Positions 1-60,531 of a stretch of 60,531 bases of DNA are shown one piece after another. The notes beneath the pieces were generated by a model. That model worked only from the letters and a program-made list of their open reading frames with translations, was not told the DNA's origin and ran no database searches. Both the position numbers and the translations under genes were made by a program. The stretch is from Aquidulcibacter sp. (GTDB lineage Bacteria; Pseudomonadota; Alphaproteobacteria; Caulobacterales; Aquidulcibacteraceae). The stretch is from the NCBI RefSeq assembly GCF_020253525.1, contig NZ_JADCBK010000065.1:1-60531 (forward strand), in the 5' to 3' direction. Numbering within the stretch: position 1 is the first letter of the stretch; every line of letters starts with the position of its first letter.

Positions 1-1
1 A

Positions 2-154
2 ACTAACGATGCTTACACTACGCGCTTTGTTTGGCAGCCCGGCTCAGTCGCGTTCTGGGATAATCGGGCAACATGGCACTACGCCCTCAATGATTATCAC
101 GGTGATTTTCGTCTCATGCATCGCATCACCATTGAGGGCTGTCCGTTGGTTTAA
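2..154 (+). CDS. TauD/TfdA-family 2-oxoglutarate dioxygenase, C-terminal 50 residues (cut by window edge)
   Basis: An open frame enters from the left edge and stops with TAA at 152-154. Its 50 residues contain the block FWDNRATWHYALNDY followed by RLMHRITI. This is the classic end of taurine/alkylsulfonate/2,4-D type non-haem Fe(II), 2-oxoglutarate-dependent dioxygenases: the distal iron-binding His lies in TWHYA and the 2-oxoglutarate-binding Arg in the RxxHR segment. The substrate cannot be told from this fragment. The gene converges with the peptidase gene on the other strand, and their stop codons overlap by a few bases. Confidence 0.85.
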   Translation, partial: TNDAYTTRFVWQPGSVAFWDNRATWHYALNDYHGDFRLMHRITIEGCPLV

Positions 155-2352
155 GCTTTGCCAACACACCAAAGCGCGAAGGCGTGGCTGTCGGCTACTT
201 CTTTCAGGCGGTCAAAACGACCGGATGCCCCGCCGTGGCCTGCTGTCATATTTACATCAAGTAGGAAGGGACCCGCGTCTGGGCTGAGTTCCCTAAGCTT
301 TGCCACCCATTTGGTTGGCTCCCAATAGGTCACCTGACTGTCTGACAAAGCCGTCTGAGCAAATAAGGGCGGATAGGGCTTGGTGCCTACTTGGTCATAA
401 GGGCTATAAGCCATCATGTAATCAAAGGCTTCTTTCGATTTGATTGGATCACCCCACTCGGTCCATTCTGGCGGGGTAAGGGGTAGCTCCGCGTCGGAAA
501 TTGTGTTGATAACATCGACAAAGGCGACACCACCAATAACCCCTGCAAAAAGCTCTGGGCGTTGGTTCATAACAGCGCCCACCAAAAGACCACCTGCTGA
601 GCGGCCTTCAATCACGATTTGTTTGGGAGCCGCAAATTTCTGCTCCACAAGGGCTTCCGCGGCCCTGGCAAAGTCTGAGAACGTATTTTGCTTCTTCATC
701 AGCTTGCCATCTAGGTACCATTGATAGCCCCGCTCTTTGCCGCCGCGAATATGCGCGATGCAATAGACCATACCACGATCGACCAATGGCAGACGCGAGA
801 TAGAGAAACTTGCAGGCATGGAAATGCCATAGGACCCGTAGCCATAGAGCAGAGCTGGTGCGGTCCCATCGATCGGCGTCTTCTTGTGGTACAGGATCGT
901 CAGCGGAACGCGTGCGCCATCGCTGGCAACCGCCACTGTTCGCCGCACCACGTAATTGTTCTTATCGTGTCCCGATGGGATTTCTTGCGTCTTGCGCAAA
1001 GTCCGCGCTTTTGAGTCTAGGTCATAATCCCAGGTCTCGGTCGGGGTGGAGGGCGAATTATAGGTAAAGCGCAAAGTGGTTGTCTTCCACTCAAAGCCAC
1101 GCAATACCGACAAATCATATGCTTCCTCTGAGAAGTCGATTTGATGTTCTCTGCCGCTTGCCATATCCCTAACCGTCAAGCGGGGTAGGGCGTCGACCGA
1201 TTCTTCGCGTACCATATGGCCAGCGTAGAGGTGCACAGACTCAATAAAGCGGCCTGCTTCGTGTGGGATAAAGTCTGCCCAGTTGGCAGCATTGGTCTTG
1301 GTAACGGGTGTCTTCGAGATCTTGAAGTCCGTGGCTCCGCCGGAATTGTTGCGAATATAGAAATGCCCGCCATGATGATCTGGAAGATATTCTACCCCCT
1401 TCCGATACGGCGTGAACCTCTTGGGTTTCGCTGTTGGCGTGGCTAAGGGCAGGAATAAAACGTCGGAGCTTTCGCTTTGTGAACGATAGATGATCAGATA
1501 TTCCCCAGAGGCGGTTTTGCCGATACCCGTCTGGAAAGATGCGTCCTTCTCTTCGAAGATCATGACGTCAGTCTTCGGGTCTTCGCCCACGACATGGCGC
1601 ATGATTTTGGCAACGCGGAAATTGTCATCTAGCAGACAATAGAAGCAGGTCCTGCCATCCTTGGCCCAGACAAGACCTGCAGAGGCACCTTCAATCCTGT
1701 AGGGAAGGTCCGAACCATTCGCCATCGCACGGAAACGCAAGGTAACCTTATTGCCGCCTTCATAGTCGACAAAATAGGCCAGAATGTCATGTCCTGGGCT
1801 TTGTTCCCAATCCTGCAGGCGCCAGAATTTTTCCCCTTTCGATTCTTTGTCTCCATCGATCAGGACCTGTTCAGCACCTGTGGGTTCGCCGGTCGCTGCA
1901 TCTACGGATTTACGGTACACGATTGGATATTGCCCACCCACCCGAAAACGGGTCGCATAAGCCCAATCGCCATCGCGGGCTGGTACGCTTGAATCATCCT
2001 GTTTAATTTTGCCCTTTAGCTCTTCAAACAGTTCTGTGCGCAACTTTGCGGTTGGATCTAGAAGGACGCTTTTTGTGTAGGCATTTTCCGCCTCAATGTG
2101 GATGCGTATTTCCTCGCTCAACTTTGAAGGTTCATCAATCACAGCTTGCCAGTTAGGGTCGCGCAGCCAATGATAGTAGTCCGTGCGCATCTGGCCATGT
2201 TGCGTGATCTTATGGGCTACCTTCTTGGCAATCGGCCCTAGCGGCGCGCCACGGCGTGGGGCGGTTGATTGTGCGAAGGCCGGTAAAGCGACTGAAGTGG
2301 TCATGGCGACACCTGCAAGTAGAACAGATCGACGGTCAAATGATTGTTGCAT
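151..2352 (-). CDS. ptrB: Prolyl oligopeptidase family S9A, oligopeptidase B type, exported
   Basis: This 733-residue serine peptidase is predicted to cleave short peptides after basic residues. The N-terminus has a twin-arginine-like signal (RRSVLLAG, then an Ala-rich stretch ending AFAQ), so it probably acts in the periplasm. A beta-propeller region (about 60-450) precedes the alpha/beta-hydrolase domain. The catalytic triad is visible: Ser585 in EGRSAGG, Asp671 in LSDSQV and His706 in AGHGGASGR. The flanking FVDVINT and EWGDP blocks are characteristic of oligopeptidase B rather than prolyl oligopeptidase proper. The ATG start has GGAG six bases upstream. Length matches the family. The gene is divergent from the oxyR-like regulator, with a 135-bp gap. 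Confidence 0.9.
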   Translation of the reverse strand: MQQSFDRRSVLLAGVAMTTSVALPAFAQSTAPRRGAPLGPIAKKVAHKITQHGQMRTDYYHWLRDPNWQAVIDEPSKLSEEIRIHIEAENAYTKSVLLDPTAKLRTELFEELKGKIKQDDSSVPARDGDWAYATRFRVGGQYPIVYRKSVDAATGEPTGAEQVLIDGDKESKGEKFWRLQDWEQSPGHDILAYFVDYEGGNKVTLRFRAMANGSDLPYRIEGASAGLVWAKDGRTCFYCLLDDNFRVAKIMRHVVGEDPKTDVMIFEEKDASFQTGIGKTASGEYLIIYRSQSESSDVLFLPLATPTAKPKRFTPYRKGVEYLPDHHGGHFYIRNNSGGATDFKISKTPVTKTNAANWADFIPHEAGRFIESVHLYAGHMVREESVDALPRLTVRDMASGREHQIDFSEEAYDLSVLRGFEWKTTTLRFTYNSPSTPTETWDYDLDSKARTLRKTQEIPSGHDKNNYVVRRTVAVASDGARVPLTILYHKKTPIDGTAPALLYGYGSYGISMPASFSISRLPLVDRGMVYCIAHIRGGKERGYQWYLDGKLMKKQNTFSDFARAAEALVEQKFAAPKQIVIEGRSAGGLLVGAVMNQRPELFAGVIGGVAFVDVINTISDAELPLTPPEWTEWGDPIKSKEAFDYMMAYSPYDQVGTKPYPPLFAQTALSDSQVTYWEPTKWVAKLRELSPDAGPFLLDVNMTAGHGGASGRFDRLKEVADSHAFALWCVGKA

Positions 2353-2487
2353 GTTATTCTCCTACACGCGTGGAGGCGTAACTCTACGTAGGACGGGCAT
2401 GAGCGATCCCAACATGGCCGTCAAGTTGCATTTCGGTCATCTTGAAGGGGATAATGACAATCCTGCGGTTTGGGGTATAGCAATTCG

Positions 2488-3372
2488 ATGTCTCAACCAA
2501 CGTTACGCCAACTATCCTTTCTGACTGCGATCGCAGATCATGGTTCGTTCGTCGCCGCAGCGGAACAATCACTCGTGACCCAGCCGTCTTTATCGGCCGC
2601 GATAAAGGAGTTGGAGGCGGTTCTTGGCGCGAAACTGATTGAGCGTGGCAGAAACGGTGCCACCCTGACCCCTGCAGGCGAAATAGCCGCTTCAAGAGCG
2701 CGCGCCATCTTATCTGCTGTGGATGAGTTAGGTGAGGCCGTACAAGGTGCGGCAGAACCTTTGACGGGTCCTTTTCGCCTAGGGGTAATCCCAACCATTG
2801 CGCCCTTCTTTCTTCCGAAAGTTTTGCCTCGCGCCAAAGAAGCTTTTCCGAAGCTAAAGCTCTATTTGCGTGAGGACCTTACAAGTCGATTGATTGACGG
2901 ATTGCGTGCCCATACTCTTGATGCAGCTTTGATCGCCTTACCCTATGAAGCCCAAGGGATCGACACGTTGCCACTCTTTGATGATGAGTTTTTGTTCGTC
3001 GGGCCGGCAAACCACCCGCTGTCAAAGAAGCCAGTTCTTTCAGCTTCTGACCTTGAAGGAGAGTCAGTTCTGCTGCTTGAGGATGGCCACTGCTTGCGAG
3101 ACCACGCTATTGGAGTGTGTGGCATGACACGTCCTGGCCAAGAGGAAGTTCGCGCGACTTCCTTGTTTACATTAGTACAAATGGCTGCTGGTGGGCTGGG
3201 TATATCACTTTTGCCAAAAATGGCGGCCGATGCGGGCATTGTTGCAGATGGCTTGACCATTCGTGCCTTTACGCCACCCGTAATTGGCCGCCAAATTGGT
3301 CTTGCTTGGCGACGGAGCTCCGGCCGCTTGATCGAAATCAAAGCACTGTCTGCCATTTTGAAATCGGCATGA
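2488..3372 (+). CDS. oxyR: LysR-family peroxide sensor, OxyR-like
   Basis: This is a 294-residue LysR-type transcription factor with an N-terminal winged helix-turn-helix (about residues 5-60; AAEQSLVTQPSLSAAIKELE) and a periplasmic-binding-like regulatory domain. The block EDGHCLRDHAIGVC places two cysteines at about residues 202 and 211. They match the redox-switch Cys199/Cys208 pair of E. coli OxyR, so H2O2 sensing by disulfide formation is a strong inference. The ATG start at 2488 begins MSQPTLRQ; an upstream TTG in frame at 2470 looks less likely. No katG or ahpC lies nearby. It is translationally coupled (ATGA overlap) to the sterol-desaturase-family gene, which is an unusual partner for OxyR. 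Confidence 0.88.
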   Translation: MSQPTLRQLSFLTAIADHGSFVAAAEQSLVTQPSLSAAIKELEAVLGAKLIERGRNGATLTPAGEIAASRARAILSAVDELGEAVQGAAEPLTGPFRLGVIPTIAPFFLPKVLPRAKEAFPKLKLYLREDLTSRLIDGLRAHTLDAALIALPYEAQGIDTLPLFDDEFLFVGPANHPLSKKPVLSASDLEGESVLLLEDGHCLRDHAIGVCGMTRPGQEEVRATSLFTLVQMAAGGLGISLLPKMAADAGIVADGLTIRAFTPPVIGRQIGLAWRRSSGRLIEIKALSAILKSA

Positions 3373-4139
3373 CTGACGCGTCGCTGCGCCTTGCAACAAC
3401 ATTGGGCTTATTCGCCTTGTTTGCCGTGCTTGAATGGGTGCGCCCGGCTCGGCCGTCTCAGCTAAGTTTAACGCGGCTTATTCGTCATGGTGCGCTATCT
3501 CTTCTGGGGTCATTTCTGTCGCGTCTTGCTTTAGCTGGCGGCTTGGCATCGGTAGCAGGCTTTGTGCACTCAATTGACTTTGGCCTCGTCAATTGGCTGC
3601 AATTGAGTGGTTTCTGGGTTTGGATTGCGTGCTTCCTGATATTGGACTTTGCGGTTTGGGGACAACATGTGTTGAGCCACAAGGTTCCGTTTCTTTGGCG
3701 CATGCACCGTCTGCATCATTCTGATGTGGTGATGGATGTGACGACAGCATTGCGATTTCACCCGCTCGAAATTCTCGCATCGCTGATATTCAAGGCCGGG
3801 GTTGTCGCGTTACTGGGTGCACCCCCTGTCTTGGTCTTTGCCTTTGAGCTGGTTCTGGGTGCCGGGGCCCTTTTCACCCATGCAAACATCGAACTTCCCA
3901 AACCCATGGATAAAGCGTTGCGCTGCATCTTTGTGACCCCAGCAATGCATTTGATCCACCACAATCCAAACCCCAAAGCGACAAACAGCAATTATGGCTT
4001 TAGTTTCTCGATCTGGGACCGGCTCTTCCGCACCTATCGGGGCCATTGTCCGGCTTCATGCTCTGATATTGGTCTTGAAGAATGGCGTGATCCGAGAGAT
4101 CAGACGCTCAAAGCTATGGTGCTAAATCCTTTTGCTTAG
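3369..4139 (+). CDS. Sterol desaturase / fatty acid hydroxylase family membrane enzyme
   Basis: A 256-residue integral membrane di-iron oxygenase. The family's His clusters are all present: HVLSH (100-104), HRLHH (113-117), H171 in THANIELP and HLIHH (194-198). They ligate the di-iron centre used to hydroxylate or desaturate lipids such as hopanoid, sterol, carotenoid or fatty-acid chains. Hydrophobic helices lie at about 8-25, 42-66, 78-97 and 138-165. The substrate is unknown. The start chosen overlaps the OxyR stop as ATGA, and upstream in-frame sequence is the OxyR coding region read in another frame. Coupling to oxyR suggests it may be expressed with the regulator. Confidence 0.85.
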   Translation: MTDASLRLATTLGLFALFAVLEWVRPARPSQLSLTRLIRHGALSLLGSFLSRLALAGGLASVAGFVHSIDFGLVNWLQLSGFWVWIACFLILDFAVWGQHVLSHKVPFLWRMHRLHHSDVVMDVTTALRFHPLEILASLIFKAGVVALLGAPPVLVFAFELVLGAGALFTHANIELPKPMDKALRCIFVTPAMHLIHHNPNPKATNSNYGFSFSIWDRLFRTYRGHCPASCSDIGLEEWRDPRDQTLKAMVLNPFA

Positions 4140-4197
4140 GTCTTGGTTGTATCCTTGGGCGGTCTGTAGCACGCTAGAGCAAATCAGGAGAAACAAG

Positions 4198-5118
4198 ATG
4201 GGCCACGAAGTTCCAGCATCGATCAGTCAGGCAGAGATTGCCGCTGTCAAAACCCAAGTTCAGGCAATGACCGATCAGCTTCGCGAGCCGCCTAGCATCA
4301 TGCAGTTGCGTGAAAGCTATGATGCAATGGGGCAAGTCTATCCAATCGCTGAAGGTGTAACTGTGACCACAGTCAGCCTTAACGGGGTTGCCGCCGAGAA
4401 GCTTACCGGCACCATAAACGGCGACGATGCCACTTTGCTTTATCTTCATGGCGGTGGTTATGGCATTGGCTCGCCCTCCAGCCATAGGCATTTGGTTGCC
4501 CAATTTGTTGCAGTCGCCGGCGTGACCGCTTACTCGGCCGATTATCGCTTAGCGCCAGAACATCCTTTTCCAGCCGCGGTTGACGATGCCGTTGCGGCTT
4601 ATCGCGCCCTGCTGGACCAAGGTATACCGGCTGCCAGTATCATTATCGCAGGCGATTCTGCCGGGGGTGGTCTGACCGTGGCCACTGCGGTCAAATTGAA
4701 AGCAGAGGCTTTGCCTCAACCCGCGGGTCTATTCATCATTTCACCTTGGGTCAATCTTCAACAAGAAGGGGCAAGCTATGCTGCTAAAGCCAACTCTGAC
4801 TTCATTGTGGATATGGCCAGCCTTGAGCGTTGGGCGTCGCTTTACTTGAATGGCACCTTAGCAAGTGAACCCCTTGCGTCTCCGGTGCTTGCAGATCTAT
4901 CTGGTCTCGCACCCCTCCTCATCCATGTTGGTTCCGAGGAAGTTCTTCTCGCAGATTCTCTGCGCTTAGCTGAGGCAGCCGGGATGGCTTTAGTTGATGT
5001 GACTCTCAAGATCGTGCCATATATGCCGCATGTTTTCCATTATATGTGGCCGCAAGTGACTGCTGCCCGCATCGCTATCGGCGAAGCAGCAACCTGGATA
5101 CGGGCGCGAACGACTTAA
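4198..5118 (+). CDS. Alpha/beta hydrolase, hormone-sensitive-lipase (esterase family IV) type
   Basis: A 306-residue soluble esterase with no signal peptide. HGGGYGIGS (84-92) forms the oxyanion hole of the HSL family, and GDSAGG (152-157) is the nucleophile elbow with Ser154. His278 in MPHVF is the probable catalytic histidine. The usual acid position (GxxDxL) reads GSEEVL, so Glu248 probably replaces Asp, as happens in some members. The ATG at 4198 follows AGGAG with seven bases of spacing; a longer frame from 4132 has no ribosome site. It converges with the GH97 gene, with only 2 bp between stops. It likely hydrolyses short acyl esters; the natural substrate is unknown. Confidence 0.85.
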   Translation: MGHEVPASISQAEIAAVKTQVQAMTDQLREPPSIMQLRESYDAMGQVYPIAEGVTVTTVSLNGVAAEKLTGTINGDDATLLYLHGGGYGIGSPSSHRHLVAQFVAVAGVTAYSADYRLAPEHPFPAAVDDAVAAYRALLDQGIPAASIIIAGDSAGGGLTVATAVKLKAEALPQPAGLFIISPWVNLQQEGASYAAKANSDFIVDMASLERWASLYLNGTLASEPLASPVLADLSGLAPLLIHVGSEEVLLADSLRLAEAAGMALVDVTLKIVPYMPHVFHYMWPQVTAARIAIGEAATWIRARTT

Positions 5119-5120
5119 CT

Positions 5121-7142
5121 CTATTGAGCAACAAACCTTATTGCTTGGCCACCACCAGGGGCCAAGCGAATGTCCAAGACAGTATCCCGCGTCACAACCC
5201 GTTCTTCAAAAACAATATTGAGCGGGTTTTTGTCCCAATCGGCACCAGGTCCGTCACGATAGATTTGGGCCTTATAGGTCCGACCTGCATCGAGAAAAGT
5301 AAGAGGTGTCTTGAGGCGCCGCGCGTGTTCATCTGTGATTGCGCCCAAATACCAATTGTCGCTCGCGCGATCCTTACGGACGATGGTGACATAGTCGCCG
5401 ACCTCGCCATTTAAGGCCCGCGTTTCCGACCAATCGACGGGTACGTCTTTGATGAACTGGAAGGGCATCGGATTGGCAAGATAATGCTCTGGCAGGTCAG
5501 CCGCCATTTGAACGGGACTATACAGCGTGACATAGAGGGCCAATTGTTTTGCAATCGTGGTACGCGCCCGGTGGCCCTTTTGGGTAGGATTGATGGCGAA
5601 AATGCCCGGCGTGAAGTCCATGGGGCCAGCTAGCATTCGGGTAAATACAAGATTGACTTCATGCTCTGGCGGGTTCTCTGGATTGCCCCAGGCATTATAC
5701 TCTTGGCCGCGGGCTCCTTCGCGAGAGACCCAGTTTGGGTAGGTTCGACGCAGCCCCGTGTCCTTAATCGGCTCGTGGGCGTTGATTGCAATTCTGTGGT
5801 GAGCGGCGGTTTGAACGACGCGCAGATGGTGTTGTGCGGCCGCTTGACCATCATGCCATTCAAATACAATTTGGCCATCAGGACCGCGATAGCGTGCACC
5901 GCCTGCGTCGGCGACGTATCCAGTCTTTACGCTATCTACGCCCAAGCTTTCATAAAGCGCAAAAGCTGCTTCCATCTGGGGTTCATAATTGGCGATGTTG
6001 GCTGCCGTCTCATGGTGGCCCACCAAACGTACCCCTTTAGACCGTGCATAGTCTGCGACAGCCTTTAGGTCGAAATCTGGATAGGCAGTGGTGAAATCAA
6101 AGCCTGTTTGGCCGCCAAACCAATCGCCATCCCAACCCAAGTTCCAGCCTTCGATCAAGACACCGCGAAAGCCGTGTTCGGCGGCAAAATCGATATGGCG
6201 TTTGGCATTTTCTGTGGTCGCACCATGCTTGGGGCCGCTGCCCCAAGTCGACTTATTGATGTGCATCTCCCACCAGATGCCGACATATTTAAATGGCTTT
6301 ACCCAAGACACATCCCCCAAGGCGTTGGGTTCATTAAGGTTCAAGATCAAATGGCTCATGACAAGCCCGGCCGCGTCATCGCTAATCTGGATTGTCCTCC
6401 ACGGGGTGGAGAAGGGTGCGCTACGCACGACTTTTGCCCCCCGCGAACTCGGTGAAAGAGCTGATATGAATTTTGTGCCGCCAACGTGGCGTAACCACAT
6501 GGCGGAGTAGTCCACCAAGGCAGCTTCGTGAAAGGAAAGGTGCAGGCCACTCGTCGTCCGCATCGTGATGGGAGTATGGGCTTGGCCTACCTCGCGGATT
6601 GGCGTGCGATTATAGAGATATTCGTAGCGATTCCATTCCCCAGCTGGAATCCACCAAGCCGTACCATCTTCGGCAAGATTGAATTCGGTCATTTCCTCGC
6701 TGATTGCGACGTGTTTCAAATCTGGTTGGTCTGGGAAACTGTAGCGAAAGCCAACGCCGTCATCAAAAACGCGGAAGGTGACAGAGAATTGCCGCGGCTT
6801 GCCTCTACCATCTTGAAAAGTGACGGTCAGCTCGTTGTAGCGGTTCAGGATCGACTTAACTTCGCCCCAAGGCAACTCCCACTTCTCTTCAAAGGATCGG
6901 GTGCTATGGCTGACGGCGGATAAGGAGCGGTCGAATTTGGGTGCGTTTGTAAACAGAAAGCCCATCTTTGACCGGGTAATCACAGGCTTGCCGGAATAAC
7001 TGATCTGATAGGTGGCTTCACCAAACGAGCTGCCAACCTCGACCACAATCTTCCCATTGGGGGAGGTCGTCTTAAACGACGGATCTGCGAAAGCGGGACT
7101 CGCCCAGATTAAGCATAAGCAGGCGATCAGAAAACGCAGCAT
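5121..7142 (-). CDS. Glycoside hydrolase family 97 (SusB-like alpha-glucosidase/galactosidase), exported
   Basis: A 673-residue secreted glycosidase. The signal peptide (MLRFLIACLCLIWASPAFA) starts at the second ATG, 7142, which has AGGGGA at the right distance; the ATG at 7148 and a TTG at 7175 are less likely. An N-terminal beta-sandwich (about 20-270) leads into a (beta/alpha)8 barrel bearing GH97 blocks: EGWNLGWDGDWFGG, DSVKTGYV, INAHEPIKDTGLRRTYPN and SREGARGQEYNAW. Acidic residues in the last two blocks correspond to the catalytic and calcium-binding glutamates of inverting GH97 enzymes such as SusB. There is no SusC/D, TonB receptor or sugar transporter nearby, so it stands alone. Confidence 0.88.
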   Translation of the reverse strand: MLRFLIACLCLIWASPAFADPSFKTTSPNGKIVVEVGSSFGEATYQISYSGKPVITRSKMGFLFTNAPKFDRSLSAVSHSTRSFEEKWELPWGEVKSILNRYNELTVTFQDGRGKPRQFSVTFRVFDDGVGFRYSFPDQPDLKHVAISEEMTEFNLAEDGTAWWIPAGEWNRYEYLYNRTPIREVGQAHTPITMRTTSGLHLSFHEAALVDYSAMWLRHVGGTKFISALSPSSRGAKVVRSAPFSTPWRTIQISDDAAGLVMSHLILNLNEPNALGDVSWVKPFKYVGIWWEMHINKSTWGSGPKHGATTENAKRHIDFAAEHGFRGVLIEGWNLGWDGDWFGGQTGFDFTTAYPDFDLKAVADYARSKGVRLVGHHETAANIANYEPQMEAAFALYESLGVDSVKTGYVADAGGARYRGPDGQIVFEWHDGQAAAQHHLRVVQTAAHHRIAINAHEPIKDTGLRRTYPNWVSREGARGQEYNAWGNPENPPEHEVNLVFTRMLAGPMDFTPGIFAINPTQKGHRARTTIAKQLALYVTLYSPVQMAADLPEHYLANPMPFQFIKDVPVDWSETRALNGEVGDYVTIVRKDRASDNWYLGAITDEHARRLKTPLTFLDAGRTYKAQIYRDGPGADWDKNPLNIVFEERVVTRDTVLDIRLAPGGGQAIRFVAQ

Positions 7143-7220
7143 GAACATTCCCCTAGAGACTGGTTTAGCTTCCAACTTTGTCGCACATTAGGTTTTTCTG
7201 GCAAGCGGGTCTTTTGGGCC

Positions 7221-8108
7221 TTAGCCCACAGTCCACCCGCGTCGTGCACAGGCCGCTTGCACTGTGTTTTGCAAGAGGCAGGCTATGGTCATTGGCCCGA
7301 CTCCGCCCGGAACCGGTGTGATGGCACTGGCTACCTCAAAAGCTTCATCATAGGCCACATCCCCGACTAGGCGCGTTGCGCTAGGCCCCTTGGCCGGATT
7401 ATCGACCCGGTTGATCCCAACATCAATAACCGTCGCGCCGGGCTTAATCCAATCGCCCTTGATCATCTCTGGGCGACCAACGGCTGGCACCAAGATATCG
7501 GCTGATCGGCACACAGTGGTGAGATCACGCGTGCGGGAATGCGCCAAGGTCACTGTGCAGTCCTCAGCCAAGAACAGAAGGCCAGCTGGTTTGCCGACTA
7601 GAATGGAACGGCCGACCACGACCACATGTGCGCCTTTGAGGTCGGTTATAGTGCGCTTTGCCAATATGACGCAGCCCGTAGGCGTGCAGGGGCGCAGGCC
7701 CGGACGACCTAGAACCAACCGCCCAGCCGAGACTTCGGTTAATCCATCGACGTCCTTGGCGGGATCGATGCAGGCAATTACGGCATCGCTATTCAAGCCT
7801 GCAGGTAAAGGTAATTGCACCAGAATACCATCGACCTCTGGGTCAGCCGACAGGGCTTTGACATGGTTTTCGAGTTCGGCTTGACTAACGCTTGCAGGGA
7901 GTTTGATCTCTCGCGAGATCATACCAGCCGCTTGGGTTCGTCGGCCTTTATTGCGTACATAGACTTGGCTCGCAGGATCATCACCAACAAGCACTACGCA
8001 TAAGCATGGTGGCGCGCCGTAGCTTTGAACGAGACGCTCGACGTCGCGCGCAACTGCTTGATCGACCGCCTCTGCTATGGCTTTGCCGTCAATTATCCGT
8101 GCGCTCAT
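7221..8108 (-). CDS. folD: Bifunctional methylenetetrahydrofolate dehydrogenase / methenyltetrahydrofolate cyclohydrolase
   Basis: A 295-residue cytosolic enzyme that interconverts 5,10-methylene-, 5,10-methenyl- and 10-formyl-tetrahydrofolate using NADP. Visible family blocks are [14 protein letters not shown] with the catalytic Lys, the [12 protein letters not shown] loop, PCTPTGC, and the nucleotide-binding [28 protein letters not shown] closes the protein. The ATG start has GAGGAC upstream. Length is normal for FolD. It lies just downstream of yggT on the same strand, a common alphaproteobacterial pairing. Confidence 0.95.
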
Positions 8109-8192
8109 CGCAAGTCCTCACTTTAGGGTCTGTGAGGGGGTTCTCTATCCTGTATGGCCCTGTCCGAACAAGGTCAGGGCGCTGTGTTATGA

Positions 8193-8483
8193 TCAGAAAG
8201 GAATGAGAGGAACAGCGAAGTTTTGCAGAAATTGAATGCCAATAATCAAGGCAACTGGCGACAAATCGACACCACCAAGGCTTGGTATCACTTTTCGGAT
8301 CGGGTTAAGCGCCGGAGTCGTCAAGCGCTCACACGTGTCATAGATGGTGGCCACGAAGCGATTTCGCAGATTGATGACATCAAAGGCAACGAGCCAGCTC
8401 ATCACAGCACCTGCAATGACGACCCATAGGTAGAGACCCAGAACTGTACCCGTAAGCCACTCAACTGGACCTGGTGCACCCAT
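8193..8483 (-). CDS. yggT: YggT family membrane protein
   Basis: A 96-residue protein with two hydrophobic segments (about 10-33 and 74-96), separated by the family signature: SWL, then NPIRKVIPSLGGVDLSP. YggT proteins are small inner-membrane proteins implicated in osmotic tolerance or division-linked processes; the biochemical role is not established. The start at 8483 follows GAGGAG with seven bases of spacing. A longer upstream reading frame covers the Sel1 gene in another frame and is not used. It is followed by folD, 84 bp downstream. Confidence 0.85.
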   Translation of the reverse strand: MGAPGPVEWLTGTVLGLYLWVVIAGAVMSWLVAFDVINLRNRFVATIYDTCERLTTPALNPIRKVIPSLGGVDLSPVALIIGIQFLQNFAVPLIPF

Positions 8484-8553
8484 GACTTTTCTCCTCGCGT
8501 GGCCTATTTGCCTCCACTTCCAGATTAACAAGTGGGCGAAACCACGCCTCAAT

Positions 8554-9957
8554 TCAAGGGGTTTGCTGTTGATCGCGTTCAAACCGAAGTGACAGGGCTG
8601 CCTGCAAACGGTAAGTGTTTGCAGGTGATGGAACTTGCTGCGGTGGTGCGCACGCCAAGGTCCGGGCAATTTCAGCGTGCTTTGCAAGCGTCGCAACTGG
8701 TTCAACCACCGTTGAAAAAGGCAACCCACTTGCGGCGAATAGCCTTGACCTAGCATCAAATTGAAGCGCGAGAAGGAGCCTAGGCTCATTTGACTGACAG
8801 TCTATACTATAGGTGCTGATGCTTCTGCTGCTCCACAATCCAGAGGAAATCTTGTGTCGTGCCTCGCTCTTTTCCTCGCTGTCTATGATCATTGTTATGG
8901 TTGTCGAGCGGCCCTCCTTGCTGGCAGACGCCGCATAGATGATTGTATGGTTGGGTTCTGCGGCGGCAAGTCGCCAATTAGTCTCCTCTAAGGCTTTGAT
9001 CTGGATTGAATATTTGGCTTCACAATCACTAAGCCTAGGAAGCGAAATGGTCGTATTGCCTTCTATACTGGGGTTGAAATCCGCAGGACCTTTCGCCGAC
9101 AGGGCGAGCAAGAGTACAACTTGGCTATTCGTTTGGCTGGGGTCAGTGCCTGTATTCGGAGTGAGGTTCCAAGAGGGCTTCTTTGGGTCTGGACCGTACG
9201 ATTCCACTAAGCCAGTAAACGCTGCTCTTTGACATAATGTTAGTTCGGATTGAGACTGGAGTGATTTGCTTTCGTTCATGACGGTAGCAGCTTGCTTGTC
9301 ACTTTCCGCTCGCCCCCTCAGGATTGGCCCCTGAGTTGCAGAAGCTGTCCGCTCGCCTCCAGCCCTTTGGGGGGCTTTGGCTTGCAGTTCCACGAGTGCG
9401 GCCTTGGCGATTTCATTTTCGGGCATTAGCAGCAAGGCCTGATTCAAATACTCCATCGCTTGTACCTGATTAGGTGGCCCAAACATGCCCATTTTATGCA
9501 TAAGTCCCAAGTTCGCGCAGGCCATGGCGTTCTCCGACTGGCAAGCGCGCTCCATAAATGCTCTTCCAGCCTTTGCGTCTTCGGCAATACCAATGCCTTG
9601 CACCAGCATTAGGCCGATGCCTTGGCATGCATTCGCGTTGCCAAGTTCACAGCCGCGCTTAAACAAACCCGCACTTTGCTCAGGTGTAGCGAGTGAGGCT
9701 TGACCTTGAATGATCAATTCGCCCGCAAATGCGCAAGCTATTGCCGTCCCTTCTTGGCAGGCACGGTCCGCAGATAGAAAGGCTGCATCAACCACCCCTT
9801 GGCCAATCGCAACTTGTGCGCTAACCCAGTGGCTGTTTCCGCTTGTTGTTGTGCTGCCGACACTGCCCGTTTTGGGATCAGATGCTTGAGCTTTTACTTT
9901 AAGATTACACGTAAAAGCCAACAACAAGATCGTCATCGCAAACAAAGGTATGCGCAT
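8554..9957 (-). CDS. Exported Sel1-like repeat protein
   Basis: A protein of about 467 residues with an N-terminal signal (MRIPLFAMTILLLAFTC, then KVKAQA). About three Sel1/TPR-like repeats follow in the first 170 residues, seen as repeated Cys-Ala and G-L-M patterns such as ACAFAGEL, ACQGIGLMLVQG and ACANLGLMHKMG. The C-terminal 270 residues show no family I recognise. Sel1 repeats are protein-protein scaffolds, often in the envelope. The start is taken at the ATG 9957, immediately before the hydrophobic signal; in-frame TTG and GTG codons upstream are possible. Function unknown. Confidence 0.7.
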   Translation of the reverse strand: MRIPLFAMTILLLAFTCNLKVKAQASDPKTGSVGSTTTSGNSHWVSAQVAIGQGVVDAAFLSADRACQEGTAIACAFAGELIIQGQASLATPEQSAGLFKRGCELGNANACQGIGLMLVQGIGIAEDAKAGRAFMERACQSENAMACANLGLMHKMGMFGPPNQVQAMEYLNQALLLMPENEIAKAALVELQAKAPQRAGGERTASATQGPILRGRAESDKQAATVMNESKSLQSQSELTLCQRAAFTGLVESYGPDPKKPSWNLTPNTGTDPSQTNSQVVLLLALSAKGPADFNPSIEGNTTISLPRLSDCEAKYSIQIKALEETNWRLAAAEPNHTIIYAASASKEGRSTTITMIIDSEEKSEARHKISSGLWSSRSISTYSIDCQSNEPRLLLALQFDARSRLFAASGLPFSTVVEPVATLAKHAEIARTLACAPPQQVPSPANTYRLQAALSLRFERDQQQTP

Positions 9958-10373
9958 TGATTTATCTATACCTTTCCGCACTAACGGCCCCGACAAGAGC
10001 TTATACTAGTTGGCAGATTAATGGGAATACGAATGATTCATGAGCCCATTTATCGGCAAATATCTGTTTCTTCATGGCTGTAAAAATGAGTATTTTATAC
10101 TTGGTGATCACGGTTTGTGGCCATGACAATCAGTCATCATCAGCTCTAAATCTAGAAAGTGCACAATTTTTCAGCGGAATGGCCGCCTAAAGGCTTCCTT
10201 GATATGAGTTTGTTCTTAAATATCCATAATTTTAATCAATTATAAATCATGTATTTGATATTTAATCGCCGTATTGATAGTATTGGTAGGTTTTTTGTAA
10301 AATTTTATCGAATATAAAACCCAAGTTTTATTAAGTTCATGCGAGGCTGCCCTCATCTGATGGGGATAGTTTC
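9958..10373. other. Divergent intergenic region, AT-rich
   Basis: A 416-bp gap between the Sel1 gene (minus) and the BTLCP gene (plus). The right half (10200-10340) is strongly AT-rich and should hold promoters in both directions, but no single -35/-10 pair stands out. No ORF, RNA gene or repeat recognised. Confidence 0.5.
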
Positions 10374-11417
10374 GTGCAGTTACGCTCACTCCGCTTTTTT
10401 CTGTTAAGCCCTTTGGTTTGGCTGGCAGCCGCCTGTGCGACCGTTCCTCCCCAATCTCAGCAACAAGCGTCAAAAGCCTATAGCGCCTCTCTGCCGACCG
10501 GTGGCAGCGAAGCTAGCCCCGTTGAGCGCGGGGCTCCGGTAGAATCTATAGTTCTTCCAACGCGAGCTTTTCAGGGCCCCACGAGGCAGGTGGATAGCTC
10601 AAGCGGTTTCAGCGCTGCAGGTGGACAACGCGCAACTGTGCATGCGCTTGGCTTTGGTGCGCCTGAAACGGCCCCACAGGGGCTCTTGGACTTTTGTGCC
10701 CGGCAGCCTAGCGAGTGCGATCAGTCAAGCCCTGCTTGGAATCATCGCCAGCAAGCTCATGGCTTGATGCTTGCTAGTTGGGGGCCAGACCTATCTGATT
10801 TGCCGTTGGTTTCTCAGTCAAAGGTTAACCGTGTAGGGCCCATTCGGAGTTTTGCTGCAACCTCAGCCGACATTGAAGTGATCAACCGCGTTAACCGTCA
10901 AGTCAATCGGGCGATGGTTGGGGTTACCGATCAGGCGGCTTTCGGTCGAACCGAATTCTGGACAATGCCGCTTTCTGCGCCGGAAGTTCGCAGCATTCGA
11001 ACCAAGCCATTAGCTGACTGCGAAGATTTCGCGTTGGAGAAGCGGCGAGCCTTGATAGCCGCTGGCATTCCTCAGTCTTCAATTTACTTAGCAGTTGCCG
11101 TTTCGCCTCGAACTAACCTGCACGCGGTAGTTATTGTGGCTACAGACCGCGGTGATTTGGTATTGGATAATTTGAACGATTGGCTCTTAGGTTACCAGGA
11201 AACCGGCTACACGTGGGTTAAGCGGCAGTCGACGACGTCGCTGTTGGATTGGACGGATGCCCGTGTTGCAGTTCAGGCTGGTGTTCAATCGGCGCGCGTT
11301 TCCCAGCCGGATCGAACCTATAGTGAAGCTCAAGCAACCGTTACGAGTGCAGCGGATGACTGGTCCACGCCCCGCTGGCGCGACACGACTTCACAAACAG
11401 CCCGAGGCGGTCGGTAA
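10374..11417 (+). CDS. Transglutaminase-like cysteine peptidase (BTLCP, DUF920) lipoprotein
   Basis: A 347-residue envelope protein. The signal ends in a lipobox (LAAAC, Cys21), so it is probably an anchored lipoprotein. A long low-complexity linker precedes the peptidase-like domain (about 150-285). The Cys-His-Asp triad of bacterial transglutaminase-like cysteine peptidases is visible: Cys216 in DCEDFALEKR, His250 in NLHAVVIVAT and Asp265 in VLDNL. The best-known relative, LapG, cleaves adhesins to release biofilms; many alphaproteobacterial members are uncharacterised. The start is GTG at 10374, since the frame begins directly with the signal. No LapD or adhesin is adjacent, so a LapG role is only an analogy. 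Confidence 0.8.
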   Translation: MQLRSLRFFLLSPLVWLAAACATVPPQSQQQASKAYSASLPTGGSEASPVERGAPVESIVLPTRAFQGPTRQVDSSSGFSAAGGQRATVHALGFGAPETAPQGLLDFCARQPSECDQSSPAWNHRQQAHGLMLASWGPDLSDLPLVSQSKVNRVGPIRSFAATSADIEVINRVNRQVNRAMVGVTDQAAFGRTEFWTMPLSAPEVRSIRTKPLADCEDFALEKRRALIAAGIPQSSIYLAVAVSPRTNLHAVVIVATDRGDLVLDNLNDWLLGYQETGYTWVKRQSTTSLLDWTDARVAVQAGVQSARVSQPDRTYSEAQATVTSAADDWSTPRWRDTTSQTARGGR

Positions 11418-11587
11418 GATAATCTGCGCACCGTAAGTCCGATCGGCCATTTGGTTTTGATCTTGGCTTCACGGTTGCTGCTGTGGCTCGCAGCACCATT
11501 GCCTTCGCAAATGATCCCAAATTGTATAGAGTGTTTGCAACGACCGCGGATACAGATTCCAGTGGTTTAGAAGGTGCATTTGGGTAA

Positions 11588-12373
11588 ATGTCTTTTTGGA
11601 AATGGCTTCGACAAGATAAGGCGCGTACCCAATTTATGCCTGATGGCAAGATCGCCTATGCTATCGGTGACATACATGGCAGCGTTGGCCTCTTGCACGC
11701 GATGCTGGACATGATCATCGAGCGCCATTTGGCAGACGACACCGCAATCAAGCCCAACATTGTTTTCTTGGGCGATTACGTCGATAAAGGTGATGATCCA
11801 AAAGGGGTTGTAGATGCCTTGATTCAAAGATCAAAGGATCAACGCTTCACGTGGATTTTCCTTAAGGGCAATCATGAAGATGCGCTCTTGACGTTTTTGA
11901 AGTATCCCGAGTTCGGACCTCAGTGGCTGCAGTTTGGTGGTGCACCGACTTTGCTGTCCTACGGCGTAAACCCGCCTACGGCTCGCGCGGAGCCAGAAAC
12001 TTGGGTTGAGACGGCAGAGGCGTTTTTGGGCTCAATTCCGTCCGACCACATTGAATTTTATCAGAATTTAGGCCTCGCTTATCGCTTGGGTGGCTATTTC
12101 TTTGTTCATGCTGGCATTCGACCGGGCAAGCCGATCGAGTCGCAGAAGGATCAGGACCTGCTCTGGATTCGGAGCGAATTCTTAGAAGACCGGCGAGCGC
12201 TTCCGGTTGTCGTTGTTCATGGCCATTCACCGGATATGGAGCCTTATTCAGACCACCGCCGAATTGGCGTTGATACAGGTGCGTATGCAACTGGGCGTCT
12301 GACGGCAGTGCGGCTGGAAGGAGAGCGGGTTGACTGGCTGCATGTTACGCGGGCGGACATCAAGGCTGAATGA
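11588..12373 (+). CDS. Calcineurin-like metallophosphoesterase (Ser/Thr protein phosphatase PP1/2A-like)
   Basis: A 261-residue soluble phosphatase. The metal-binding motifs appear in order: GDIHG (27-31), GDYVDKG (62-68), GNHED (94-98), then FVHAG and VVHGH in the second half. This is the PPP-type arrangement of bacterial protein phosphatases and diadenosine-polyphosphate hydrolases. A start-proximal ATG at 11588 has a weak GGGT ribosome site. Proteins of this group often sit beside capsule and exopolysaccharide genes in alphaproteobacteria. Dephosphorylation of the BY-kinase encoded further along is a speculation. The 170 bp upstream hold nothing else I recognise. Confidence 0.85.
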   Translation: MSFWKWLRQDKARTQFMPDGKIAYAIGDIHGSVGLLHAMLDMIIERHLADDTAIKPNIVFLGDYVDKGDDPKGVVDALIQRSKDQRFTWIFLKGNHEDALLTFLKYPEFGPQWLQFGGAPTLLSYGVNPPTARAEPETWVETAEAFLGSIPSDHIEFYQNLGLAYRLGGYFFVHAGIRPGKPIESQKDQDLLWIRSEFLEDRRALPVVVVHGHSPDMEPYSDHRRIGVDTGAYATGRLTAVRLEGERVDWLHVTRADIKAE

Positions 12374-12493
12374 AACCAAGTTAGAACTCTAAAGGCCAAA
12401 ACTAATCGGAACAGCCGCGATTAGCTGATTAATAGGATTTTACTGAGATAGGTTCGAGCCTCACGGGCTAGTTGGGAAAAAGGGGCAATCAAA

Positions 12494-13468
12494 GTGCGCG
12501 TATTAGTTGTCGGAGGAGCGGGCTATATTGGAAGTCATGCCTGTAAGGCCCTTCACAAAGCTGGCCATCAGCCTATCGTTGTCGACAGTCTCGTTTATGG
12601 CCACAAACAGGCGGTCAAATGGGGGCCGCTAGAAGTCGGCGACATTAGCGACGGGAATTGGTTGGACAGCGTGTTCGCGCGTTACAATCCCGAGGTTGTC
12701 ATGCATTTTGCTGCTTTCGCGTATGTCGGCGAATCCGTAACTGATCCGGCGAAGTACTATCATAACAACGTTAGTGGCACACAATCACTGCTGGACGCGA
12801 TGCGGCGCAATCACGTCTGGACCCTGATTTTCTCGTCCACTTGCGCCACCTATGGCGAAGTGACTAAGCTGCCGATTGAAGAAGACACACCCCAAGTACC
12901 CATCAATCCCTATGGCTATACGAAATTGATCGTAGAGCGCATGATGGCTGACTACCAACGAGCCTATGGCTTGGCTTGGGTTGCTCTTCGGTACTTTAAT
13001 GCTGCTGGTGCTGACCCAGAAGGTGAAATTGGCGAAAGTCATGACCCAGAGACACATGCCATTCCCTTGGCAATTGCCGCGGCTTTGCGAAGCGGCGACG
13101 GATTTAAGGTCTTTGGATCAGATTATGAAACACCCGACGGGTCGGCTCTTCGCGATTACATCCATGTGTCCGACCTCGCGGATGCGCATGTGAAGGCAAT
13201 GGACTATCTATTGGGTGGTGGTGCCCCGACGGCTTTCAACTTAGGCACAGGCACGCCAACATCGGTTTTTGAAATCATCAATGCTGTCAGCCGGGTAACG
13301 GGCTCGAATCTCCCACATGATCTTGTCCCGCGTCGCGCCGGGGACCCCCCAGCACTCTATGCAGCCGCCAACAAAGCAAAAGCCTTATTGGGCTGGGAGC
13401 CGACGCGATCTGACATTGATACCATCGTGAGAACGGCAGTTAATTGGCATCGCCAGCCCGCCTATTAA
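12494..13468 (+). CDS. galE: UDP-glucose 4-epimerase
   Basis: A 324-residue short-chain dehydrogenase-type epimerase that interconverts UDP-glucose and UDP-galactose (or the GlcNAc pair) for surface polysaccharide synthesis. It shows the NAD-binding GGAGYIG (7-13), the catalytic Ser115 in FSSTCATYG, the Tyr140-x3-Lys144 pair (YGYTK) and the GalE blocks ALRYFNAAGADPEGEIGE and RDYIHVSDLA. The start is GTG at 12494, preceded by AGGGG. The 3' end overlaps the convergent polymerase-like gene by 29 bp. Confidence 0.93.
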   Translation: MRVLVVGGAGYIGSHACKALHKAGHQPIVVDSLVYGHKQAVKWGPLEVGDISDGNWLDSVFARYNPEVVMHFAAFAYVGESVTDPAKYYHNNVSGTQSLLDAMRRNHVWTLIFSSTCATYGEVTKLPIEEDTPQVPINPYGYTKLIVERMMADYQRAYGLAWVALRYFNAAGADPEGEIGESHDPETHAIPLAIAAALRSGDGFKVFGSDYETPDGSALRDYIHVSDLADAHVKAMDYLLGGGAPTAFNLGTGTPTSVFEIINAVSRVTGSNLPHDLVPRRAGDPPALYAAANKAKALLGWEPTRSDIDTIVRTAVNWHRQPAY

Positions 13469-14930
13469 GGGCCAGAGAGCTATAACTGTATTCTTTGGGG
13501 GTGTAGTTGGAATTTCGACGACGCGGTTGGCGTGAGAAACCTGCAGCTGCAACCAAGGCGGTCCACTGAAGAAGGCCAATACCACTCATTGTGAACACAG
13601 TGGCTTCCCCAATTGCGCACAAGATAAACAAGATCGCCATTGATCTCCCAATTGAGCCCGTCGCTGCAACCCGCGACAAGACCCAGAAGAACAAACCAAG
13701 CCAGAACGGTGCTCCGAGTATCCCGTTCTCTTCCACAATGGCGACGAAGCTATTGCCCTTGTCAGACAAAATGATGAATTTACCTTCAGTCTTCAGAATG
13801 TGGAGGTTCTCGGCGGCAACAGCGGGATCGATTAAACGTGGGTCCGACGGAACCGCGAAACCAATTCCAGTTGCCAGATTGTCTTGGATATTGGCAAAAC
13901 TTCGAGCTAAGGGACCGCTTCTTGAACTGGCGTAGCCCTCTAAGCTAAACACCTGCTTTTCCGCGCCTGGCTCAACTTGAACCACTGAAGTGCTGCTAGC
14001 AAACCAAAGTGAAGTCACCACGGCGGTAACAAAAACTATGGCGAGCATATGTTTCTTGAGTTGAAAGAGCACACTCCGGCGAGGCGGACTGTGAAGCGGC
14101 TTCAGGATAGGCAGTTTGTGCGCGCCACGTCGCAACAACTCAAACAGGGCAACAACAAGGATTGCAGCTAAACCCGTTCGACTCCATGCAGCCCATATCA
14201 AGGCAGCAGCCCCAAAGGCCCCTCCGATCCGCAGCCAAAGCGGCAAACGTCTCAAATTCAGCATCAGAAGCGCCATAGGGGCCATGCAAAGCCCAAGAAT
14301 CTGTGGCTGCCAAACCACTCCATTGAGGTCTAAGCGATTGTAGTCAAAACCATTGCCTTGGAAAAATACAAAGGCGGATCCGATGGCCAGAGCCAATAAA
14401 GTACCGGCTACAGCATATGCACCTTCATAGGCATGGGTCGAGGGGCGGAACAAATTGTCGAGCCAAGCCAAGAGAATGAAAAGAGGAACCAAAAACTGGG
14501 CCAGGCCGAGCATGCTTGTCTGGGGGTCAGTTGTCGTGGACACCGTTAAAACAACTGCTAATGCGCATCCGCCAAACGCCAGCAATGTACTGCCGTTAAT
14601 TCTCCATTGACCTAACGTTAGAAGGTAACATACTTGAAGGAAGGCAGTTCCAATCAAAGATTGTTCTATGAAGGGGGCCTCGGCTTGCAGTCCGAAAAGC
14701 GACAAACTTCCTTGCGGAAGGATTGCAGCCATACTAAGCAAAGCGAGTATAGAAGTCGCGGGCCGCATCATCGTGATGCAAAACATCGCAGCCAAAGCGC
14801 AACTCAGCCAAGGGTTGACCATAATAGCAGTGCCACTAATCAACCCGATCAAAGTCGATCGCCAAAACACACTTGGGCGCGTTCTGGCTTTCCAGTTTAC
14901 TGTGGCGGTCAAATGGGGAAGTGCGTTCAT
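13440..14930 (-). CDS. O-antigen ligase / Wzy-like polytopic membrane protein
   Basis: A 496-residue protein with about ten hydrophobic helices and a large loop at roughly 300-400, the architecture of the Wzy_C/O-antigen-ligase superfamily. These inner-membrane proteins polymerise lipid-linked sugar repeat units or ligate glycans to an acceptor on the periplasmic side. Sequence motifs are weak in this family, so the call rests on topology, the loop (PLARSFANIQDNLATGIGF) and the polysaccharide context. It follows the SleB-type gene by 19 bp on the same strand and is probably cotranscribed. Polymerase versus ligase cannot be decided. Confidence 0.65.
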   Translation of the reverse strand: MNALPHLTATVNWKARTRPSVFWRSTLIGLISGTAIMVNPWLSCALAAMFCITMMRPATSILALLSMAAILPQGSLSLFGLQAEAPFIEQSLIGTAFLQVCYLLTLGQWRINGSTLLAFGGCALAVVLTVSTTTDPQTSMLGLAQFLVPLFILLAWLDNLFRPSTHAYEGAYAVAGTLLALAIGSAFVFFQGNGFDYNRLDLNGVVWQPQILGLCMAPMALLMLNLRRLPLWLRIGGAFGAAALIWAAWSRTGLAAILVVALFELLRRGAHKLPILKPLHSPPRRSVLFQLKKHMLAIVFVTAVVTSLWFASSTSVVQVEPGAEKQVFSLEGYASSRSGPLARSFANIQDNLATGIGFAVPSDPRLIDPAVAAENLHILKTEGKFIILSDKGNSFVAIVEENGILGAPFWLGLFFWVLSRVAATGSIGRSMAILFILCAIGEATVFTMSGIGLLQWTALVAAAGFSRQPRRRNSNYTPKEYSYSSLALNRRAGDAN

Positions 14931-14949
14931 ACGCTTTGCTCATTACCCA

Positions 14950-16236
14950 CTATAGGCCGTCTAGCGCCCGACTCTTGGGTGCCTCACGCCGTGTTTGTGG
15001 CAGGGGAGCCGTAGCGGGGGATGTCTGAGCGCTTTGCGGCAGAGGTGACGGGTTGGTCGCAATTTTTGGCTTGGGGATCAAAGTGGCAATGTCTGGATCA
15101 GGCATAAGGCCATCCTTGCCCGGCTCTGGCAGTGTAAAAGGGGTTGCCGCTTCTAGGGAATCCCCGCCGTCGACAGAGGCTTGTTGTGATGCAAGCGACT
15201 CGGCACGAGCCAATGCTCGTGCTGTGGGACTGAACTGATTGGGGTCTTGAGTCTGAGAAGCAAAATTTCCTGCGCTTGTGCCTCTTAACCCACTTACATC
15301 ATCTGGTTTTTGTGAGAGCGCCGCCGCTGCTGCTGCAGATAGGATCTCGCCTTCCGCTGCACCGAGCTCAGGCGCAGTTGCCGCCGCTTTAGCTGGCCAA
15401 GCTTCTTTTCCTGCATAGGTGTTGGTAAAGGCGATCGGCGTGCCGCCCTTCCCTTTCCAAGTGTAGAAGATATGCGTCCCGATTTTGGTCAATTTTTTTA
15501 GTGTCGGGGCCCATTTAGGCGCAACCCAGTCGGTATGATAGTGGGTTGCAAGACCAACATCGGCTTGAACATACCCTGTGAGAGCAGCATACGCGACGCT
15601 TTGGGACGCGCGCCAGCGCCGCCCGGAAGGCGGCTTACGAAGTGCGCCATCGCAGGTGAATGTGAATTGGCATCCCGTTTTGCGCTCAGACCCTTGGAAA
15701 ACTACACCGCAAATAGAATGGGGCCAGGCTGGGTGTCGCATGCGGTTAATCACGACCTGTGCAACAGCGTGTTGGCCGTTAAGGCTTTCTGATCCGGCTT
15801 CATAATAAACGGCTAAGCTCATACAATGAAGCGCACGGGCTCGGTCAATCGGCGTGCTGGCTGGCAGAATGAACGGGCGTGCCGCTGGACCTACTTCGGG
15901 CGCGAATGGCAGGGACTCGTTGAATTTGCGTGCTTCTTCTTTTGAGATGTTGGCATAGACAGAGGGGTTGTTCACCGTTTCTTCAACGTTGAATTCGGCC
16001 AAATTCCAATCTGGCCTATCGGTCCCAAATGCTAATTCTAAAGGGTCGTCCGGAATTGGAGGCGCAGCCGGAAGTTCTGGCAGTTTATCAATGCCATGTG
16101 GTAACTTTGGCTCAGGATTGTAGCTGGTCCAAATTAACACACCCAATGAACCGAGCACGAGGCTTGCTAGGCTCGCCAAGGCGATCAAGGCTGGCGTGCG
16201 GTTTGGGCGTGGCCTGAAGCCTCCTGGAAAATTCAT
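14950..16236 (-). CDS. Cell wall hydrolase, SleB/Hydrolase_2 family, membrane-anchored
   Basis: A 428-residue protein with one N-terminal transmembrane anchor (about 15-40), then a periplasmic domain. The SleB-type block (about 130-260) contains ALHCMSLAVYYEAGSE, AQVVINRMRHPAWP, SICGVVFQG, CQFTFTCDG and ATHYHTDWV. The Glu in YYEAGSE is the likely catalytic acid of this lytic-transglycosylase-like family, which acts on peptidoglycan. The last 130 residues are Pro/Ala/Ser-rich and low in complexity. The start at 16236 is the first ATG of the frame. Probably cotranscribed with the following polymerase-like gene. Confidence 0.82.
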   Translation of the reverse strand: MNFPGGFRPRPNRTPALIALASLASLVLGSLGVLIWTSYNPEPKLPHGIDKLPELPAAPPIPDDPLELAFGTDRPDWNLAEFNVEETVNNPSVYANISKEEARKFNESLPFAPEVGPAARPFILPASTPIDRARALHCMSLAVYYEAGSESLNGQHAVAQVVINRMRHPAWPHSICGVVFQGSERKTGCQFTFTCDGALRKPPSGRRWRASQSVAYAALTGYVQADVGLATHYHTDWVAPKWAPTLKKLTKIGTHIFYTWKGKGGTPIAFTNTYAGKEAWPAKAAATAPELGAAEGEILSAAAAAALSQKPDDVSGLRGTSAGNFASQTQDPNQFSPTARALARAESLASQQASVDGGDSLEAATPFTLPEPGKDGLMPDPDIATLIPKPKIATNPSPLPQSAQTSPATAPLPQTRREAPKSRALDGL

Positions 16237-16554
16237 CGATGTTACACCCGATTACCGAAGTTTGGACACCTGCTGGGTCCAGAAATGAGAAGTCCTACGA
16301 AAGATAAGCAATTTCGATGCCGCCAATGAATAAGACTGTTATGATTGCACCAGACCACGCATCGGGGGTTGATACCAATCTTATACCTTATTGAGGCCTA
16401 GATGAACCCTGCCTTAACCTGACATTGCTGCGGGCATGCTTTGAGTTCCACATCTCTGGCCTTGCTAGTTAAACGCCAATAAGGCAAATGCGGCCAATGT
16501 GAAAAGATCACAACTGATCGGGCATAGGATAGATGCCAGCTGGAGACTTGGATA
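16237..16554. other. Divergent intergenic region
   Basis: A 318-bp gap between the SleB gene (minus) and a polymerase-like gene (plus). It must contain the promoters for both. I see no convincing ORF, RNA gene or long repeat, and no promoter I can place with confidence. Confidence 0.45.
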
Positions 16555-18024
16555 GTGAAAACTGGATCATCCAAACGACTTCAGGAGACCAGTAATGACC
16601 TTCGAAGCAGTACGATAGCCATGCCTCGCAGACCTTCGGAATTTGAGCAGCTTTGGCAGGAAGTCATCCGTCCGTGGCTATGGCCAAGTTTGGTGGTCGG
16701 CCTACTCTTCGCATCAATTTACAGGCAAGGCGCAGAATCGCCGCTTGATACGATGTTGTTATCAACTGCTGCATCAACTGCATTGGTCCTTGCCTTGTTA
16801 GATCGAAGCAATTTGGACGCTTTAGCAAAGCTGCGAGACTGGAAATGGGCAGGCATAGGCCTTTTGGCAGTTTGGATGATTATGATCATTCAATTGCTTC
16901 CAATCCCTTTCCTATCGGGAAATTTGGAGCTCTGGGGACGCAGGGATTCGGTTACAGTAGATCCTGATCTTACCTTCCGTGCGATCGTAGCAATGGGGTC
17001 TGCGGCAGCGTTTTTTGTGTTTGGTGCGCTTTTTGCCGCTGACCGCCAGCGGCGAGAAATTGTGTTGCTGCTCGTAGCGATCATGTTGCCATTTCTGTTT
17101 TTCCAGGCCTTTGATGGGTATCTTTCGCGGGTGGCTCTTTTTGACTTACCGGATCAGCGAGCCTCGATAAGGATGGAAGGCACGTTTTTGAATGCCAATA
17201 CTTTCGCAATCATGATGGTGATGTTCTTTGCCTGCAGCGTTGGTGTCTTCTTGTCGGAAAGCCGAACTTACAAAGGCAAGGAGAGGGTTTGGGTCCGAAT
17301 TCTGGCGCTGCTAATCGCAGTTGGTGCTGGCTATTGCATCTATCTCACCATGTCCCGCGCGGCGTGGCTTCTGTCCTTTGGAATTTTGTTTGGCTTAGCT
17401 TGGCTTTTGCGTCCGGCCTCTCGCGTTCAAACCAGTCTGTTCGGGTTTGCTGCCTTGCTTGTTTTGCTAATCATTTGGAACTCTGCTGAGCAATTGGGTC
17501 TATCAATTAGACCTTTGGACTTAACACAGGGGTTCGACGGTAGGTTTAGTGATTGGCAGCCGGGTCTCGACCTAACAGGTACGCGCCCAGTTTTGGGGTG
17601 GGGTGCGGGTACATTTGCGCGCGCCATGGAGCCATTCCGCGATACACCAATTGAAGCTTCATCGCTGATTGTGATCACGCCACAGAACTCAATTCTTTTA
17701 ATCACATCCGAAACGGGTGTGCTTGGTTTGGTGGCGTGGACAATTTTGATTGGCGGCATTTGCATATTCGCCGCAAATGGATTGCGAAATCGTTCTGCCG
17801 CGCCTACTTTGGCAGCAGCTTTACTTCTTGGGGCAATGGCTGCCGCTGTTCAAAGTCTCTTCGACTTCCCTATGTCGATACCTGCCATTGCAGCTTTGTG
17901 GTCGTTCATACTCGGGTATTGCGGTGGGCTCGGTGGGAAGACTCCCCGAAAACAACGAACGCGTGTTGTTGGCAATTCAGGGGGCAAAGCCCGCAGCCTC
18001 AACCCCCGGCACACTTCTGTTTAG
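16555..18024 (+). CDS. O-antigen ligase / polymerase-like membrane protein
   Basis: A 489-residue polytopic protein with about ten to twelve hydrophobic segments. A conserved-looking periplasmic loop, LTGTRPVLGWGAGTFARAM, resembles the GxGxGxF region of Wzy_C/RfaL family proteins. Predicted to join or transfer lipid-linked glycan repeats at the periplasmic face. The GTG start at 16555 has GGAG nine bases upstream; an ATG at 16621 lacks a clear site. Its end overlaps the convergent gene by 26 bp. It is one of three such proteins in the window, implying more than one glycan or separate polymerase and ligase roles. Confidence 0.7.
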   Translation: MKTGSSKRLQETSNDLRSSTIAMPRRPSEFEQLWQEVIRPWLWPSLVVGLLFASIYRQGAESPLDTMLLSTAASTALVLALLDRSNLDALAKLRDWKWAGIGLLAVWMIMIIQLLPIPFLSGNLELWGRRDSVTVDPDLTFRAIVAMGSAAAFFVFGALFAADRQRREIVLLLVAIMLPFLFFQAFDGYLSRVALFDLPDQRASIRMEGTFLNANTFAIMMVMFFACSVGVFLSESRTYKGKERVWVRILALLIAVGAGYCIYLTMSRAAWLLSFGILFGLAWLLRPASRVQTSLFGFAALLVLLIIWNSAEQLGLSIRPLDLTQGFDGRFSDWQPGLDLTGTRPVLGWGAGTFARAMEPFRDTPIEASSLIVITPQNSILLITSETGVLGLVAWTILIGGICIFAANGLRNRSAAPTLAAALLLGAMAAAVQSLFDFPMSIPAIAALWSFILGYCGGLGGKTPRKQRTRVVGNSGGKARSLNPRHTSV

Positions 18025-18631
18025 CTCGTTCGAGCCTTAGAGCGGTAGCTAACGCGGCACCTTGCCCAGCTGCTGCAACAAAATCTAAAGTTTTTTGTCG
18101 TCCCCAGCGCATGCATAGGTTCTCGGCATCAGCAAGTGCCAAAAGCCGCGCCTCCGGAGCCAAGCGCCCCCATCCAGCTGCTGCAATCGAAAGCCGCCAG
18201 TCTTGAAGTGTGACGTCATGTGGTGCCAGCTTGTACCAAGCCAGAAATAGGTCGTTGAACTTATCTGGCGTTTCCGGTTTACGAAGAGCCAAATAGGTCT
18301 CCCTCATGCGGATTGACGGTCGCATGGGTGCTAATTGTCGAGCACGCCTCAAGGCCTCTCTTGCTGCAGTCGCATTAGCATCGATATTGAGCTTAATCAG
18401 ACGGTCAGCCTCTAACTCCCACAGGCGTGCATCGCGTGGTTCTTTAAGGTCAAGTGCAGCTTGGTCCATCTTGGCCTTTGCCGATGGACCCAAAGCAAGT
18501 CCAGCATAGATATCAAGGCCGATAGCGGCTCGCTCACCACGCCACGACTGAAATGCTAAGAAGCTCCCAGCGATCACCAAAGCCGTCCCAATGGTAGTAA
18601 TCCCTATGGTGCCTATGCCAATCGTGCGCAT
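17999..18631 (-). CDS. Membrane-anchored protein of unknown function, TPR-like
   Basis: A 210-residue protein with one N-terminal hydrophobic anchor (about 8-28, Gly/Ile-rich) and an Ala/Leu/Arg-rich helical remainder suggestive of TPR-type helical pairs, for example EADRLIKLNIDANATAAREAL. I do not recognise a family. It lies tail-to-tail with a polymerase-like gene and upstream of the exopolysaccharide export operon, so an accessory role in glycan assembly is possible but unsupported by motifs. Confidence 0.55.
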   Translation of the reverse strand: MRTIGIGTIGITTIGTALVIAGSFLAFQSWRGERAAIGLDIYAGLALGPSAKAKMDQAALDLKEPRDARLWELEADRLIKLNIDANATAAREALRRARQLAPMRPSIRMRETYLALRKPETPDKFNDLFLAWYKLAPHDVTLQDWRLSIAAAGWGRLAPEARLLALADAENLCMRWGRQKTLDFVAAAGQGAALATALRLERAKQKCAGG

Positions 18632-19061
18632 TTGCCTTGCCTTCAGATTTCGTCATCCAACGAATGCATGTTTGGGTTCCAGATAAGGATATTTGAATGA
18701 ACAGCAATGGACTAAGTCATTTTGGAGCCGATCTTTAATCACTTCAAGCCGATTAGCCATTTTGGGTTCCGTATCTGAATTGCCACATTATTAATCAAAA
18801 TGAGCTGAAAGCGATTTTGCATTGACCAATTTGTCATCTCTCCCGGCTCAAAATATTTCAAGTTTACCTAATGATTGTCATGTTCAAGTACCGATTAAAT
18901 AGGGGCTTGGCTCTATTTTAATCTCAAATTTTGGCGATGTCTCCACCATAGGTAATCCGATTCATCATGCGACAAGTCAATCCTTTTGTACTTGCGATTT
19001 TTTCCTGAAAACATCATTGAGGACCTGCTAGGGACAAGCATAGAATTTTGTGAGTTTATTA
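18632..19061. promoter_or_regulatory. AT-rich divergent region upstream of the exopolysaccharide export operon
   Basis: About 430 bp between the unknown gene (minus) and the sugar transferase (plus). It is distinctly more AT-rich than its flanks, especially 18770-19010, and is the obvious place for the export-operon promoter and its regulator sites. A short direct repeat (TTTGGGTTCC) occurs near 18670 and 18760. No -35/-10 pair is certain. Confidence 0.4.
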
Positions 19062-19838
19062 ATGTCACGTCGTAGAGCTGGATTGGTGTCGAATGCCTCA
19101 GGGCGTGGATTATCGCGCCTAACCATTACCCAAAAACTTGATGCCTCGAAAATCACGCCACGCCTCGTTGGTAAGAAGAGGTATGAGAGGATGAGGGGAA
19201 GGGTTTTGAGTGTAGAGAGGTTGGAGGGGCATTATGGTGAGGGAGACGTGTTGGGTGCGCGTGTGAACGGCTATGGTGCGAAGCGTTGGTTTGATTTGGG
19301 GGTGAGCGGTTCTTTATTGTTGTTTTTGTTGCCATTTTTATTATGTGTATGGATAGCGGTGAAGGTAACGAGTAAGGGTCCTGGTTTATATTGGTCGCGT
19401 CGGGTGGGGCTTGGTGGCAGCATGTTTATGATGCCGAAGTTTCGGACGATGCAGGTTGAGGCTCCATCGATGCCGCGAGAGGCGTTTGATGCGACATGTG
19501 GATATTTGACGCCGATTGGTCAATTTTTGAGGAAGCTGAGTATTGATGAGCTGCCGCAGCTTTGGTCGGTTGTTGTTGGGGATATGAGTTTGGTGGGTCC
19601 GCGTCCGTTGTTGGGGAATGATCCGACGACGAAGATCCGGCGGACGTTGTTTCCGGAGTGTTTTAGTGTGCGTCCTGGGATTACGGGATTGGCGCAGGTG
19701 AATGGTCGCAACAGTGTGAAGCCGAAGGCGAAGGCGCGTTATGATGCGTTTTATGCGGTGCATTGTCACGCGGGGATGGATTTTCACATATTGTTGCGGA
19801 CGGCGGGAGCGGTTTTGGACTTGCGTCGGATATTGTAA
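19062..19838 (+). CDS. Initiating sugar-phosphate transferase (WcaJ/ExoY-type polyprenyl-phosphate glycosylphosphotransferase)
   Basis: A protein of about 258 residues that starts glycan synthesis by moving a hexose-1-phosphate from a UDP-sugar onto undecaprenyl phosphate at the inner membrane. It is the short form with one membrane-inserted hairpin (about 80-107). Family blocks: KRWFDLGVS, SRRVGLGG with PKFRTM, LSIDELPQLWSVVVGDMSLVGPRP, and RPGITGLAQVNGRN. The ATG at 19062 is preferred; a GTG at 19050 is in frame. The coding strand is strongly G-rich with third positions dominated by G and T, unlike the end of the kinase gene downstream. First gene of the export operon. Confidence 0.88.
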   Translation: MSRRRAGLVSNASGRGLSRLTITQKLDASKITPRLVGKKRYERMRGRVLSVERLEGHYGEGDVLGARVNGYGAKRWFDLGVSGSLLLFLLPFLLCVWIAVKVTSKGPGLYWSRRVGLGGSMFMMPKFRTMQVEAPSMPREAFDATCGYLTPIGQFLRKLSIDELPQLWSVVVGDMSLVGPRPLLGNDPTTKIRRTLFPECFSVRPGITGLAQVNGRNSVKPKAKARYDAFYAVHCHAGMDFHILLRTAGAVLDLRRIL

Positions 19839-19845
19839 TTAACTG

Positions 19846-19950
19846 CTCGCGGGTTGGAGCCTGTGAGGAAATCAGAAAGAGAAGAAACAAAAATCAAATG
19901 GGCTGGGGCCTATGAGAAGATACCCGAGCGGGTTGGAGCCCGCGAGAAAA
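19846..19950 (+). repeat. Three degenerate copies of a hairpin-forming GGTTGGAGCC element
   Basis: In the gap between the sugar transferase and the export gene, a 22-26 nt element recurs at about 19846-19871, 19899-19920 and 19926-19950. The third copy (core GCGGGTTGGAGCCCGC) forms a perfect 5-bp stem with a 6-nt loop. The first forms an 8-bp stem if G-U pairs are allowed. The last copy ends just upstream of the next gene's ribosome site. Possibly a processing or stability element; function inferred only from position and pairing. Confidence 0.5.
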
Positions 19951-19966
19951 CTAATAAGGAAGAGCA

Positions 19967-21118
19967 ATGCTTGTATCTGGTGAGGGTATGAAGAGAGTTT
20001 TAGGCGGTTTGTTGCTGGCTTTGTGCGTGGTGATGAGCGGTCTTGGGCTGAATGCTGGCTTTGGGCTGGCCGGGGCTCAGGCTCAGAGCCAGAATCAGGG
20101 TCAGGCACAAAGACAATTTGTGCCGCTGGTTCGTGCGGGAGAGAACCAGACGGGCATGCAGCAGACATCGGGTCAGGTGTCTGGAGAGGAAGCGAGCGCG
20201 GCTAGCGGTTCGGGCACGGGGCTGGATTATGTCTTGGCTCCCAACGACCGGGTGCGGTTGATTGTGTTTGGCGAGGCGGATTTATCAGGCGAGTTTGTGA
20301 TTGATTCTGCCGGGATGGCGTCGTTGCCCTTGGTGGGAGAGGTCCCAGCGGCGGGGATGAATTTGCGCACGTTCCAACGCGAAGTAGAGCGCCGCCTGAG
20401 AAATGGCTATTTGGTCGATCCGCGTGTGAGTGCGCAGATATTGAACTTCCGTCCGATCTTTGTGTTGGGGGAAGTGAAGATGCCGGGTGAGCATCCGTTT
20501 GCGTCGGGACTGACATTGTTGAATGCGGTGGCCCAAGCGGGGGGTTTTACACCTTTGGCCAATACCCAGCGTGTGTTTATTCGCCGGGAGGGTTCGGCTG
20601 GTGAAGAAGAGGTCGTGGTGCGCAGTGGCGTGCCGGTGATGCCGGGGGATACGATCCGGATCGAGAAGTCGGCGATGTTTATTTATGGCGAGGTTCGCAC
20701 TCAGGGTGAGCAGCCTATTCCGCCTGGATTGACGGTACGTACGGCGGTGGCCCAAGCGGGTGGCTTTACGGAATTGGCCGATACGCAGACGGTGTTTGTG
20801 AAGCGTGCGGGCAGTGATCAGGAGATTGCGGTGCCGTTTGATTCGGGTGCGTTGGTACAGTCTGGGGATACGCTGCGGGTGGATAAGTCATCGTTCTTCA
20901 TCATGGGGGAAGTGGCGAGTACGGGCGAGTTTCCGATGCGTCCTGGCCTGTCTGTGACGACGGCGGCGATTTTGGCGGGTGGATTTACGACGCGTGCAGA
21001 TACGCGCACGGTATTTATTCGCCATGCGGGAGAAGCAAAAGAGAAGCGCTATCGACTGACCAATGATTTGGTCGTGAAAAAAGGTGACACGATCCGAGTA
21101 CCTGAGAGGTTTTTCTAA
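19967..21118 (+). CDS. Polysaccharide export outer-membrane protein with three SLBB repeats (Wza/GumB-like)
   Basis: A 383-residue exported protein with a signal peptide (about 8-40), then a Gln-rich stretch. The polysaccharide-export domain (about 85-150) contains YVLAPNDRVRLIVFGE and SLPLVGEV. Three tandem SLBB repeats follow at about 155-215, 225-285 and 300-360, each reading GEV..GE..(6-8)..GL(T/S)...A...AGGFT..A.T..VFI. Such proteins form the periplasmic/outer-membrane conduit for exopolysaccharide. There is no obvious lipobox, unlike E. coli Wza. The start at 19967 has GGAAG; Met8 at 19988 is an alternative. The 3' end abuts a tandem repeat array. Confidence 0.88.
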   Translation: MLVSGEGMKRVLGGLLLALCVVMSGLGLNAGFGLAGAQAQSQNQGQAQRQFVPLVRAGENQTGMQQTSGQVSGEEASAASGSGTGLDYVLAPNDRVRLIVFGEADLSGEFVIDSAGMASLPLVGEVPAAGMNLRTFQREVERRLRNGYLVDPRVSAQILNFRPIFVLGEVKMPGEHPFASGLTLLNAVAQAGGFTPLANTQRVFIRREGSAGEEEVVVRSGVPVMPGDTIRIEKSAMFIYGEVRTQGEQPIPPGLTVRTAVAQAGGFTELADTQTVFVKRAGSDQEIAVPFDSGALVQSGDTLRVDKSSFFIMGEVASTGEFPMRPGLSVTTAAILAGGFTTRADTRTVFIRHAGEAKEKRYRLTNDLVVKKGDTIRVPERFF

Positions 21119-21310
21119 AGCGCGTTTTGATCCGCAGGATCAAAGTTGCGCGGTAAGACAGACTGAAGCGCGTTTTGATCCGCAGGATCAAAGTTGTGCG
21201 GTAAGACAGACTGAAGCGCGTTTTGATCCGCAGGATCAAAGTTGCGCGGTAAGACAGACTGAAGCGCGTTTTGATCCGCAGGATCAAAGTTGTGCGGTAA
21301 GACAAAGCTA
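21119..21310 (+). repeat. Four tandem 48-bp repeats, each with a GATCC-GCA-GGATC hairpin
   Basis: The array starts one base after the export gene's stop codon. Unit starts are 21119, 21167, 21215 and 21263, exactly 48 bp apart. Each unit carries TTTGATCCGCAGGATCAAA, an 8-bp perfect stem with a 3-nt loop, followed by GTTG(C/T)GCGGTAAGACAGACTG. Copies 1 and 3 have C and copies 2 and 4 have T at the variable base, so the array looks like a duplicated 96-bp dimer. The last copy diverges at its end. The period is a multiple of three and one plus-strand frame stays open, but there is no sign it is translated. Confidence 0.93.
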
Positions 21311-21374
21311 AAGGAACAGCTTTTGTTTCTTTAGGTAAGACTGGACTCTTAAAGGTTGCTCATTGATAATAACT

Positions 21375-21407
21375 AGGCAATTGCCTGAGAGCTGACTGAG
21401 AAGTCAG
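21375..21407 (+). promoter_or_regulatory. 12-bp palindrome and hairpin upstream of the small secreted protein
   Basis: AGGCAATTGCCT (21375-21386) is a perfect palindrome. CTGACT-GAGA-AGTCAG (21392-21407) is a 6-bp stem with a tetraloop ending just before the AGGTGGGG ribosome-site region. Either could modulate expression of the next gene; neither matches a site I can name. Confidence 0.4.
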
Positions 21408-21422
21408 GTGGGGATATTGGTA

Positions 21423-21872
21423 ATGATAAAGAAACTGATGATTGGCCTAGCTGGAATGGCAGTTCTTGGTCTTGGTAGTGTTGCGGGTGCGGCAGAAACA
21501 TCCCAATCGCTACAAATGAAGTTGATTAGCGCGATCCAAGCAGCGGCTAGCGCGAACCAGCCTGTAGTGCCTGCCGTATCGGCGACGATTGAGGCTTCAG
21601 GGGCCAGCTCTGCGGTTGTGGTTGATGCGTTGACGCGCTTGTTGAACCAATGCCCATCTGGGGAATTGCTGGAGGAATTGCGCAAGCGGGCTCCAGAGCG
21701 GATTCCTTTATGGTGCAGTGAAGGTGATCAAGCAGGGCTTCGTGGCTTGCGGTCATTGACTTTGGCGTCTTTGGGGTCGGCAACGGGGGATACTGGGGGC
21801 GGTACGGGCCTGCCTTTGCCGCCAGCTGGAACCGGTGCCAACACAGGCTCAAGCCATCAACCAGCGCCTTGA
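21423..21872 (+). CDS. Small secreted protein of the exopolysaccharide export operon, unknown function
   Basis: A 149-residue protein with a clear signal peptide (MIKKLMIGLAGMAVLGLGSVAGA, cleaved before AETSQS). The mature part is an Ala/Ser-rich helical segment with two cysteines (NQCPSGE and LWCSEG), then a Gly/Thr/Pro-rich tail. I do not recognise a family. It lies between the SLBB export protein and the outer-membrane barrel, so it may be a periplasmic partner of the export complex. The ATG at 21423 follows an AGGTGGGG site; an in-frame GTG at 21408 is possible. Confidence 0.6.
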   Translation: MIKKLMIGLAGMAVLGLGSVAGAAETSQSLQMKLISAIQAAASANQPVVPAVSATIEASGASSAVVVDALTRLLNQCPSGELLEELRKRAPERIPLWCSEGDQAGLRGLRSLTLASLGSATGDTGGGTGLPLPPAGTGANTGSSHQPAP

Positions 21873-21883
21873 TGAGGCCTCTG

Positions 21884-21899
21884 ATGGGCTAGGACCCAT
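21884..21899 (+). other. Intercistronic hairpin
   Basis: ATGGG-CTAGGA-CCCAT is a 5-bp stem with a 6-nt loop, shortly after the small secreted protein's stop. It has no T-run, so it is not a classic terminator. It is one of a series of hairpins placed between genes of this operon. Confidence 0.4.
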
Positions 21900-22009
21900 T
21901 GGAGAGAAGGACTTTTGAAAGTCTGGTTGTAACAAAGTTTATGGGGACAGGCTTTAAGTCTGTTGAAGATCAATCCGACGCTGGAGACAGCGTGAGTGTG
22001 GTGAACGAG

Positions 22010-23365
22010 ATGATGCGAACGATACAAATGGGACTGGTTGCTGGCCTTGTGGGTCTGCCGAGCTTGGCTTTCGCTCAGGTTATTAACCCCAATCCAACCC
22101 TGATCCAGTTTGGAACTCTGCAAGCGGTTGGCTCGAGCACATCGGTGTCGAGCTATCGTGGCCAGTTTGTGGATCGGGGTCGTAACAGCGGCGTACGCGA
22201 TAAGCCGCGCGCATCTGCCAGTGGCTTGCCATTAGAGCCGGTCAATGTGCGTTTGGGTGCCTTCATCCTCAGCCCGACGATCGACTATGATACGTTCCAG
22301 ACCGACAATGCCAAACGGGCCAGCACCAATGGCCAAAGCGATACGGGCTATATCATTCGTCCGCGCATGACCTTGGCCTCCAATTGGAGCCGCCATGCGG
22401 TGAGTTTTGGGGCAGGGGTTGCGGGTACGGTGTATCAGGATTTCTCGACCGAAGATTCAACCGATCTTGAGCTGCAGGCTGCTGGACGCCTAGACATTCG
22501 TCGCGGGGCTAATTTGCAGGCGGCCTATCGCTATTATGAAGGTACTGAAAGCCGCTCGACAGCCGGTTTGCCCGTCAATGTGGCAGAGCCTGGTCAGTTT
22601 GAGTCGAGCGCTTTGACCGTAGGTGGTGTGTGGGAACTGACCCGCACGCGTCTGTCGGCCAATGTGGATGTCAGTGACGTCAGCTTTGATCCTGTGCCTT
22701 TGACCAATGGCACCACCTTGTCGCAGATTGACCGGAATTCGGAAGGGGCAGCTTTGACCCTGCGCACCGACTTTGCGCTAACACCCAGCACGGCGATCTT
22801 TGCCAGCGGAACTTATGGCACGCGTAATTATCAAGAGCGCACGGGTGGATTATTCCCTTCGCGGGATTCCGATCAGAGCCAAGCTATGGTTGGGGTCAAT
22901 TTTGACTTGTCCAATTTGGCGCGCGGCGAGCTTGCAGTTGGCTATTTGGCGCAAAGCTTTGATGCAGCCCTTTATGATGACAGCGAAGCTTTTGGGTATC
23001 GGGCGGCTGTGGAATGGTTCCCATCGACTTTGCTGACGGTCGGTGTGGTAGCTACGCGCAACATCACCGATTCTCCCGTTCAAGGTTCAGGTTCAGCCAT
23101 TACGACCGGTCTGGGTGGGCAAGTGGATTGGGACGTGCGTTCCAATTTGGTACTTTCGGCTCGCGCGCAACGTGAGATATTTGAGTATGATAATGTTGTG
23201 CGCCGTGACGAACGTACCACTTTGACGGCTTCGGGGGCGCTTTTGCTCACCCAATGGCTGTCTTTGGTGTTTAACGTCACCAATGAGAAGCTTGAAACCA
23301 ACAATGCGGCTGGCCTGAATTTTGAAGAGACACGCTACGGCGTCCGTCTGTCGCTGCGGCGTTAA
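22010..23365 (+). CDS. Outer-membrane beta-barrel protein of exopolysaccharide cluster (BBP2-like)
   Basis: A protein of about 451 residues with a signal peptide (GLVAGLVGLPSLAFA before QVINPN). The rest alternates hydrophobic and polar residues in many short strands separated by turns, for example RLDIRRGANLQAAYRYYEG and TRLSANVDVSDVSF. It ends in a strand with a C-terminal aromatic/Arg pattern (RYGVRLSLRR), as expected of an outer-membrane barrel. It resembles the beta-barrel porin-2-type proteins found in Wza/Wzc-type alphaproteobacterial clusters, where an outer-membrane secretion role is assumed. The start is uncertain: ATG at 22010 or 22013 just before the signal is preferred over an earlier ATG at 21938. 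Confidence 0.72.
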   Translation: MMRTIQMGLVAGLVGLPSLAFAQVINPNPTLIQFGTLQAVGSSTSVSSYRGQFVDRGRNSGVRDKPRASASGLPLEPVNVRLGAFILSPTIDYDTFQTDNAKRASTNGQSDTGYIIRPRMTLASNWSRHAVSFGAGVAGTVYQDFSTEDSTDLELQAAGRLDIRRGANLQAAYRYYEGTESRSTAGLPVNVAEPGQFESSALTVGGVWELTRTRLSANVDVSDVSFDPVPLTNGTTLSQIDRNSEGAALTLRTDFALTPSTAIFASGTYGTRNYQERTGGLFPSRDSDQSQAMVGVNFDLSNLARGELAVGYLAQSFDAALYDDSEAFGYRAAVEWFPSTLLTVGVVATRNITDSPVQGSGSAITTGLGGQVDWDVRSNLVLSARAQREIFEYDNVVRRDERTTLTASGALLLTQWLSLVFNVTNEKLETNNAAGLNFEETRYGVRLSLRR

Positions 23366-23396
23366 GCTTCCATAGGGTTCTTGAGGCATCTCAGGA

Positions 23397-23408
23397 CCTC
23401 TAGAGAGG
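23397..23408 (+). other. Intercistronic palindrome
   Basis: CCTCTAGAGAGG lies in the gap between the beta-barrel and kinase genes and can form a short stem. It is part of the series of dyads between export-operon genes. Function unknown. Confidence 0.35.
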
Positions 23409-23536
23409 CCTAAGCTGGTCGAAGCGATGTGGAGCGTTCCAATTTGGGATGGCCACATTGTATCATAGCAGAATTCAAACTGGGCTGACTGAGACATTCT
23501 CAGCGCGCCTGTGTCAGTATGTGATTGGAGTTAGTA

Positions 23537-25765
23537 ATGTCGGACGCAGCCTCGCTGTCGTACTCAAACGCCCGTGCCACCCGAATTGCTCCTAGTGATG
23601 ACGGCTCAATCGGGACGATGGTAGATACAGCGTTTAATCTGCTGCGTCGTCGCTGGCCGATTTTGCTGGCAGGCATTGTGTTGGGACTGGTGCTTGGCTT
23701 TGTAAAAACAGCCGTGACCCCAGTACGCTATGTCGCCTCAACTTCCATTCTGATTGAGGATCAGAGCAATCAGATCGCCAGTGAAGATACCGCTGCGGTT
23801 AAAGCGGTTAGCCCGCGTCTGTCCAATGAAGTGCAATCCTTGCGGTCGCCAGCTTTGATGGAGCGGGTGGTACGTCAGTTGAACCTGCAGAATGACCCAG
23901 AATTCAATCCTTATTTGTCCTATGAAGCCCCCGCTGCAACTTCTCCTGCAACTGCTAAGCCTGCAGCCCCCGATCAGCCTGCTGTGCAAGCGCCTGACGC
24001 CCGCCATGTTGAGATAACAAAGGTTGTTCTAGCCCGCGCCCTCAATGTTGAGGCCGTTACAGGCAGCACCGTCATCGTCATCAAGATGACAGCGTCTAAT
24101 CCCGTTAAGGCTGCCCGGATCGTTGATGCCGTCGCAGAAGGCTATCTGGCCGAACAACTGGATTCCAAACTCTCCACGACCCGTCAGGCCAAAGTCTGGC
24201 TACAACAGCAAGTGGATCAACTAGGTGCCCAACTCAAGCAACAATCGGCCGCCCTGCAAGCCGAACGTGCTTCCAGTGGTCTCAATGTTGGTGGCGCAGG
24301 CGGAGGCGTCTCCAGCTTAGCCGATCAACAAGTCAGCAGTCTGTCGGCGCAATTAAGCCAAGCCCGCGCCGATGTGGCTGCCCGCCAAGCGCGTGGATCC
24401 TCAGGCTATAGCGGCCCAAGCGGCGTTGACTCATTTGAGTCTCCCGCCGTCCAAGCCTTGCGCGTCAGCGAAGGCGAAGTCCAACGTCGCATCTCTGAAC
24501 TTTCCGTGCGCTACGGCCCATCCCACCCCCAAATGCAAGTCGCCCGCGAGCAGCTCAACGACATTCGTCGCCAATTGCAGCAAGAAGTGGCTCGTGCCTC
24601 ACGCGGCACCTCTAACGAACTTCAAGTTGCCCAACGTCGTGTTGCCGCCATTGAAGCCGAACTGGCCCGTTGGACTGCTGTTCTAGGCCGCGACACCCGC
24701 CGCGCCTCGGTGCAACAACAATTACAAAGCCAAGTCACTGCTACAGAAGCCACCTATCAAGGCTATGTGCAACGCCTGCAGCAAATCACCGACCTTGAAA
24801 AGCTCCAGCGCCCCGACGGCCGTATCATCGTGCGCGCCCAAGTCCCAGGTCGACCAGACTCGCCTAAGCCTGCCCAAGATCTCGCCCAAGGTCTGCTGGC
24901 CGGCCTCGCACTGGCCGGTGCCCTCATCGTCCTGCTCGAAAGCCTCCAACGCGGCCTTCGCACCCCGCAAGCAGTTGAAGACTGGACCGGGGCACCCTGC
25001 CTCGTCTCCGTCCCCAAACTCACCCTGCGCGAAGTCAAAGACCTCGCCGCAACCGGCGGACAAGGCCCGGCTGACTATGTCGCCGTCAAACCCCTCTCGC
25101 TCTATGCCGAGGCCCTGCGCCAACTGCGCGCCGACCTCATCCTCGCCCCAGATGGCGAAAAAGTCCCCCAAGTCATCCTATTCTCGTCAGCCGTCGCCGG
25201 GGAAGGCAAGTCCACCACCGCGCTCGCCTTCGCCAGAACCCTCGCCATGTCCGGGGCCAAAACCATCCTCATCGAAGCCGATATTCGCAGGCCAACCATC
25301 GCCACGATCGCCGGCCTCGAAGCCAAAACCAATCTCGTCGATGTCATCAATCATCATGACCGCCTCGAGGCCGCCCTCTCGCGCGACCTCCTCACCGACC
25401 TCGACATCCTGCCAACCCAACCCATCAACGACCGCACCGGCGTCGATCAAGCCCTCGAGCGCTTCTCAGGCCTCCTCGATACCTTGCGACCCCACTACCA
25501 ATTCATCGTCGTCGATACCGCACCCGTACTCGCCGTCGCCGAAACACAAACCATGGCCCGACAAGCCGACGCCGTTATCCTCGTCGTCCGCTGGGGCGCA
25601 ACCACCGGCGACGCCATCCGCATCGCCGTCCACGAACTCCAATCCGCCCGCATCACCCCACGCGGCGTCGCTCTCAACTCCGTCGACTTCAAAGCTCAAT
25701 CCAAATACACTCGTGGCGACTCCGCATCTTACTACAACTCTTACTCCAAATATTACTCTTCTTAA
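23537..25765 (+). CDS. Wzz-domain exopolysaccharide co-polymerase / BY-kinase (Wzc/GumC-like)
   Basis: A 742-residue inner-membrane protein controlling chain length and export. The N-terminal Wzz domain has TM1 (about 35-55), then a long periplasmic coiled-coil part with Gln/Ala-rich helices (about 200-430) and TM2 (about 450-475). The C-terminal cytosolic tyrosine kinase has Walker A AVAGEGKSTT (about 552-561), Walker A' ILIEADIRRP and Walker B FIVVDTAP. It ends in a Tyr-rich tail with six Tyr in the last 20 residues, the expected autophosphorylation cluster. ATG at 23537 with GGAG is preferred. Base usage changes inside the gene: about 23.5-24.0 kb is G-rich like the upstream genes, while 24.2-25.76 kb is strongly C-rich at third positions. 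The last 125 bp recur inverted at the right edge of the window. Confidence 0.9.
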   Translation: MSDAASLSYSNARATRIAPSDDGSIGTMVDTAFNLLRRRWPILLAGIVLGLVLGFVKTAVTPVRYVASTSILIEDQSNQIASEDTAAVKAVSPRLSNEVQSLRSPALMERVVRQLNLQNDPEFNPYLSYEAPAATSPATAKPAAPDQPAVQAPDARHVEITKVVLARALNVEAVTGSTVIVIKMTASNPVKAARIVDAVAEGYLAEQLDSKLSTTRQAKVWLQQQVDQLGAQLKQQSAALQAERASSGLNVGGAGGGVSSLADQQVSSLSAQLSQARADVAARQARGSSGYSGPSGVDSFESPAVQALRVSEGEVQRRISELSVRYGPSHPQMQVAREQLNDIRRQLQQEVARASRGTSNELQVAQRRVAAIEAELARWTAVLGRDTRRASVQQQLQSQVTATEATYQGYVQRLQQITDLEKLQRPDGRIIVRAQVPGRPDSPKPAQDLAQGLLAGLALAGALIVLLESLQRGLRTPQAVEDWTGAPCLVSVPKLTLREVKDLAATGGQGPADYVAVKPLSLYAEALRQLRADLILAPDGEKVPQVILFSSAVAGEGKSTTALAFARTLAMSGAKTILIEADIRRPTIATIAGLEAKTNLVDVINHHDRLEAALSRDLLTDLDILPTQPINDRTGVDQALERFSGLLDTLRPHYQFIVVDTAPVLAVAETQTMARQADAVILVVRWGATTGDAIRIAVHELQSARITPRGVALNSVDFKAQSKYTRGDSASYYNSYSKYYSS
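25641..25765 (+). repeat. Left copy of a 125-bp exact inverted repeat (kinase 3' end)
   Basis: This segment, ending exactly at the kinase TAA, is identical to the reverse complement of 60407-60531. I compared the bases along the whole segment and found no mismatch. Similarity stops immediately after the stop codon on this side. On the other side it runs off the window, so the full repeat may be longer. Confidence 0.95.
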
Positions 25766-25816
25766 CCATTCTAGTGCTAACCAATTCGCCTTAATGCGTG
25801 TGTGGAGTGCGTAAAA

Positions 25817-26338
25817 ATGGACGAGCAAAGCGATCTGGATCGCAAATCAGATTGGTATTTGGTCCATACACATTCTGGGAAAGAGAAGCTGGTTGTTGAC
25901 CATCTTGAGCGGCAAGGCTACCGCGTCTTTCTACCCCTACACATCAAGAAGATAAAGGTTGGACGGAAAAGCAAAGAGGTCACCGCGGCACTGTTCCCCG
26001 CGTATTTATTCGTCAGCTTTGACCGAGCCACACAGAATTGGCGGCCAATTAACGGCACGTTTGGCGTGAAGCAGCTTGTTTGCTTCAACCAATGCCCAGC
26101 AAAAGTTCCGGGCGAGATCATGGCTGCTTTGTTTGCCCGCGTGGAAGGCGGCGGCTTGGTTCATCCCATGCCCATTCTCAGCACGGGGGATAGGGTTCGG
26201 ATCGCGGATGGTCCCTTTGCGGGACAGATTGCAAAGATTGAGGCATTGCCAAGCCGAGAACGGGCGCGACTGCTCCTCGACATCATGAGCCAGTGGGTTC
26301 CTATTGAAATCGATCAAGCCTCTTTGGAATTAGCCTGA
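25817..26338 (+). CDS. NusG/RfaH-like transcription antitermination factor
   Basis: A 173-residue protein with an N-terminal NGN domain (WYLVHTHSGKEKLVVDHLERQG; FPAYLFVSFD) and a C-terminal KOW-like segment (TGDRVRIADGPFAGQIAKIEAL, about 118-140). NusG paralogues of this size sit at the head of capsule/exopolysaccharide operons. They ride on RNA polymerase, recruited at an ops-type pause element, to read through long operons. Here the gene follows the export operon and precedes a leader with an ops-like motif and a run of about 20 genes, which fits that role. ATG at 25817 with GGAG is preferred over GTG at 25802. Confidence 0.85.
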   Translation: MDEQSDLDRKSDWYLVHTHSGKEKLVVDHLERQGYRVFLPLHIKKIKVGRKSKEVTAALFPAYLFVSFDRATQNWRPINGTFGVKQLVCFNQCPAKVPGEIMAALFARVEGGGLVHPMPILSTGDRVRIADGPFAGQIAKIEALPSRERARLLLDIMSQWVPIEIDQASLELA

Positions 26339-26584
26339 TAAGTTTCCGTATTGCTCAAATCTTGGTCACATAAAGTCGGTAATCGGGGCACGTGGCATCC
26401 AGCTCGTTGTTGGCACTGTCTTTGCTGTTCAAAGGCCCGATCGGCGTATGTCTAAAAATACTACATATCTGTCGGATATGAACTAGAAGCTCGCTAATCA
26501 GGTGGTGGGCAAGCAAAGCGAAAGACAAAACATTCAGAAGTAATTCTGTCTGTCATGGTTTTGACCTGATCACGATTTGAACAC

Positions 26585-26604
26585 CCGGACCTTGTAAGGC
26601 CCGG
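26585..26604 (+). other. Hairpin immediately upstream of ops-like motif
   Basis: CCGGACCTTGTAAGGCCCGG folds into a stem of four plus three or four pairs with one A-C mismatch and a small loop. It is followed by the GCGGTAG motif rather than a T-run. A paused polymerase would expose the motif just after this hairpin forms. Confidence 0.5.
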
Positions 26605-26617
26605 TGCGGTAGCCATT
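26604..26617 (+). promoter_or_regulatory. ops-like polymerase-pausing element
   Basis: GTGCGGTAGCCATT contains GCGGTAGC, the core of the E. coli ops element (consensus GGCGGTAG, two or three bases, T) that recruits RfaH. It lies about 105 nt upstream of the first gene of the operon and 265 nt downstream of the antiterminator gene. The match is short, so the call depends on the neighbouring NusG paralogue. Confidence 0.5.
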
Positions 26618-26721
26618 GAAGCCTGGTTGATTGCCTCACTCACTTATTGGCTAGGACTTGTGGTTAGTTCGAGATCGCCAAAGCAACTCATCGGCAAAAC
26701 ACTTGGAAGCGAAACAACCTC

Positions 26722-27576
26722 ATGAAAAATGACCTCGAGCGCGTTATCAATTTTGTCAACGGTCACCCATTGACTAAAGACGACGTATTTTCTGCGCTAT
26801 ATCGCTTTCTTTCTTGGCAGGTTGTATCCCGGTTGCGGACCGAAATTGAATGGAATTGGATCGGCGGCTCCAAACTTGTTGTCCGGAAGGGGATGACCGG
26901 CGCAACCGGAAACATCTATGCCGGCCTTCATGAATTTGCAGACATGGCTTTCTTGTTACACTTCTTAAGACCAGACGATCTCTTCGTGGATGTCGGAGCC
27001 AATATAGGAAGCTACACGGTTCTGGCTTCGCGTGTAGTAGGTGCCCGGGCCATATCGGTCGAACCAGATCCCAAAACTATGGAGTATCTCAAAAAAAACA
27101 TCGAAGTAAATCAAATCGCATGTAAGGTGCAGACTGAAGAAGTTGCTATCGGTGCCAGCCATGGAATGGTTCAATTCACCGTTGGTCAGGACACTACAAA
27201 CCAAGTTACAAATGACCCAAGCGCCTTAACGCGGTCAGTCAAGCTAACGTCTCTTGACATCTTACTAGGCAACGAGGTGCCAGTCTTCATTAAACTGGAT
27301 GTTGAGGGATACGAGCCAGAAGCTTTTGCCGGTGCAAATGAGACGCTTGGGAAAGTCAACTTGAAGGCCATTGCTACCGAATGCGACGATCCGGCCATTG
27401 CCGAGCTTCTTGTTCGACACGACTTCACACGCGTTTGGTACGATCCTTTTCAGCGCAACCTTCATCTTGAACCGTTTGGCAGACATTCAAACGCACTTTT
27501 TGTGCGAGATTTCGACTTTTGTGACACACGGATCAAGACCGCGAAGCGGTTTAATGTCCTAAACAAAGAAGTTTAG
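26722..27576 (+). CDS. FkbM-family SAM-dependent methyltransferase
   Basis: A 284-residue soluble protein. DVGANIGSYT (about 89-98) is the SAM-binding motif I, and SVEPDPKTMEYLKKNI and IKLDVEGYEPEA are the family's following blocks. FkbM-type enzymes O-methylate sugars, or other small molecules, in polysaccharide and secondary-metabolite clusters. As first gene of the assembly operon it probably methylates a sugar of the repeat unit. The ATG start has only a distant GGAAG. Downstream asnB-type gene begins 26 bp later. Confidence 0.85.
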   Translation: MKNDLERVINFVNGHPLTKDDVFSALYRFLSWQVVSRLRTEIEWNWIGGSKLVVRKGMTGATGNIYAGLHEFADMAFLLHFLRPDDLFVDVGANIGSYTVLASRVVGARAISVEPDPKTMEYLKKNIEVNQIACKVQTEEVAIGASHGMVQFTVGQDTTNQVTNDPSALTRSVKLTSLDILLGNEVPVFIKLDVEGYEPEAFAGANETLGKVNLKAIATECDDPAIAELLVRHDFTRVWYDPFQRNLHLEPFGRHSNALFVRDFDFCDTRIKTAKRFNVLNKEV

Positions 27577-27602
27577 TTGTCGGTCCGATTAGGAATACAC
27601 TT

Positions 27603-29465
27603 ATGTGCGGCATTAATGGCATCTTCGCCTATCACGCGTCTGCTTCGCCTCCGACCGAGGCGGAATTGGTTGCGACGCGTGACCATATGTTCCGCCGCGG
27701 ACCTGATGGCGTAGGGGCCTGGTGGAGTAACGACCACCGCATCGGCTTTGGTCATAGGCGGTTATCAATCATTGACCTTTCGGAGCGTGCCAATCAACCT
27801 ATGACGGATGGTTCGGGTCGTTACACCATCGTCTTCAATGGCGAGATTTACAATTACCCCGAACTGAGGCGTGACCTCGAGGCAAAGGGCTGCGTGTTCC
27901 GCACAACGTCGGACACCGAAGCACTCTTGCACCTCTACGCCCTCGAAGGTGAAGCTATGGTAGGCCGCCTTCGGGGTATGTTTGCTATCGGAATTTGGGA
28001 CAGAGATGCCCGCAGCTTGTTTTTGGCCCGCGACCCCTACGGCATAAAGCCACTCTATATTGCCGATGATGGTTGGACGGTGCGCTTTGCCAGTCAAGTT
28101 AAAGCCCTTTTAGCAGGCGGTCACGTTAGCCGAGAACCAGAGCCAGCTGGGATTGTTGGTTTCTATTTGTGGGGCAGCGTACCCGAGCCCTTCACCTGCT
28201 ATCGCGACATTCGCCAATTGCCCGCTGGCCACACACAACTGATCGATGGATCGGGCGTGCATGCGCCAAAGCCTTATGCATCAATCGCCGCTATCCTAGC
28301 TCAGTCGACAACTCGCTCCTTCTCGCCCTCTGAAATTGAAGCCCGCATCCAATCAGCTGCTCTCGACAGTGTGCGCGCGCACTTATTGGCCGATGTTGAG
28401 GTTGGAGTCTTTCTTTCTGCAGGGATCGATTCCGGTGCCTTACTGGGACTAATGCGTGATGCCGGTCAGGAAAAAATCCGGGCAATTACACTCGCCTTTT
28501 CCGAGTTTGTCGGCACGACCGAAGATGAAACACCGTTGGCTCGCCAAGTCGCAAATCTTTATCAGGCAGAGCATGTCGTTCGCACGGTCGATGAAGCGGA
28601 ATTTAAGCACGACTTGCCTGAGATTCTGGAGACCATGGATCAGCCATCGATTGATGGAATCAATACTTGGTTCGTTTCGAAAGCAGCCAAAGAGGCGGGC
28701 CTCAAAGTTGCTTTGTCAGGTTTGGGCGGAGATGAACTCTTGGCAGGCTATCCAAGCTTCCGTGAATTACCTAAGTGGGTCAAGTATTTATCTCTCCCGT
28801 CGGCCATCCCCGGGGTTGGTGCGTTGGGACGCGCAGCCTTTAGTTTGTTTAAACAAGCTGGCCTTTCGCCTAAACTGGCCGGCCTTTTGACCTATGGTGG
28901 CACTTACCCTGGTGCCTATTTGTTGCGTCGCGGTCTGTTCCTGCCTTTTGAACTCAAGACGATCTTGGATGGTGACCTTCTATCGGAGGGCCTGCGCCGT
29001 TTGAATCCTCTCGGACGTGTCGGTGAGAGCTGCACCCCTGACCCTAGATCCGCTATGGGACGAGTCAGTGCTTTGGAATCCTGCAACTACATGCGCAATC
29101 AATTGCTGCGTGATTCCGACTGGGCAGGCATGGCACAAAGTTTGGAGATTCGAACCCCCCTCGTGGATCGTGTTTTGCTTGAAGAAGTAGCCCCAACTTT
29201 AAGATCTTTTGGCCCAGGCTTTGGCAAGCAGGCCCTCGCAAAGGCCGCTAGCATCCCCTTGCCAGACAGCATTACACAGCGCGCAAAAACAGGCTTTGGC
29301 GTCCCAACCGGTCGATGGATCGCCAATCAGCAAGGGTCGAACATAAGTTCAAAAGGCGAGGCCTCTCGTGCTTGGGCCCTCGGGATTTTGGATTTGGAAG
29401 TTGGAGAAGCTAACCACGCGCACGGGTTTGGCGAGACTTTGGCTTCGGCTGGGCAAAGAACGTAA
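27603..29465 (+). CDS. Asparagine-synthase-family glutamine amidotransferase (AsnB-like)
   Basis: A 620-residue cytosolic enzyme. The mature N-terminus MCGINGIF supplies Cys2, the class II glutaminase nucleophile, and RGPDGVG and FNGEIYNY complete that domain (1 to about 200). The synthetase domain has a PP-loop variant SAGIDS (near residue 273) and the block SGLGGDELLAGYPSF. In polysaccharide clusters such enzymes often amidate uronic acids rather than make free asparagine, and the location suggests that here. Contrast the lasso cyclase at 53.4 kb, which has lost Cys2. ATG with AGGAA upstream. Confidence 0.87.
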   Translation: MCGINGIFAYHASASPPTEAELVATRDHMFRRGPDGVGAWWSNDHRIGFGHRRLSIIDLSERANQPMTDGSGRYTIVFNGEIYNYPELRRDLEAKGCVFRTTSDTEALLHLYALEGEAMVGRLRGMFAIGIWDRDARSLFLARDPYGIKPLYIADDGWTVRFASQVKALLAGGHVSREPEPAGIVGFYLWGSVPEPFTCYRDIRQLPAGHTQLIDGSGVHAPKPYASIAAILAQSTTRSFSPSEIEARIQSAALDSVRAHLLADVEVGVFLSAGIDSGALLGLMRDAGQEKIRAITLAFSEFVGTTEDETPLARQVANLYQAEHVVRTVDEAEFKHDLPEILETMDQPSIDGINTWFVSKAAKEAGLKVALSGLGGDELLAGYPSFRELPKWVKYLSLPSAIPGVGALGRAAFSLFKQAGLSPKLAGLLTYGGTYPGAYLLRRGLFLPFELKTILDGDLLSEGLRRLNPLGRVGESCTPDPRSAMGRVSALESCNYMRNQLLRDSDWAGMAQSLEIRTPLVDRVLLEEVAPTLRSFGPGFGKQALAKAASIPLPDSITQRAKTGFGVPTGRWIANQQGSNISSKGEASRAWALGILDLEVGEANHAHGFGETLASAGQRT

Positions 29466-29466
29466 C

Positions 29467-30552
29467 ATGCGTATTCTTGCTCTTGTAACTGAATCCTATG
29501 GCGGCCGAGGCGGGATTGCATGTGCCGCCCGAGATTTCCTAGATGCCTTGGCTCGTGACACCAGGGTGGAGGTAATTGAGGTATTGCCTCGAAGTACTAG
29601 CGATCCTGTTTCAGAGTTGCCACCAAAAATTCGTCAGTTACCCGCAGTCAGGAGCCGCCTTGGCTATAGCCTCAAAAGCTTGGTCGCCCTTATCCAGTCA
29701 TGGGATGTTATCTTCTGCAATCATGTCTACATGGCTCCACTCGGTGCTCTTATTGCGCGCCTTTCCGGTGCCAAGTTGGTGATTCAGGTCCATGGCATTG
29801 AAGTCTGGGGTCGGATCGGTGGCTTACGTCGCGCTGCGCTTGAGGCTGCGGATTGGATTGTAAGTGTCAGTCGAGACACCCGCTCCCGAATTCTGAGCGC
29901 GTGCGACGTCGCCCCGGAAACCATCCTCGTCATTCCCAATACGGTAAGTGGGGCTTTTGCTCCGGTCGATCGTAACGCGGCGCGCACGAAATTCAGGCTG
30001 ACCGAGAATCCGGTTCTATTAGCTGTGGGTCGGCTGAGCGACCAAGAGCAATACAAGGGCCACGACCGGGTAATTCGTGCCCTAAAGTCGCTTCTGGCGG
30101 GCCATCCCAATTTGCTCCTTTTGGTTGCAGGTGATGGGGATGATCGTGCACGGCTCGAAGCCTTGGCTGAACAAGAAGGCGTGAGTAGACATGTCCGTTT
30201 CCTTGGCCAAGTACCGCAACAAGATTTAAATGACCTCTACAATGCTGCTGACCTATTCACTTTGCCATCGACAGGCGAGGGCTTTGGAATCGTCTTTCTA
30301 GAAGCTATGGCAGCAGGTACACCAGCAGTTGGTTTGGCAGTTGCAGGTGCCAAAGACGCGCTAGCGGATGGCGATCTGGGATTTTGTGTTTCTGAAGACA
30401 AATTCTCCGAGGCTTTGGCTCCAATTTTGAGCCAAATCGAAGGGACATCTGAAGAAGACCGTCAAGGCTTAGCCAAAGAAGTACACCGCAGATTTGGCAA
30501 GCCTGCCTTTGAAACTTCGATCCATAATCTTTTGACCCGAATTGCCGCCTAG
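29467..30552 (+). CDS. Glycosyltransferase family 4 (GT-B)
   Basis: A 361-residue GT-B enzyme starting MRILALVTESYGGRGGIA, one base after the stop of the amidotransferase gene. The C-terminal nucleotide-sugar domain shows LLAVGRLSDQEQYKGHD and the EGFGIVFLEAM form of the EX7E motif (about residue 270), typical of retaining GT4. It adds a sugar from an activated donor to the lipid-linked repeat at the cytoplasmic face. Donor and acceptor unknown. A longer upstream frame overlaps the previous gene and is not used. Confidence 0.85.
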   Translation: MRILALVTESYGGRGGIACAARDFLDALARDTRVEVIEVLPRSTSDPVSELPPKIRQLPAVRSRLGYSLKSLVALIQSWDVIFCNHVYMAPLGALIARLSGAKLVIQVHGIEVWGRIGGLRRAALEAADWIVSVSRDTRSRILSACDVAPETILVIPNTVSGAFAPVDRNAARTKFRLTENPVLLAVGRLSDQEQYKGHDRVIRALKSLLAGHPNLLLLVAGDGDDRARLEALAEQEGVSRHVRFLGQVPQQDLNDLYNAADLFTLPSTGEGFGIVFLEAMAAGTPAVGLAVAGAKDALADGDLGFCVSEDKFSEALAPILSQIEGTSEEDRQGLAKEVHRRFGKPAFETSIHNLLTRIAA

Positions 30553-30564
30553 AGTTTGGAAAAC

Positions 30565-31443
30565 ATGACAGAACAGGTTTCCCCAGCAGCCCATGCAGAA
30601 GGCATCGCGACCGAAAAGTCGCAGCGCATTCTCATTCTTGAAGCCGGACGAACGGAACGGAACTACTGGTCCGATCTCTGGTCCTATCGCGAATTGTTCG
30701 CGATTTTGGCTTGGCGTGATGTTGCCGTTCAATACAAACAGACCGTTATCGGGGTTGCCTGGGCAGTCATTCGTCCATTGTTGACGATGATTATCTTTAC
30801 AGTTGTATTTGGCACGCTCGCCAAGCTCCCGAGCGAGGGAACGGCACCTTACCCCGTGATGGTCATGGCAGGCATGTTGCCGTGGTTCTTATTCTCAACG
30901 ATCCTCTCACAGGCTGCCAATAGCTTGGTCACCAATTCAAATTTGATTGGCAAAGTCTATTTCCCCAGACTGATCGTACCTACTGCGAGTTCGATCGTAG
31001 CGCTGGTCGACTTCGCAGTTACATTTGTATTGTTGCTTGGTCTTATGGTTTTATTGGGCTTCTTCCCAAGTTGGCAGATACTACTTTTGCCTTTGTTTAT
31101 CCTGCTGGCCGTATTGGCCGCACTTGGGCCCGCGCTTATTCTGGCGTCGCTTAATGTTCGCTATCGCGACTTTCGCTTCATCGTACCCTTTATTGTTCAG
31201 TTTGGAATGTACGTTTCCCCAGTTGGGTTTGCGTCGAGTGTAGTACCGGACAATCTCCGCCTAATCTATTCAATGAACCCTGTCGTTGGCGTAATCGATG
31301 GTTTCCGATGGTGCCTTCTCGGTGGGGAGGCTGAGATTTATTGGCCCGGCTTTGCTTTAAGCCTTATCGTCGTCGCTTTCTTCCTTTGGCTTGGAATTCG
31401 GACTTTCCGGGCGACCGAAAAAACCTTTGCGGATTTATTCTAA
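30565..31443 (+). CDS. wzm: Polysaccharide ABC exporter permease (Wzm-like, ABC-2 type)
   Basis: A 292-residue protein with about six transmembrane helices in the ABC-2 membrane domain. The N-terminal amphipathic region includes LFAILAWRDVAVQYKQT, followed by VIRPLLTMIIFTVVFGTLAKL and PYPVMVMAGMLPWFLF. With the adjacent ATPase it would export a lipid-linked polysaccharide across the inner membrane. The ATG at 30565 is chosen over a TTG at 30556. The stop overlaps the next gene's start as TAATG, so the two are coupled. Its presence beside Wzy-type proteins implies either a second glycan or mixed use. Confidence 0.9.
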   Translation: MTEQVSPAAHAEGIATEKSQRILILEAGRTERNYWSDLWSYRELFAILAWRDVAVQYKQTVIGVAWAVIRPLLTMIIFTVVFGTLAKLPSEGTAPYPVMVMAGMLPWFLFSTILSQAANSLVTNSNLIGKVYFPRLIVPTASSIVALVDFAVTFVLLLGLMVLLGFFPSWQILLLPLFILLAVLAALGPALILASLNVRYRDFRFIVPFIVQFGMYVSPVGFASSVVPDNLRLIYSMNPVVGVIDGFRWCLLGGEAEIYWPGFALSLIVVAFFLWLGIRTFRATEKTFADLF

Positions 31444-32675
31444 TGACATCTGATACTGTGATCCGCGCTGAAGGGCTCGGCAAAAAATACATCATCGGCC
31501 ATCAAACCGCTGATCGCTCAACGACATTTCGCGATGTGATTACCCAGAATGTTAAGAACTTTGTCCGGGGTGCGAAGGACATGGCGCAGGGTAAGGCAAT
31601 CGTTGCTGGCGACGAATTGGAGGAGTTTTGGGCGCTTAAAGACGTAAACTTCGAGATTAAGCGGGGCGACGTTGTTGGCATTATTGGGCGAAATGGCGCC
31701 GGTAAATCGACATTGTTGAAAGTGTTGTCGCGCATTACGGAACCAACAGAAGGCCGGGTGGAGATCAAAGGGCGGGTAGCCAGTCTTTTAGAGGTCGGAA
31801 CAGGATTCCATCCGGAGTTATCCGGGCGCGAAAACGTTTATCTCAATGGGGCGATCCTCGGCATGACCCGAGCTGAAATCAATCGAAAGTTCGACGAGAT
31901 CGTCGATTTCTCCGGCGTTGAAAAGTTCCTCGACACGCCAGTCAAGCGCTATTCTAGTGGCATGTATGTGCGCCTTGCCTTCGCAGTTGCAGCCCACTTG
32001 GAGCCAGAAATTCTTGTTGTTGATGAAGTTCTTGCTGTCGGCGATGCCGAGTTCCAAAAGAAATGTTTGGGAAAAATGCAAGATGTTGCGGGCCAAGGTC
32101 GCACTGTTCTCTTTGTGAGCCACAATATAGGTGCCATTAAATCACTATGTAAATCCGGGATCCTTATGCAAAATGGCTCTGCCGCCTTTATCGGACAGGT
32201 TCAGGATACGCTTGACTTTTACGGACGCCAATTGAATGCCTCAAGGCACGGCGGGAGCGACGGATCTGGTCTTCGGGTTGAAAGCATTACCCTAGATTAC
32301 AATGGCACTCCGGCTTTGGATATCAGAGTGGATGGGTTAAGTATCCCAACCGGTCGTTACGAGATACGTGCATTCCTAACCTCTGCCTCAGGTACAGCCG
32401 TTGGCGTTGGATCAGTTGGTGGATTTGGCAGCAAGGGACTGGAGATATCTGTTAAGAATCAGAGCCTAAACTTGTCCCTCCAACTTCCTAATCTTGCGCG
32501 GGATATATACTTAATCACGCTAGAATGGGTCGATGAAGCCACTCATAATGTCGTGGCCCGCCTCAATCTTGATGAAGTTGACTTCTTGCCACCGCCACTC
32601 ACCGGCGAAAACCATGCCCTAGACTCAAGTTGGGGTTCTGGCTTTGTTCGGCTTCCAATTAGTGTGTCCATGTGA
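31443..32675 (+). CDS. wzt: Polysaccharide ABC exporter ATPase with C-terminal glycan-binding domain (Wzt-like)
   Basis: A 410-residue protein. The ATPase part has Walker A GRNGAGKST (about 83-91), the signature YSSGMYVRLAFA (about 170) and Walker B ILVVDEVLAVGD (about 190). The extra C-terminal domain (about 265-405, beta-rich) corresponds to Wzt_C, which in O9a-type systems recognises a capped non-reducing end of the glycan. Partner of the permease just upstream, with a TAATG overlap. No polymer-capping methyltransferase/kinase is adjacent, though the FkbM enzyme could supply methylation. An upstream in-frame extension from 31341 is read-through of the permease region. Confidence 0.9.
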   Translation: MTSDTVIRAEGLGKKYIIGHQTADRSTTFRDVITQNVKNFVRGAKDMAQGKAIVAGDELEEFWALKDVNFEIKRGDVVGIIGRNGAGKSTLLKVLSRITEPTEGRVEIKGRVASLLEVGTGFHPELSGRENVYLNGAILGMTRAEINRKFDEIVDFSGVEKFLDTPVKRYSSGMYVRLAFAVAAHLEPEILVVDEVLAVGDAEFQKKCLGKMQDVAGQGRTVLFVSHNIGAIKSLCKSGILMQNGSAAFIGQVQDTLDFYGRQLNASRHGGSDGSGLRVESITLDYNGTPALDIRVDGLSIPTGRYEIRAFLTSASGTAVGVGSVGGFGSKGLEISVKNQSLNLSLQLPNLARDIYLITLEWVDEATHNVVARLNLDEVDFLPPPLTGENHALDSSWGSGFVRLPISVSM

Positions 32676-32754
32676 GTCAAAGACACACAAATGTTAACGA
32701 TCCGCTTAGTGCGGAATCTAAGTATTCCACGCGAATTCCTGATGGAAAACAAAT

Positions 32755-33833
32755 ATGAGAATTACTATCACTGGCCAGACGTACTTAGTAAATTGATAAC
32801 AAAGACGGTTACGACAACTTGGCGAACAAACCGTTCATGGGTTTGTACTCCTCAACACCGGTAATTTGTTGGCGATTCAGCTCCATCGTAACATAAACTG
32901 GATCAGACGAGCGCTTAAGCCAATTGACTTCGACACCGCCATTACAGTTGGATCTAGGCTTAGAAATGCCAAGTTGGTGCGCGCCCTTACCCGGGACTGT
33001 GAGAAGGAAACTACGTCAGCAAACCTAGATTTGGTTTTGCATGTTTTTGGGTCACCATTCCCATTTGAGCATGAGTCGACAATACCGTGCTTTCTCTATT
33101 TGGACTTCACCCAGCGGAATTCAGATCAAGAGTATCCACCTTGGGCAGCTTGCTCCTCAGATCAAGACAGAGAGCAGTTTATCAAAATGAGGACTACCGC
33201 CTTTCAGCAGGCCAAAAGCATTTTCGATATGGGCAAGAATTGCTCGGCAGTGCTTGAAAAAGACTATGAAATAGCTGCTGCTAAGATTTCTGTGGTCGGG
33301 AGTCCAGGGACGTGCCGCCCTGCCCCCAGCTTTCAACTAGACCTATCGGATATCAATTTAAGGCGCGTAGTCTTGTTCAATGGAACAGAGGTCCACCGAA
33401 AGGGGGCATCACTTTAGCCGCGTTCGAAGTAGTTCGAAAACGGCATCCACAACTTGAGCTTCTGGTCTTCGACTTGAGCGAAGGACCGACGCAAGAGAAC
33501 GTAAGATATCCGGGGACTGTGACATTCGAGCAAATAAAAAGTCTCTAACAGTCCAGTCGAATGGTGATCGCTCCGGCGATTTACGACCCTTTCCCAATTG
33601 TGGTCATTGAAGCTCTGGGTTTCGGTATACCTGCCGTTATCTCCCGCAAGTATGGTGTGGCTGGAGACCATGAGAACGAAGGCGCGTTGTTGATTACAGA
33701 TAATGCCCAAGAACTCGCCCACCAAATGATCTAAAGACTGGAGTCCGAGGCGCTTTGGGTTTCGATTTCGGATATGGCCATGCAACGTGTCGAGCAGGCC
33801 TATAGCCAAGAACCTTTCTCTCAAGCAATCTGA
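32755..33833 (+). pseudogene. Broken glycosyltransferase (GT-B type)
   Basis: The remains of a glycosyltransferase in the same orientation as its neighbours. It starts MRITITGQTYLVN at 32755, a typical GT opening, then meets TGA and TAA at 32794-32799. The frame continues to about 33400 (AITVGSR, FLYLDFTQRN, KISVVGSPG, VVLFNGTEVHRKG). It then shifts into another frame (GGITLAAFEVVRKRHPQL, LVFDLSEG) and hits TAA at 33546, continues with APAIYDPFPIVVIEALGFG (an EX7E-like block), then another TAA near 33732 and a final TGA at 33831. At least three stops and one frameshift make it non-functional. Confidence 0.85.
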
Positions 33834-33918
33834 AACGAGTTATCGCGATTCACGCCAGAAGCGATTTAATGGCCAGATTTTTGGGCAAGACCCACCTAAA
33901 TGAGGCAAAGGACTTAAC

Positions 33919-35262
33919 GTGCCGCTTCGCATTTGTATGATCCTCCCCGAATATGATGGCTTCGGTGGCGGCATTATGACCTTTTATCGCCACTTGGCCC
34001 CCGCTCTCGTCCGCGCCGGCGCTGAGGTTACAGTGATTGAAGGGAGTGGCTATGCCAGTGCGCCTGAACAAGCACAGCGACTTATCGAGGGCGTCCAGGT
34101 TGAGGTTCTCAACAGCGCTCGTGTCGCAAGCTGGGTTGAGCGTTTTGGCGACCTAACGTCCGTGCCAACCTTACGGCGCAATCTAGCCGCCGCGTGGGCT
34201 AGCTGGGAACAAGCGCAAGTTCATGGCCCATTTGATGTTGTGGAGGCCACAGACTTTGGTCTGTTGATGGTTCCTCCGATTTTGGAAGCTAAGATTCCTG
34301 TTGTGATGCAAATGCATGGCAGCATAGGCCAAATTCACAGCTATGACCCAAATACCGGCGAGGAATTGGCAGGCCTCATGGCACTGGCGATAGAGACGGA
34401 AGTTGCGCGTGCTGCGACAATGATTCAGACCCATAGTCGCGCAAATCGTAACTATTGGGCCCGCGCCACCGGTAGACATGACATCGAGTTGTTGCTGCCA
34501 GCTTGGGCACCATCAACGGCGGTTGAGCTAACTTCACCAGATGTGCGACAGGTAATCTCTGTCTTTGGCCGTATTCAAATGTGGAAGGGGCCAAAAGTCC
34601 TGTCAGAGGCTTTGGAGCAGATACCAAATTGTCCGGATGTCCATTGGTACGGGCGGGATTTGATCGATTCTGAAACTGGTCTAGGATCAACGAAAGCTGA
34701 GTTACGCAAGTTATATCCGACGATCTGGGAAAATCGGATTATCACTCATGCTCCTGTCCCACCTGAAGCCGTTCAAGCGCTGCAAGCAAGCTCGCTGCTG
34801 AACTTGGTGCCTTCAACTTGGGATGTTTTTAACTTTACGGTTGCGGAAGCCATGGCGTCTGGGCGACCAGTGATCTGTTCTGACCGTGCGGGTGCGGCTG
34901 AGCTAATTGAGGATGGTGTGACAGGTTTCGTTTATGACGGCAGTTCAGCCCGTGCACTTGCGACTGCACTTCAGAGAGCGGCACAGCGCGATCCAAGGGA
35001 TCTGACAAGAATTGGTATTGCAGCAAAAGAGCGCATTCTTTCCACCTTGCAACCCGACAAAATCGCGATCGAGCGATTGAATGCCTACAAAGCGGCAATA
35101 AACAGTAAGGTGGCCGTAGGTGAAGTTCCAGACTGGTTGCGGCAACTCGCTACGCCAAAGGGGGTGACCGGGTCTAATTATCGCTTTTTAGAAAAGTTGC
35201 CGTTGAGGCCACTAATCGACCATATTCTTGTACGAACAGCTAGAAAGCTAGGGGTATCGTAA
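33919..35262 (+). CDS. Glycosyltransferase family 4-like (GT-B)
   Basis: A 447-residue protein starting with GTG and AAAGGA seven bases upstream. The N-terminal acceptor domain begins LRICMILPEYDGFGGGIMTFYRHL. The donor domain shows VISVFGRIQMWKGPKVLSEAL and STWDVFNFTVAEAMASGRPVICSD, where the first acidic residue of EX7E is Asp. The C-terminal 50 residues are an extra tail ending near the next start. Sugar specificity unknown. The next gene begins 2 bp after its stop. Confidence 0.82.
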   Translation: MPLRICMILPEYDGFGGGIMTFYRHLAPALVRAGAEVTVIEGSGYASAPEQAQRLIEGVQVEVLNSARVASWVERFGDLTSVPTLRRNLAAAWASWEQAQVHGPFDVVEATDFGLLMVPPILEAKIPVVMQMHGSIGQIHSYDPNTGEELAGLMALAIETEVARAATMIQTHSRANRNYWARATGRHDIELLLPAWAPSTAVELTSPDVRQVISVFGRIQMWKGPKVLSEALEQIPNCPDVHWYGRDLIDSETGLGSTKAELRKLYPTIWENRIITHAPVPPEAVQALQASSLLNLVPSTWDVFNFTVAEAMASGRPVICSDRAGAAELIEDGVTGFVYDGSSARALATALQRAAQRDPRDLTRIGIAAKERILSTLQPDKIAIERLNAYKAAINSKVAVGEVPDWLRQLATPKGVTGSNYRFLEKLPLRPLIDHILVRTARKLGVS

Positions 35263-35264
35263 AC

Positions 35265-36209
35265 ATGTCTAGGCCTACCCTCTCGTTATTGATCCCCGCG
35301 TATAATGCTGCGCCCTACTTGCCTCGCTTGCTGGACTCCGCGCGGGCGCAAACTAGGCCTTTTGACGAGATCTGGGTGTATGACGATTGCTCAACCGACA
35401 ACACGGCCGAAGTCGCTATGGCACATGGTGCCAAGGCACTGCGTGGGGCCGTCAATAAGGGGTGTAGCGCAGGCAAGAATGCCTTAGCCAAACATGTTGA
35501 GACAGACTGGATTCATTTCCATGACGCCGACGACGAATTACTGCCGAACTTCGTGGAGCTTGCCCATAAATGGATCGCGAAGGACCAGTTTGATGTTGTC
35601 CTATTTGATTATGAGTATCGCGACAATGAAACAAATGAGCTCATTCTAACGCAGCGATTTGACCGAGCGGCTCTTGAAACCGATCCGAAGCGCTATTCAA
35701 TCGGAAAGCAGATTAACCCTTTTTGTGGCCTATATCGCCGATCAGCCTATCTTGCTCTAGGTGGCTATGATGAGGACCAAAAAATCCTTTATGCGGAAGA
35801 TTCTGCGTTCCATCGGAAGCTTGCTTTTGGCAATTTGTCATTCTCGAGTGAAGATGAATTGTCGATAATTAATTATCGTTTGAGTAGCTCAATGTCCGCC
35901 CAGAACCGGGTGAAATGTGCAATCTCAAATATGGAATCTTTCAAGCTTTGCCTCACCTATTCAGAGTCCAAAGAGTATCACCGTGAGATTGCTCGAGAGC
36001 TTTGGCACGTTGCCACCCTGCTTTTGTCCTATGATGAGAAAGAACTCGCAACTGAGTCAGCAAAACTCGCCCTCAAGCTCGCCCCGCAGGTTCGCCCCTC
36101 GGGAACGCCGCTGTTTGAAGGTCTCTCGATGTTTTTTCCGCTGACGGGAATCATGCTTCGCGAGCGTGCAATTCGGTTTTTTAAGCCGACACTTCGCGAA
36201 ATGTCCTAA
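35265..36209 (+). CDS. Glycosyltransferase family 2 (GT-A)
   Basis: A 314-residue inverting GT-A enzyme with SLLIPAYNAAPYL, VYDDCSTDNTAEVA and the metal-binding DxD in HFHDADDELLP (about residue 88). GGYDEDQKILYAEDSAFHRKL near 170-190 is the catalytic-base region. No membrane segment is obvious, so it is probably cytosolic and peripheral. It is 2 bp downstream of the previous glycosyltransferase, within the operon. Donor unknown. Confidence 0.85.
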   Translation: MSRPTLSLLIPAYNAAPYLPRLLDSARAQTRPFDEIWVYDDCSTDNTAEVAMAHGAKALRGAVNKGCSAGKNALAKHVETDWIHFHDADDELLPNFVELAHKWIAKDQFDVVLFDYEYRDNETNELILTQRFDRAALETDPKRYSIGKQINPFCGLYRRSAYLALGGYDEDQKILYAEDSAFHRKLAFGNLSFSSEDELSIINYRLSSSMSAQNRVKCAISNMESFKLCLTYSESKEYHREIARELWHVATLLLSYDEKELATESAKLALKLAPQVRPSGTPLFEGLSMFFPLTGIMLRERAIRFFKPTLREMS

Positions 36210-36312
36210 AACGACTCTACAGCGAGTCGGACGTGCGACGCGGACCGATCGAGCCCATGTTTAATGTTGGCATGACCTGTGCATGCCAAACTCGCCAAAG
36301 CGTGTGGAAAAG

Positions 36313-37302
36313 ATGGAATCCATGACGGAGCGTAGAAGGGCGATTTCGGTTTTGATCGCCTGTTATAATGCAGCAGCCTATGTCGAAGCGGCCGTCCAAA
36401 GTGTGCTGGGCCAAAGCTTTCAAGACTTTGAAATTGTGATTGTCGACGATGGGTCTAACGACGCGACACGTTCTATCTTAGCGCGCTTCACGGATCCCCG
36501 CATCAAGGTGATATCAAAGCTTAATGGTGGTGCCTCATCCGCGCGCAATGCGGCCTTTTCTCAGTCTAACGGCGAATTTATCATTTATTTTGATGCCGAC
36601 GACATCATGCGCCCGGACCATTTGCATGCACTTTATCAACGCAGCCAGGAAGGGGAAGGCGTCATCGCTTTCTCGCCTTGGGCTAGGTTCAAAGGTGAGA
36701 GCCTGCCCAGCCAGTTTGAGGTGCGCCCGAGTCAGATGGATATGCCTGGCCCGGAGTGGCTAGCATGCGAGTGGATGGATGCAAGGCAAATGATGCAATC
36801 GGCCATGTTCCTATTGCCGCGCACGATGATTGACCGCTTTGGCGGCTGGGATGAGGGTCTCAGCCTAAATGACGACTTCGAGTTCTTTGGCCGCATTTTG
36901 TCTCGTGCAAAAATGATGGCTTATGCCCCTGATGCCGGACTTTATTATCGATCTTCAGTCTCCAATAGTCTATCAGGAAAGCGAAGCCCGGAAGCGATCA
37001 GATCCGCATTTCGATCTGTCCATGGAGGCACTTCTGCGCTCCTTGAGGTCTTAGATAATCCGACCACCCGTTTGGCCTGCGCTAATTGTCTCCAAGACTT
37101 CATTTATTTGACGTATCCGGACTATACCGATTACCGCGCTGCCACTGCAAAGCGAGTTAAGGATTTGGGCGGTGCCACGCTTGCCCCAGATGGCCCTCCA
37201 GGCTTTCAAAGATTGCGCGCCTTGATTGGATGGCGCGCCGCGCGTGTTGTCCAAAAGGCTGCCGAAAGGCTAAGGCTAAACAGTGCCAGCCGCACCCGTT
37301 AA
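36313..37302 (+). CDS. Glycosyltransferase family 2 (GT-A)
   Basis: A GT-A enzyme of about 329 residues. AISVLIACYNAAAYVEAAVQS, IVIVDDGSNDATRSI and YFDADDIMRPDHL give the nucleotide-binding and DxD motifs. GGWDEGLSLNDDFEFFGRIL carries the ED-type catalytic base. Start ambiguous among ATG at 36283, 36313 and 36322; 36313 has GGAAAAG close by. Its 3' end overlaps the longest frame of the next gene. Confidence 0.83.
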   Translation: MESMTERRRAISVLIACYNAAAYVEAAVQSVLGQSFQDFEIVIVDDGSNDATRSILARFTDPRIKVISKLNGGASSARNAAFSQSNGEFIIYFDADDIMRPDHLHALYQRSQEGEGVIAFSPWARFKGESLPSQFEVRPSQMDMPGPEWLACEWMDARQMMQSAMFLLPRTMIDRFGGWDEGLSLNDDFEFFGRILSRAKMMAYAPDAGLYYRSSVSNSLSGKRSPEAIRSAFRSVHGGTSALLEVLDNPTTRLACANCLQDFIYLTYPDYTDYRAATAKRVKDLGGATLAPDGPPGFQRLRALIGWRAARVVQKAAERLRLNSASRTR

Positions 37303-37318
37303 GAAACGAGGACATGTT

Positions 37319-38365
37319 TTGACGACCACGAAATTGAAAATTGCGCTAACAGCAGATCCAGAGCTTCCCGTGCCACCAACGCTCTACGGGGGTATTGAAC
37401 GGATTATTGATATGCTGGCTCGCGGACTGGTCCGGCGTGGCCATGAAGTAACCTTGTTTGCCCACGCCGGCAGCCAATCAGCCGGCGATTTGGTAAAGTG
37501 GCGAGGCACAAATAGCAGGAATTTGTGGGACACCGTTCAAAATGCGACGGCGTTGTGGCGTCAGGTTCAGACTGGCAAGTTTGACATCGTGCATAGCTTT
37601 AGTCGGATAGCTTACTTGACACCCATTCTAACCCATTCAACTCCAAAACTGATGTCCTATCAGCGCGAGATCAGTCGCAAGACAACCAAGCTTGCCCACG
37701 ATTTGGCAAGGGGTAGCCTCGAATTCAGTGCCATCAGCGACTGGATGATAGAGCCCGTAAATGACATTGGGACTTGGCACATGATCCCAAATGGCGTCGA
37801 TCTTGCCATTTATGACTTTGTACCAAGCGTGCCTGCCGATGCACCGTTTGTTTTTCTTGGTCGCATTGAGGAGATCAAAGGTCCCCATTTGGCGATTGAA
37901 ATCGCAAAACGGACAAATCGAAAGCTCGTTATTGCTGGAAACATTCCCGCCGAGAAGCAGGCGTGGGTAGATGCACACGTGCTTCCCCACGTCGATGGCG
38001 CACAGATTACCTATGTTGGTCCTGTGAATGATGCGCAAAAGAACAAGTTACTTGGCCAAGCGGCCGCGTTCTTAATGCCGATCCTTTGGGAAGAGCCGTT
38101 TGGAATAGTGATGGCCGAAGCGCTCGCCTGTGGCACCCCTGTCATCGGCCTCAAGCGAGGTGCGGTGCCAGAGGTAGTCGAGGATGGAATCTCGGGTATC
38201 GTCAGAAATACACTGGATGAATTGGTCGAAGCGATCCAGGCACCTATTAACTTAAGTAGGCAGGCTTGTCGGAGTCGCGCAGAAACCGCCTACTCCGAGA
38301 GCGTGATCGTGGATCAATATGCAGAGCTCTATCAGCAAATGGTCGCAAAAAGGGGGCATTCGTGA
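37319..38365 (+). CDS. Glycosyltransferase family 4 (GT-B)
   Basis: A GT-B enzyme of about 348 residues resembling the short GT4 group with LYGGIERIIDMLARGLVRRGHEVTLFA near the N-terminus. VFLGRIEEIKGPHLAIEIAK and WEEPFGIVMAEALACGTPVIG (EX7E) mark the donor domain. A TTG at 37319, with GAGG eight bases upstream, is the likely start; the longer GTG frame at 37283 overlaps the previous gene. Its stop overlaps the next start as GTGA. Confidence 0.83.
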   Translation: MTTTKLKIALTADPELPVPPTLYGGIERIIDMLARGLVRRGHEVTLFAHAGSQSAGDLVKWRGTNSRNLWDTVQNATALWRQVQTGKFDIVHSFSRIAYLTPILTHSTPKLMSYQREISRKTTKLAHDLARGSLEFSAISDWMIEPVNDIGTWHMIPNGVDLAIYDFVPSVPADAPFVFLGRIEEIKGPHLAIEIAKRTNRKLVIAGNIPAEKQAWVDAHVLPHVDGAQITYVGPVNDAQKNKLLGQAAAFLMPILWEEPFGIVMAEALACGTPVIGLKRGAVPEVVEDGISGIVRNTLDELVEAIQAPINLSRQACRSRAETAYSESVIVDQYAELYQQMVAKRGHS

Positions 38366-39489
38366 CCCTCAAACGCGCGCTCTTTCTTACGAACTATCAA
38401 CATATTGGCGAAGGTAAAGGCGGAGTTCAACGTTGCACGGCTGAATATTTGGATACGATCGAAGCCATGGGTCTCGGCGTTCGGGTTGTCCGAATAAGCA
38501 ATGACCAGCGTTTGGACACTAAGGTGCTGAGGCAGCTTAACTCGTCGCCCTACTTTCGGCCTGTGGCGCAGGCGGATTTGGCGAGAGCCTGCGAGGCCGC
38601 GCAACAAGCAGACCTGATCTTTCTCAATCAGGTGGCCCTGTGCGCCATAGCGAAGCCATTAAGGCAAGTTGTTGGACCGAAAATCCCGATTATTGTATTG
38701 TCCCATGGCTGCGAGATCACGGACCTTTTGCATCTAGCCCGATTGCATCAAAAGTTGCCGCTTTCAGGCCGTCTGCGTCCGACCCCGAAACAAGCTTTAG
38801 CACAAGTGTTGACCGATGAGATTACTACCCGGACTGATATTGACGGTGTGATCGGACTTTCTGAATACGACGCGAATACTGAGACATGGCTTGGTTCTCG
38901 TAGAAGTACGTGGCTTCCTCGAACCGTAAAGCCGGAGCCCCTAGAATGGTCACCAGTATTGGGCCGATTTGGATTTGTCGGCACATTGGATCATGCGCCT
39001 AGCTTGGAAGGTCTGGTTCAGGTTCTTGAAGAAATCGAACGCCAGAAAGCGCGCCAACTATCGGTGCGGGTTGTCGGTGCCCCGCCACGCCTTGGCCGGT
39101 GGCTGGCAGAACGCTTTCCAAGTGTCAGTTATCTGGGCGCTTTGAACGACGCAGACCTCAATGAGGAAGCCTGCAGTTGGAATGGCTTTCTTAACCCCAT
39201 CTTTTGTCAAGCACGTGGGTGCAGCACCAAACTTGCAATGGCGCTTAATTGGCAAATTCCAATTCTGACGACGCCCATTGGGCGTCGAGGCTACCTATGG
39301 TCTGAAGGCAGCTTGGCCGAAGCTGAGCATCCGCGAACATTCGTTGAAGCCATGATCCAAGCGCAGGCCAGCGAAGCTGTTGCCCGAACTCTCCAAGATC
39401 AGGTCCGGATTGCATCCCTAGCATCGCCAACGCTTCCAGAGGTGGCAAAAGCAATGCGGGCATTTTGTATGTCCGATCACACATGTTGA
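38362..39489 (+). CDS. Glycosyltransferase, GT-B type (GT4/GT1-like)
   Basis: A protein of about 375 residues, start GTG overlapping the previous stop (GTGA) with AGGGGG upstream. FLTNYQHIGEGKGGVQRCTAE is the acceptor-side opening. GFVGTLDHAPSLEGLVQVLEEI and FCQARGCSTKLAMALNWQIPI form the donor half, without a canonical EX7E. The fold is assigned from pattern and context, so confidence is lower than for its neighbours. Followed by a 136-bp gap before an acyltransferase. Confidence 0.7.
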   Translation: MTLKRALFLTNYQHIGEGKGGVQRCTAEYLDTIEAMGLGVRVVRISNDQRLDTKVLRQLNSSPYFRPVAQADLARACEAAQQADLIFLNQVALCAIAKPLRQVVGPKIPIIVLSHGCEITDLLHLARLHQKLPLSGRLRPTPKQALAQVLTDEITTRTDIDGVIGLSEYDANTETWLGSRRSTWLPRTVKPEPLEWSPVLGRFGFVGTLDHAPSLEGLVQVLEEIERQKARQLSVRVVGAPPRLGRWLAERFPSVSYLGALNDADLNEEACSWNGFLNPIFCQARGCSTKLAMALNWQIPILTTPIGRRGYLWSEGSLAEAEHPRTFVEAMIQAQASEAVARTLQDQVRIASLASPTLPEVAKAMRAFCMSDHTC

Positions 39490-39625
39490 ACACAACAACA
39501 AGCCAATTTGCGTCTAAGCCGCCCTTTGCAGGTCAACCCCAGACGGCCAGTTATAAATTCATCGGGCGGCCCACTAGGCTTACAAGTCATTCACATGCAA
39601 CGGCCGTTAGTCTCAGGAGTACCTT

Positions 39626-40624
39626 TTGACTAGACCCGCACTTGAAAGCCCCGCGACGTCACGGATTGCGTTTCTGGACGGTTGGCGAGCTGTGTCTGTT
39701 TTGTTCGTGATGGTGGGCCATGGCCTAGGTGCCCTAAAACTTCATTCGGCACTTCCGATCGATTTGTCACGCTTGGGCGTGTACATATTTTTTATTATTA
39801 GCGGCTATGTGATCACTCGTCTCAGTCTAGCAGAGCGTGTGAGGACGGGGACCTTCAATCAAGGTCACTTTGTGATGCGCCGCGCCTTACGGATATTGCC
39901 ACCCTTGGTGCTCTACGTGGTTGTCGTAACGACCCTTAGCGGGGTTGGTGATGGTGCATTATTGGCAGCATTTCGAGCACTGAGCTTCACGTGCAACATG
40001 GACATTCCGTTTGGGCATTGCGGATTTATCTTCGGTCACACTTGGTCGCTGGCGTTTGAAGAACAATTCTATTTGCTTTTCCCATTCATCTTCATGCGTC
40101 GGATATCTTTCTTGGCCGTACTTGCTTTGCTTTTCGCACTTCTACCCCTAGTGTTTGATGTACCTTGGCTTGGTAAGCTCACCTATCTGCAAGCATTTCT
40201 GCTGCTGACTTTGGGCTGTGTATATGCAGTCTATCAGAAGCGGATTGAAGAGCTACTCGGTAAGGTACCAACAATCTTGATTGTGGGTATGTGCGCCCTT
40301 GGAATCCTCTGGTTTGCGCTGGATATTGGCAAGGTACGCCTCATCACCGCGCCATTGGTTCCCTTCGCCATCCTGCTCTTCGTCTTTGCTATTCCTGCAC
40401 GCTTTAGCTGGGTCGAACGCAGTCTTAGCTTTAAACCACTCTGCCAAATCGGGCTTTATTCCTATTCAATTTACCTTTGGCAGCAATTCTTCTTGATGCC
40501 CGGCAGTGCCGACAGTTTGCTGAAGGTTTGCTCTGCCATATTGATGGCGGTGCTGATCGGGGCAGCCTCTTACCACACCTATGAAGCCTACTTCCGTAAA
40601 GTGGCACACAGGTACAACGCGTAG
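39626..40624 (+). CDS. Acyltransferase family 3 (OafA/NodX-type membrane O-acyltransferase)
   Basis: A 332-residue protein with about ten transmembrane helices. RIAFLDGWRAVSVLFVMVGHGLG (catalytic His) and YIFFIISGYVITRL are the family's N-terminal signature, followed by RRALRILPPLVLYV and HTWSLAFEEQFYLLFP. These proteins O-acetylate or O-acylate sugars of surface glycans at the inner membrane. The start is TTG at 39626 with a perfect AGGAG six bases upstream, which settles it. It is one of two OafA-type enzymes in this operon. Confidence 0.88.
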   Translation: MTRPALESPATSRIAFLDGWRAVSVLFVMVGHGLGALKLHSALPIDLSRLGVYIFFIISGYVITRLSLAERVRTGTFNQGHFVMRRALRILPPLVLYVVVVTTLSGVGDGALLAAFRALSFTCNMDIPFGHCGFIFGHTWSLAFEEQFYLLFPFIFMRRISFLAVLALLFALLPLVFDVPWLGKLTYLQAFLLLTLGCVYAVYQKRIEELLGKVPTILIVGMCALGILWFALDIGKVRLITAPLVPFAILLFVFAIPARFSWVERSLSFKPLCQIGLYSYSIYLWQQFFLMPGSADSLLKVCSAILMAVLIGAASYHTYEAYFRKVAHRYNA

Positions 40625-40652
40625 CGCGCTAAGCCAAAAGGTCCTATTTCAC

Positions 40653-41933
40653 GTGCCTAAAGTTGTCATTCTGTCTCCGCATTTTCCTCCGGCCACGCTT
40701 GCCGGCGTTCATCGTGCGCGTCATATGGCGAAGTATTTGCCAGCCTATGGTTGGGAACCGATAATTATCCGTGCAGATGAAGCGCATTATACGGAAAAGC
40801 TGGACCCAGAGTTGGCAAAGCTTGTTCCTCAGACGGTGCGTCAGATCCGTACTTCCGCGTTTCCTGCCACCATCGCACGGAAGTTTGGCGTAGGCGATAT
40901 TGGCCTAAGGGCATACTTGCCATTCAAACAAGTCTTAGCCCAAGTCATCCCATCAGAGCGCCCAGATATCGTCTTTATCACTGGCTCGCCTTATTATCCC
41001 TTTCTTCTAACGCACTGGATCAAGCAGACCTTTGACATTCCAGTCGTACTCGATCTTCAGGATCCTTGGGTTTCTGCCGAGGGTGCTTTGAGGCCAAAGT
41101 TGTCAAAGGGAGGGCTCTCGCATCTGCTGTCAAAAGTTCTCGAGCCAATGGCCATTAAACACGCACGGTTCGTTACATCGGTCTCTGATCGACAGAATGA
41201 TGAGATGGCTGAGCGCTATCCTTGGCTAAACCGTCTAGCTATGGCAGCGATCCCTATCGGTGGAGATCCAGAAGACTTTGATGCGCTGAGAGTTAATCCA
41301 CCGCAATGTCCGATTGTCCGATTAGATCACACACGGATCAATCTAAGTTATGTTGGCACCTTTCTGCCGAAGGCCGGGCCCTTAGTTTCGACGTTGTTTA
41401 AGGCGTTGAGCCAGTTTAGAGAGAGGGCTCCCGACCTGGCCAATAAATTGCTGCTGAACTTTGTTGGCACCAGCAATCAGCCAAATGGCGGTGGCACGCA
41501 TTTGATCCGTCCGCTTGCTGCTGCAGCTGGCGTTCAAGACCTCGTTAACGAGGTTCCTCAACGGGTCCCATTCCTTGAAGCTCTGAGTATTCTAGCAAAC
41601 TCCAATGGGCTGATGATGATTGGGTCTGACGAACCCCACTATACCGCTTCAAAAATTTATCCTGGCTTGATGTCGGCCACGCCATTCTTGTCGATGTTCC
41701 ATGCTGCTTCAAGCGCCCATAAAATCCTTACGGAAGCGGGTGGCGGTTTCCCGCATAGCTTCAATTCGGTAGACGAGTTGCCCAGCTTGCAAAAGAGCTT
41801 GGCTTATGTTTTTGAACGCTTCGCCACCGGGCAAATCAACGTCGCACCGCCCAATCCCGCTGCGTACGAAGATTATACCGCCAAGCATGTCGCTGGGAGC
41901 TTTGCGGATGTTTTCAATCGGGTCATTTCATGA
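40653..41933 (+). CDS. Glycosyltransferase family 4-like (GT-B)
   Basis: A protein of about 426 residues beginning (GTG) VPKVVILSPHFPPATLAG, a characteristic opening of GT-B enzymes in polysaccharide clusters, with YGWEPIIIRAD shortly after. The donor half includes LSYVGTFLPKAGPLVSTLFKAL and IGSDEPHYTASKIYPGLMSATPFL. The start is uncertain: upstream in-frame ATG at 40581 lies inside the acyltransferase gene. The stop overlaps the next acyltransferase as ATGA. Confidence 0.75.
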   Translation: MPKVVILSPHFPPATLAGVHRARHMAKYLPAYGWEPIIIRADEAHYTEKLDPELAKLVPQTVRQIRTSAFPATIARKFGVGDIGLRAYLPFKQVLAQVIPSERPDIVFITGSPYYPFLLTHWIKQTFDIPVVLDLQDPWVSAEGALRPKLSKGGLSHLLSKVLEPMAIKHARFVTSVSDRQNDEMAERYPWLNRLAMAAIPIGGDPEDFDALRVNPPQCPIVRLDHTRINLSYVGTFLPKAGPLVSTLFKALSQFRERAPDLANKLLLNFVGTSNQPNGGGTHLIRPLAAAAGVQDLVNEVPQRVPFLEALSILANSNGLMMIGSDEPHYTASKIYPGLMSATPFLSMFHAASSAHKILTEAGGGFPHSFNSVDELPSLQKSLAYVFERFATGQINVAPPNPAAYEDYTAKHVAGSFADVFNRVIS

Positions 41934-42952
41934 CCCAGCGCACCGAACGCATCCGCATGTTAGAGTATCTGCGCGGCATAGCGTCATTATCCGTTGCTTG
42001 GTTCCATATGACAAACAGCTTTACGGACTCTTGGGTTGCTTGGTCAGGGTCGGGAGGCTGGCTAGGGGTTGAGTCCTTTTTTGTCATTTCGGGCTTTGTT
42101 ATCCCTTATGCGCTTTGGACCAGCTATCCGCGATACAGCTTGCGGGATATGCCCCACTTCCTTGGACGTCGTGTGCTTCGGATTGAGCCACCTTACCTGA
42201 TTAGCATCCTCATGGTTTTGGTCTTGGGATGGCTTTCAAGTATGGCACCGGGGTTTCAGGGTCAGTCTCAAGCTTTTGAGCCAGGGCAAGTGGCAGCCCA
42301 CCTCTTGTATCTGGTGCCCCTTACGCAGTTTTCTTGGCTCCAGCCTGTTTACTGGACGCTGGCTTACGAGTTTGTCTTTTATATTACCATCGCGTGCCTT
42401 TTCCCCAGCCTGAGTGGGCCCGGGCGATTTCATGTCTATGCGGCTGTTGCTACTGCTCTCGCCACTATGGTCGCGCTTGGTTTGGCATCGACTCTCTTAT
42501 TGTTATTTGTAATGGGCGTTGGTGTTTATCGTTGCTTGACCGGCCAAGATCATCACCTCAAGACCTTGGTCATACTTGCAGCTTGTGGGCTCATCATGGC
42601 AGTTGAGAATGCACCAGCACAGGCGGCTGTGGGCTTTGTAACAGCCGTCTTCATCCTCTATCACGGCCGCTTAAGTCAATATCTCAGGATTTTCGCCGCA
42701 CCCTTGGCCTGGCTTGGTGCGATTTCCTATTCGCTATATCTTGTGCATGTTCCGATTGGGGGTCGCGTCGTCAACATTGGGAAGAGATTTGTGCATGATG
42801 ATGTTGGCTACATGTGCGTTGCGCTCGTGGCCTTGGTATTCTCGCTAGTAGCTGCGTATGTGTTCTATCGGCTGATCGAAGTTCCATCGATGCAACTGGC
42901 ACAGAAATTGCTGCCGAGCCAGCCTAAGTCCGCGCAACTGGGTCCAGTTTAA
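41930..42952 (+). CDS. Acyltransferase family 3 (OafA-type)
   Basis: A 340-residue polytopic membrane O-acyltransferase. RMLEYLRGIASLSVAWFHM (catalytic His) and GWLGVESFFVISGFVIPYAL match the family signature. RRVLRIEPPYLISILMV and PVYWTLAYEFVFYI follow. It probably acetylates or acylates the glycan at a second position relative to the enzyme at 39.6 kb. The start overlaps the previous stop (ATGA) and its stop overlaps the next start (TAATG), giving tight coupling. Confidence 0.88.
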   Translation: MTQRTERIRMLEYLRGIASLSVAWFHMTNSFTDSWVAWSGSGGWLGVESFFVISGFVIPYALWTSYPRYSLRDMPHFLGRRVLRIEPPYLISILMVLVLGWLSSMAPGFQGQSQAFEPGQVAAHLLYLVPLTQFSWLQPVYWTLAYEFVFYITIACLFPSLSGPGRFHVYAAVATALATMVALGLASTLLLLFVMGVGVYRCLTGQDHHLKTLVILAACGLIMAVENAPAQAAVGFVTAVFILYHGRLSQYLRIFAAPLAWLGAISYSLYLVHVPIGGRVVNIGKRFVHDDVGYMCVALVALVFSLVAAYVFYRLIEVPSMQLAQKLLPSQPKSAQLGPV

Positions 42953-44115
42953 TGCCCCTCAAAATTCGCCTCGCAATTTTAGCTTCGCACCCTGTTCAGT
43001 ATTACGCGCCTTTGTTCCGGGAACTCGCGAAGAAGGTTGATTTGCATGTATTTTATGCCCACGCTGCGACACCCGCCCAGCAGGCTGCTGCGGGATTTGG
43101 GCATGCCTTTGAGTGGGACATTGACCTAACGGATGGATATTCCTTTAGCTTTCTAAACAATGTGTCGAAGCGGCCCGGAGCGGACTGGTTCGGCGGGTGT
43201 GACACGCCGGAAATATATAAGCAGTTGAAGTCTGGCGGTTTCACAATCGTCCTCACCTTGGGGTGGCATCTTAAGTCCATGATCCAGGGCGTCTTGGCGG
43301 CAAAGCGGCTCAGATTGCCAGTCTTGGTGCGCGGCGACAGTCAATTGTCAACCCCGAGAAGCTCGGTCAAAAAATGGGTGAAAGCCATCGCCTACCCCAT
43401 CTTGCTTAGGGCTTTTGATGCCGCTCTCTATGTCGGCAAGAACAATCAAGCTTACTGGCTGCATTATGGGTTTCCAGAACAACGCCTATTCTTTTCGCCA
43501 CATTGTATTGAAACCAAGCGCTTTGCTGAAGGGGCTACAGCGGAGGCCCGCGATGCCTTGCGTAATCGTCTGGGTATTGCGCCAACGTCCTTCGTTGTCC
43601 TCTTTGCGGGTAAACTTCTACCTTTCAAACGACCCTTGGACATTGTTGCTGCCTTAGCAAAGCTCAGAAAAGCTAAGGTTGACTGCCGGATGATGGTTGC
43701 AGGATCAGGGCCATTGGAGGCGGAACTCACAGCGTTAGCGGCAGAGCTTCAAGTTCCGTTAGACTTGCTCGGATTCCAAAATCAGTCTCAAATGCCAGCT
43801 GCTTATGCTGCAGCCGATATACTTGTGTTGCCATCAGATGGCCGCGAAACATGGGGCTTAGTCGCGAATGAAGCCCTTGCTAGCGGTAAGCCAATCATTG
43901 TTTCCGACGCAGTCGGCTGTGCGCCGGATCTAGCTGCCGACGAAAGCTGTGGTCAAGTTTTTACCATGGGCGATCACGATGCGCTGGCAAAAGCATTATC
44001 TGTGGCGATGAATTCAAAAATTGATCTCGCATCCATTGCAAGAATAAGCGATAAGCACTCTATGCAGTGCGCGATCGACGGGATCCATGCTGCCATTATA
44101 GCATCGGTTAAGTAG
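42952..44115 (+). CDS. Glycosyltransferase family 4 (GT-B)
   Basis: A 387-residue GT-B enzyme opening with RLAILASHPVQYYAPLFREL, a pattern common in GT4 proteins of exopolysaccharide loci. The donor half shows VVLFAGKLLPFKRPLDIVAAL and SDGRETWGLVANEALASGKPI (EX7E). The start is fixed by the TAATG overlap with the acyltransferase. Sugar specificity unknown. Confidence 0.85.
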   Translation: MPLKIRLAILASHPVQYYAPLFRELAKKVDLHVFYAHAATPAQQAAAGFGHAFEWDIDLTDGYSFSFLNNVSKRPGADWFGGCDTPEIYKQLKSGGFTIVLTLGWHLKSMIQGVLAAKRLRLPVLVRGDSQLSTPRSSVKKWVKAIAYPILLRAFDAALYVGKNNQAYWLHYGFPEQRLFFSPHCIETKRFAEGATAEARDALRNRLGIAPTSFVVLFAGKLLPFKRPLDIVAALAKLRKAKVDCRMMVAGSGPLEAELTALAAELQVPLDLLGFQNQSQMPAAYAAADILVLPSDGRETWGLVANEALASGKPIIVSDAVGCAPDLAADESCGQVFTMGDHDALAKALSVAMNSKIDLASIARISDKHSMQCAIDGIHAAIIASVK

Positions 44116-44140
44116 AGCGAAAATCTTGGAGAGTAATCGT

Positions 44141-45646
44141 ATGCAAGTTTCCGCGTCTCTCGCACCTGCGCGGCCTATTGGAAAGACTGGGAGGCCACCT
44201 GCAGCTAATGCACTTATGATTACGATTGCGTTTCTCACAGGTATCGGCATGCTCTCTAGTTCTGTGCCAACTTTGTTGTTGGGTTGCGCGATATGCCTGA
44301 TTTTTGTGACTTTGCTTTTGTGGACAGGAGATGAGCCCCCGATACTGCTTCTCCCCATTTTGTTTCAATGGAGCGAAGTTGCAATCTTGCCCTATTCGAC
44401 AAGTTGGCTTCATGTGCCGTTGGCCGAACTATCACCATATGCAGCCGACCTAAACATGTCGGCCATCTACGGCCTACTCGGTGTGACGGGGATGGCGATC
44501 GGGATGAAACTTGCAACCCTGACTGGTAAGCGGCGTGGGCTATCCTTTGCAGAGCGGATTAAGGCAGATGCCATGGCCATCCCGTTTGAGCGGGTCGTGA
44601 TCATTTCGTTTGTTTTGATCGGCGTTGGATATGTCTTTGCCGCCTTATCCCCTTATGCAGGCCCATTGAGAGAGCCCGCCGGTCAGGTCTCAAGTGTGAA
44701 GTATCTGGGTCTCTTTATCCTCACTTATACCTGTCTAATCAGAGAGCGGGGTTATGCACTATTGATCGCTGTGGTCTGCTTCGAAGTTGTGTTCGGGATG
44801 ACTGGATTTTTTGCTCAGTTCAAGGACTCTATTTTGACCTTCTTTGTGGCAGCTTTGTTTGCAAAGCCGCGAATCCGGGTCACGGACACCTTCGTCGTTT
44901 CCTTTGTGGCGATGATTATTCTGTCGGTGGGCATATTCTGGTCCGCGATTAAGCCTGAGTATCGTGATTTCGTAAACAAAGGGTCGGGCGAACAGATTGT
45001 CGAAGTACCGCTCGTCGACCGGATCGACTTTTTGTCTAATGCAGCTTTGACGTTCAATAACGAGAAAGTTGCTGAGGGCTTCCAAAAATTAGTCGCGCGG
45101 CATGGTTACATCGAGTTTCTTGGTTTGGTGATGCAAAACGTCCCAACGGGACTTGCCTATCAGAATGGCCAGATCACGCTATCAGTTTTCCGGCACATCT
45201 CTGTTCCCCGGTTTCTCTGGCCGGGTAAGCCACCGCTCCCAAGTGACACCGAAGTTATGTCAAAATTCACCGGTCTCCCTATGGTTTGGGGTAATGAGAC
45301 GTCGATCAGTATTGGCTATCTGGGCGAACTCTATGCGGACTTCGGCTATTGGGGCGGCATTTTTGCGGCCGCAGTCATCGGTGGTGTTATTGGACTAGCC
45401 TATCGAATCGTTCGTGATGCAAAAAACACCTCACCCCTAATGGCGGCGGGACTGTGCGTCATGATTGCACTAAAGGTCAGTTCTTTTGGGACCGCCTATG
45501 TTAAAATGGCAGGGGCGTTCGTCTTAGGCACTGTGGTTGTGTTTCTTCTTATGATGGTGATTTTGCCATTTTTGATGCCGGCACGGCAAGCTACTATTCC
45601 ACAATTTCCAGACGCAGAATTGCCACGCAGGCCGAAGCGCATATGA
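44141..45646 (+). CDS. Oligosaccharide repeat-unit polymerase-like membrane protein (Wzy candidate)
   Basis: A 501-residue protein with about eleven to twelve hydrophobic helices, interrupted by a large loop at about 290-390 (EVPLVDRIDFLSNAAL; VPRFLWPGKPPLPSDTEV). ISIGYLGELYADFGYWGGIF is a block I associate with O-antigen polymerase-type proteins. It would polymerise lipid-linked repeats in the periplasm. ATG at 44141 with GGAGAG is chosen; a TTG at 44126 is in frame. If this is the true Wzy of the cluster, a Wzx flippase is still missing from the window. Confidence 0.7.
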   Translation: MQVSASLAPARPIGKTGRPPAANALMITIAFLTGIGMLSSSVPTLLLGCAICLIFVTLLLWTGDEPPILLLPILFQWSEVAILPYSTSWLHVPLAELSPYAADLNMSAIYGLLGVTGMAIGMKLATLTGKRRGLSFAERIKADAMAIPFERVVIISFVLIGVGYVFAALSPYAGPLREPAGQVSSVKYLGLFILTYTCLIRERGYALLIAVVCFEVVFGMTGFFAQFKDSILTFFVAALFAKPRIRVTDTFVVSFVAMIILSVGIFWSAIKPEYRDFVNKGSGEQIVEVPLVDRIDFLSNAALTFNNEKVAEGFQKLVARHGYIEFLGLVMQNVPTGLAYQNGQITLSVFRHISVPRFLWPGKPPLPSDTEVMSKFTGLPMVWGNETSISIGYLGELYADFGYWGGIFAAAVIGGVIGLAYRIVRDAKNTSPLMAAGLCVMIALKVSSFGTAYVKMAGAFVLGTVVVFLLMMVILPFLMPARQATIPQFPDAELPRRPKRI

Positions 45647-45662
45647 GTCCGCTTGTTCAGCC

Positions 45663-46832
45663 ATGACCCCATCATGCCGTCACATCATCGCTGGACTGAG
45701 TCGGGAGTCCGGTGGCCCATCCTATAGCGTGCCGGCGCTGGCGGAAGCTCTCGCTGGACAGGGAAAGCCAGTTTCGATCTACTCGGTTCAAGATCTGGCT
45801 TCCACATGCCTACCTGTAGAAGGTAGTGTCCCGACACACCGATTCGAGCGATCCAAATTCCCGTGGGTGGCAATGATGAGCGGCTCGCCTGAGCTCAACC
45901 ATGCGATTGGCAAAGCGATAACCAAGGGTGACGTGATCCATAATCATGGCCTTTGGTTGCTACCGAACCTGTATGCCGCTTGGCATATACAAAGACTACC
46001 ACAGAGTTCTTCAAAGCTGATCCATGCTCCGAGAGGTATGCTCGGAGAAGCGGCCCGCAAAATTTCATCGTGGAAGAAAGAGCCAATCTGGTTGTTGTGG
46101 CAGAAGCAGGCGCTTCAACGCGCGCATTGCCTGCACGCCACTGCAGAGTCTGAGTATACTGAGATCAGAGCAGCCGGACTAACAAATCCAGTAGCAATCA
46201 TACCAAATGGCATTCATTTGCCACCGCTCCTAAAGCAATCTGTCAAACCAAAACACCAGAATGTGGTGTTATCTCTTGGGCGTATCCACCCAAAGAAGGG
46301 CCTTGACCGCTTGGTTCGGGCATGGGCGCAAGTTGAGGACCGCTATCCGGACTGGTGTCTGAGATTGGTTGGGAATGCCGAGGTCGGGCACGATACGGAA
46401 CTGGCTACGCTTGCGACAAACTTGGGTCTTAAGCGAGTTGAAATTCGTCCAGCAGTCTATGGCGAAGCAAAATGGCAAATGTTCCAGGAAACCGATCTCT
46501 TTGTCCTGCCAACACTGAATGAGAATTTTGGCATCACAGTTGCCGAGGCGCTCGCGTGCGAGATACCGGTCATTTCTACGAAAGGTGCACCGTGGCAAGG
46601 GCTTGAAGTCGAGCGATGTGGTTGGTGGATTAACCATGGCCCCGATGCAATTGCCGCTGCCCTAGACGTAGGCATGGGCCTAGATGCCAGATCCCGTGCT
46701 GATATGGGCAAACGGGGTCGAGCATGGATGATGCGAGATTTCGCGTGGCCTGCAATCGGAGCCGAAATGTCTAGTGTATATGACTGGCTTTGCCATGGCG
46801 GTAATCCGCCATCTTGCGTCCGTTTAACCTAG
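45663..46832 (+). CDS. Glycosyltransferase family 4 (GT-B)
   Basis: A 389-residue GT-B enzyme. ESGGPSYSVPALAEALAGQG is the acceptor-domain opening seen in WcaI/PssF-like GT4 proteins. HNHGLWLLPNLYAAW, VVLSLGRIHPKKGLDRLVRAW and NENFGITVAEALACEIPVI (EX7E) follow. It lies just upstream of a WcaF-like acetyltransferase, a frequent pairing. ATG start with a weak ribosome site. Confidence 0.85.
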   Translation: MTPSCRHIIAGLSRESGGPSYSVPALAEALAGQGKPVSIYSVQDLASTCLPVEGSVPTHRFERSKFPWVAMMSGSPELNHAIGKAITKGDVIHNHGLWLLPNLYAAWHIQRLPQSSSKLIHAPRGMLGEAARKISSWKKEPIWLLWQKQALQRAHCLHATAESEYTEIRAAGLTNPVAIIPNGIHLPPLLKQSVKPKHQNVVLSLGRIHPKKGLDRLVRAWAQVEDRYPDWCLRLVGNAEVGHDTELATLATNLGLKRVEIRPAVYGEAKWQMFQETDLFVLPTLNENFGITVAEALACEIPVISTKGAPWQGLEVERCGWWINHGPDAIAAALDVGMGLDARSRADMGKRGRAWMMRDFAWPAIGAEMSSVYDWLCHGGNPPSCVRLT

Positions 46833-46851
46833 TCAGGGCCCTTCACGAGTT

Positions 46852-47421
46852 ATGTCCAACATCGCCGCACTAGACATTGACGCCAACCGCCGCGCCAGAA
46901 AATGGAGCCGCAAAGAGCTCTTTGTGCGCCTGCTCTGGGAAGGTCTGCAAGCGCCCCTGTTTGCTTGGACCCCACGGCAATTCTGGGGCTTTAGAAATAG
47001 TGTCTTGCGGCTCTTTGGAGCCAGAATCGGGCGTCATGTTCAAATTCATCCGACCGTTCGAATTGCAATTCCTTGGAACCTAGATGTTCAGGACCATAGC
47101 TCTATAGGCGATCGAGCGATCATTTATAACTTGGGACCAATCCGACTGGGAGCCAGTGTTTCGGTTTCCCAGAATGCGCATTTATGTGCTGGCTCCCATG
47201 ACTTTACCAAGCCAGATCTGCCACTAATCAAACCACCAATCGCAATAGAAGACGGCGCTTGGGTTTGCGCGGATGCCTTCGTAGGTCCAGGCGTGACCGT
47301 GGGGTCAATGGCAATCATTGGAGCGCGCGCTGTCGTGACGAAGGATGTGGAGCCAAGTGCAATTATGGTCGGCAATCCAGCTCGAAAACTGAAAAAGCGA
47401 CGTGAGCTCACACACCCATGA
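46852..47421 (+). CDS. WcaF-like hexapeptide-repeat acetyltransferase
   Basis: A 189-residue soluble left-handed beta-helix acetyltransferase. The N-terminal helix region (KELFVRLLWEGLQAPLFAW) and SVLRLFGARIGRHVQIHPTV match colanic-acid WcaF-type enzymes. Hexapeptide repeats run from about 55 to 175, including SIGDRAIIYNLGPIRLG, SHDFTKPDLPLI with the likely catalytic His, and AWVCADAFVGPGVTVG. It transfers acetyl from acetyl-CoA to a sugar or precursor in the cytoplasm. The stop overlaps the next start (ATGA). Confidence 0.88.
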   Translation: MSNIAALDIDANRRARKWSRKELFVRLLWEGLQAPLFAWTPRQFWGFRNSVLRLFGARIGRHVQIHPTVRIAIPWNLDVQDHSSIGDRAIIYNLGPIRLGASVSVSQNAHLCAGSHDFTKPDLPLIKPPIAIEDGAWVCADAFVGPGVTVGSMAIIGARAVVTKDVEPSAIMVGNPARKLKKRRELTHP

Positions 47422-48254
47422 ATGTTTCGATTTTGATCCTGACCTATAATGAAGAGGTCAATATCGCTAGGTGCCTGAACTCTTTGGTTTGGTGTGATGA
47501 CATTGTCGTGGTTGATTCCGGCAGCACAGACCAAACAATCAGCATTGCAGAGCGCGCCGGAGCCCGCATCTTAAGGCGCAAGTTTGATGATTTTGCGGGG
47601 CAACGAAACTTTGGACTAGAGCATGGCAAGTTCAAACATGAGTGGGTGCTTCACCTCGACGCCGACGAAGTTGTTACACCCGCGTTTCAGGCAGCACTCA
47701 ACGATCTTGTGCCGCCGAATGGGATAGACGCCTATTTTGTGCCATCCAAAACAATGTTGTTTGATACTTGGCTAAAGCACGCCGGTATGTGGCCAACATA
47801 CCAGGTCAGATTGGGGCATCGCGACAGGTTGCGCTTTATCCAAGTAGGGCATGGCCAACGCGAAGACGTTCCCCTTGAAAAAACAGCAAAGTTCGACGAA
47901 CCTTATCTGCATTACTCTTTCTCGCATGGCCTGAAGCTTTGGCTGCAGAAGCATATTCGATATGCGGACGACGAGGCTGCTGAGCTTGTAAATGCGAGAC
48001 TTGGTATGGCTAAAGAGATAGCTAATCAAGAGGGGCCAACCCTTGATCGAGACGTCAAAATGCGTCGGCGCATGAAACTGGCTGCCAATAGGTTGCCATT
48101 GATGCTTAGACCCATTGCAAGATTTTTTTATGTTTTTGTCTTGCGCCGTGGATTTCTAGATGGCCCGCTAGGCCTTCTCTATAGCTTTATGCTCGCTATA
48201 TACGAAGGCATGATTGCCATCTTGGCTTACGAGAAGCTTCGTCAGAAGACCTAG
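47418..48254 (+). CDS. Glycosyltransferase family 2, WaaE/KdtX-like
   Basis: A 278-residue GT-A enzyme. MNVSILILTYNEEVNIARCL, DIVVVDSGSTDQT and HLDADEVVTP (DxD) are the hallmarks of the WaaE-type beta-glycosyltransferases of lipopolysaccharide core and exopolysaccharides. DFAGQRNFGLEH and HYSFSHGLKLWLQKHIRYA are further blocks of the same group. The C-terminus holds one or two hydrophobic segments. It is the last gene of the plus-strand operon and converges on the DUF1501 gene, 21 bp between stops. Confidence 0.87.
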   Translation: MNVSILILTYNEEVNIARCLNSLVWCDDIVVVDSGSTDQTISIAERAGARILRRKFDDFAGQRNFGLEHGKFKHEWVLHLDADEVVTPAFQAALNDLVPPNGIDAYFVPSKTMLFDTWLKHAGMWPTYQVRLGHRDRLRFIQVGHGQREDVPLEKTAKFDEPYLHYSFSHGLKLWLQKHIRYADDEAAELVNARLGMAKEIANQEGPTLDRDVKMRRRMKLAANRLPLMLRPIARFFYVFVLRRGFLDGPLGLLYSFMLAIYEGMIAILAYEKLRQKT

Positions 48255-48275
48255 CACGAACGCAACGCCACCAGC

Positions 48276-49694
48276 CTATAGGAAGTTGAGCTTGGCTGGA
48301 CTGAAGCGATTGAGGTTCGGGAAGATATCTGGCAATGCCGAATCCGGTACTCCCAACCAACTCGCCAATGTTGAGCAGTATTGTTGGTTACTGATTGTTG
48401 GGATCGACATGGGGGAGCCACCAACGTTGATCAAGTCATTGCTGTTTTCAGCGATATCGGTCAGCGAACCATAGATATCGCCGCCTTTAACCGCACCGCC
48501 GACGACAAAGCTTGCGCCGCCCCAACCATGATCGGTCCCGTCCCCATTTGACTTTGCGCATCGGCCAAACTCCGAGGTTGTGAACAAGGTCACATTGTTG
48601 CTCAGGCCCATCGCCGCCAGGGTATCGTAGAAGTAGCCGATTGCAGCGTCTAAACGGAGGAAGTTGCGTCCGTCGAGATCAGCAGCCTGTGCACTATGGG
48701 TGTCGAAATTGCGCATATTCACGAAGAACACTTGGCGATTGACGCGCAGAACATTGCGAGCCGCGATACAGCGCGCCACGGTCCGTAAGGCCGCAACCAC
48801 ATCATTATCCCGCCATGCAATCCGATAGTTTGGTATCGACGTGTCAGTGGGGATAGGCGCAAGGTCACTGGTTGCGGCAAAAGCCTGATTGAGCTGGGCA
48901 TAGGAATCCATGACCCGGCGATTGACTTTTAAATAATCTTGGTCCATCGCTTGGCTCATCGATGTTCGTTGCAGCAATGCGTTGAGTTCTGCAGAAGCTA
49001 CGGCTGAGCCAAAGACAGCGCCGTTCAAACCAGCGATATTTGAGGCTCTACCCGTCACATCAGCTTTAATGACTTCGGTAGCGCTTCCGACACTGAAGGC
49101 GTTGTTTAGCGGGCCAACGGCCATACTTGAAAACAAGTTATCTGGGTTCATGGAGGCTAAGACATCCATCGCCCGGCCCCCCCAGCCATAGCGGGTACCA
49201 TCGTCACCAAAAGTATGGATCTGGGCGTCACCATTGTTGTGCGAACCGGCAGCCGACGGTAGGCGCACGGCACCACTGAGGAGTTGGGATTTGGAAGCAG
49301 GCGCTTCCATGCCCCCATGACCATATACAATGGCCATCTTTCCTTGGTCATAGATCTGCTTCATGCGCGGCAAATTCGGGTGCAAGGCTGCCGTGCGCCC
49401 ACCTTGGGGTGATTGGGTTCCGAGTGAGCTCAAAGCGGCGCGATCGGGCATTGCTATCCCTGGTCGCAAAGCACGCAAGGCATCGTAATTTGTGGGATCG
49501 GATGGAATAATGGTGTGCATGTGATCTAGCCCGCCATCAAGGTAAAGACAGACGAGGGCTCTATAGTCATTGCCTGCCGCTGTAGCATTTGAGGCTGCAA
49601 GTTGCAAAGCGAGCGGGGAGAAGCCCCCGAGGAGGGCTGCTCCGCCAAGAAAGTGGCGACGGCTGAGTTTGTGGGCGATCTCTAAGTTTGACAT
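48276..49694 (-). CDS. DUF1501 family protein, Tat-exported
   Basis: A 472-residue protein with a textbook Tat signal (SRRHFLGGAALLGG, then a hydrophobic stretch to NATAA). Family blocks: ALVCLYLDGGLDHMHTIIP, GGMEAPASKSQLLSG, MRNFDTHSAQ, TLFTTSEFGRCAKSNGDGTDHGWGG and GGDIYGSLTDI. DUF1501 proteins have an alkaline-phosphatase/sulfatase-like fold, but their activity is not known. It is 20 bp downstream of the DUF1800 gene on the same strand; this pair is very commonly found together. Confidence 0.9.
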   Translation of the reverse strand: MSNLEIAHKLSRRHFLGGAALLGGFSPLALQLAASNATAAGNDYRALVCLYLDGGLDHMHTIIPSDPTNYDALRALRPGIAMPDRAALSSLGTQSPQGGRTAALHPNLPRMKQIYDQGKMAIVYGHGGMEAPASKSQLLSGAVRLPSAAGSHNNGDAQIHTFGDDGTRYGWGGRAMDVLASMNPDNLFSSMAVGPLNNAFSVGSATEVIKADVTGRASNIAGLNGAVFGSAVASAELNALLQRTSMSQAMDQDYLKVNRRVMDSYAQLNQAFAATSDLAPIPTDTSIPNYRIAWRDNDVVAALRTVARCIAARNVLRVNRQVFFVNMRNFDTHSAQAADLDGRNFLRLDAAIGYFYDTLAAMGLSNNVTLFTTSEFGRCAKSNGDGTDHGWGGASFVVGGAVKGGDIYGSLTDIAENSNDLINVGGSPMSIPTISNQQYCSTLASWLGVPDSALPDIFPNLNRFSPAKLNFL

Positions 49695-49714
49695 GACTCT
49701 TCTCGCTCTTCTTC

Positions 49715-51529
49715 TTAGCGTTGTACGCGATATTCTGGCGTTAGCATGGTCATCATGACGGCTAGCTTGATCCGATTGGTGCGATCTGTGTCCGTCACGG
49801 CTGGCAAACTATTAATGGATCGTACCAAAGCAGGCCGAAGGTCTGAAACGACAACACCAGGTGCGAGCAAAGTAAGCACCTTATCAGCCAACTTTTCGGC
49901 ATCTGTACCTTCATTCCAAAACTCGTCATATGCGAATGTGTTTTGGACCTTTGCAGCATGGCCACAGCCAGTCCCACCTCTTTGCAATGCATGCAGGACG
50001 AAGCGTGACCAATCCAGAGCAGCGTTGGTATCTGTTATCTGCATTTCGGGTGCAGTTAGGTTCATTGCTGCCAAACGACCATTCGCTGGTGTAAAGCTTG
50101 GGCGATAGAAGTTAAAGACTGTCGCCGAATTATAAGGGCGTTCCATCTCGGAAATAATATCGAAGTAAATTTTGCAACCTGGGGCACCGGCCCAAACATT
50201 CCCTTTGCCATCGCCTGCCTTAAGTACCCGATTCAATTGGGCAATCGCCAAGATGGGTTCGCGGACCTTGCCAAACTCATAAGGAGTGTTGTTGCTTTGT
50301 ACGCGTGCCTCCGGGTCAAGAAGGATCTGCTTGAGGACAGCTTTAAAGTCACCACGCACACCTTGCCCATTATTCTCAAACTTCGCGACAACTCGTGAAA
50401 CATAAGCGGGGCTTGGATTGCTGGTTGTAAAACGCTGGATCAGTTGCTTGCTGATAAACGGCGCGGTATTTGGATGGTTTGCCAAGGTGTCAAGCGCAAT
50501 GCCGATATTCTTGCGGCCATTGGCTTGAATTGTGCTGGGAGTCGAATTGGTCGGAATCGCGGGAATTTTCACACCCAGAAAGTTATGTTCCCGGGTGGAA
50601 GCGAAGTCCCATACCGACAACTCGCAGCGGACCAATTTGGCTTCTTCATTTGTCGGAGGCAACAGATTGCCCGCACGATCACGACAGGTCCCATATCGGT
50701 CACCGCCATATTGCATGCGTAACCCAGTGAAGACATAGGAGAGACCTGTTACATCGGCTTGGCTATAAGTTGGAATACGCGCACCGGAAGAGTCCAACTT
50801 CAGAGAGCCGTCTAGGTTAAGTTGCCAAAGCCCGATTGAAAAGAGCTGCATAACTTCGCGTGCGTAGTTTTGGTCAGGGGCGTTCCCATTGCGATCGGTA
50901 TTATTCATATAATCGAGATATTGAGCCATGATCGGACTAAAGGTCGCGCGCTCCAAGAACTCCCGATATGTACCAAAGCTGTTGTCAGCGGTCAGATCCA
51001 TCCAATGAATGGCATTCGCCCCAACTTTGTTCCGACTAACGACAAAGATTTGGGAAAGTGCCCAAGCCATTCGCAAGCGAAGCTGGTCAGGTTCCTGAGT
51101 AGATAATGTGAACCAAGCAGCACTTTCTCGGTCAGTATTGCCATCTGCAAACTCAACGGCGTTAGACGTCGGGCCGTCAACGCTATACCAGTTGATGAAG
51201 CTCTGCTTCCGAGGCATAGCGAATTGTTCGTCGAGCCAAGCGTTGTAACCGATGCTCATCAACCTATCGATCTCGGCGGAGGTTGCACCAAATGTCGCTT
51301 GATTAAGGAAGCGTGCCGCGTCTGCGCGCGAAGCTGGCTTATCCGGGAACGGTGGCTGCGGTGCCTGTACTGGCGGCGGCGGTGGCGGTGGCGGTGCCGG
51401 CTGCGGTAATGAAGAGGAGCTGCCAAGCCCTGCATCAAGCTTCGGGGCACCCCCGCCGCTGCCACAGCCGATGATAACCATAATCGCACCAACAATGGTG
51501 CCAAGCTTCAGTCGCCGTCTAATAGTCAT
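49715..51529 (-). CDS. DUF1800 family lipoprotein
   Basis: A 604-residue exported protein. The N-terminal signal ends in IIGCGSG, a lipobox, so lipid anchoring is likely. A Pro-rich linker (PQPAPPPPPPPPVQ) precedes the DUF1800 domain. ARFLNQATFGATSAEIDRLM, DNSFGTYREFLERATFSP, NYAREVMQLFSIGLWQLN and ALDTLANHPNTAPFISKQLI are the family blocks. Function is not established. ATG at 51529 with GAGAG is preferred over TTG at 51541. Cotranscribed with the DUF1501 gene. Confidence 0.88.
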   Translation of the reverse strand: MTIRRRLKLGTIVGAIMVIIGCGSGGGAPKLDAGLGSSSSLPQPAPPPPPPPPVQAPQPPFPDKPASRADAARFLNQATFGATSAEIDRLMSIGYNAWLDEQFAMPRKQSFINWYSVDGPTSNAVEFADGNTDRESAAWFTLSTQEPDQLRLRMAWALSQIFVVSRNKVGANAIHWMDLTADNSFGTYREFLERATFSPIMAQYLDYMNNTDRNGNAPDQNYAREVMQLFSIGLWQLNLDGSLKLDSSGARIPTYSQADVTGLSYVFTGLRMQYGGDRYGTCRDRAGNLLPPTNEEAKLVRCELSVWDFASTREHNFLGVKIPAIPTNSTPSTIQANGRKNIGIALDTLANHPNTAPFISKQLIQRFTTSNPSPAYVSRVVAKFENNGQGVRGDFKAVLKQILLDPEARVQSNNTPYEFGKVREPILAIAQLNRVLKAGDGKGNVWAGAPGCKIYFDIISEMERPYNSATVFNFYRPSFTPANGRLAAMNLTAPEMQITDTNAALDWSRFVLHALQRGGTGCGHAAKVQNTFAYDEFWNEGTDAEKLADKVLTLLAPGVVVSDLRPALVRSINSLPAVTDTDRTNRIKLAVMMTMLTPEYRVQR

Positions 51530-51773
51530 ACTCTCGCCCAACCTTTTGGCTTACCCTTCCCTTTTACATGAAGAAGGATACCGATCGGCTAAACGGCATG
51601 GTTAATACCCGCTAAAATGGTTCTAAGAGTTTTTACTCGGTCCCTTTGCGATCAGTTAAGCGATATTTCGCTTGATTTACTGACAGAAGTCTCGGTGGTG
51701 AAACTTTGATCTACCGAACTGGTTATGTGCGTAGGGGGTTTGGGGGGCCGACTATACAGTTGCTTTAGTCAGC

Positions 51774-52733
51774 CTAGCTCTGCTCGATATAGGCCGAGAT
51801 GGCTGCAATCGCTTCATCAAGAGATCCGTCGCGCTTTGGTCTGGTTGCTACAACCCCTTTCAACCCACGCGACATACCAAGTAGAATGACCCGTAACCGC
51901 GCGAGGTCTAGGTAGGCAGGTGCCATGAATGGTGGATAGATGCCGTTCATTAGAGTTGAGAAGGTGCCTGATCCAGACATAGGAATTAAACTGATATCTT
52001 GCATATCGTCTCCCCATGCGAGGCTCATTATGCCGACAATTTCCTCAGATTTGATAGTGCCGCGCCCGGGTGGGATCATGACATGATATTTATGTGGCCG
52101 GAAAAAGTCCCGTTCAAGCTTATCGCGCTCAATGCCAAGGGACTGAGCCGCATCCTCCCAGAGCTTCACTTTATTCACGCCGAAATGACAGATTGCGCCC
52201 TTGAGTGAATTGTTAGGGTCTGGAAACTCCATGACGGCCAAATCGTCGCCGAGTAGCGGCCAGCCTGTAGCTTTGGACAGTGCCACCGAAAGTGTTGATT
52301 TGCCTGCGCCAGAGGGGCCCGTGAAAAGCCATACGCCCTTAGGGGATTCCACGGCGCTAACATGAAGCGGCACATATTGGCGTTGAAAGGCAAGGGTGGC
52401 AAACCCGCACGTGGTCATATAGGGTCGGATATCCTCGTAGGGGACGCCCTCAAAAAGATCCAGCGTGACGCGGTTGCCGTTGCTGACCAGCAAGCGACAT
52501 TTTTCTGCTACCGAAAAGAGGCAATCTGTTTTGGTTACTTGAATCCAGTCGGCAAGTGGTAGGCTATCTTCCAATTGTTCAGGCACTTTACCATGTATCA
52601 AGTCAGCCCATGGGTATTCAACACCCTTACTTTCTTCTTCTGACATAGAAGTAAACTCTGGAAACTCGATTTCGGATCGAACTGCCAAACCAAAGAGTTG
52701 ATATAGATAAATCGGTTTAACTTCTGAAGACAT
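51774..52733 (-). CDS. Lasso-peptide-associated HPr-kinase-like kinase (K)
   Basis: A 319-residue protein. The C-terminal half is an HprK-type kinase core: His124 in PLHVSAV, the P-loop GPSGAGKST (139-147) and LLGDDLAVMEF. In paeninodin and pseudomycoidin loci such kinases phosphorylate the C-terminal serine of the precursor (family knowledge recalled, not checked here). It is 10 bp after the leader-peptidase gene, last in the operon. ATG at 52733 with an AGGG site is preferred over two in-frame TTGs. Neither precursor here ends in Ser, so its acceptor is an open question. Confidence 0.85.
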   Translation of the reverse strand: MSSEVKPIYLYQLFGLAVRSEIEFPEFTSMSEEESKGVEYPWADLIHGKVPEQLEDSLPLADWIQVTKTDCLFSVAEKCRLLVSNGNRVTLDLFEGVPYEDIRPYMTTCGFATLAFQRQYVPLHVSAVESPKGVWLFTGPSGAGKSTLSVALSKATGWPLLGDDLAVMEFPDPNNSLKGAICHFGVNKVKLWEDAAQSLGIERDKLERDFFRPHKYHVMIPPGRGTIKSEEIVGIMSLAWGDDMQDISLIPMSGSGTFSTLMNGIYPPFMAPAYLDLARLRVILLGMSRGLKGVVATRPKRDGSLDEAIAAISAYIEQS

Positions 52734-52743
52734 CAACAATACC

Positions 52744-53286
52744 CTATCGACTCTTAGTTAGCGCTATAGAGCGCGGTTTTTCATCGTAATATGCACTATA
52801 AGTTGCAACCGGGATGAAGGTGTCATTGCCTTCATGCCCAATCACCTCGATAGTGCAGCTTGTGACCCACGCATGTGCCCCAAGCTTTTGGATTCGGGCA
52901 TCAGTCGGCTTCCGATGAACCCCCAAGATCAGCTCGCTCGGTACGCCTCGCAAGCGCAACATGCCGCGCGCAGACAACGCTAGCATTAAACAGGTGAACC
53001 TCGTGCCAAACACCCGATGGATAACAAAGTGAACAGATGCCACTTCGATCGCGATCGCCTTGTACGTATCAGTCACAAGTGTGTCGTTCGCGCTTGGACC
53101 AGGCTTTCCAAGCAATCCACGCCAGAGCGAATAAGGGATGAGCCGGATTAATATCCAAGCTGTTAAAAGTCGGGAAAATGCTTCCGCATACATCAGCTTG
53201 CGGACCAATGGCACCTTCCAGAAGCGACCCAAGATCCAAAGAAGTTTTAGAAGCTTACGCATCATAAAGGTCACATCAGTTACCAC
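52744..53286 (-). CDS. Lasso-peptide leader peptidase B2 (McjB C-terminal-like transglutaminase-fold protease)
   Basis: A protein of up to 180 residues. Cys99 in RFTCLMLALSARGML and His138 in GAHAWV match the catalytic Cys and His of lasso B2 proteases; Asp155 is a possible third residue. The LRGVPSELILGVHR stretch is also typical. It removes the leader before cyclisation, working with the separate B1 recognition protein. The start is uncertain among GTG 53286, an internal GTG and the ATG pair near 53265. It lies between cyclase (103 bp upstream) and kinase. The order and split B1/B2 arrangement support the call. Confidence 0.87.
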   Translation of the reverse strand: MVTDVTFMMRKLLKLLWILGRFWKVPLVRKLMYAEAFSRLLTAWILIRLIPYSLWRGLLGKPGPSANDTLVTDTYKAIAIEVASVHFVIHRVFGTRFTCLMLALSARGMLRLRGVPSELILGVHRKPTDARIQKLGAHAWVTSCTIEVIGHEGNDTFIPVATYSAYYDEKPRSIALTKSR

Positions 53287-53389
53287 TATTTCGAACGAAT
53301 TTGGGACAGCCTCGGATAGAAAAACATTAGCAAGAACTATGCCTTCAGGGATAGCCTGGCTGTATCTACTTGGGACTCCAACGTCGGGC

Positions 53390-55315
53390 CTAGAGGCCAG
53401 AAAGTGTCTCGTCGCTGTTCGTATTTTGTATCCCAGCTTTTCGTCTTCGTTTCCACATAAACCATAATCTAAGAGCCGTCATCAATTCACCAAAGCGGGC
53501 GACCCCATAGCTCGTAGATTGATCTAGCGGATTGCTGGCTGCCATGCGGAGTTTTTCCATGTCAAACCAAGGGCAATCCTCTTCGAGTAGCTCCTTTTGA
53601 AGCCTCTCACTGACAATCTTCCAACAGCTGAACCGCGCTTCCCTTCGATACAGCTCATTAGCTGCATCTTGCTTACTGACATCTGCAGGAATGACATCTT
53701 GAAGGATCGCACGCGAAAATCCGCGAGACCGTTCATTTAAAAATAGGATCTCCGGTGGGATTGAGAGTAAGAATTCCAATAGTCGTCTGTCGGTTAAGGG
53801 GTACCGATATTGCAATTTATAAGGCGCAGACCACGCCGCCCATGTCTCCATCCGCATCGACAAATGGCCATGTTTTAGAAACTTTAGAATATTCTTCTTT
53901 GGATCTGGAAAGAGGCGTAATGGCCGCCTGAGGCGCGCGATAAACTTCCGATTTTGCTCGGCGCGCACTTTACCCATAAAGCACAATCCATAATCTTTGT
54001 CCCGAAATGGATCAAAGAGCACATAAAGTATATTAGGCAGGCTTGGGTGAATACCATTCCACCAAAGCTCGGACACGACCAGGCGGACGTTCTTCAGGCC
54101 TCTGGTCCGTTGCCGAATGAATTCCGCTAATCTCTTGAACCTTAGTCGAAGTAGCAAGTAGCCAACATAGCCATAGCCATGTGCTGAAAATGCTTCATCC
54201 CCACCCCAACCCGATAGCAACACCCTTGCGCCGTCGTCTGCCGCATTGATTAGTATCGGAAGTTCATCTGCTAGATCAGCGTTACCTTCCGTTTCTAATG
54301 GGCGCTGGAAGAATGCAAACAAGTTTTCCCCTTCCGAGCCGCCGAACCGAACTGCGATATCCTCTTTCTCCGCGGTTGCAAGGATTCTGCGTCTTTCATC
54401 TGACTGACCCAGGTCGGGGTGTTGGGTCGAAATCGGAGGAGACCAAGCGTATCCTCCACAAAGTTTCTTACTCTTTTTTCTAAAGTGCCGATTTGCCAAA
54501 ACAGCGACGGCGGTCGAATCGATACCACCACTTAAGTGCGCCCCAATTGGCTGGTTCGAGTTGCAGCGATCTGACACGGCGCGCTCAAGAATAGCACGAC
54601 ATTTCTGAACATATAGATCAGGTGAAGCCAAGGAAATGATAGGTGCTTTTCCAGGGTTCCACCATTGGTGCTGCGTGCTTTTGCCGTCAATGAACTCAAC
54701 CTGAGAACCTGGCTTAACTCGGCGGAGACCATCAAAAAATGTGTCAGTCAGCGGGTCATTATAAGCGACCTGGAACGCAACTATTGCCTTCTCATCGATT
54801 TGCCACGACCCCTCATATTGATCAATCAAGGATTTGGCGCTTGTGGACCATATTAGACTGTTTCCATGTCTAGCCCAATATAAAGGTCGAGAGCCGATGT
54901 GGTCCCGCGCCAGAAAGACATGCTTCTTCGCTGGATGTGCAATTGCAAAGGAGAAATCACCAATTAAATGTTGAAGACAGTCTGCATGCCATTTGTCCCA
55001 TGCCATCCCGATCAGTTGTGTGTCGGATAGCTGGCTCAGACGTTCGGGCCTCAAGTCAAGCTCAATCGCTAGCTCTGGCCGATTATCCAATATGGCGTCG
55101 GCGCACACCACATAGCCCGATGCAGTGAGAACAATGCGTTCGTATTGCGATTGGGGCGAAATCCAAAGTGTTGTCTGAATAAAGCGTCCCGAGGGAAGCT
55201 CCAAACTGTCCAGTGCGTCAGGGCCCCAAATAGATAAATCCTGTGCGATCGGGGCAAAATTTGCATCTTGAACGAGTTCGTCGTTCAAACTTAAATGACC
55301 ATAAATCGCCCCCAT
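53390..55315 (-). CDS. Lasso-peptide cyclase C (asparagine-synthetase-like macrolactam synthetase)
   Basis: A 641-residue AsnB homologue. The N-terminus reads MGAIYGHLSL: the Cys2 of active glutaminases is replaced by Gly, as in lasso cyclases, so free ammonia is not produced. The ATP-pyrophosphatase loop SGGIDSTAVAVLA (near residue 263) and LSGWGGDEAFSAHGYGY are present. It adenylates the Asp/Glu side chain and closes the ring on the core's N-terminal amine. ATG start with AAAGGA upstream. It is preceded by precursor A1 and a GC-rich hairpin that may set relative expression. Confidence 0.9.
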   Translation of the reverse strand: MGAIYGHLSLNDELVQDANFAPIAQDLSIWGPDALDSLELPSGRFIQTTLWISPQSQYERIVLTASGYVVCADAILDNRPELAIELDLRPERLSQLSDTQLIGMAWDKWHADCLQHLIGDFSFAIAHPAKKHVFLARDHIGSRPLYWARHGNSLIWSTSAKSLIDQYEGSWQIDEKAIVAFQVAYNDPLTDTFFDGLRRVKPGSQVEFIDGKSTQHQWWNPGKAPIISLASPDLYVQKCRAILERAVSDRCNSNQPIGAHLSGGIDSTAVAVLANRHFRKKSKKLCGGYAWSPPISTQHPDLGQSDERRRILATAEKEDIAVRFGGSEGENLFAFFQRPLETEGNADLADELPILINAADDGARVLLSGWGGDEAFSAHGYGYVGYLLLRLRFKRLAEFIRQRTRGLKNVRLVVSELWWNGIHPSLPNILYVLFDPFRDKDYGLCFMGKVRAEQNRKFIARLRRPLRLFPDPKKNILKFLKHGHLSMRMETWAAWSAPYKLQYRYPLTDRRLLEFLLSIPPEILFLNERSRGFSRAILQDVIPADVSKQDAANELYRREARFSCWKIVSERLQKELLEEDCPWFDMEKLRMAASNPLDQSTSYGVARFGELMTALRLWFMWKRRRKAGIQNTNSDETLSGL

Positions 55316-55501
55316 CGATCCAAATTCCTTTATTATACTTCTGATTTCGAATAGGATTTTGTCAAGTTGCTTTCGCTGACTTAGGTCACTTTGCTTGGTA
55401 AACTGAACGCTGTAAGCACTCAGGCGGCCTCAATAGTAAGCCACGAAATCAAGTTAAGTGGTTAAGCGGCCCCGGGCAAAATCGGTTGCCCTATATGCAA
55501 A

Positions 55502-55526
55502 TAGGGCCCGCAAACTGCGGGCCCTA
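55502..55526 (-). terminator. GC-rich hairpin after precursor A1 (terminator/attenuator)
   Basis: AGGGCCCGC-AAACT-GCGGGCCCT is a 9-bp perfect stem, extendable by one A-T pair, with a 5-nt loop, 33 bp downstream of A1. On the minus strand it is followed by only a short TATTTG, so termination may be partial. That would give more precursor than downstream cyclase message. Confidence 0.7.
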
Positions 55527-55558
55527 ACAAGCGTCTTCAAAACCGTAAGGTCAGAAGA

Positions 55559-55714
55559 TTACTTAATGTTCGTGCCAGGAATCGTACCAAAGTTGGTTTG
55601 GGTCCCGCCGAGGTCGTTCAAAGTTGTTTCATAAAATTTAGTAACGGTACCGCCGAGGGTAGCCGAAATGCTCAATTCTTCCACAACTGGTGCAGTCCAA
55701 GTTTTTTTCATCAT
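55559..55714 (-). CDS. Lasso-peptide precursor A1
   Basis: A 51-residue precursor, missed by length-limited gene finding. The leader MMKKTWTAPVVEELSISATL carries the K-x-W-x-x-P motif for RRE recognition and Thr at position -2. The predicted core begins GGTVTKFYET, with Gly1 and Glu9 as the macrolactam pair (9-residue ring), and is 31 residues long. It continues through LNDLGG to NFGTIPGTNIK. No Ser, Cys or Trp in the core; Thr is frequent. A strong AAGGAG lies eight bases before the ATG pair. It shares leader, G1/E9 and NFGTIPG with A2. The exact cleavage site is predicted, not known. Confidence 0.85.
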   Translation of the reverse strand: MMKKTWTAPVVEELSISATLGGTVTKFYETTLNDLGGTQTNFGTIPGTNIK

Positions 55715-55746
55715 AACGCTATCTCCTTCTACGTATGATCGCTAAC

Positions 55747-55774
55747 GCTATATCATGCTGAAACCTCGAGTCAA
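55747..55774 (-). promoter_or_regulatory. Predicted promoter of precursor A1
   Basis: On the minus strand TTGACT (55769-55774), 16 bp, TATAGC (55747-55752), leaving a short 5' leader before the A1 ribosome site. The same arrangement occurs upstream of A2. Confidence 0.6.
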
Positions 55775-55799
55775 ATGATTTTTCAATAATACCAATGGA

Positions 55800-55819
55800 T
55801 TAGTCTCCTAAAAGGGGAA
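55800..55819 (-). promoter_or_regulatory. Shared upstream box of precursor A1
   Basis: Minus-strand TTCCCCTTTTAGGAGACTAA, 25 bp upstream of the -35. It matches 18 of 20 bases of the box before A2 (56749-56768). It contains the dyad TCCCC-N5-GGAGA, symmetric but for one position, as expected for a dimeric regulator's operator. The regulator is not identified. Confidence 0.65.
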
Positions 55820-56350
55820 ATTGCATGATGCATTACAGTTAACGCTTGGTAATTTGCACACTTACAAATTCATTCAATCAGCGACTTGTATTGATATTCT
55901 CTGGTCATGACTGCAAAGCTATGAAAAAGATCTGTTTTTTTATTGTCACATTCTTGGGCTGGGTAAACCCAGTCCTTAGTGTATAGCATTCTTACATATG
56001 CCTAAAAATTGGGCATGTGAGACATTTACCCCCTAAACGCACTTTTGATGCAGGGCTGCTTCGCTTTTCGACTGCGGGAAATTTGCTTTTCACCCTAAAG
56101 CTTGGCCCTTTTCCGCGTCGACCGATCAGCACGACGTCTACAGTGAATACAGACCGAGATGCATTTCGCCCTCGAGGCAGTGACAAGATTTGCTCCGCCT
56201 AGGGCGCAGTATGGGAAAGCGCTGGACTGAGCCCTGCCAGACACCCCCTTGTGACTAGGCGGTATTTTAGCACATAATGTCGCGCTTTTTCCTAAAAACA
56301 GTCATGTTCCACACTTGATCGAACAAAGACATCTTCAACTTAAACATAAA
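55820..56350. other. 531-bp gap between the two precursor cassettes
   Basis: An AT-rich part (about 55830-56010) and a GC-richer part (56030-56260). A small dyad, CTGGG-TAAA-CCCAG, lies at 55959-55972. Open frames of about 60 codons exist on both strands at 55992-56202, but they have no ribosome site or recognisable product. No third precursor with the K-x-W-x-x-P leader was found. Possibly remnant DNA left by the duplication of the precursor cassette. Confidence 0.4.
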
Positions 56351-56375
56351 GGCCGGCACGCTGTGCATGCCGGCC
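56351..56375 (-). terminator. Terminator hairpin after precursor A2
   Basis: GGCCGGCA-N9-TGCCGGCC is a perfect 8-bp GC-rich stem, 108 bp downstream of A2. On the minus strand it is followed by TTTATGTTTAAG, a T-rich tail. It resembles the hairpin after A1 in strength and placement. Confidence 0.7.
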
Positions 56376-56482
56376 CCAAAATCACATGTTGTGGTTCATC
56401 TGGCCATTGAAGTATAGTGAAATCAATAACACCCAACTTCAAAGATAAGCTCAGAGCGGCGTACCGCCAAGGTAAGCAAATT

Positions 56483-56665
56483 CTACTTACACTTTGCGAT
56501 TATTCCGTTATTGCACCCTGGAATAGTACCAAAATTATTGATATTTCCGAAGATTGTGGCTTGTGTCTCTTTCCAGTCAGCAATGAAACCGCCAAGTGTT
56601 TCGCTAATTCCTAACTCTTCGATCTGTGGCTGTGACCAAACTTTTTTTAACATTGTTGTCTTCAT
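56483..56665 (-). CDS. Lasso-peptide precursor A2
   Basis: A 60-residue precursor starting MKTTMLKKVWSQ at the ATG 56665, with AGGAG six bases upstream; an in-frame TTG at 56671 abuts the AGGAG and is unlikely. The leader has LKKVWSQPQIEELGISETL. The predicted core begins GGFIADWKET with Gly1 and Glu9, and is 36 residues long, unusually large for a lasso peptide. It contains NFGTIPG, as A1 does, then CNNGIIAKCK with two cysteines (core positions 27 and 35) that could form a disulfide. There is no Ser in the core. It lies directly after B1 in the operon. Confidence 0.85.
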   Translation of the reverse strand: MKTTMLKKVWSQPQIEELGISETLGGFIADWKETQATIFGNINNFGTIPGCNNGIIAKCK

Positions 56666-56696
56666 CTTCAACTCCTACTAGTATTTGCGAATCAGA

Positions 56697-56724
56697 GGCT
56701 AAATGCCGCTGAGGTTTAGGTCAA
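56697..56724 (-). promoter_or_regulatory. Predicted promoter of precursor A2
   Basis: On the minus strand TTGACC (56719-56724), 16 bp, TTAGCC (56697-56702). The -10 is weak, but spacing and surroundings parallel the A1 promoter, including the upstream box 24 bp before the -35. Confidence 0.5.
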
Positions 56725-56748
56725 GCAAAAATCTTATATTTCAAAGAG

Positions 56749-56768
56749 TTACTCTCCTAAATGGGGAA
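56749..56768 (-). promoter_or_regulatory. Shared upstream box of precursor A2
   Basis: Minus-strand TTCCCCATTTAGGAGAGTAA, 18 of 20 identical to the box before A1, again with a TCCCC-N5-GGAGA dyad. It lies between the B1 stop codon and the A2 promoter. Confidence 0.65.
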
Positions 56769-56779
56769 TTTCTCTTTCT

Positions 56780-57067
56780 TCATTCAGGCGTGACAACTTC
56801 AACTAGATTGATTTCCGCCATTTTTCCAAGAAATTGACTAACTTGCTGGAAGCAGGTGGTTCGATCTACCTCATATGCTTCCATCAGCGCCTCACAAATT
56901 TCATCCATCGTCATGGGACGTTCAAGTAACGACCAAATGTCGGCACCAACAGAGCCAGTCGCAAAATACTTGCCCGCCCGCTCATCGAAGAATACGATTT
57001 CGTCACCTAGTGCACTTCCTTGAACACTTGAGCGTGAATAAACAGCACTACTTGATTCTTGACTCAT
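56780..57067 (-). CDS. Lasso-peptide RRE protein B1 (PqqD-like)
   Basis: A 95-residue PqqD-family protein. EIVFFDERAGKYFATGSVGADIWSLLE, then MTMDEICEALMEAYEVD, fits the winged-helix RiPP recognition element that binds the precursor leader and presents it to the B2 protease. ATG at 57067 with AGAGAG upstream. It lies 151 bp after the exporter gene and just before A2. A small free-standing B1 is expected where B2 is truncated, as here. Confidence 0.88.
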   Translation of the reverse strand: MSQESSSAVYSRSSVQGSALGDEIVFFDERAGKYFATGSVGADIWSLLERPMTMDEICEALMEAYEVDRTTCFQQVSQFLGKMAEINLVEVVTPE

Positions 57068-57218
57068 AATTTTACTCTCTGTCTTGATGTTGCATCTTAC
57101 ATTATTTCAAAATGTAAAAAGAACACACATTGATTAAGCACTATTTGCGCTAGTTGTAGGATTAAACGCGAATGATTTCAACCTGATCCGCTTTTTTGGA
57201 GTCATCATTTCGATTTTT

Positions 57219-59048
57219 CTACAAATAGTGTTTGGCTTGCATATTGAATAGCCGCGCATAGCTGCCATTCAGCGCAATCAGTTCGTCGTGGGTTCCGGCT
57301 TCCTTTATCCGTCCATCTTCGAGAACATATGTGAAGTCTGCTTGCCTTACCGTCGAGAGACGATGGCTTATGATGAGTGCTCCGCGCTGACCCAAGCGCT
57401 CACGGAAGTTCTCAAACAGTTCGAATTCAGCTGCTGGATCAACAGCACTTGTTGGCTCATCCATGATAACAAACTGGGATTCAGGGAAGAGCGACCGAGC
57501 CAAAGCAATACGTTGCCATTGTCCAATGCTGAGGTCGTGACCATCATCAAAAAGCTTGGTCAAAGGTGTCTGATAAGCGGCAGGCAATGCATCTATGAAA
57601 CGGTCAGCACCCGCAACTTCGGCAGCACGACGAATGACGTCCGCATTGTGAGGTAGCGCGACATTGCCGAACCGAATATTGTTCGTAATGGTGTCGGCAT
57701 AACAGGAATAGTCTTGGAAAATCACGCTAAACAGAGCACGATAGGCGTCAGGCTCTAAGTGTCGAATATCTGTGCCATCCAGCAAAATTCTGCCCTCGGT
57801 GGGGTCGTACAATCGGTTCAAAAGCTTGATCAGAGTTGTCTTGCCGGACCCATTTTCCCCTACAAGGGCAACAATTTGTCCAGGTCGCATTTCAAAATTG
57901 ATATCGCTGACTGACGCTCGCTCAGCGCCCTCATATCTGAAGCTAACATTTTCCATTTGGATGCCAGCTGTAAGTGGCAAAGCAATAGCAGCAGGTTGCG
58001 CGGCGGTAGTGATCTTGGGTTTGGTGTCGAAGAACTCAAATAAGCGACCCAAGTACAGATGGTCGTCCACGAGGCGTGAAACGCTGGAAACCATTTCGTT
58101 ACCGGCGCTCTCTGCTCGCCTCAAGAGCAAAACAAACATCGCCACTTGGCCGATCGTTAGTGAGCCCATGAGTGCGGCATCTATCAGAAAGGCTGCTGCA
58201 CCCATAAAGACGATGGATCCAAATGCGGCAACGCCAAGTTCGAACACGGCCCGTTTCTGTTCGAGGGATAGGTTTTCTTTCCGAATTTTGGTTTGGAGCG
58301 CCTTGTAACTATCTGCAAAGTATGCGCCGAGCCCATTGATCCGCAATTCCTTTGCATGATGGTTGGAAGTGAGCATCCAATCCAGATAGCCGGATCGACG
58401 CTCCAGCTGGGCGCGTGTCATGCGCCAATCATACAAGCGTTTGGTAAAGAGAAGCCGCACACCCAAGGCTGCCCCAACAGTCAGCAAGAGAATGGGTAGA
58501 AGCCGCCACTCTATCGCGGCCAGCATGACAAGGATGGCTACCAAAACGATCGCCCCTCGGGCACCGTTGATGACATTGCCGATGACTTGAGCAGGCCGCT
58601 GTGCGCCAGCTTCGCGGGCCTTTTGTAGGGAATCAAAATACTGGGGGCTTTCATAGAAGCTTAAATCCAACGCAATTGCACGGTCATGAATTTTGCTATT
58701 CACCAAATCACCGACCACAAATCCTTGTCGCATCCGCAAGAGGTTAGCAATCGATTGTGCAACCGCGGCGAGAATGAGGGCGGTACCTGTCAAACCAAGG
58801 TACCAAAAGACCTCTGTATGACCATCAGTGCCTTGCAAGCCTCTACCGATTGAATCGACGAGTAATTTTATGGCATATAGCGAGCCAATTGAAAGTGCTG
58901 CCTCCAAAAATGTCGCGGCAATTACTGCGGCCGTTAGCCATGGGCCACTCTCCATCAGGATCGTCCAGACCCGATTTGCGGTCATCTGAGCCGAGGCTAT
59001 GACCGAAGACAGCTTCACGAGAACCGCGGCTTTGGGTTGAGCCAACAT
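57219..59048 (-). CDS. Lasso-peptide ABC exporter D (fused membrane and ATPase domains)
   Basis: A 609-residue half-transporter. The transmembrane domain (about 25-330) has six helices and carries the type I exporter layout. The ATPase has Walker A GENGSGKTT (about 393-401), the signature LSIGQWQRIALARSLF (about 505) and Walker B FVIMDEPTSAVD. It has no N-terminal C39 peptidase, so leader removal falls to B2. It probably exports the mature peptides and gives self-protection. The start is fixed at 59048, where the upstream stop and this ATG overlap as TAATG; a longer frame to 59114 lies inside the previous gene. Confidence 0.9.
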   Translation of the reverse strand: MLAQPKAAVLVKLSSVIASAQMTANRVWTILMESGPWLTAAVIAATFLEAALSIGSLYAIKLLVDSIGRGLQGTDGHTEVFWYLGLTGTALILAAVAQSIANLLRMRQGFVVGDLVNSKIHDRAIALDLSFYESPQYFDSLQKAREAGAQRPAQVIGNVINGARGAIVLVAILVMLAAIEWRLLPILLLTVGAALGVRLLFTKRLYDWRMTRAQLERRSGYLDWMLTSNHHAKELRINGLGAYFADSYKALQTKIRKENLSLEQKRAVFELGVAAFGSIVFMGAAAFLIDAALMGSLTIGQVAMFVLLLRRAESAGNEMVSSVSRLVDDHLYLGRLFEFFDTKPKITTAAQPAAIALPLTAGIQMENVSFRYEGAERASVSDINFEMRPGQIVALVGENGSGKTTLIKLLNRLYDPTEGRILLDGTDIRHLEPDAYRALFSVIFQDYSCYADTITNNIRFGNVALPHNADVIRRAAEVAGADRFIDALPAAYQTPLTKLFDDGHDLSIGQWQRIALARSLFPESQFVIMDEPTSAVDPAAEFELFENFRERLGQRGALIISHRLSTVRQADFTYVLEDGRIKEAGTHDELIALNGSYARLFNMQAKHYL

Positions 59049-60256
59049 TAGGCGACGATCCGCTTTGAAAGATTTCCAAGGAGCGCAGCTATATTCTCTG
59101 CCACGTACAACCATTCCATCGCTCTCGGTCGAGGTTTGTGCATATATTGGTCTACACTAGGCTGCAGGCGTCTTAAGGCTGATTGACCCCAAAACAAAAA
59201 CTTACGTTTTGAGTCGAACTGCCACTGATCACCGAAGTCGAACAAAAACATAGCGTCCCAGCTTTCAAGCTCGAAAGCAGAGTCACCAGGCAACCCCCTG
59301 AGACAAGCGTCGAGGAAAATGCCGCTTGGGGTATTTCCAAGATTAGCCTCCCATTCGTCCGGCTGGCTAGTGAGTCTAGCAAACTCAATTGCCGCCTGTA
59401 CTGAAGGCAAGAGACCAACTTCATCTGCGAGTCTCAGCACTTCTTCCATATTGAAGCTTGAATGACTCATCAAGGCATGGAGGTCTGCTACCCAGTGGAG
59501 CCGTGACCAGAAATGCCGAGAATGATGATAGATGATATAGACAAAGTGCCAGGCCGTAGAAAGCGAGTTAACGGTATCATTTCCAAGTTTCAAATGCTGG
59601 GATTCTCGCAAAATGCGAGCAACAGGGAAAATTGGAGTCGTCTTTTCTATGTACCGATGCAATTCAATATGGATGTTATCCTGATCAAACATAGAGATTA
59701 CATCCGCATGACGAATGATGAACGACATATCGTCAGCTTTGGTTACAAAGCTACCGATGACTGGATCAAGCAAAAACCGGTAACCCCTATTGAATGCAAG
59801 TTCTGCTACCTTAGCAAAATCTGACTCTGCAACCAAAACATCAACGTCGCTGCAGGTGCGTAACGCAGGATCCCGATAAAATTGCTGGGCAAGGGCTGGA
59901 CCCTTCATGTACGTATGGTTTGCCTTAACCGGAGCGATGCATTGGCGATGAAAGACCCCCATAGCCGCTGTCAATTTCTGCATTCGTATGGTCCGACCCA
60001 GCGCATTGAGACGCGCTTCAAGCATTAATGCCTCTGGCACCGGCTTCGGCTTCAAGGTGAACAAATGCTTATAAACAAAAGGCAAACTTGCATTATTTGC
60101 CGCAAGGCAGAAGAACTCATCCCAATCGGACACTTGATCACAAAGTTGAACAACAGCCGAAACGAGATGATCGGGAAGAACATCCCTGGCAAGTAACAAG
60201 AGCAATTTTGCAGTCGCGTCGCTACGCGCCGGACCCTTTTCAGCTAAACTCTTCAT
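59048..60256 (-). CDS. Lasso-associated nucleotidyltransferase-family protein
   Basis: A 402-residue protein of the NTP_transf_5 type. KGPALAQQFYRDPALRTCSDVDVLV (Lys118; Asp137 and Asp139) is the nucleotidyltransferase signature with its two metal-binding Asp; HIELHRYIE may supply the third acid. Such genes accompany kinase-containing lasso loci. In pseudomycoidin biosynthesis the homologue is reported to modify the phosphorylated C-terminal Ser with sugar (recalled knowledge). First gene of the minus-strand operon, coupled to the exporter by TAATG. A TATAAT-like -10 lies 117 bp upstream. Confidence 0.82.
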   Translation of the reverse strand: MKSLAEKGPARSDATAKLLLLLARDVLPDHLVSAVVQLCDQVSDWDEFFCLAANNASLPFVYKHLFTLKPKPVPEALMLEARLNALGRTIRMQKLTAAMGVFHRQCIAPVKANHTYMKGPALAQQFYRDPALRTCSDVDVLVAESDFAKVAELAFNRGYRFLLDPVIGSFVTKADDMSFIIRHADVISMFDQDNIHIELHRYIEKTTPIFPVARILRESQHLKLGNDTVNSLSTAWHFVYIIYHHSRHFWSRLHWVADLHALMSHSSFNMEEVLRLADEVGLLPSVQAAIEFARLTSQPDEWEANLGNTPSGIFLDACLRGLPGDSAFELESWDAMFLFDFGDQWQFDSKRKFLFWGQSALRRLQPSVDQYMHKPRPRAMEWLYVAENIAALLGNLSKRIVA

Positions 60257-60338
60257 TGTAAATTCGTCCTATTTTCCCAAGACTGTAGCCACTACAAGCG
60301 CGCTGGCAAAGCTCAAGCATTTCCAATCGCACGTTCTC

Positions 60339-60378
60339 AGTATTGAAAAATACTCTCCAATACCTGCGTCCAATTATA
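60339..60378 (-). promoter_or_regulatory. Candidate lasso-operon promoter and leader hairpin
   Basis: The minus strand has TATAAT at 60373-60378; a -35 is not clear (TTGGCC lies 14 bp upstream). Downstream are nested dyads AGTATT-N4-AATACT (60339-60354) and GTATTG/CAATAC (60340-60363), which would fall in the leader of the nucleotidyltransferase mRNA. An operator or leader-structure role is inferred from position only. Confidence 0.4.
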
Positions 60379-60406
60379 CAGCGCAAGAACTAGGCCAACT
60401 CCATTA

Positions 60407-60531
60407 TTAAGAAGAGTAATATTTGGAGTAAGAGTTGTAGTAAGATGCGGAGTCGCCACGAGTGTATTTGGATTGAGCTTTGAAGTCGACGGAGTTGAGA
60501 GCGACGCCGCGTGGGGTGATGCGGGCGGATT
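60407..60531 (-). CDS. Second BY-kinase (Wzc/GumC-like), C-terminal 40 residues, cut by window edge
   Basis: A reading frame enters from the right edge and stops with TAA (60409-60407). Its 40 residues run from SARITPRGVALNS to the Tyr-rich tail YYNSYSKYYSS. They are identical to the last 40 residues of the kinase ending at 25765, and the DNA is identical over 125 bp. Similarity ends exactly after the stop codon. The gene points into the lasso operon, as its twin points into the antiterminator and sugar-assembly genes. Whether the whole gene, or a whole export operon, is duplicated lies outside the window. Confidence 0.93.
   Translation of the reverse strand, partial: SARITPRGVALNSVDFKAQSKYTRGDSASYYNSYSKYYSS

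Follow-up and report, generated by a model that had tools for sequence, protein, structure and literature searches.

The stretch of DNA analysed here, the window, comprises 60,531 nt of Aquidulcibacter sp. (contig NZ_JADCBK010000065.1 of GCF_020253525.1, positions 1 to 60,531). A sequence-only reading had placed a lasso-peptide pathway in it, with eight genes on one strand, arranged NT, D, B1, A2, A1, C, B2, K. All eight open reading frames were confirmed, on the minus strand between 51774 and 60256:

59048..60256, minus strand: NT, PF14907 nucleotidyltransferase-like protein, 402 aa, S-D-V-D motif (NTP_transf_5, 1.5e-35)
57219..59048, minus strand: D, MsbA-like ABC exporter (ABC_tran, 8e-30), export predicted
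56780..57067, minus strand: B1, PqqD-like RRE, 95 aa
56483..56665, minus strand: A2, precursor with a 24-aa leader ending Thr-Leu and a 36-aa core (G1, E9, FGTIP with T23, Cys27, Cys35, no Ser)
55559..55714, minus strand: A1, precursor with a 20-aa leader ending Thr-Leu and a 31-aa core (G1, E9, FGTIP with T24, no Ser, no Cys)
53390..55315, minus strand: C, asparagine-synthetase-like lasso cyclase, 641 aa, SGGIDS motif
52744..53286, minus strand: B2, transglutaminase-like leader peptidase, Cys99 and His138
51774..52739, minus strand: K, HprK-like peptide kinase, 321 aa, His126, Lys147, Asp165, Asp166

The longest open reading frame of D starts at 59114; comparison with the 609-aa counterpart in the Hyphomonadaceae bacterium UKL13-1 (CP012156.1; L002/L012) places its likely start at the ATG at 59048, overlapping the NT stop. 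The likely start of A2 is the ATG at 56665, not the TTG at 56671.

The assignment to a lasso pathway is supported by family matches, a Thr at leader position -2, and a Glu at core position 9 in both precursors. The cyclase has lost Cys2, as first read (it starts M-G-A), and keeps its SGGIDS motif. It matches Asn_synthase (1.3e-27), and its best NCBIfam match is lass_lactam_cya (NF033535; 222 bits, E 1.3e-65), below the exception-type cut-off of 525 for that model. B2 matches Transglut_core3 (2.7e-11) and lasso_biosyn_B2 (49.2 bits, cut-off 33), and the Cys and His of the proposed leader protease are invariant in all five aligned sequences, the window's included. The proposed RRE of B1 is borne out by PqqD (6.7e-16), with lasso_PqqD_Bac at 68.1 bits (cut-off 80), and no C39 family occurs among the 17 Pfam matches, in agreement with an exporter lacking that domain. 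The HprK-type kinase stands by its His-Lys-Asp-Asp residues, which all 10 kinases of the comparison share, that of the window among them, but not by its HprK_rel_A score (TIGR04352; 33.4 bits, cut-off 200). With the cyclase, RRE, HprK_rel_A and precursor models scoring below their cut-offs, B2 gives the sole lasso-specific NCBIfam match over a curated cut-off.

NT is 67% identical to its UKL13-1 counterpart; its putative likeness to PsmN of pseudomycoidin is taken from published descriptions. When compared by sequence with solved structures, the cyclase matched AsnB-like enzymes (e.g. 7ylz), the kinase matched P-loop ATPases only (best E 0.002), and NT gave one match, Hfq (E 0.11). AlphaFold mean pLDDT was too low for use with the kinase (42.1, 3 rows) and NT (40.1, 2 rows). 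A plasmid search gave no cyclase match at 1e-30 and ten kinase matches, all below 32% identity. Rfam gave no match at gathering score in the window and none up to E 0.1 in 55300-56820.

The two short genes and their K-x-W-x-x-P leaders are as the sequence-only reading described them, but the leaders end at Thr-Leu; the Gly-Gly assigned to them forms core positions 1-2. With Gly-Gly opening the core, the ring acceptor would be the Glu at position 9 in both A1 and A2. Leader Thr(-2) and Glu9 are found in all four precursors of a group of three loci, namely those of the window, UKL13-1 and G1025 (one locus is split over two contigs and comes from a doubtful MAG). Among ten relatives' precursors, Glu9 is present in eight (UKL13-1, G1025, G026, G033, G1084, G750, G198 and the second G052 locus) and absent from those of G032 and the first G052 locus; the relatives' core starts were set by the same rule, and for some of the eight a Gly1-Glu8 reading is also possible. 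A1 (24.8 bits) and A2 (17.5 bits) match a single profile, NF033524 for paeninodin precursors (cut-off 27). It also matched seven of eight relatives' precursors scanned, only that of G1084 exceeding the cut-off (28.0). Both cores end in Lys, A1 with Thr-Asn-Ile-Lys. The computed masses, without tailoring, are 3226.62 Da for A1 and 3793.87 Da for A2, or 3791.86 Da with a Cys27-Cys35 disulfide. A2 has a Cys at the place of A1 Thr28, and its two Cys in the tail with none in the ring correspond to the sequence criterion of class IV. Pandonodin, of that class, likewise has a long core, and its class-defining tail-tail disulfide could form in A2; however, it has 33 residues in all whereas the A2 core would have 36, in a locus with a kinase and NT. 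The tail of pandonodin is given as the longest in a 2026 review (PMC13352647). The sequence-only reading was silent on the length of the two cores, unusually great for lasso peptides, and on the missing Ser for the kinase.

Each precursor gene is flanked by its own set of short features:

56749..56769, minus strand: element upstream of A2, TTTCCCC-N-TTTAGGAGA type
56719..56724, minus strand: -35-like TTGACC, ~60 nt before the A2 start, without scanner support
56349..56377, minus strand: hairpin of terminator type following A2 (stem of 13 bp, z -4.6)
55800..55820, minus strand: second copy of the A2-upstream element, upstream of A1
55769..55774, minus strand: -35-like TTGACT, ~60 nt before the A1 start, not in the promoter scan list
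55502..55526, minus strand: hairpin following A1, stable (folded stretch z -3.5) and with a short T tract, absent from the terminator scan list

The upstream element has two matches against 0.01 expected for a pattern that was written from those two sites. A similar block lies upstream of the UKL13-1 precursor and not of that of G1025, hence before three of the four group precursors, and TTGAC[CT] is found upstream of all four. Neither the promoter scan (8 sites, 11.0 expected) nor the terminator scan (8, 10.1 expected) showed an excess, so that weight is placed only on the z-scores of the hairpin folds. The 516-base spacer between the A2 and A1 cassettes had no match in 60 other genomes. We propose that each precursor gene is its own cassette of upstream element and -35-like box, gene and strong hairpin, which would allow precursor to be produced in excess over the enzymes.

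The locus of the sister genome UKL13-1 has the same layout, NT-D-B1-A-C-B2-K on a single strand; its proteins are 52-76% identical to those of the window, and its 31-aa core likewise has Glu9, with FGSIP, but it has a single precursor with two Ser in the core and a Ser-Arg end. The gene order, initially considered unusual, is less distinctive than that: it is common to UKL13-1, and the three next-nearest loci (G026, G033 and G1084) have the same genes with K-B2 inverted and placed between B1 and C. No paper on the UKL13-1 lasso-type locus was found among the part of the papers naming this strain that was covered, and "lasso" was absent where searched as a term.

On sequence grounds, the Aquidulcibacter genes form a lasso locus that looks complete and belongs with those of paeninodin and pseudomycoidin. 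The psm locus of Bacillus pseudomycoides also combines lasso genes with a kinase and a nucleotidyltransferase, and there K is described as phosphorylating the peptide and N as adding hexoses (PMC9266682, PMC8498205). That system is from a Firmicute and its site is the C-terminal Ser, whereas Aquidulcibacter has two precursors with cores free of Ser. Paeninodin (pade) and the Sphingobium SyanA system share the HprK-like kinase with His-Lys-Asp-Asp and the split B1/B2, but their C-terminal Ser, termed extremely conserved in a review (PMC9266682), is missing in A1 and A2. The Bsf locus of Bradymonas sediminis has a kinase, NT and a precursor without C-terminal Ser (PMC10368454). Its target is Ser3 in the ring, the non-C-terminal lasso kinase site known from BsfK in that account, with Ile at leader -2, whereas Aquidulcibacter has Thr at -2 and position 3 is not conserved.

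New here is the absence of Ser from the cores of both precursors although the kinase keeps its His-Lys-Asp-Asp residues. Outside the group, a precursor was picked in seven loci with a kinase, and all seven end in Ser; inside it, none of the four precursors does. G750, whose precursor also ends in Ser, was not counted, its contig having yielded no kinase. The motif FG[ST]IP is present in all four group precursors, and its third position is the one aligned core site bearing a hydroxyl residue in each, Thr in A1 and A2 and Ser in UKL13-1. Given the Ser-less cores and Lys ends in place of the usual Ser, the likeliest kinase target would be this Thr (Ser in UKL13-1), and we infer that the kinase was retargeted in the group. 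A leader Ser was ruled out as phosphosite by its absence from the UKL13-1 and G1025 leaders. Our main reading, with a probability of about 0.68, is a lasso-peptide locus that probably works and makes two products from one enzyme set, the Thr of FG[ST]IP being the likeliest target of the kinase.

The kinase tree is compatible with retargeting but the evidence is mixed. The group has 100/99 support, and in distances computed on the six nearest loci the window-UKL13-1 kinase distance (0.38) is the smallest of six genes, while that to three outside loci (5.5-6.9) is the largest, overlapping that of B2 (4.3-6.5). The third group member, however, is farthest in B2 (1.86) and the kinase (1.49), the other four genes giving 0.79-1.45, and exporter identity to UKL13-1 (76.4%) is on par with that of the kinase (76.0%); both points count against kinase constraint within the group. 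The kinase is the most conserved gene for the window-UKL13-1 pair only, and not for the group as a whole. A spurious L035 cyclase match, a long branch in the cyclase tree, was left out of the distances.

Somewhat short of an even chance is a lasso locus whose kinase and NT act elsewhere, e.g. on Thr3, Thr10 or Tyr8 of A1 or on another molecule. The conservation of FG[ST]IP may then serve threading, export or target binding, and its Phe, Gly, Ile and Pro are indeed more strictly conserved than the hydroxyl residue. BsfK phosphorylates core residue 3 and is reported to accept Thr (PMC10368454), and A1 has Thr3; but position 3 is Phe in A2, Ile in UKL13-1 and Val in G1025, and no second column of the cores carries a hydroxyl residue throughout the four precursors of the group.

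That A2 is a decaying duplicate and A1 alone is used appears unlikely. A single precursor was found in each of UKL13-1 and G1025, and A2 scores lower than A1 against NF033524. In A2, however, Thr(-2), Glu9 and FGTIP are all intact, as are the leader motif and the flanking upstream element and hairpin, and there is a Cys pair instead of stops. We give slightly less credence still to tails trimmed after translation to shorter mature peptides with a terminal Ser or Thr usable by the kinase. The UKL13-1 end, Gly-Ser-Arg, is one residue short of a C-terminal Ser, and A1 ends Thr-Asn-Ile-Lys; but A2 lacks the Thr28 of A1, having Cys there, no carboxypeptidase occurs among the eight proteins scanned, and phosphorylation precedes maturation in the cases described in PMC9266682. 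Most improbable is a RiPP other than a lasso peptide, of the recently described LPP type (RRE, HprK-like kinase, NTP transferase, MsbA-like exporter, SpI-like peptidase). The tailoring set is identical (PMC13381572), but a cyclase-like gene and a B2 peptidase are present, and there is no signal-peptidase-like protein among the eight scanned.

Under the preferred reading, with FG[ST]IP as target, a route can be proposed from what is directly observed, i.e., genes, motifs, conservation and genomic context. B1 would bind the K-x-W-x-x-P leader and the kinase would phosphorylate the linear precursor. B2 would then cleave after Thr-Leu, the cyclase would close the Gly1-Glu9 ring with the tail threaded through it, the phosphate may receive a sugar or nucleotide from NT, and the product would leave the cell through D.

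Of 10 loci, 8 have glycan genes within 10 kb (counted against expectation, G1025 excluded); the loci come from nine genomes, of which eight belong to the same order as the window. The link itself is already reported for Bacilli, where paeninodin and LPP kinase/NT RiPP loci are described as embedded in polysaccharide (capsule) loci (PMC13381572); those are Bacillota whereas the present nine genomes belong to another phylum. The connection between kinase/NT peptides and polysaccharides now extends beyond Bacilli. A bolder scheme is speculative and rather doubtful as a whole: a lasso kinase branch that exchanged the C-terminal Ser for the internal Thr/Ser of the conserved FG[ST]IP as its target, an NT that caps or sugar-loads the phosphate, and a surface-glycan-linked lasso peptide from an exopolysaccharide locus, with A2 longer than any lasso peptide of the 2026 review and bearing a tail disulfide.

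The lack of bioactive compounds in the UKL13-1 group was called unexpected in a study whose search covered PKS, NRPS and tda genes and in whose main text the words lasso, RiPP and bacteriocin are absent (PMC10008586). The present locus offers a candidate bioactive peptide for this group of algal-bloom bacteria and a candidate lasso peptide exceeding the 33 residues of pandonodin (PMC13352647). Ser-ending and Ser-less precursors with related kinases form a natural series in which residue choice by lasso kinases could be tested directly.

The lasso locus and its glycan surroundings are arranged in the window as follows:

60256 to 51774, minus strand: eight genes in the order NT (nucleotidyltransferase), D (ABC exporter), B1 (RRE), A2 and A1 (precursors), C (cyclase), B2 (leader peptidase) and K (HprK-like kinase)
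~19 to 48 kb: region rich in exopolysaccharide genes, with a sugar transferase, an export protein, a chain-length kinase, a Wzm/Wzt-like exporter, glycosyltransferases and acyltransferases

The gene order and single strand are those proposed by the sequence-only reading. In family searches, NT matches NTP_transf_5, B1 is a PqqD-like RRE, and D is an MsbA-like exporter that lacks a C39 match, as had been claimed. C is AsnB-like, and its top NCBIfam match is a lasso cyclase model. Every proposed family was matched, but among the lasso-specific models only that of the B2 peptidase was matched above its curated cut-off, the others falling under theirs; the HprK_rel_A match of K is weak, with 33.4 bits against a cut-off of 200. 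The sole NCBIfam match of A1 and A2 is the paeninodin precursor model NF033524, whose cut-off is 27 bits; A1 scores 24.8 and A2 17.5. The same model is the single match in seven of eight relatives' precursors, one of which passes the cut-off, and the eighth has none. Judged by sequence, the eight genes belong to families that make up a lasso pathway plus two predicted tailoring enzymes.

The leaders had been described as ending in Thr-Leu-Gly-Gly. These residues are present, but Gly-Gly opens the core: with the leader read up to Thr-Leu (Thr at -2), the core begins Gly1-Gly2 and places Glu, the predicted ring acceptor, at position 9 in both A1 and A2. The cores are 31 (A1) and 36 (A2) residues long, neither contains serine, and the cysteines of A2 are Cys27 and Cys35. 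K-K-x-W-x-x-P, Thr-Leu-Gly-Gly and Glu9 are common to the four precursors of the group, that is A1, A2, and the precursors of UKL13-1 (a Hyphomonadaceae bacterium with a sister locus, CP012156.1) and of the metagenome-assembled genome G1025. F-G-[ST]-I-P is also conserved in all four, the rest of the tail being variable, and within it lies the one core column where every group precursor carries a hydroxyl residue.

Two reviews describe lasso kinases as modifying the precursor while it is still linear, with the C-terminal Ser as the site (PMC9266682, PMC8498205); the exception is BsfK, which modifies Ser3 (PMC10368454). Outside the group, a precursor could be picked at all seven kinase-matching loci (G026, G033, G032, G198, both G052 loci and G1084), by its leader motif, for G198 and the second G052 locus by eye among the small ORFs listed, and all seven end in Ser. 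Inside the group, none of the four does. The group kinases are not visibly dead, because His, Lys, Asp and Asp are kept in all ten kinases compared. We infer that the kinase may use the F-G-[ST]-I-P motif.

Distances of window genes from UKL13-1; the third group member; three outside loci (six rows per gene; long distances are saturated and rough)
Kinase: 0.38; 1.49; 5.5-6.9
Exporter: 0.42; 0.79; 1.65-2.0
NT: 0.54; 0.81; 2.4-3.5
B2: 0.80; 1.86; 4.3-6.5
RRE: 1.01; 1.45; 3.4-3.9
Cyclase: 1.11; 0.95; 2.1-2.7

For the window-UKL13-1 pair, the kinase thus shifts from nearest gene to farthest when the outside loci are considered; toward the third group member it is not the constrained gene. Percent identity to UKL13-1 is the same for kinase and exporter (76%). 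A tree of ten kinases recovers the group with 100/99 support. This mixed evidence is at most compatible with a target change at the base of the group.

A block with TTTAGGAGA/ATTAGGAGA lies upstream of the A1, A2 and UKL13-1 precursors and is absent upstream of that of G1025, and TTGAC[CT] stands ~60 bases ahead of the start in all four. A 21-base upstream pattern, derived from the same two sites that it matches in the window, had an expectation of 0.01. In the stretches folded, a strong hairpin lies 3' of each window precursor (z -4.6 and -3.5) and after those of UKL13-1 (z -5.1) and G1025 (z -3.0). Each precursor may form its own cassette of upstream block, TTGAC[CT], gene and hairpin; since the promoter and terminator scans, taken whole, gave no excess of sites, this model draws on conservation. 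The ~516 bases between the cassettes (55830-56345) showed neither an RNA family nor a convincing gene, and they matched none of 60 other genomes.

The gene order had been thought unusual. UKL13-1 shares it, but other loci are arranged otherwise: in G026, G033 and G1084, NT, D, B1 and C share a strand while K and B2 sit inverted between B1 and C, the precursor standing before the reversed block in G033 and after it in G026 and G1084, and the more distant G032, G198 and G052 loci have other orders. C and B2-K of G1025, labelled Ignavibacteria, are divergent as in the first three.

Relatives are few. At E<=1e-30, cyclase matches occur in 5 of the order's 299 genomes (counting that of the window; the G032 match is weak); at E<=1e-60 the counts are 3 of 60 for the family, 1 of 385 for the class sample (the window itself) and 2 of 398 for the phylum sample (G750 besides the window). 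The kinase (E<=1e-10) was matched at 8 loci, the window's among them, spread over 7 of the same 299 genomes. Of 398 genomes of the order, a four-precursor model (E<=0.001) picked out three: those of the window and UKL13-1 and, with a weak match, G1084, which turned out to be another kinase-bearing locus. Scanning named genomes gave UKL13-1 and one contig of G1025, whose precursor, RRE, exporter and NT sit on a second. These contigs (L003 and L035), whose lasso genes share 52-65% identity with those of the window, are taken to be halves of one locus; their Ignavibacteria label seems doubtful, and they are possibly mis-binned alphaproteobacterial DNA. G052 carries two different kinase-bearing loci (L024, L025) with differing precursors. 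Two loci of one genus (L011 6300-6455; L024 5723-5869) combine kinase, NT and cyclase-like genes with putative cores that are very short (14 residues, with Asp8 and, as read here, Ala at -2) and end in Ser-Ala-Ser; they may be of a different lasso or non-lasso type.

Glycan markers were located in nine genomes with PF02397 (E<=1e-10, 28 matches) and PF00534 (E<=1e-8, 89 matches). Eight of ten lasso loci lie within 10 kb of a marker against 0.70 expected under random placement (tail 1.9e-8), five within 5 kb (0.46 expected) and eight within 20 kb (1.17 expected), in a post hoc test, prompted by glycan genes noticed beside several loci, that counts related loci as independent and ignores contig ends; G198 and the second G052 locus are the two without a nearby marker. 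The same polysaccharide neighbourhood is already in print for Bacilli (PMC13381572); a limited literature search found no published report of it for Caulobacterales, the name used here for the window's order because the sister UKL13-1 has been placed in it (PMC10008586). A DUF1501/DUF1800 pair (48276-51541) adjoins the window's kinase, and the equivalent position in UKL13-1 holds a DUF1800 gene (L002 10899-12707); such copies, 61-69% identical, were seen only in these two among nine genomes of the genus. Within the exopolysaccharide region, a glycosyltransferase match at 33489-33752 is interrupted by two TAA stops and is probably a broken gene.

Lasso loci with a kinase and a nucleotidyltransferase are of a kind already known. 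No publication on the window locus or its UKL13-1 sister was found, the UKL13-1 literature having been searched in part, by term. The novelty lies in a combination of features: Ser-less cores of 31 and 36 residues, an intact kinase accompanied by a conserved Thr/Ser motif inside the cores, and two cysteines in A2.
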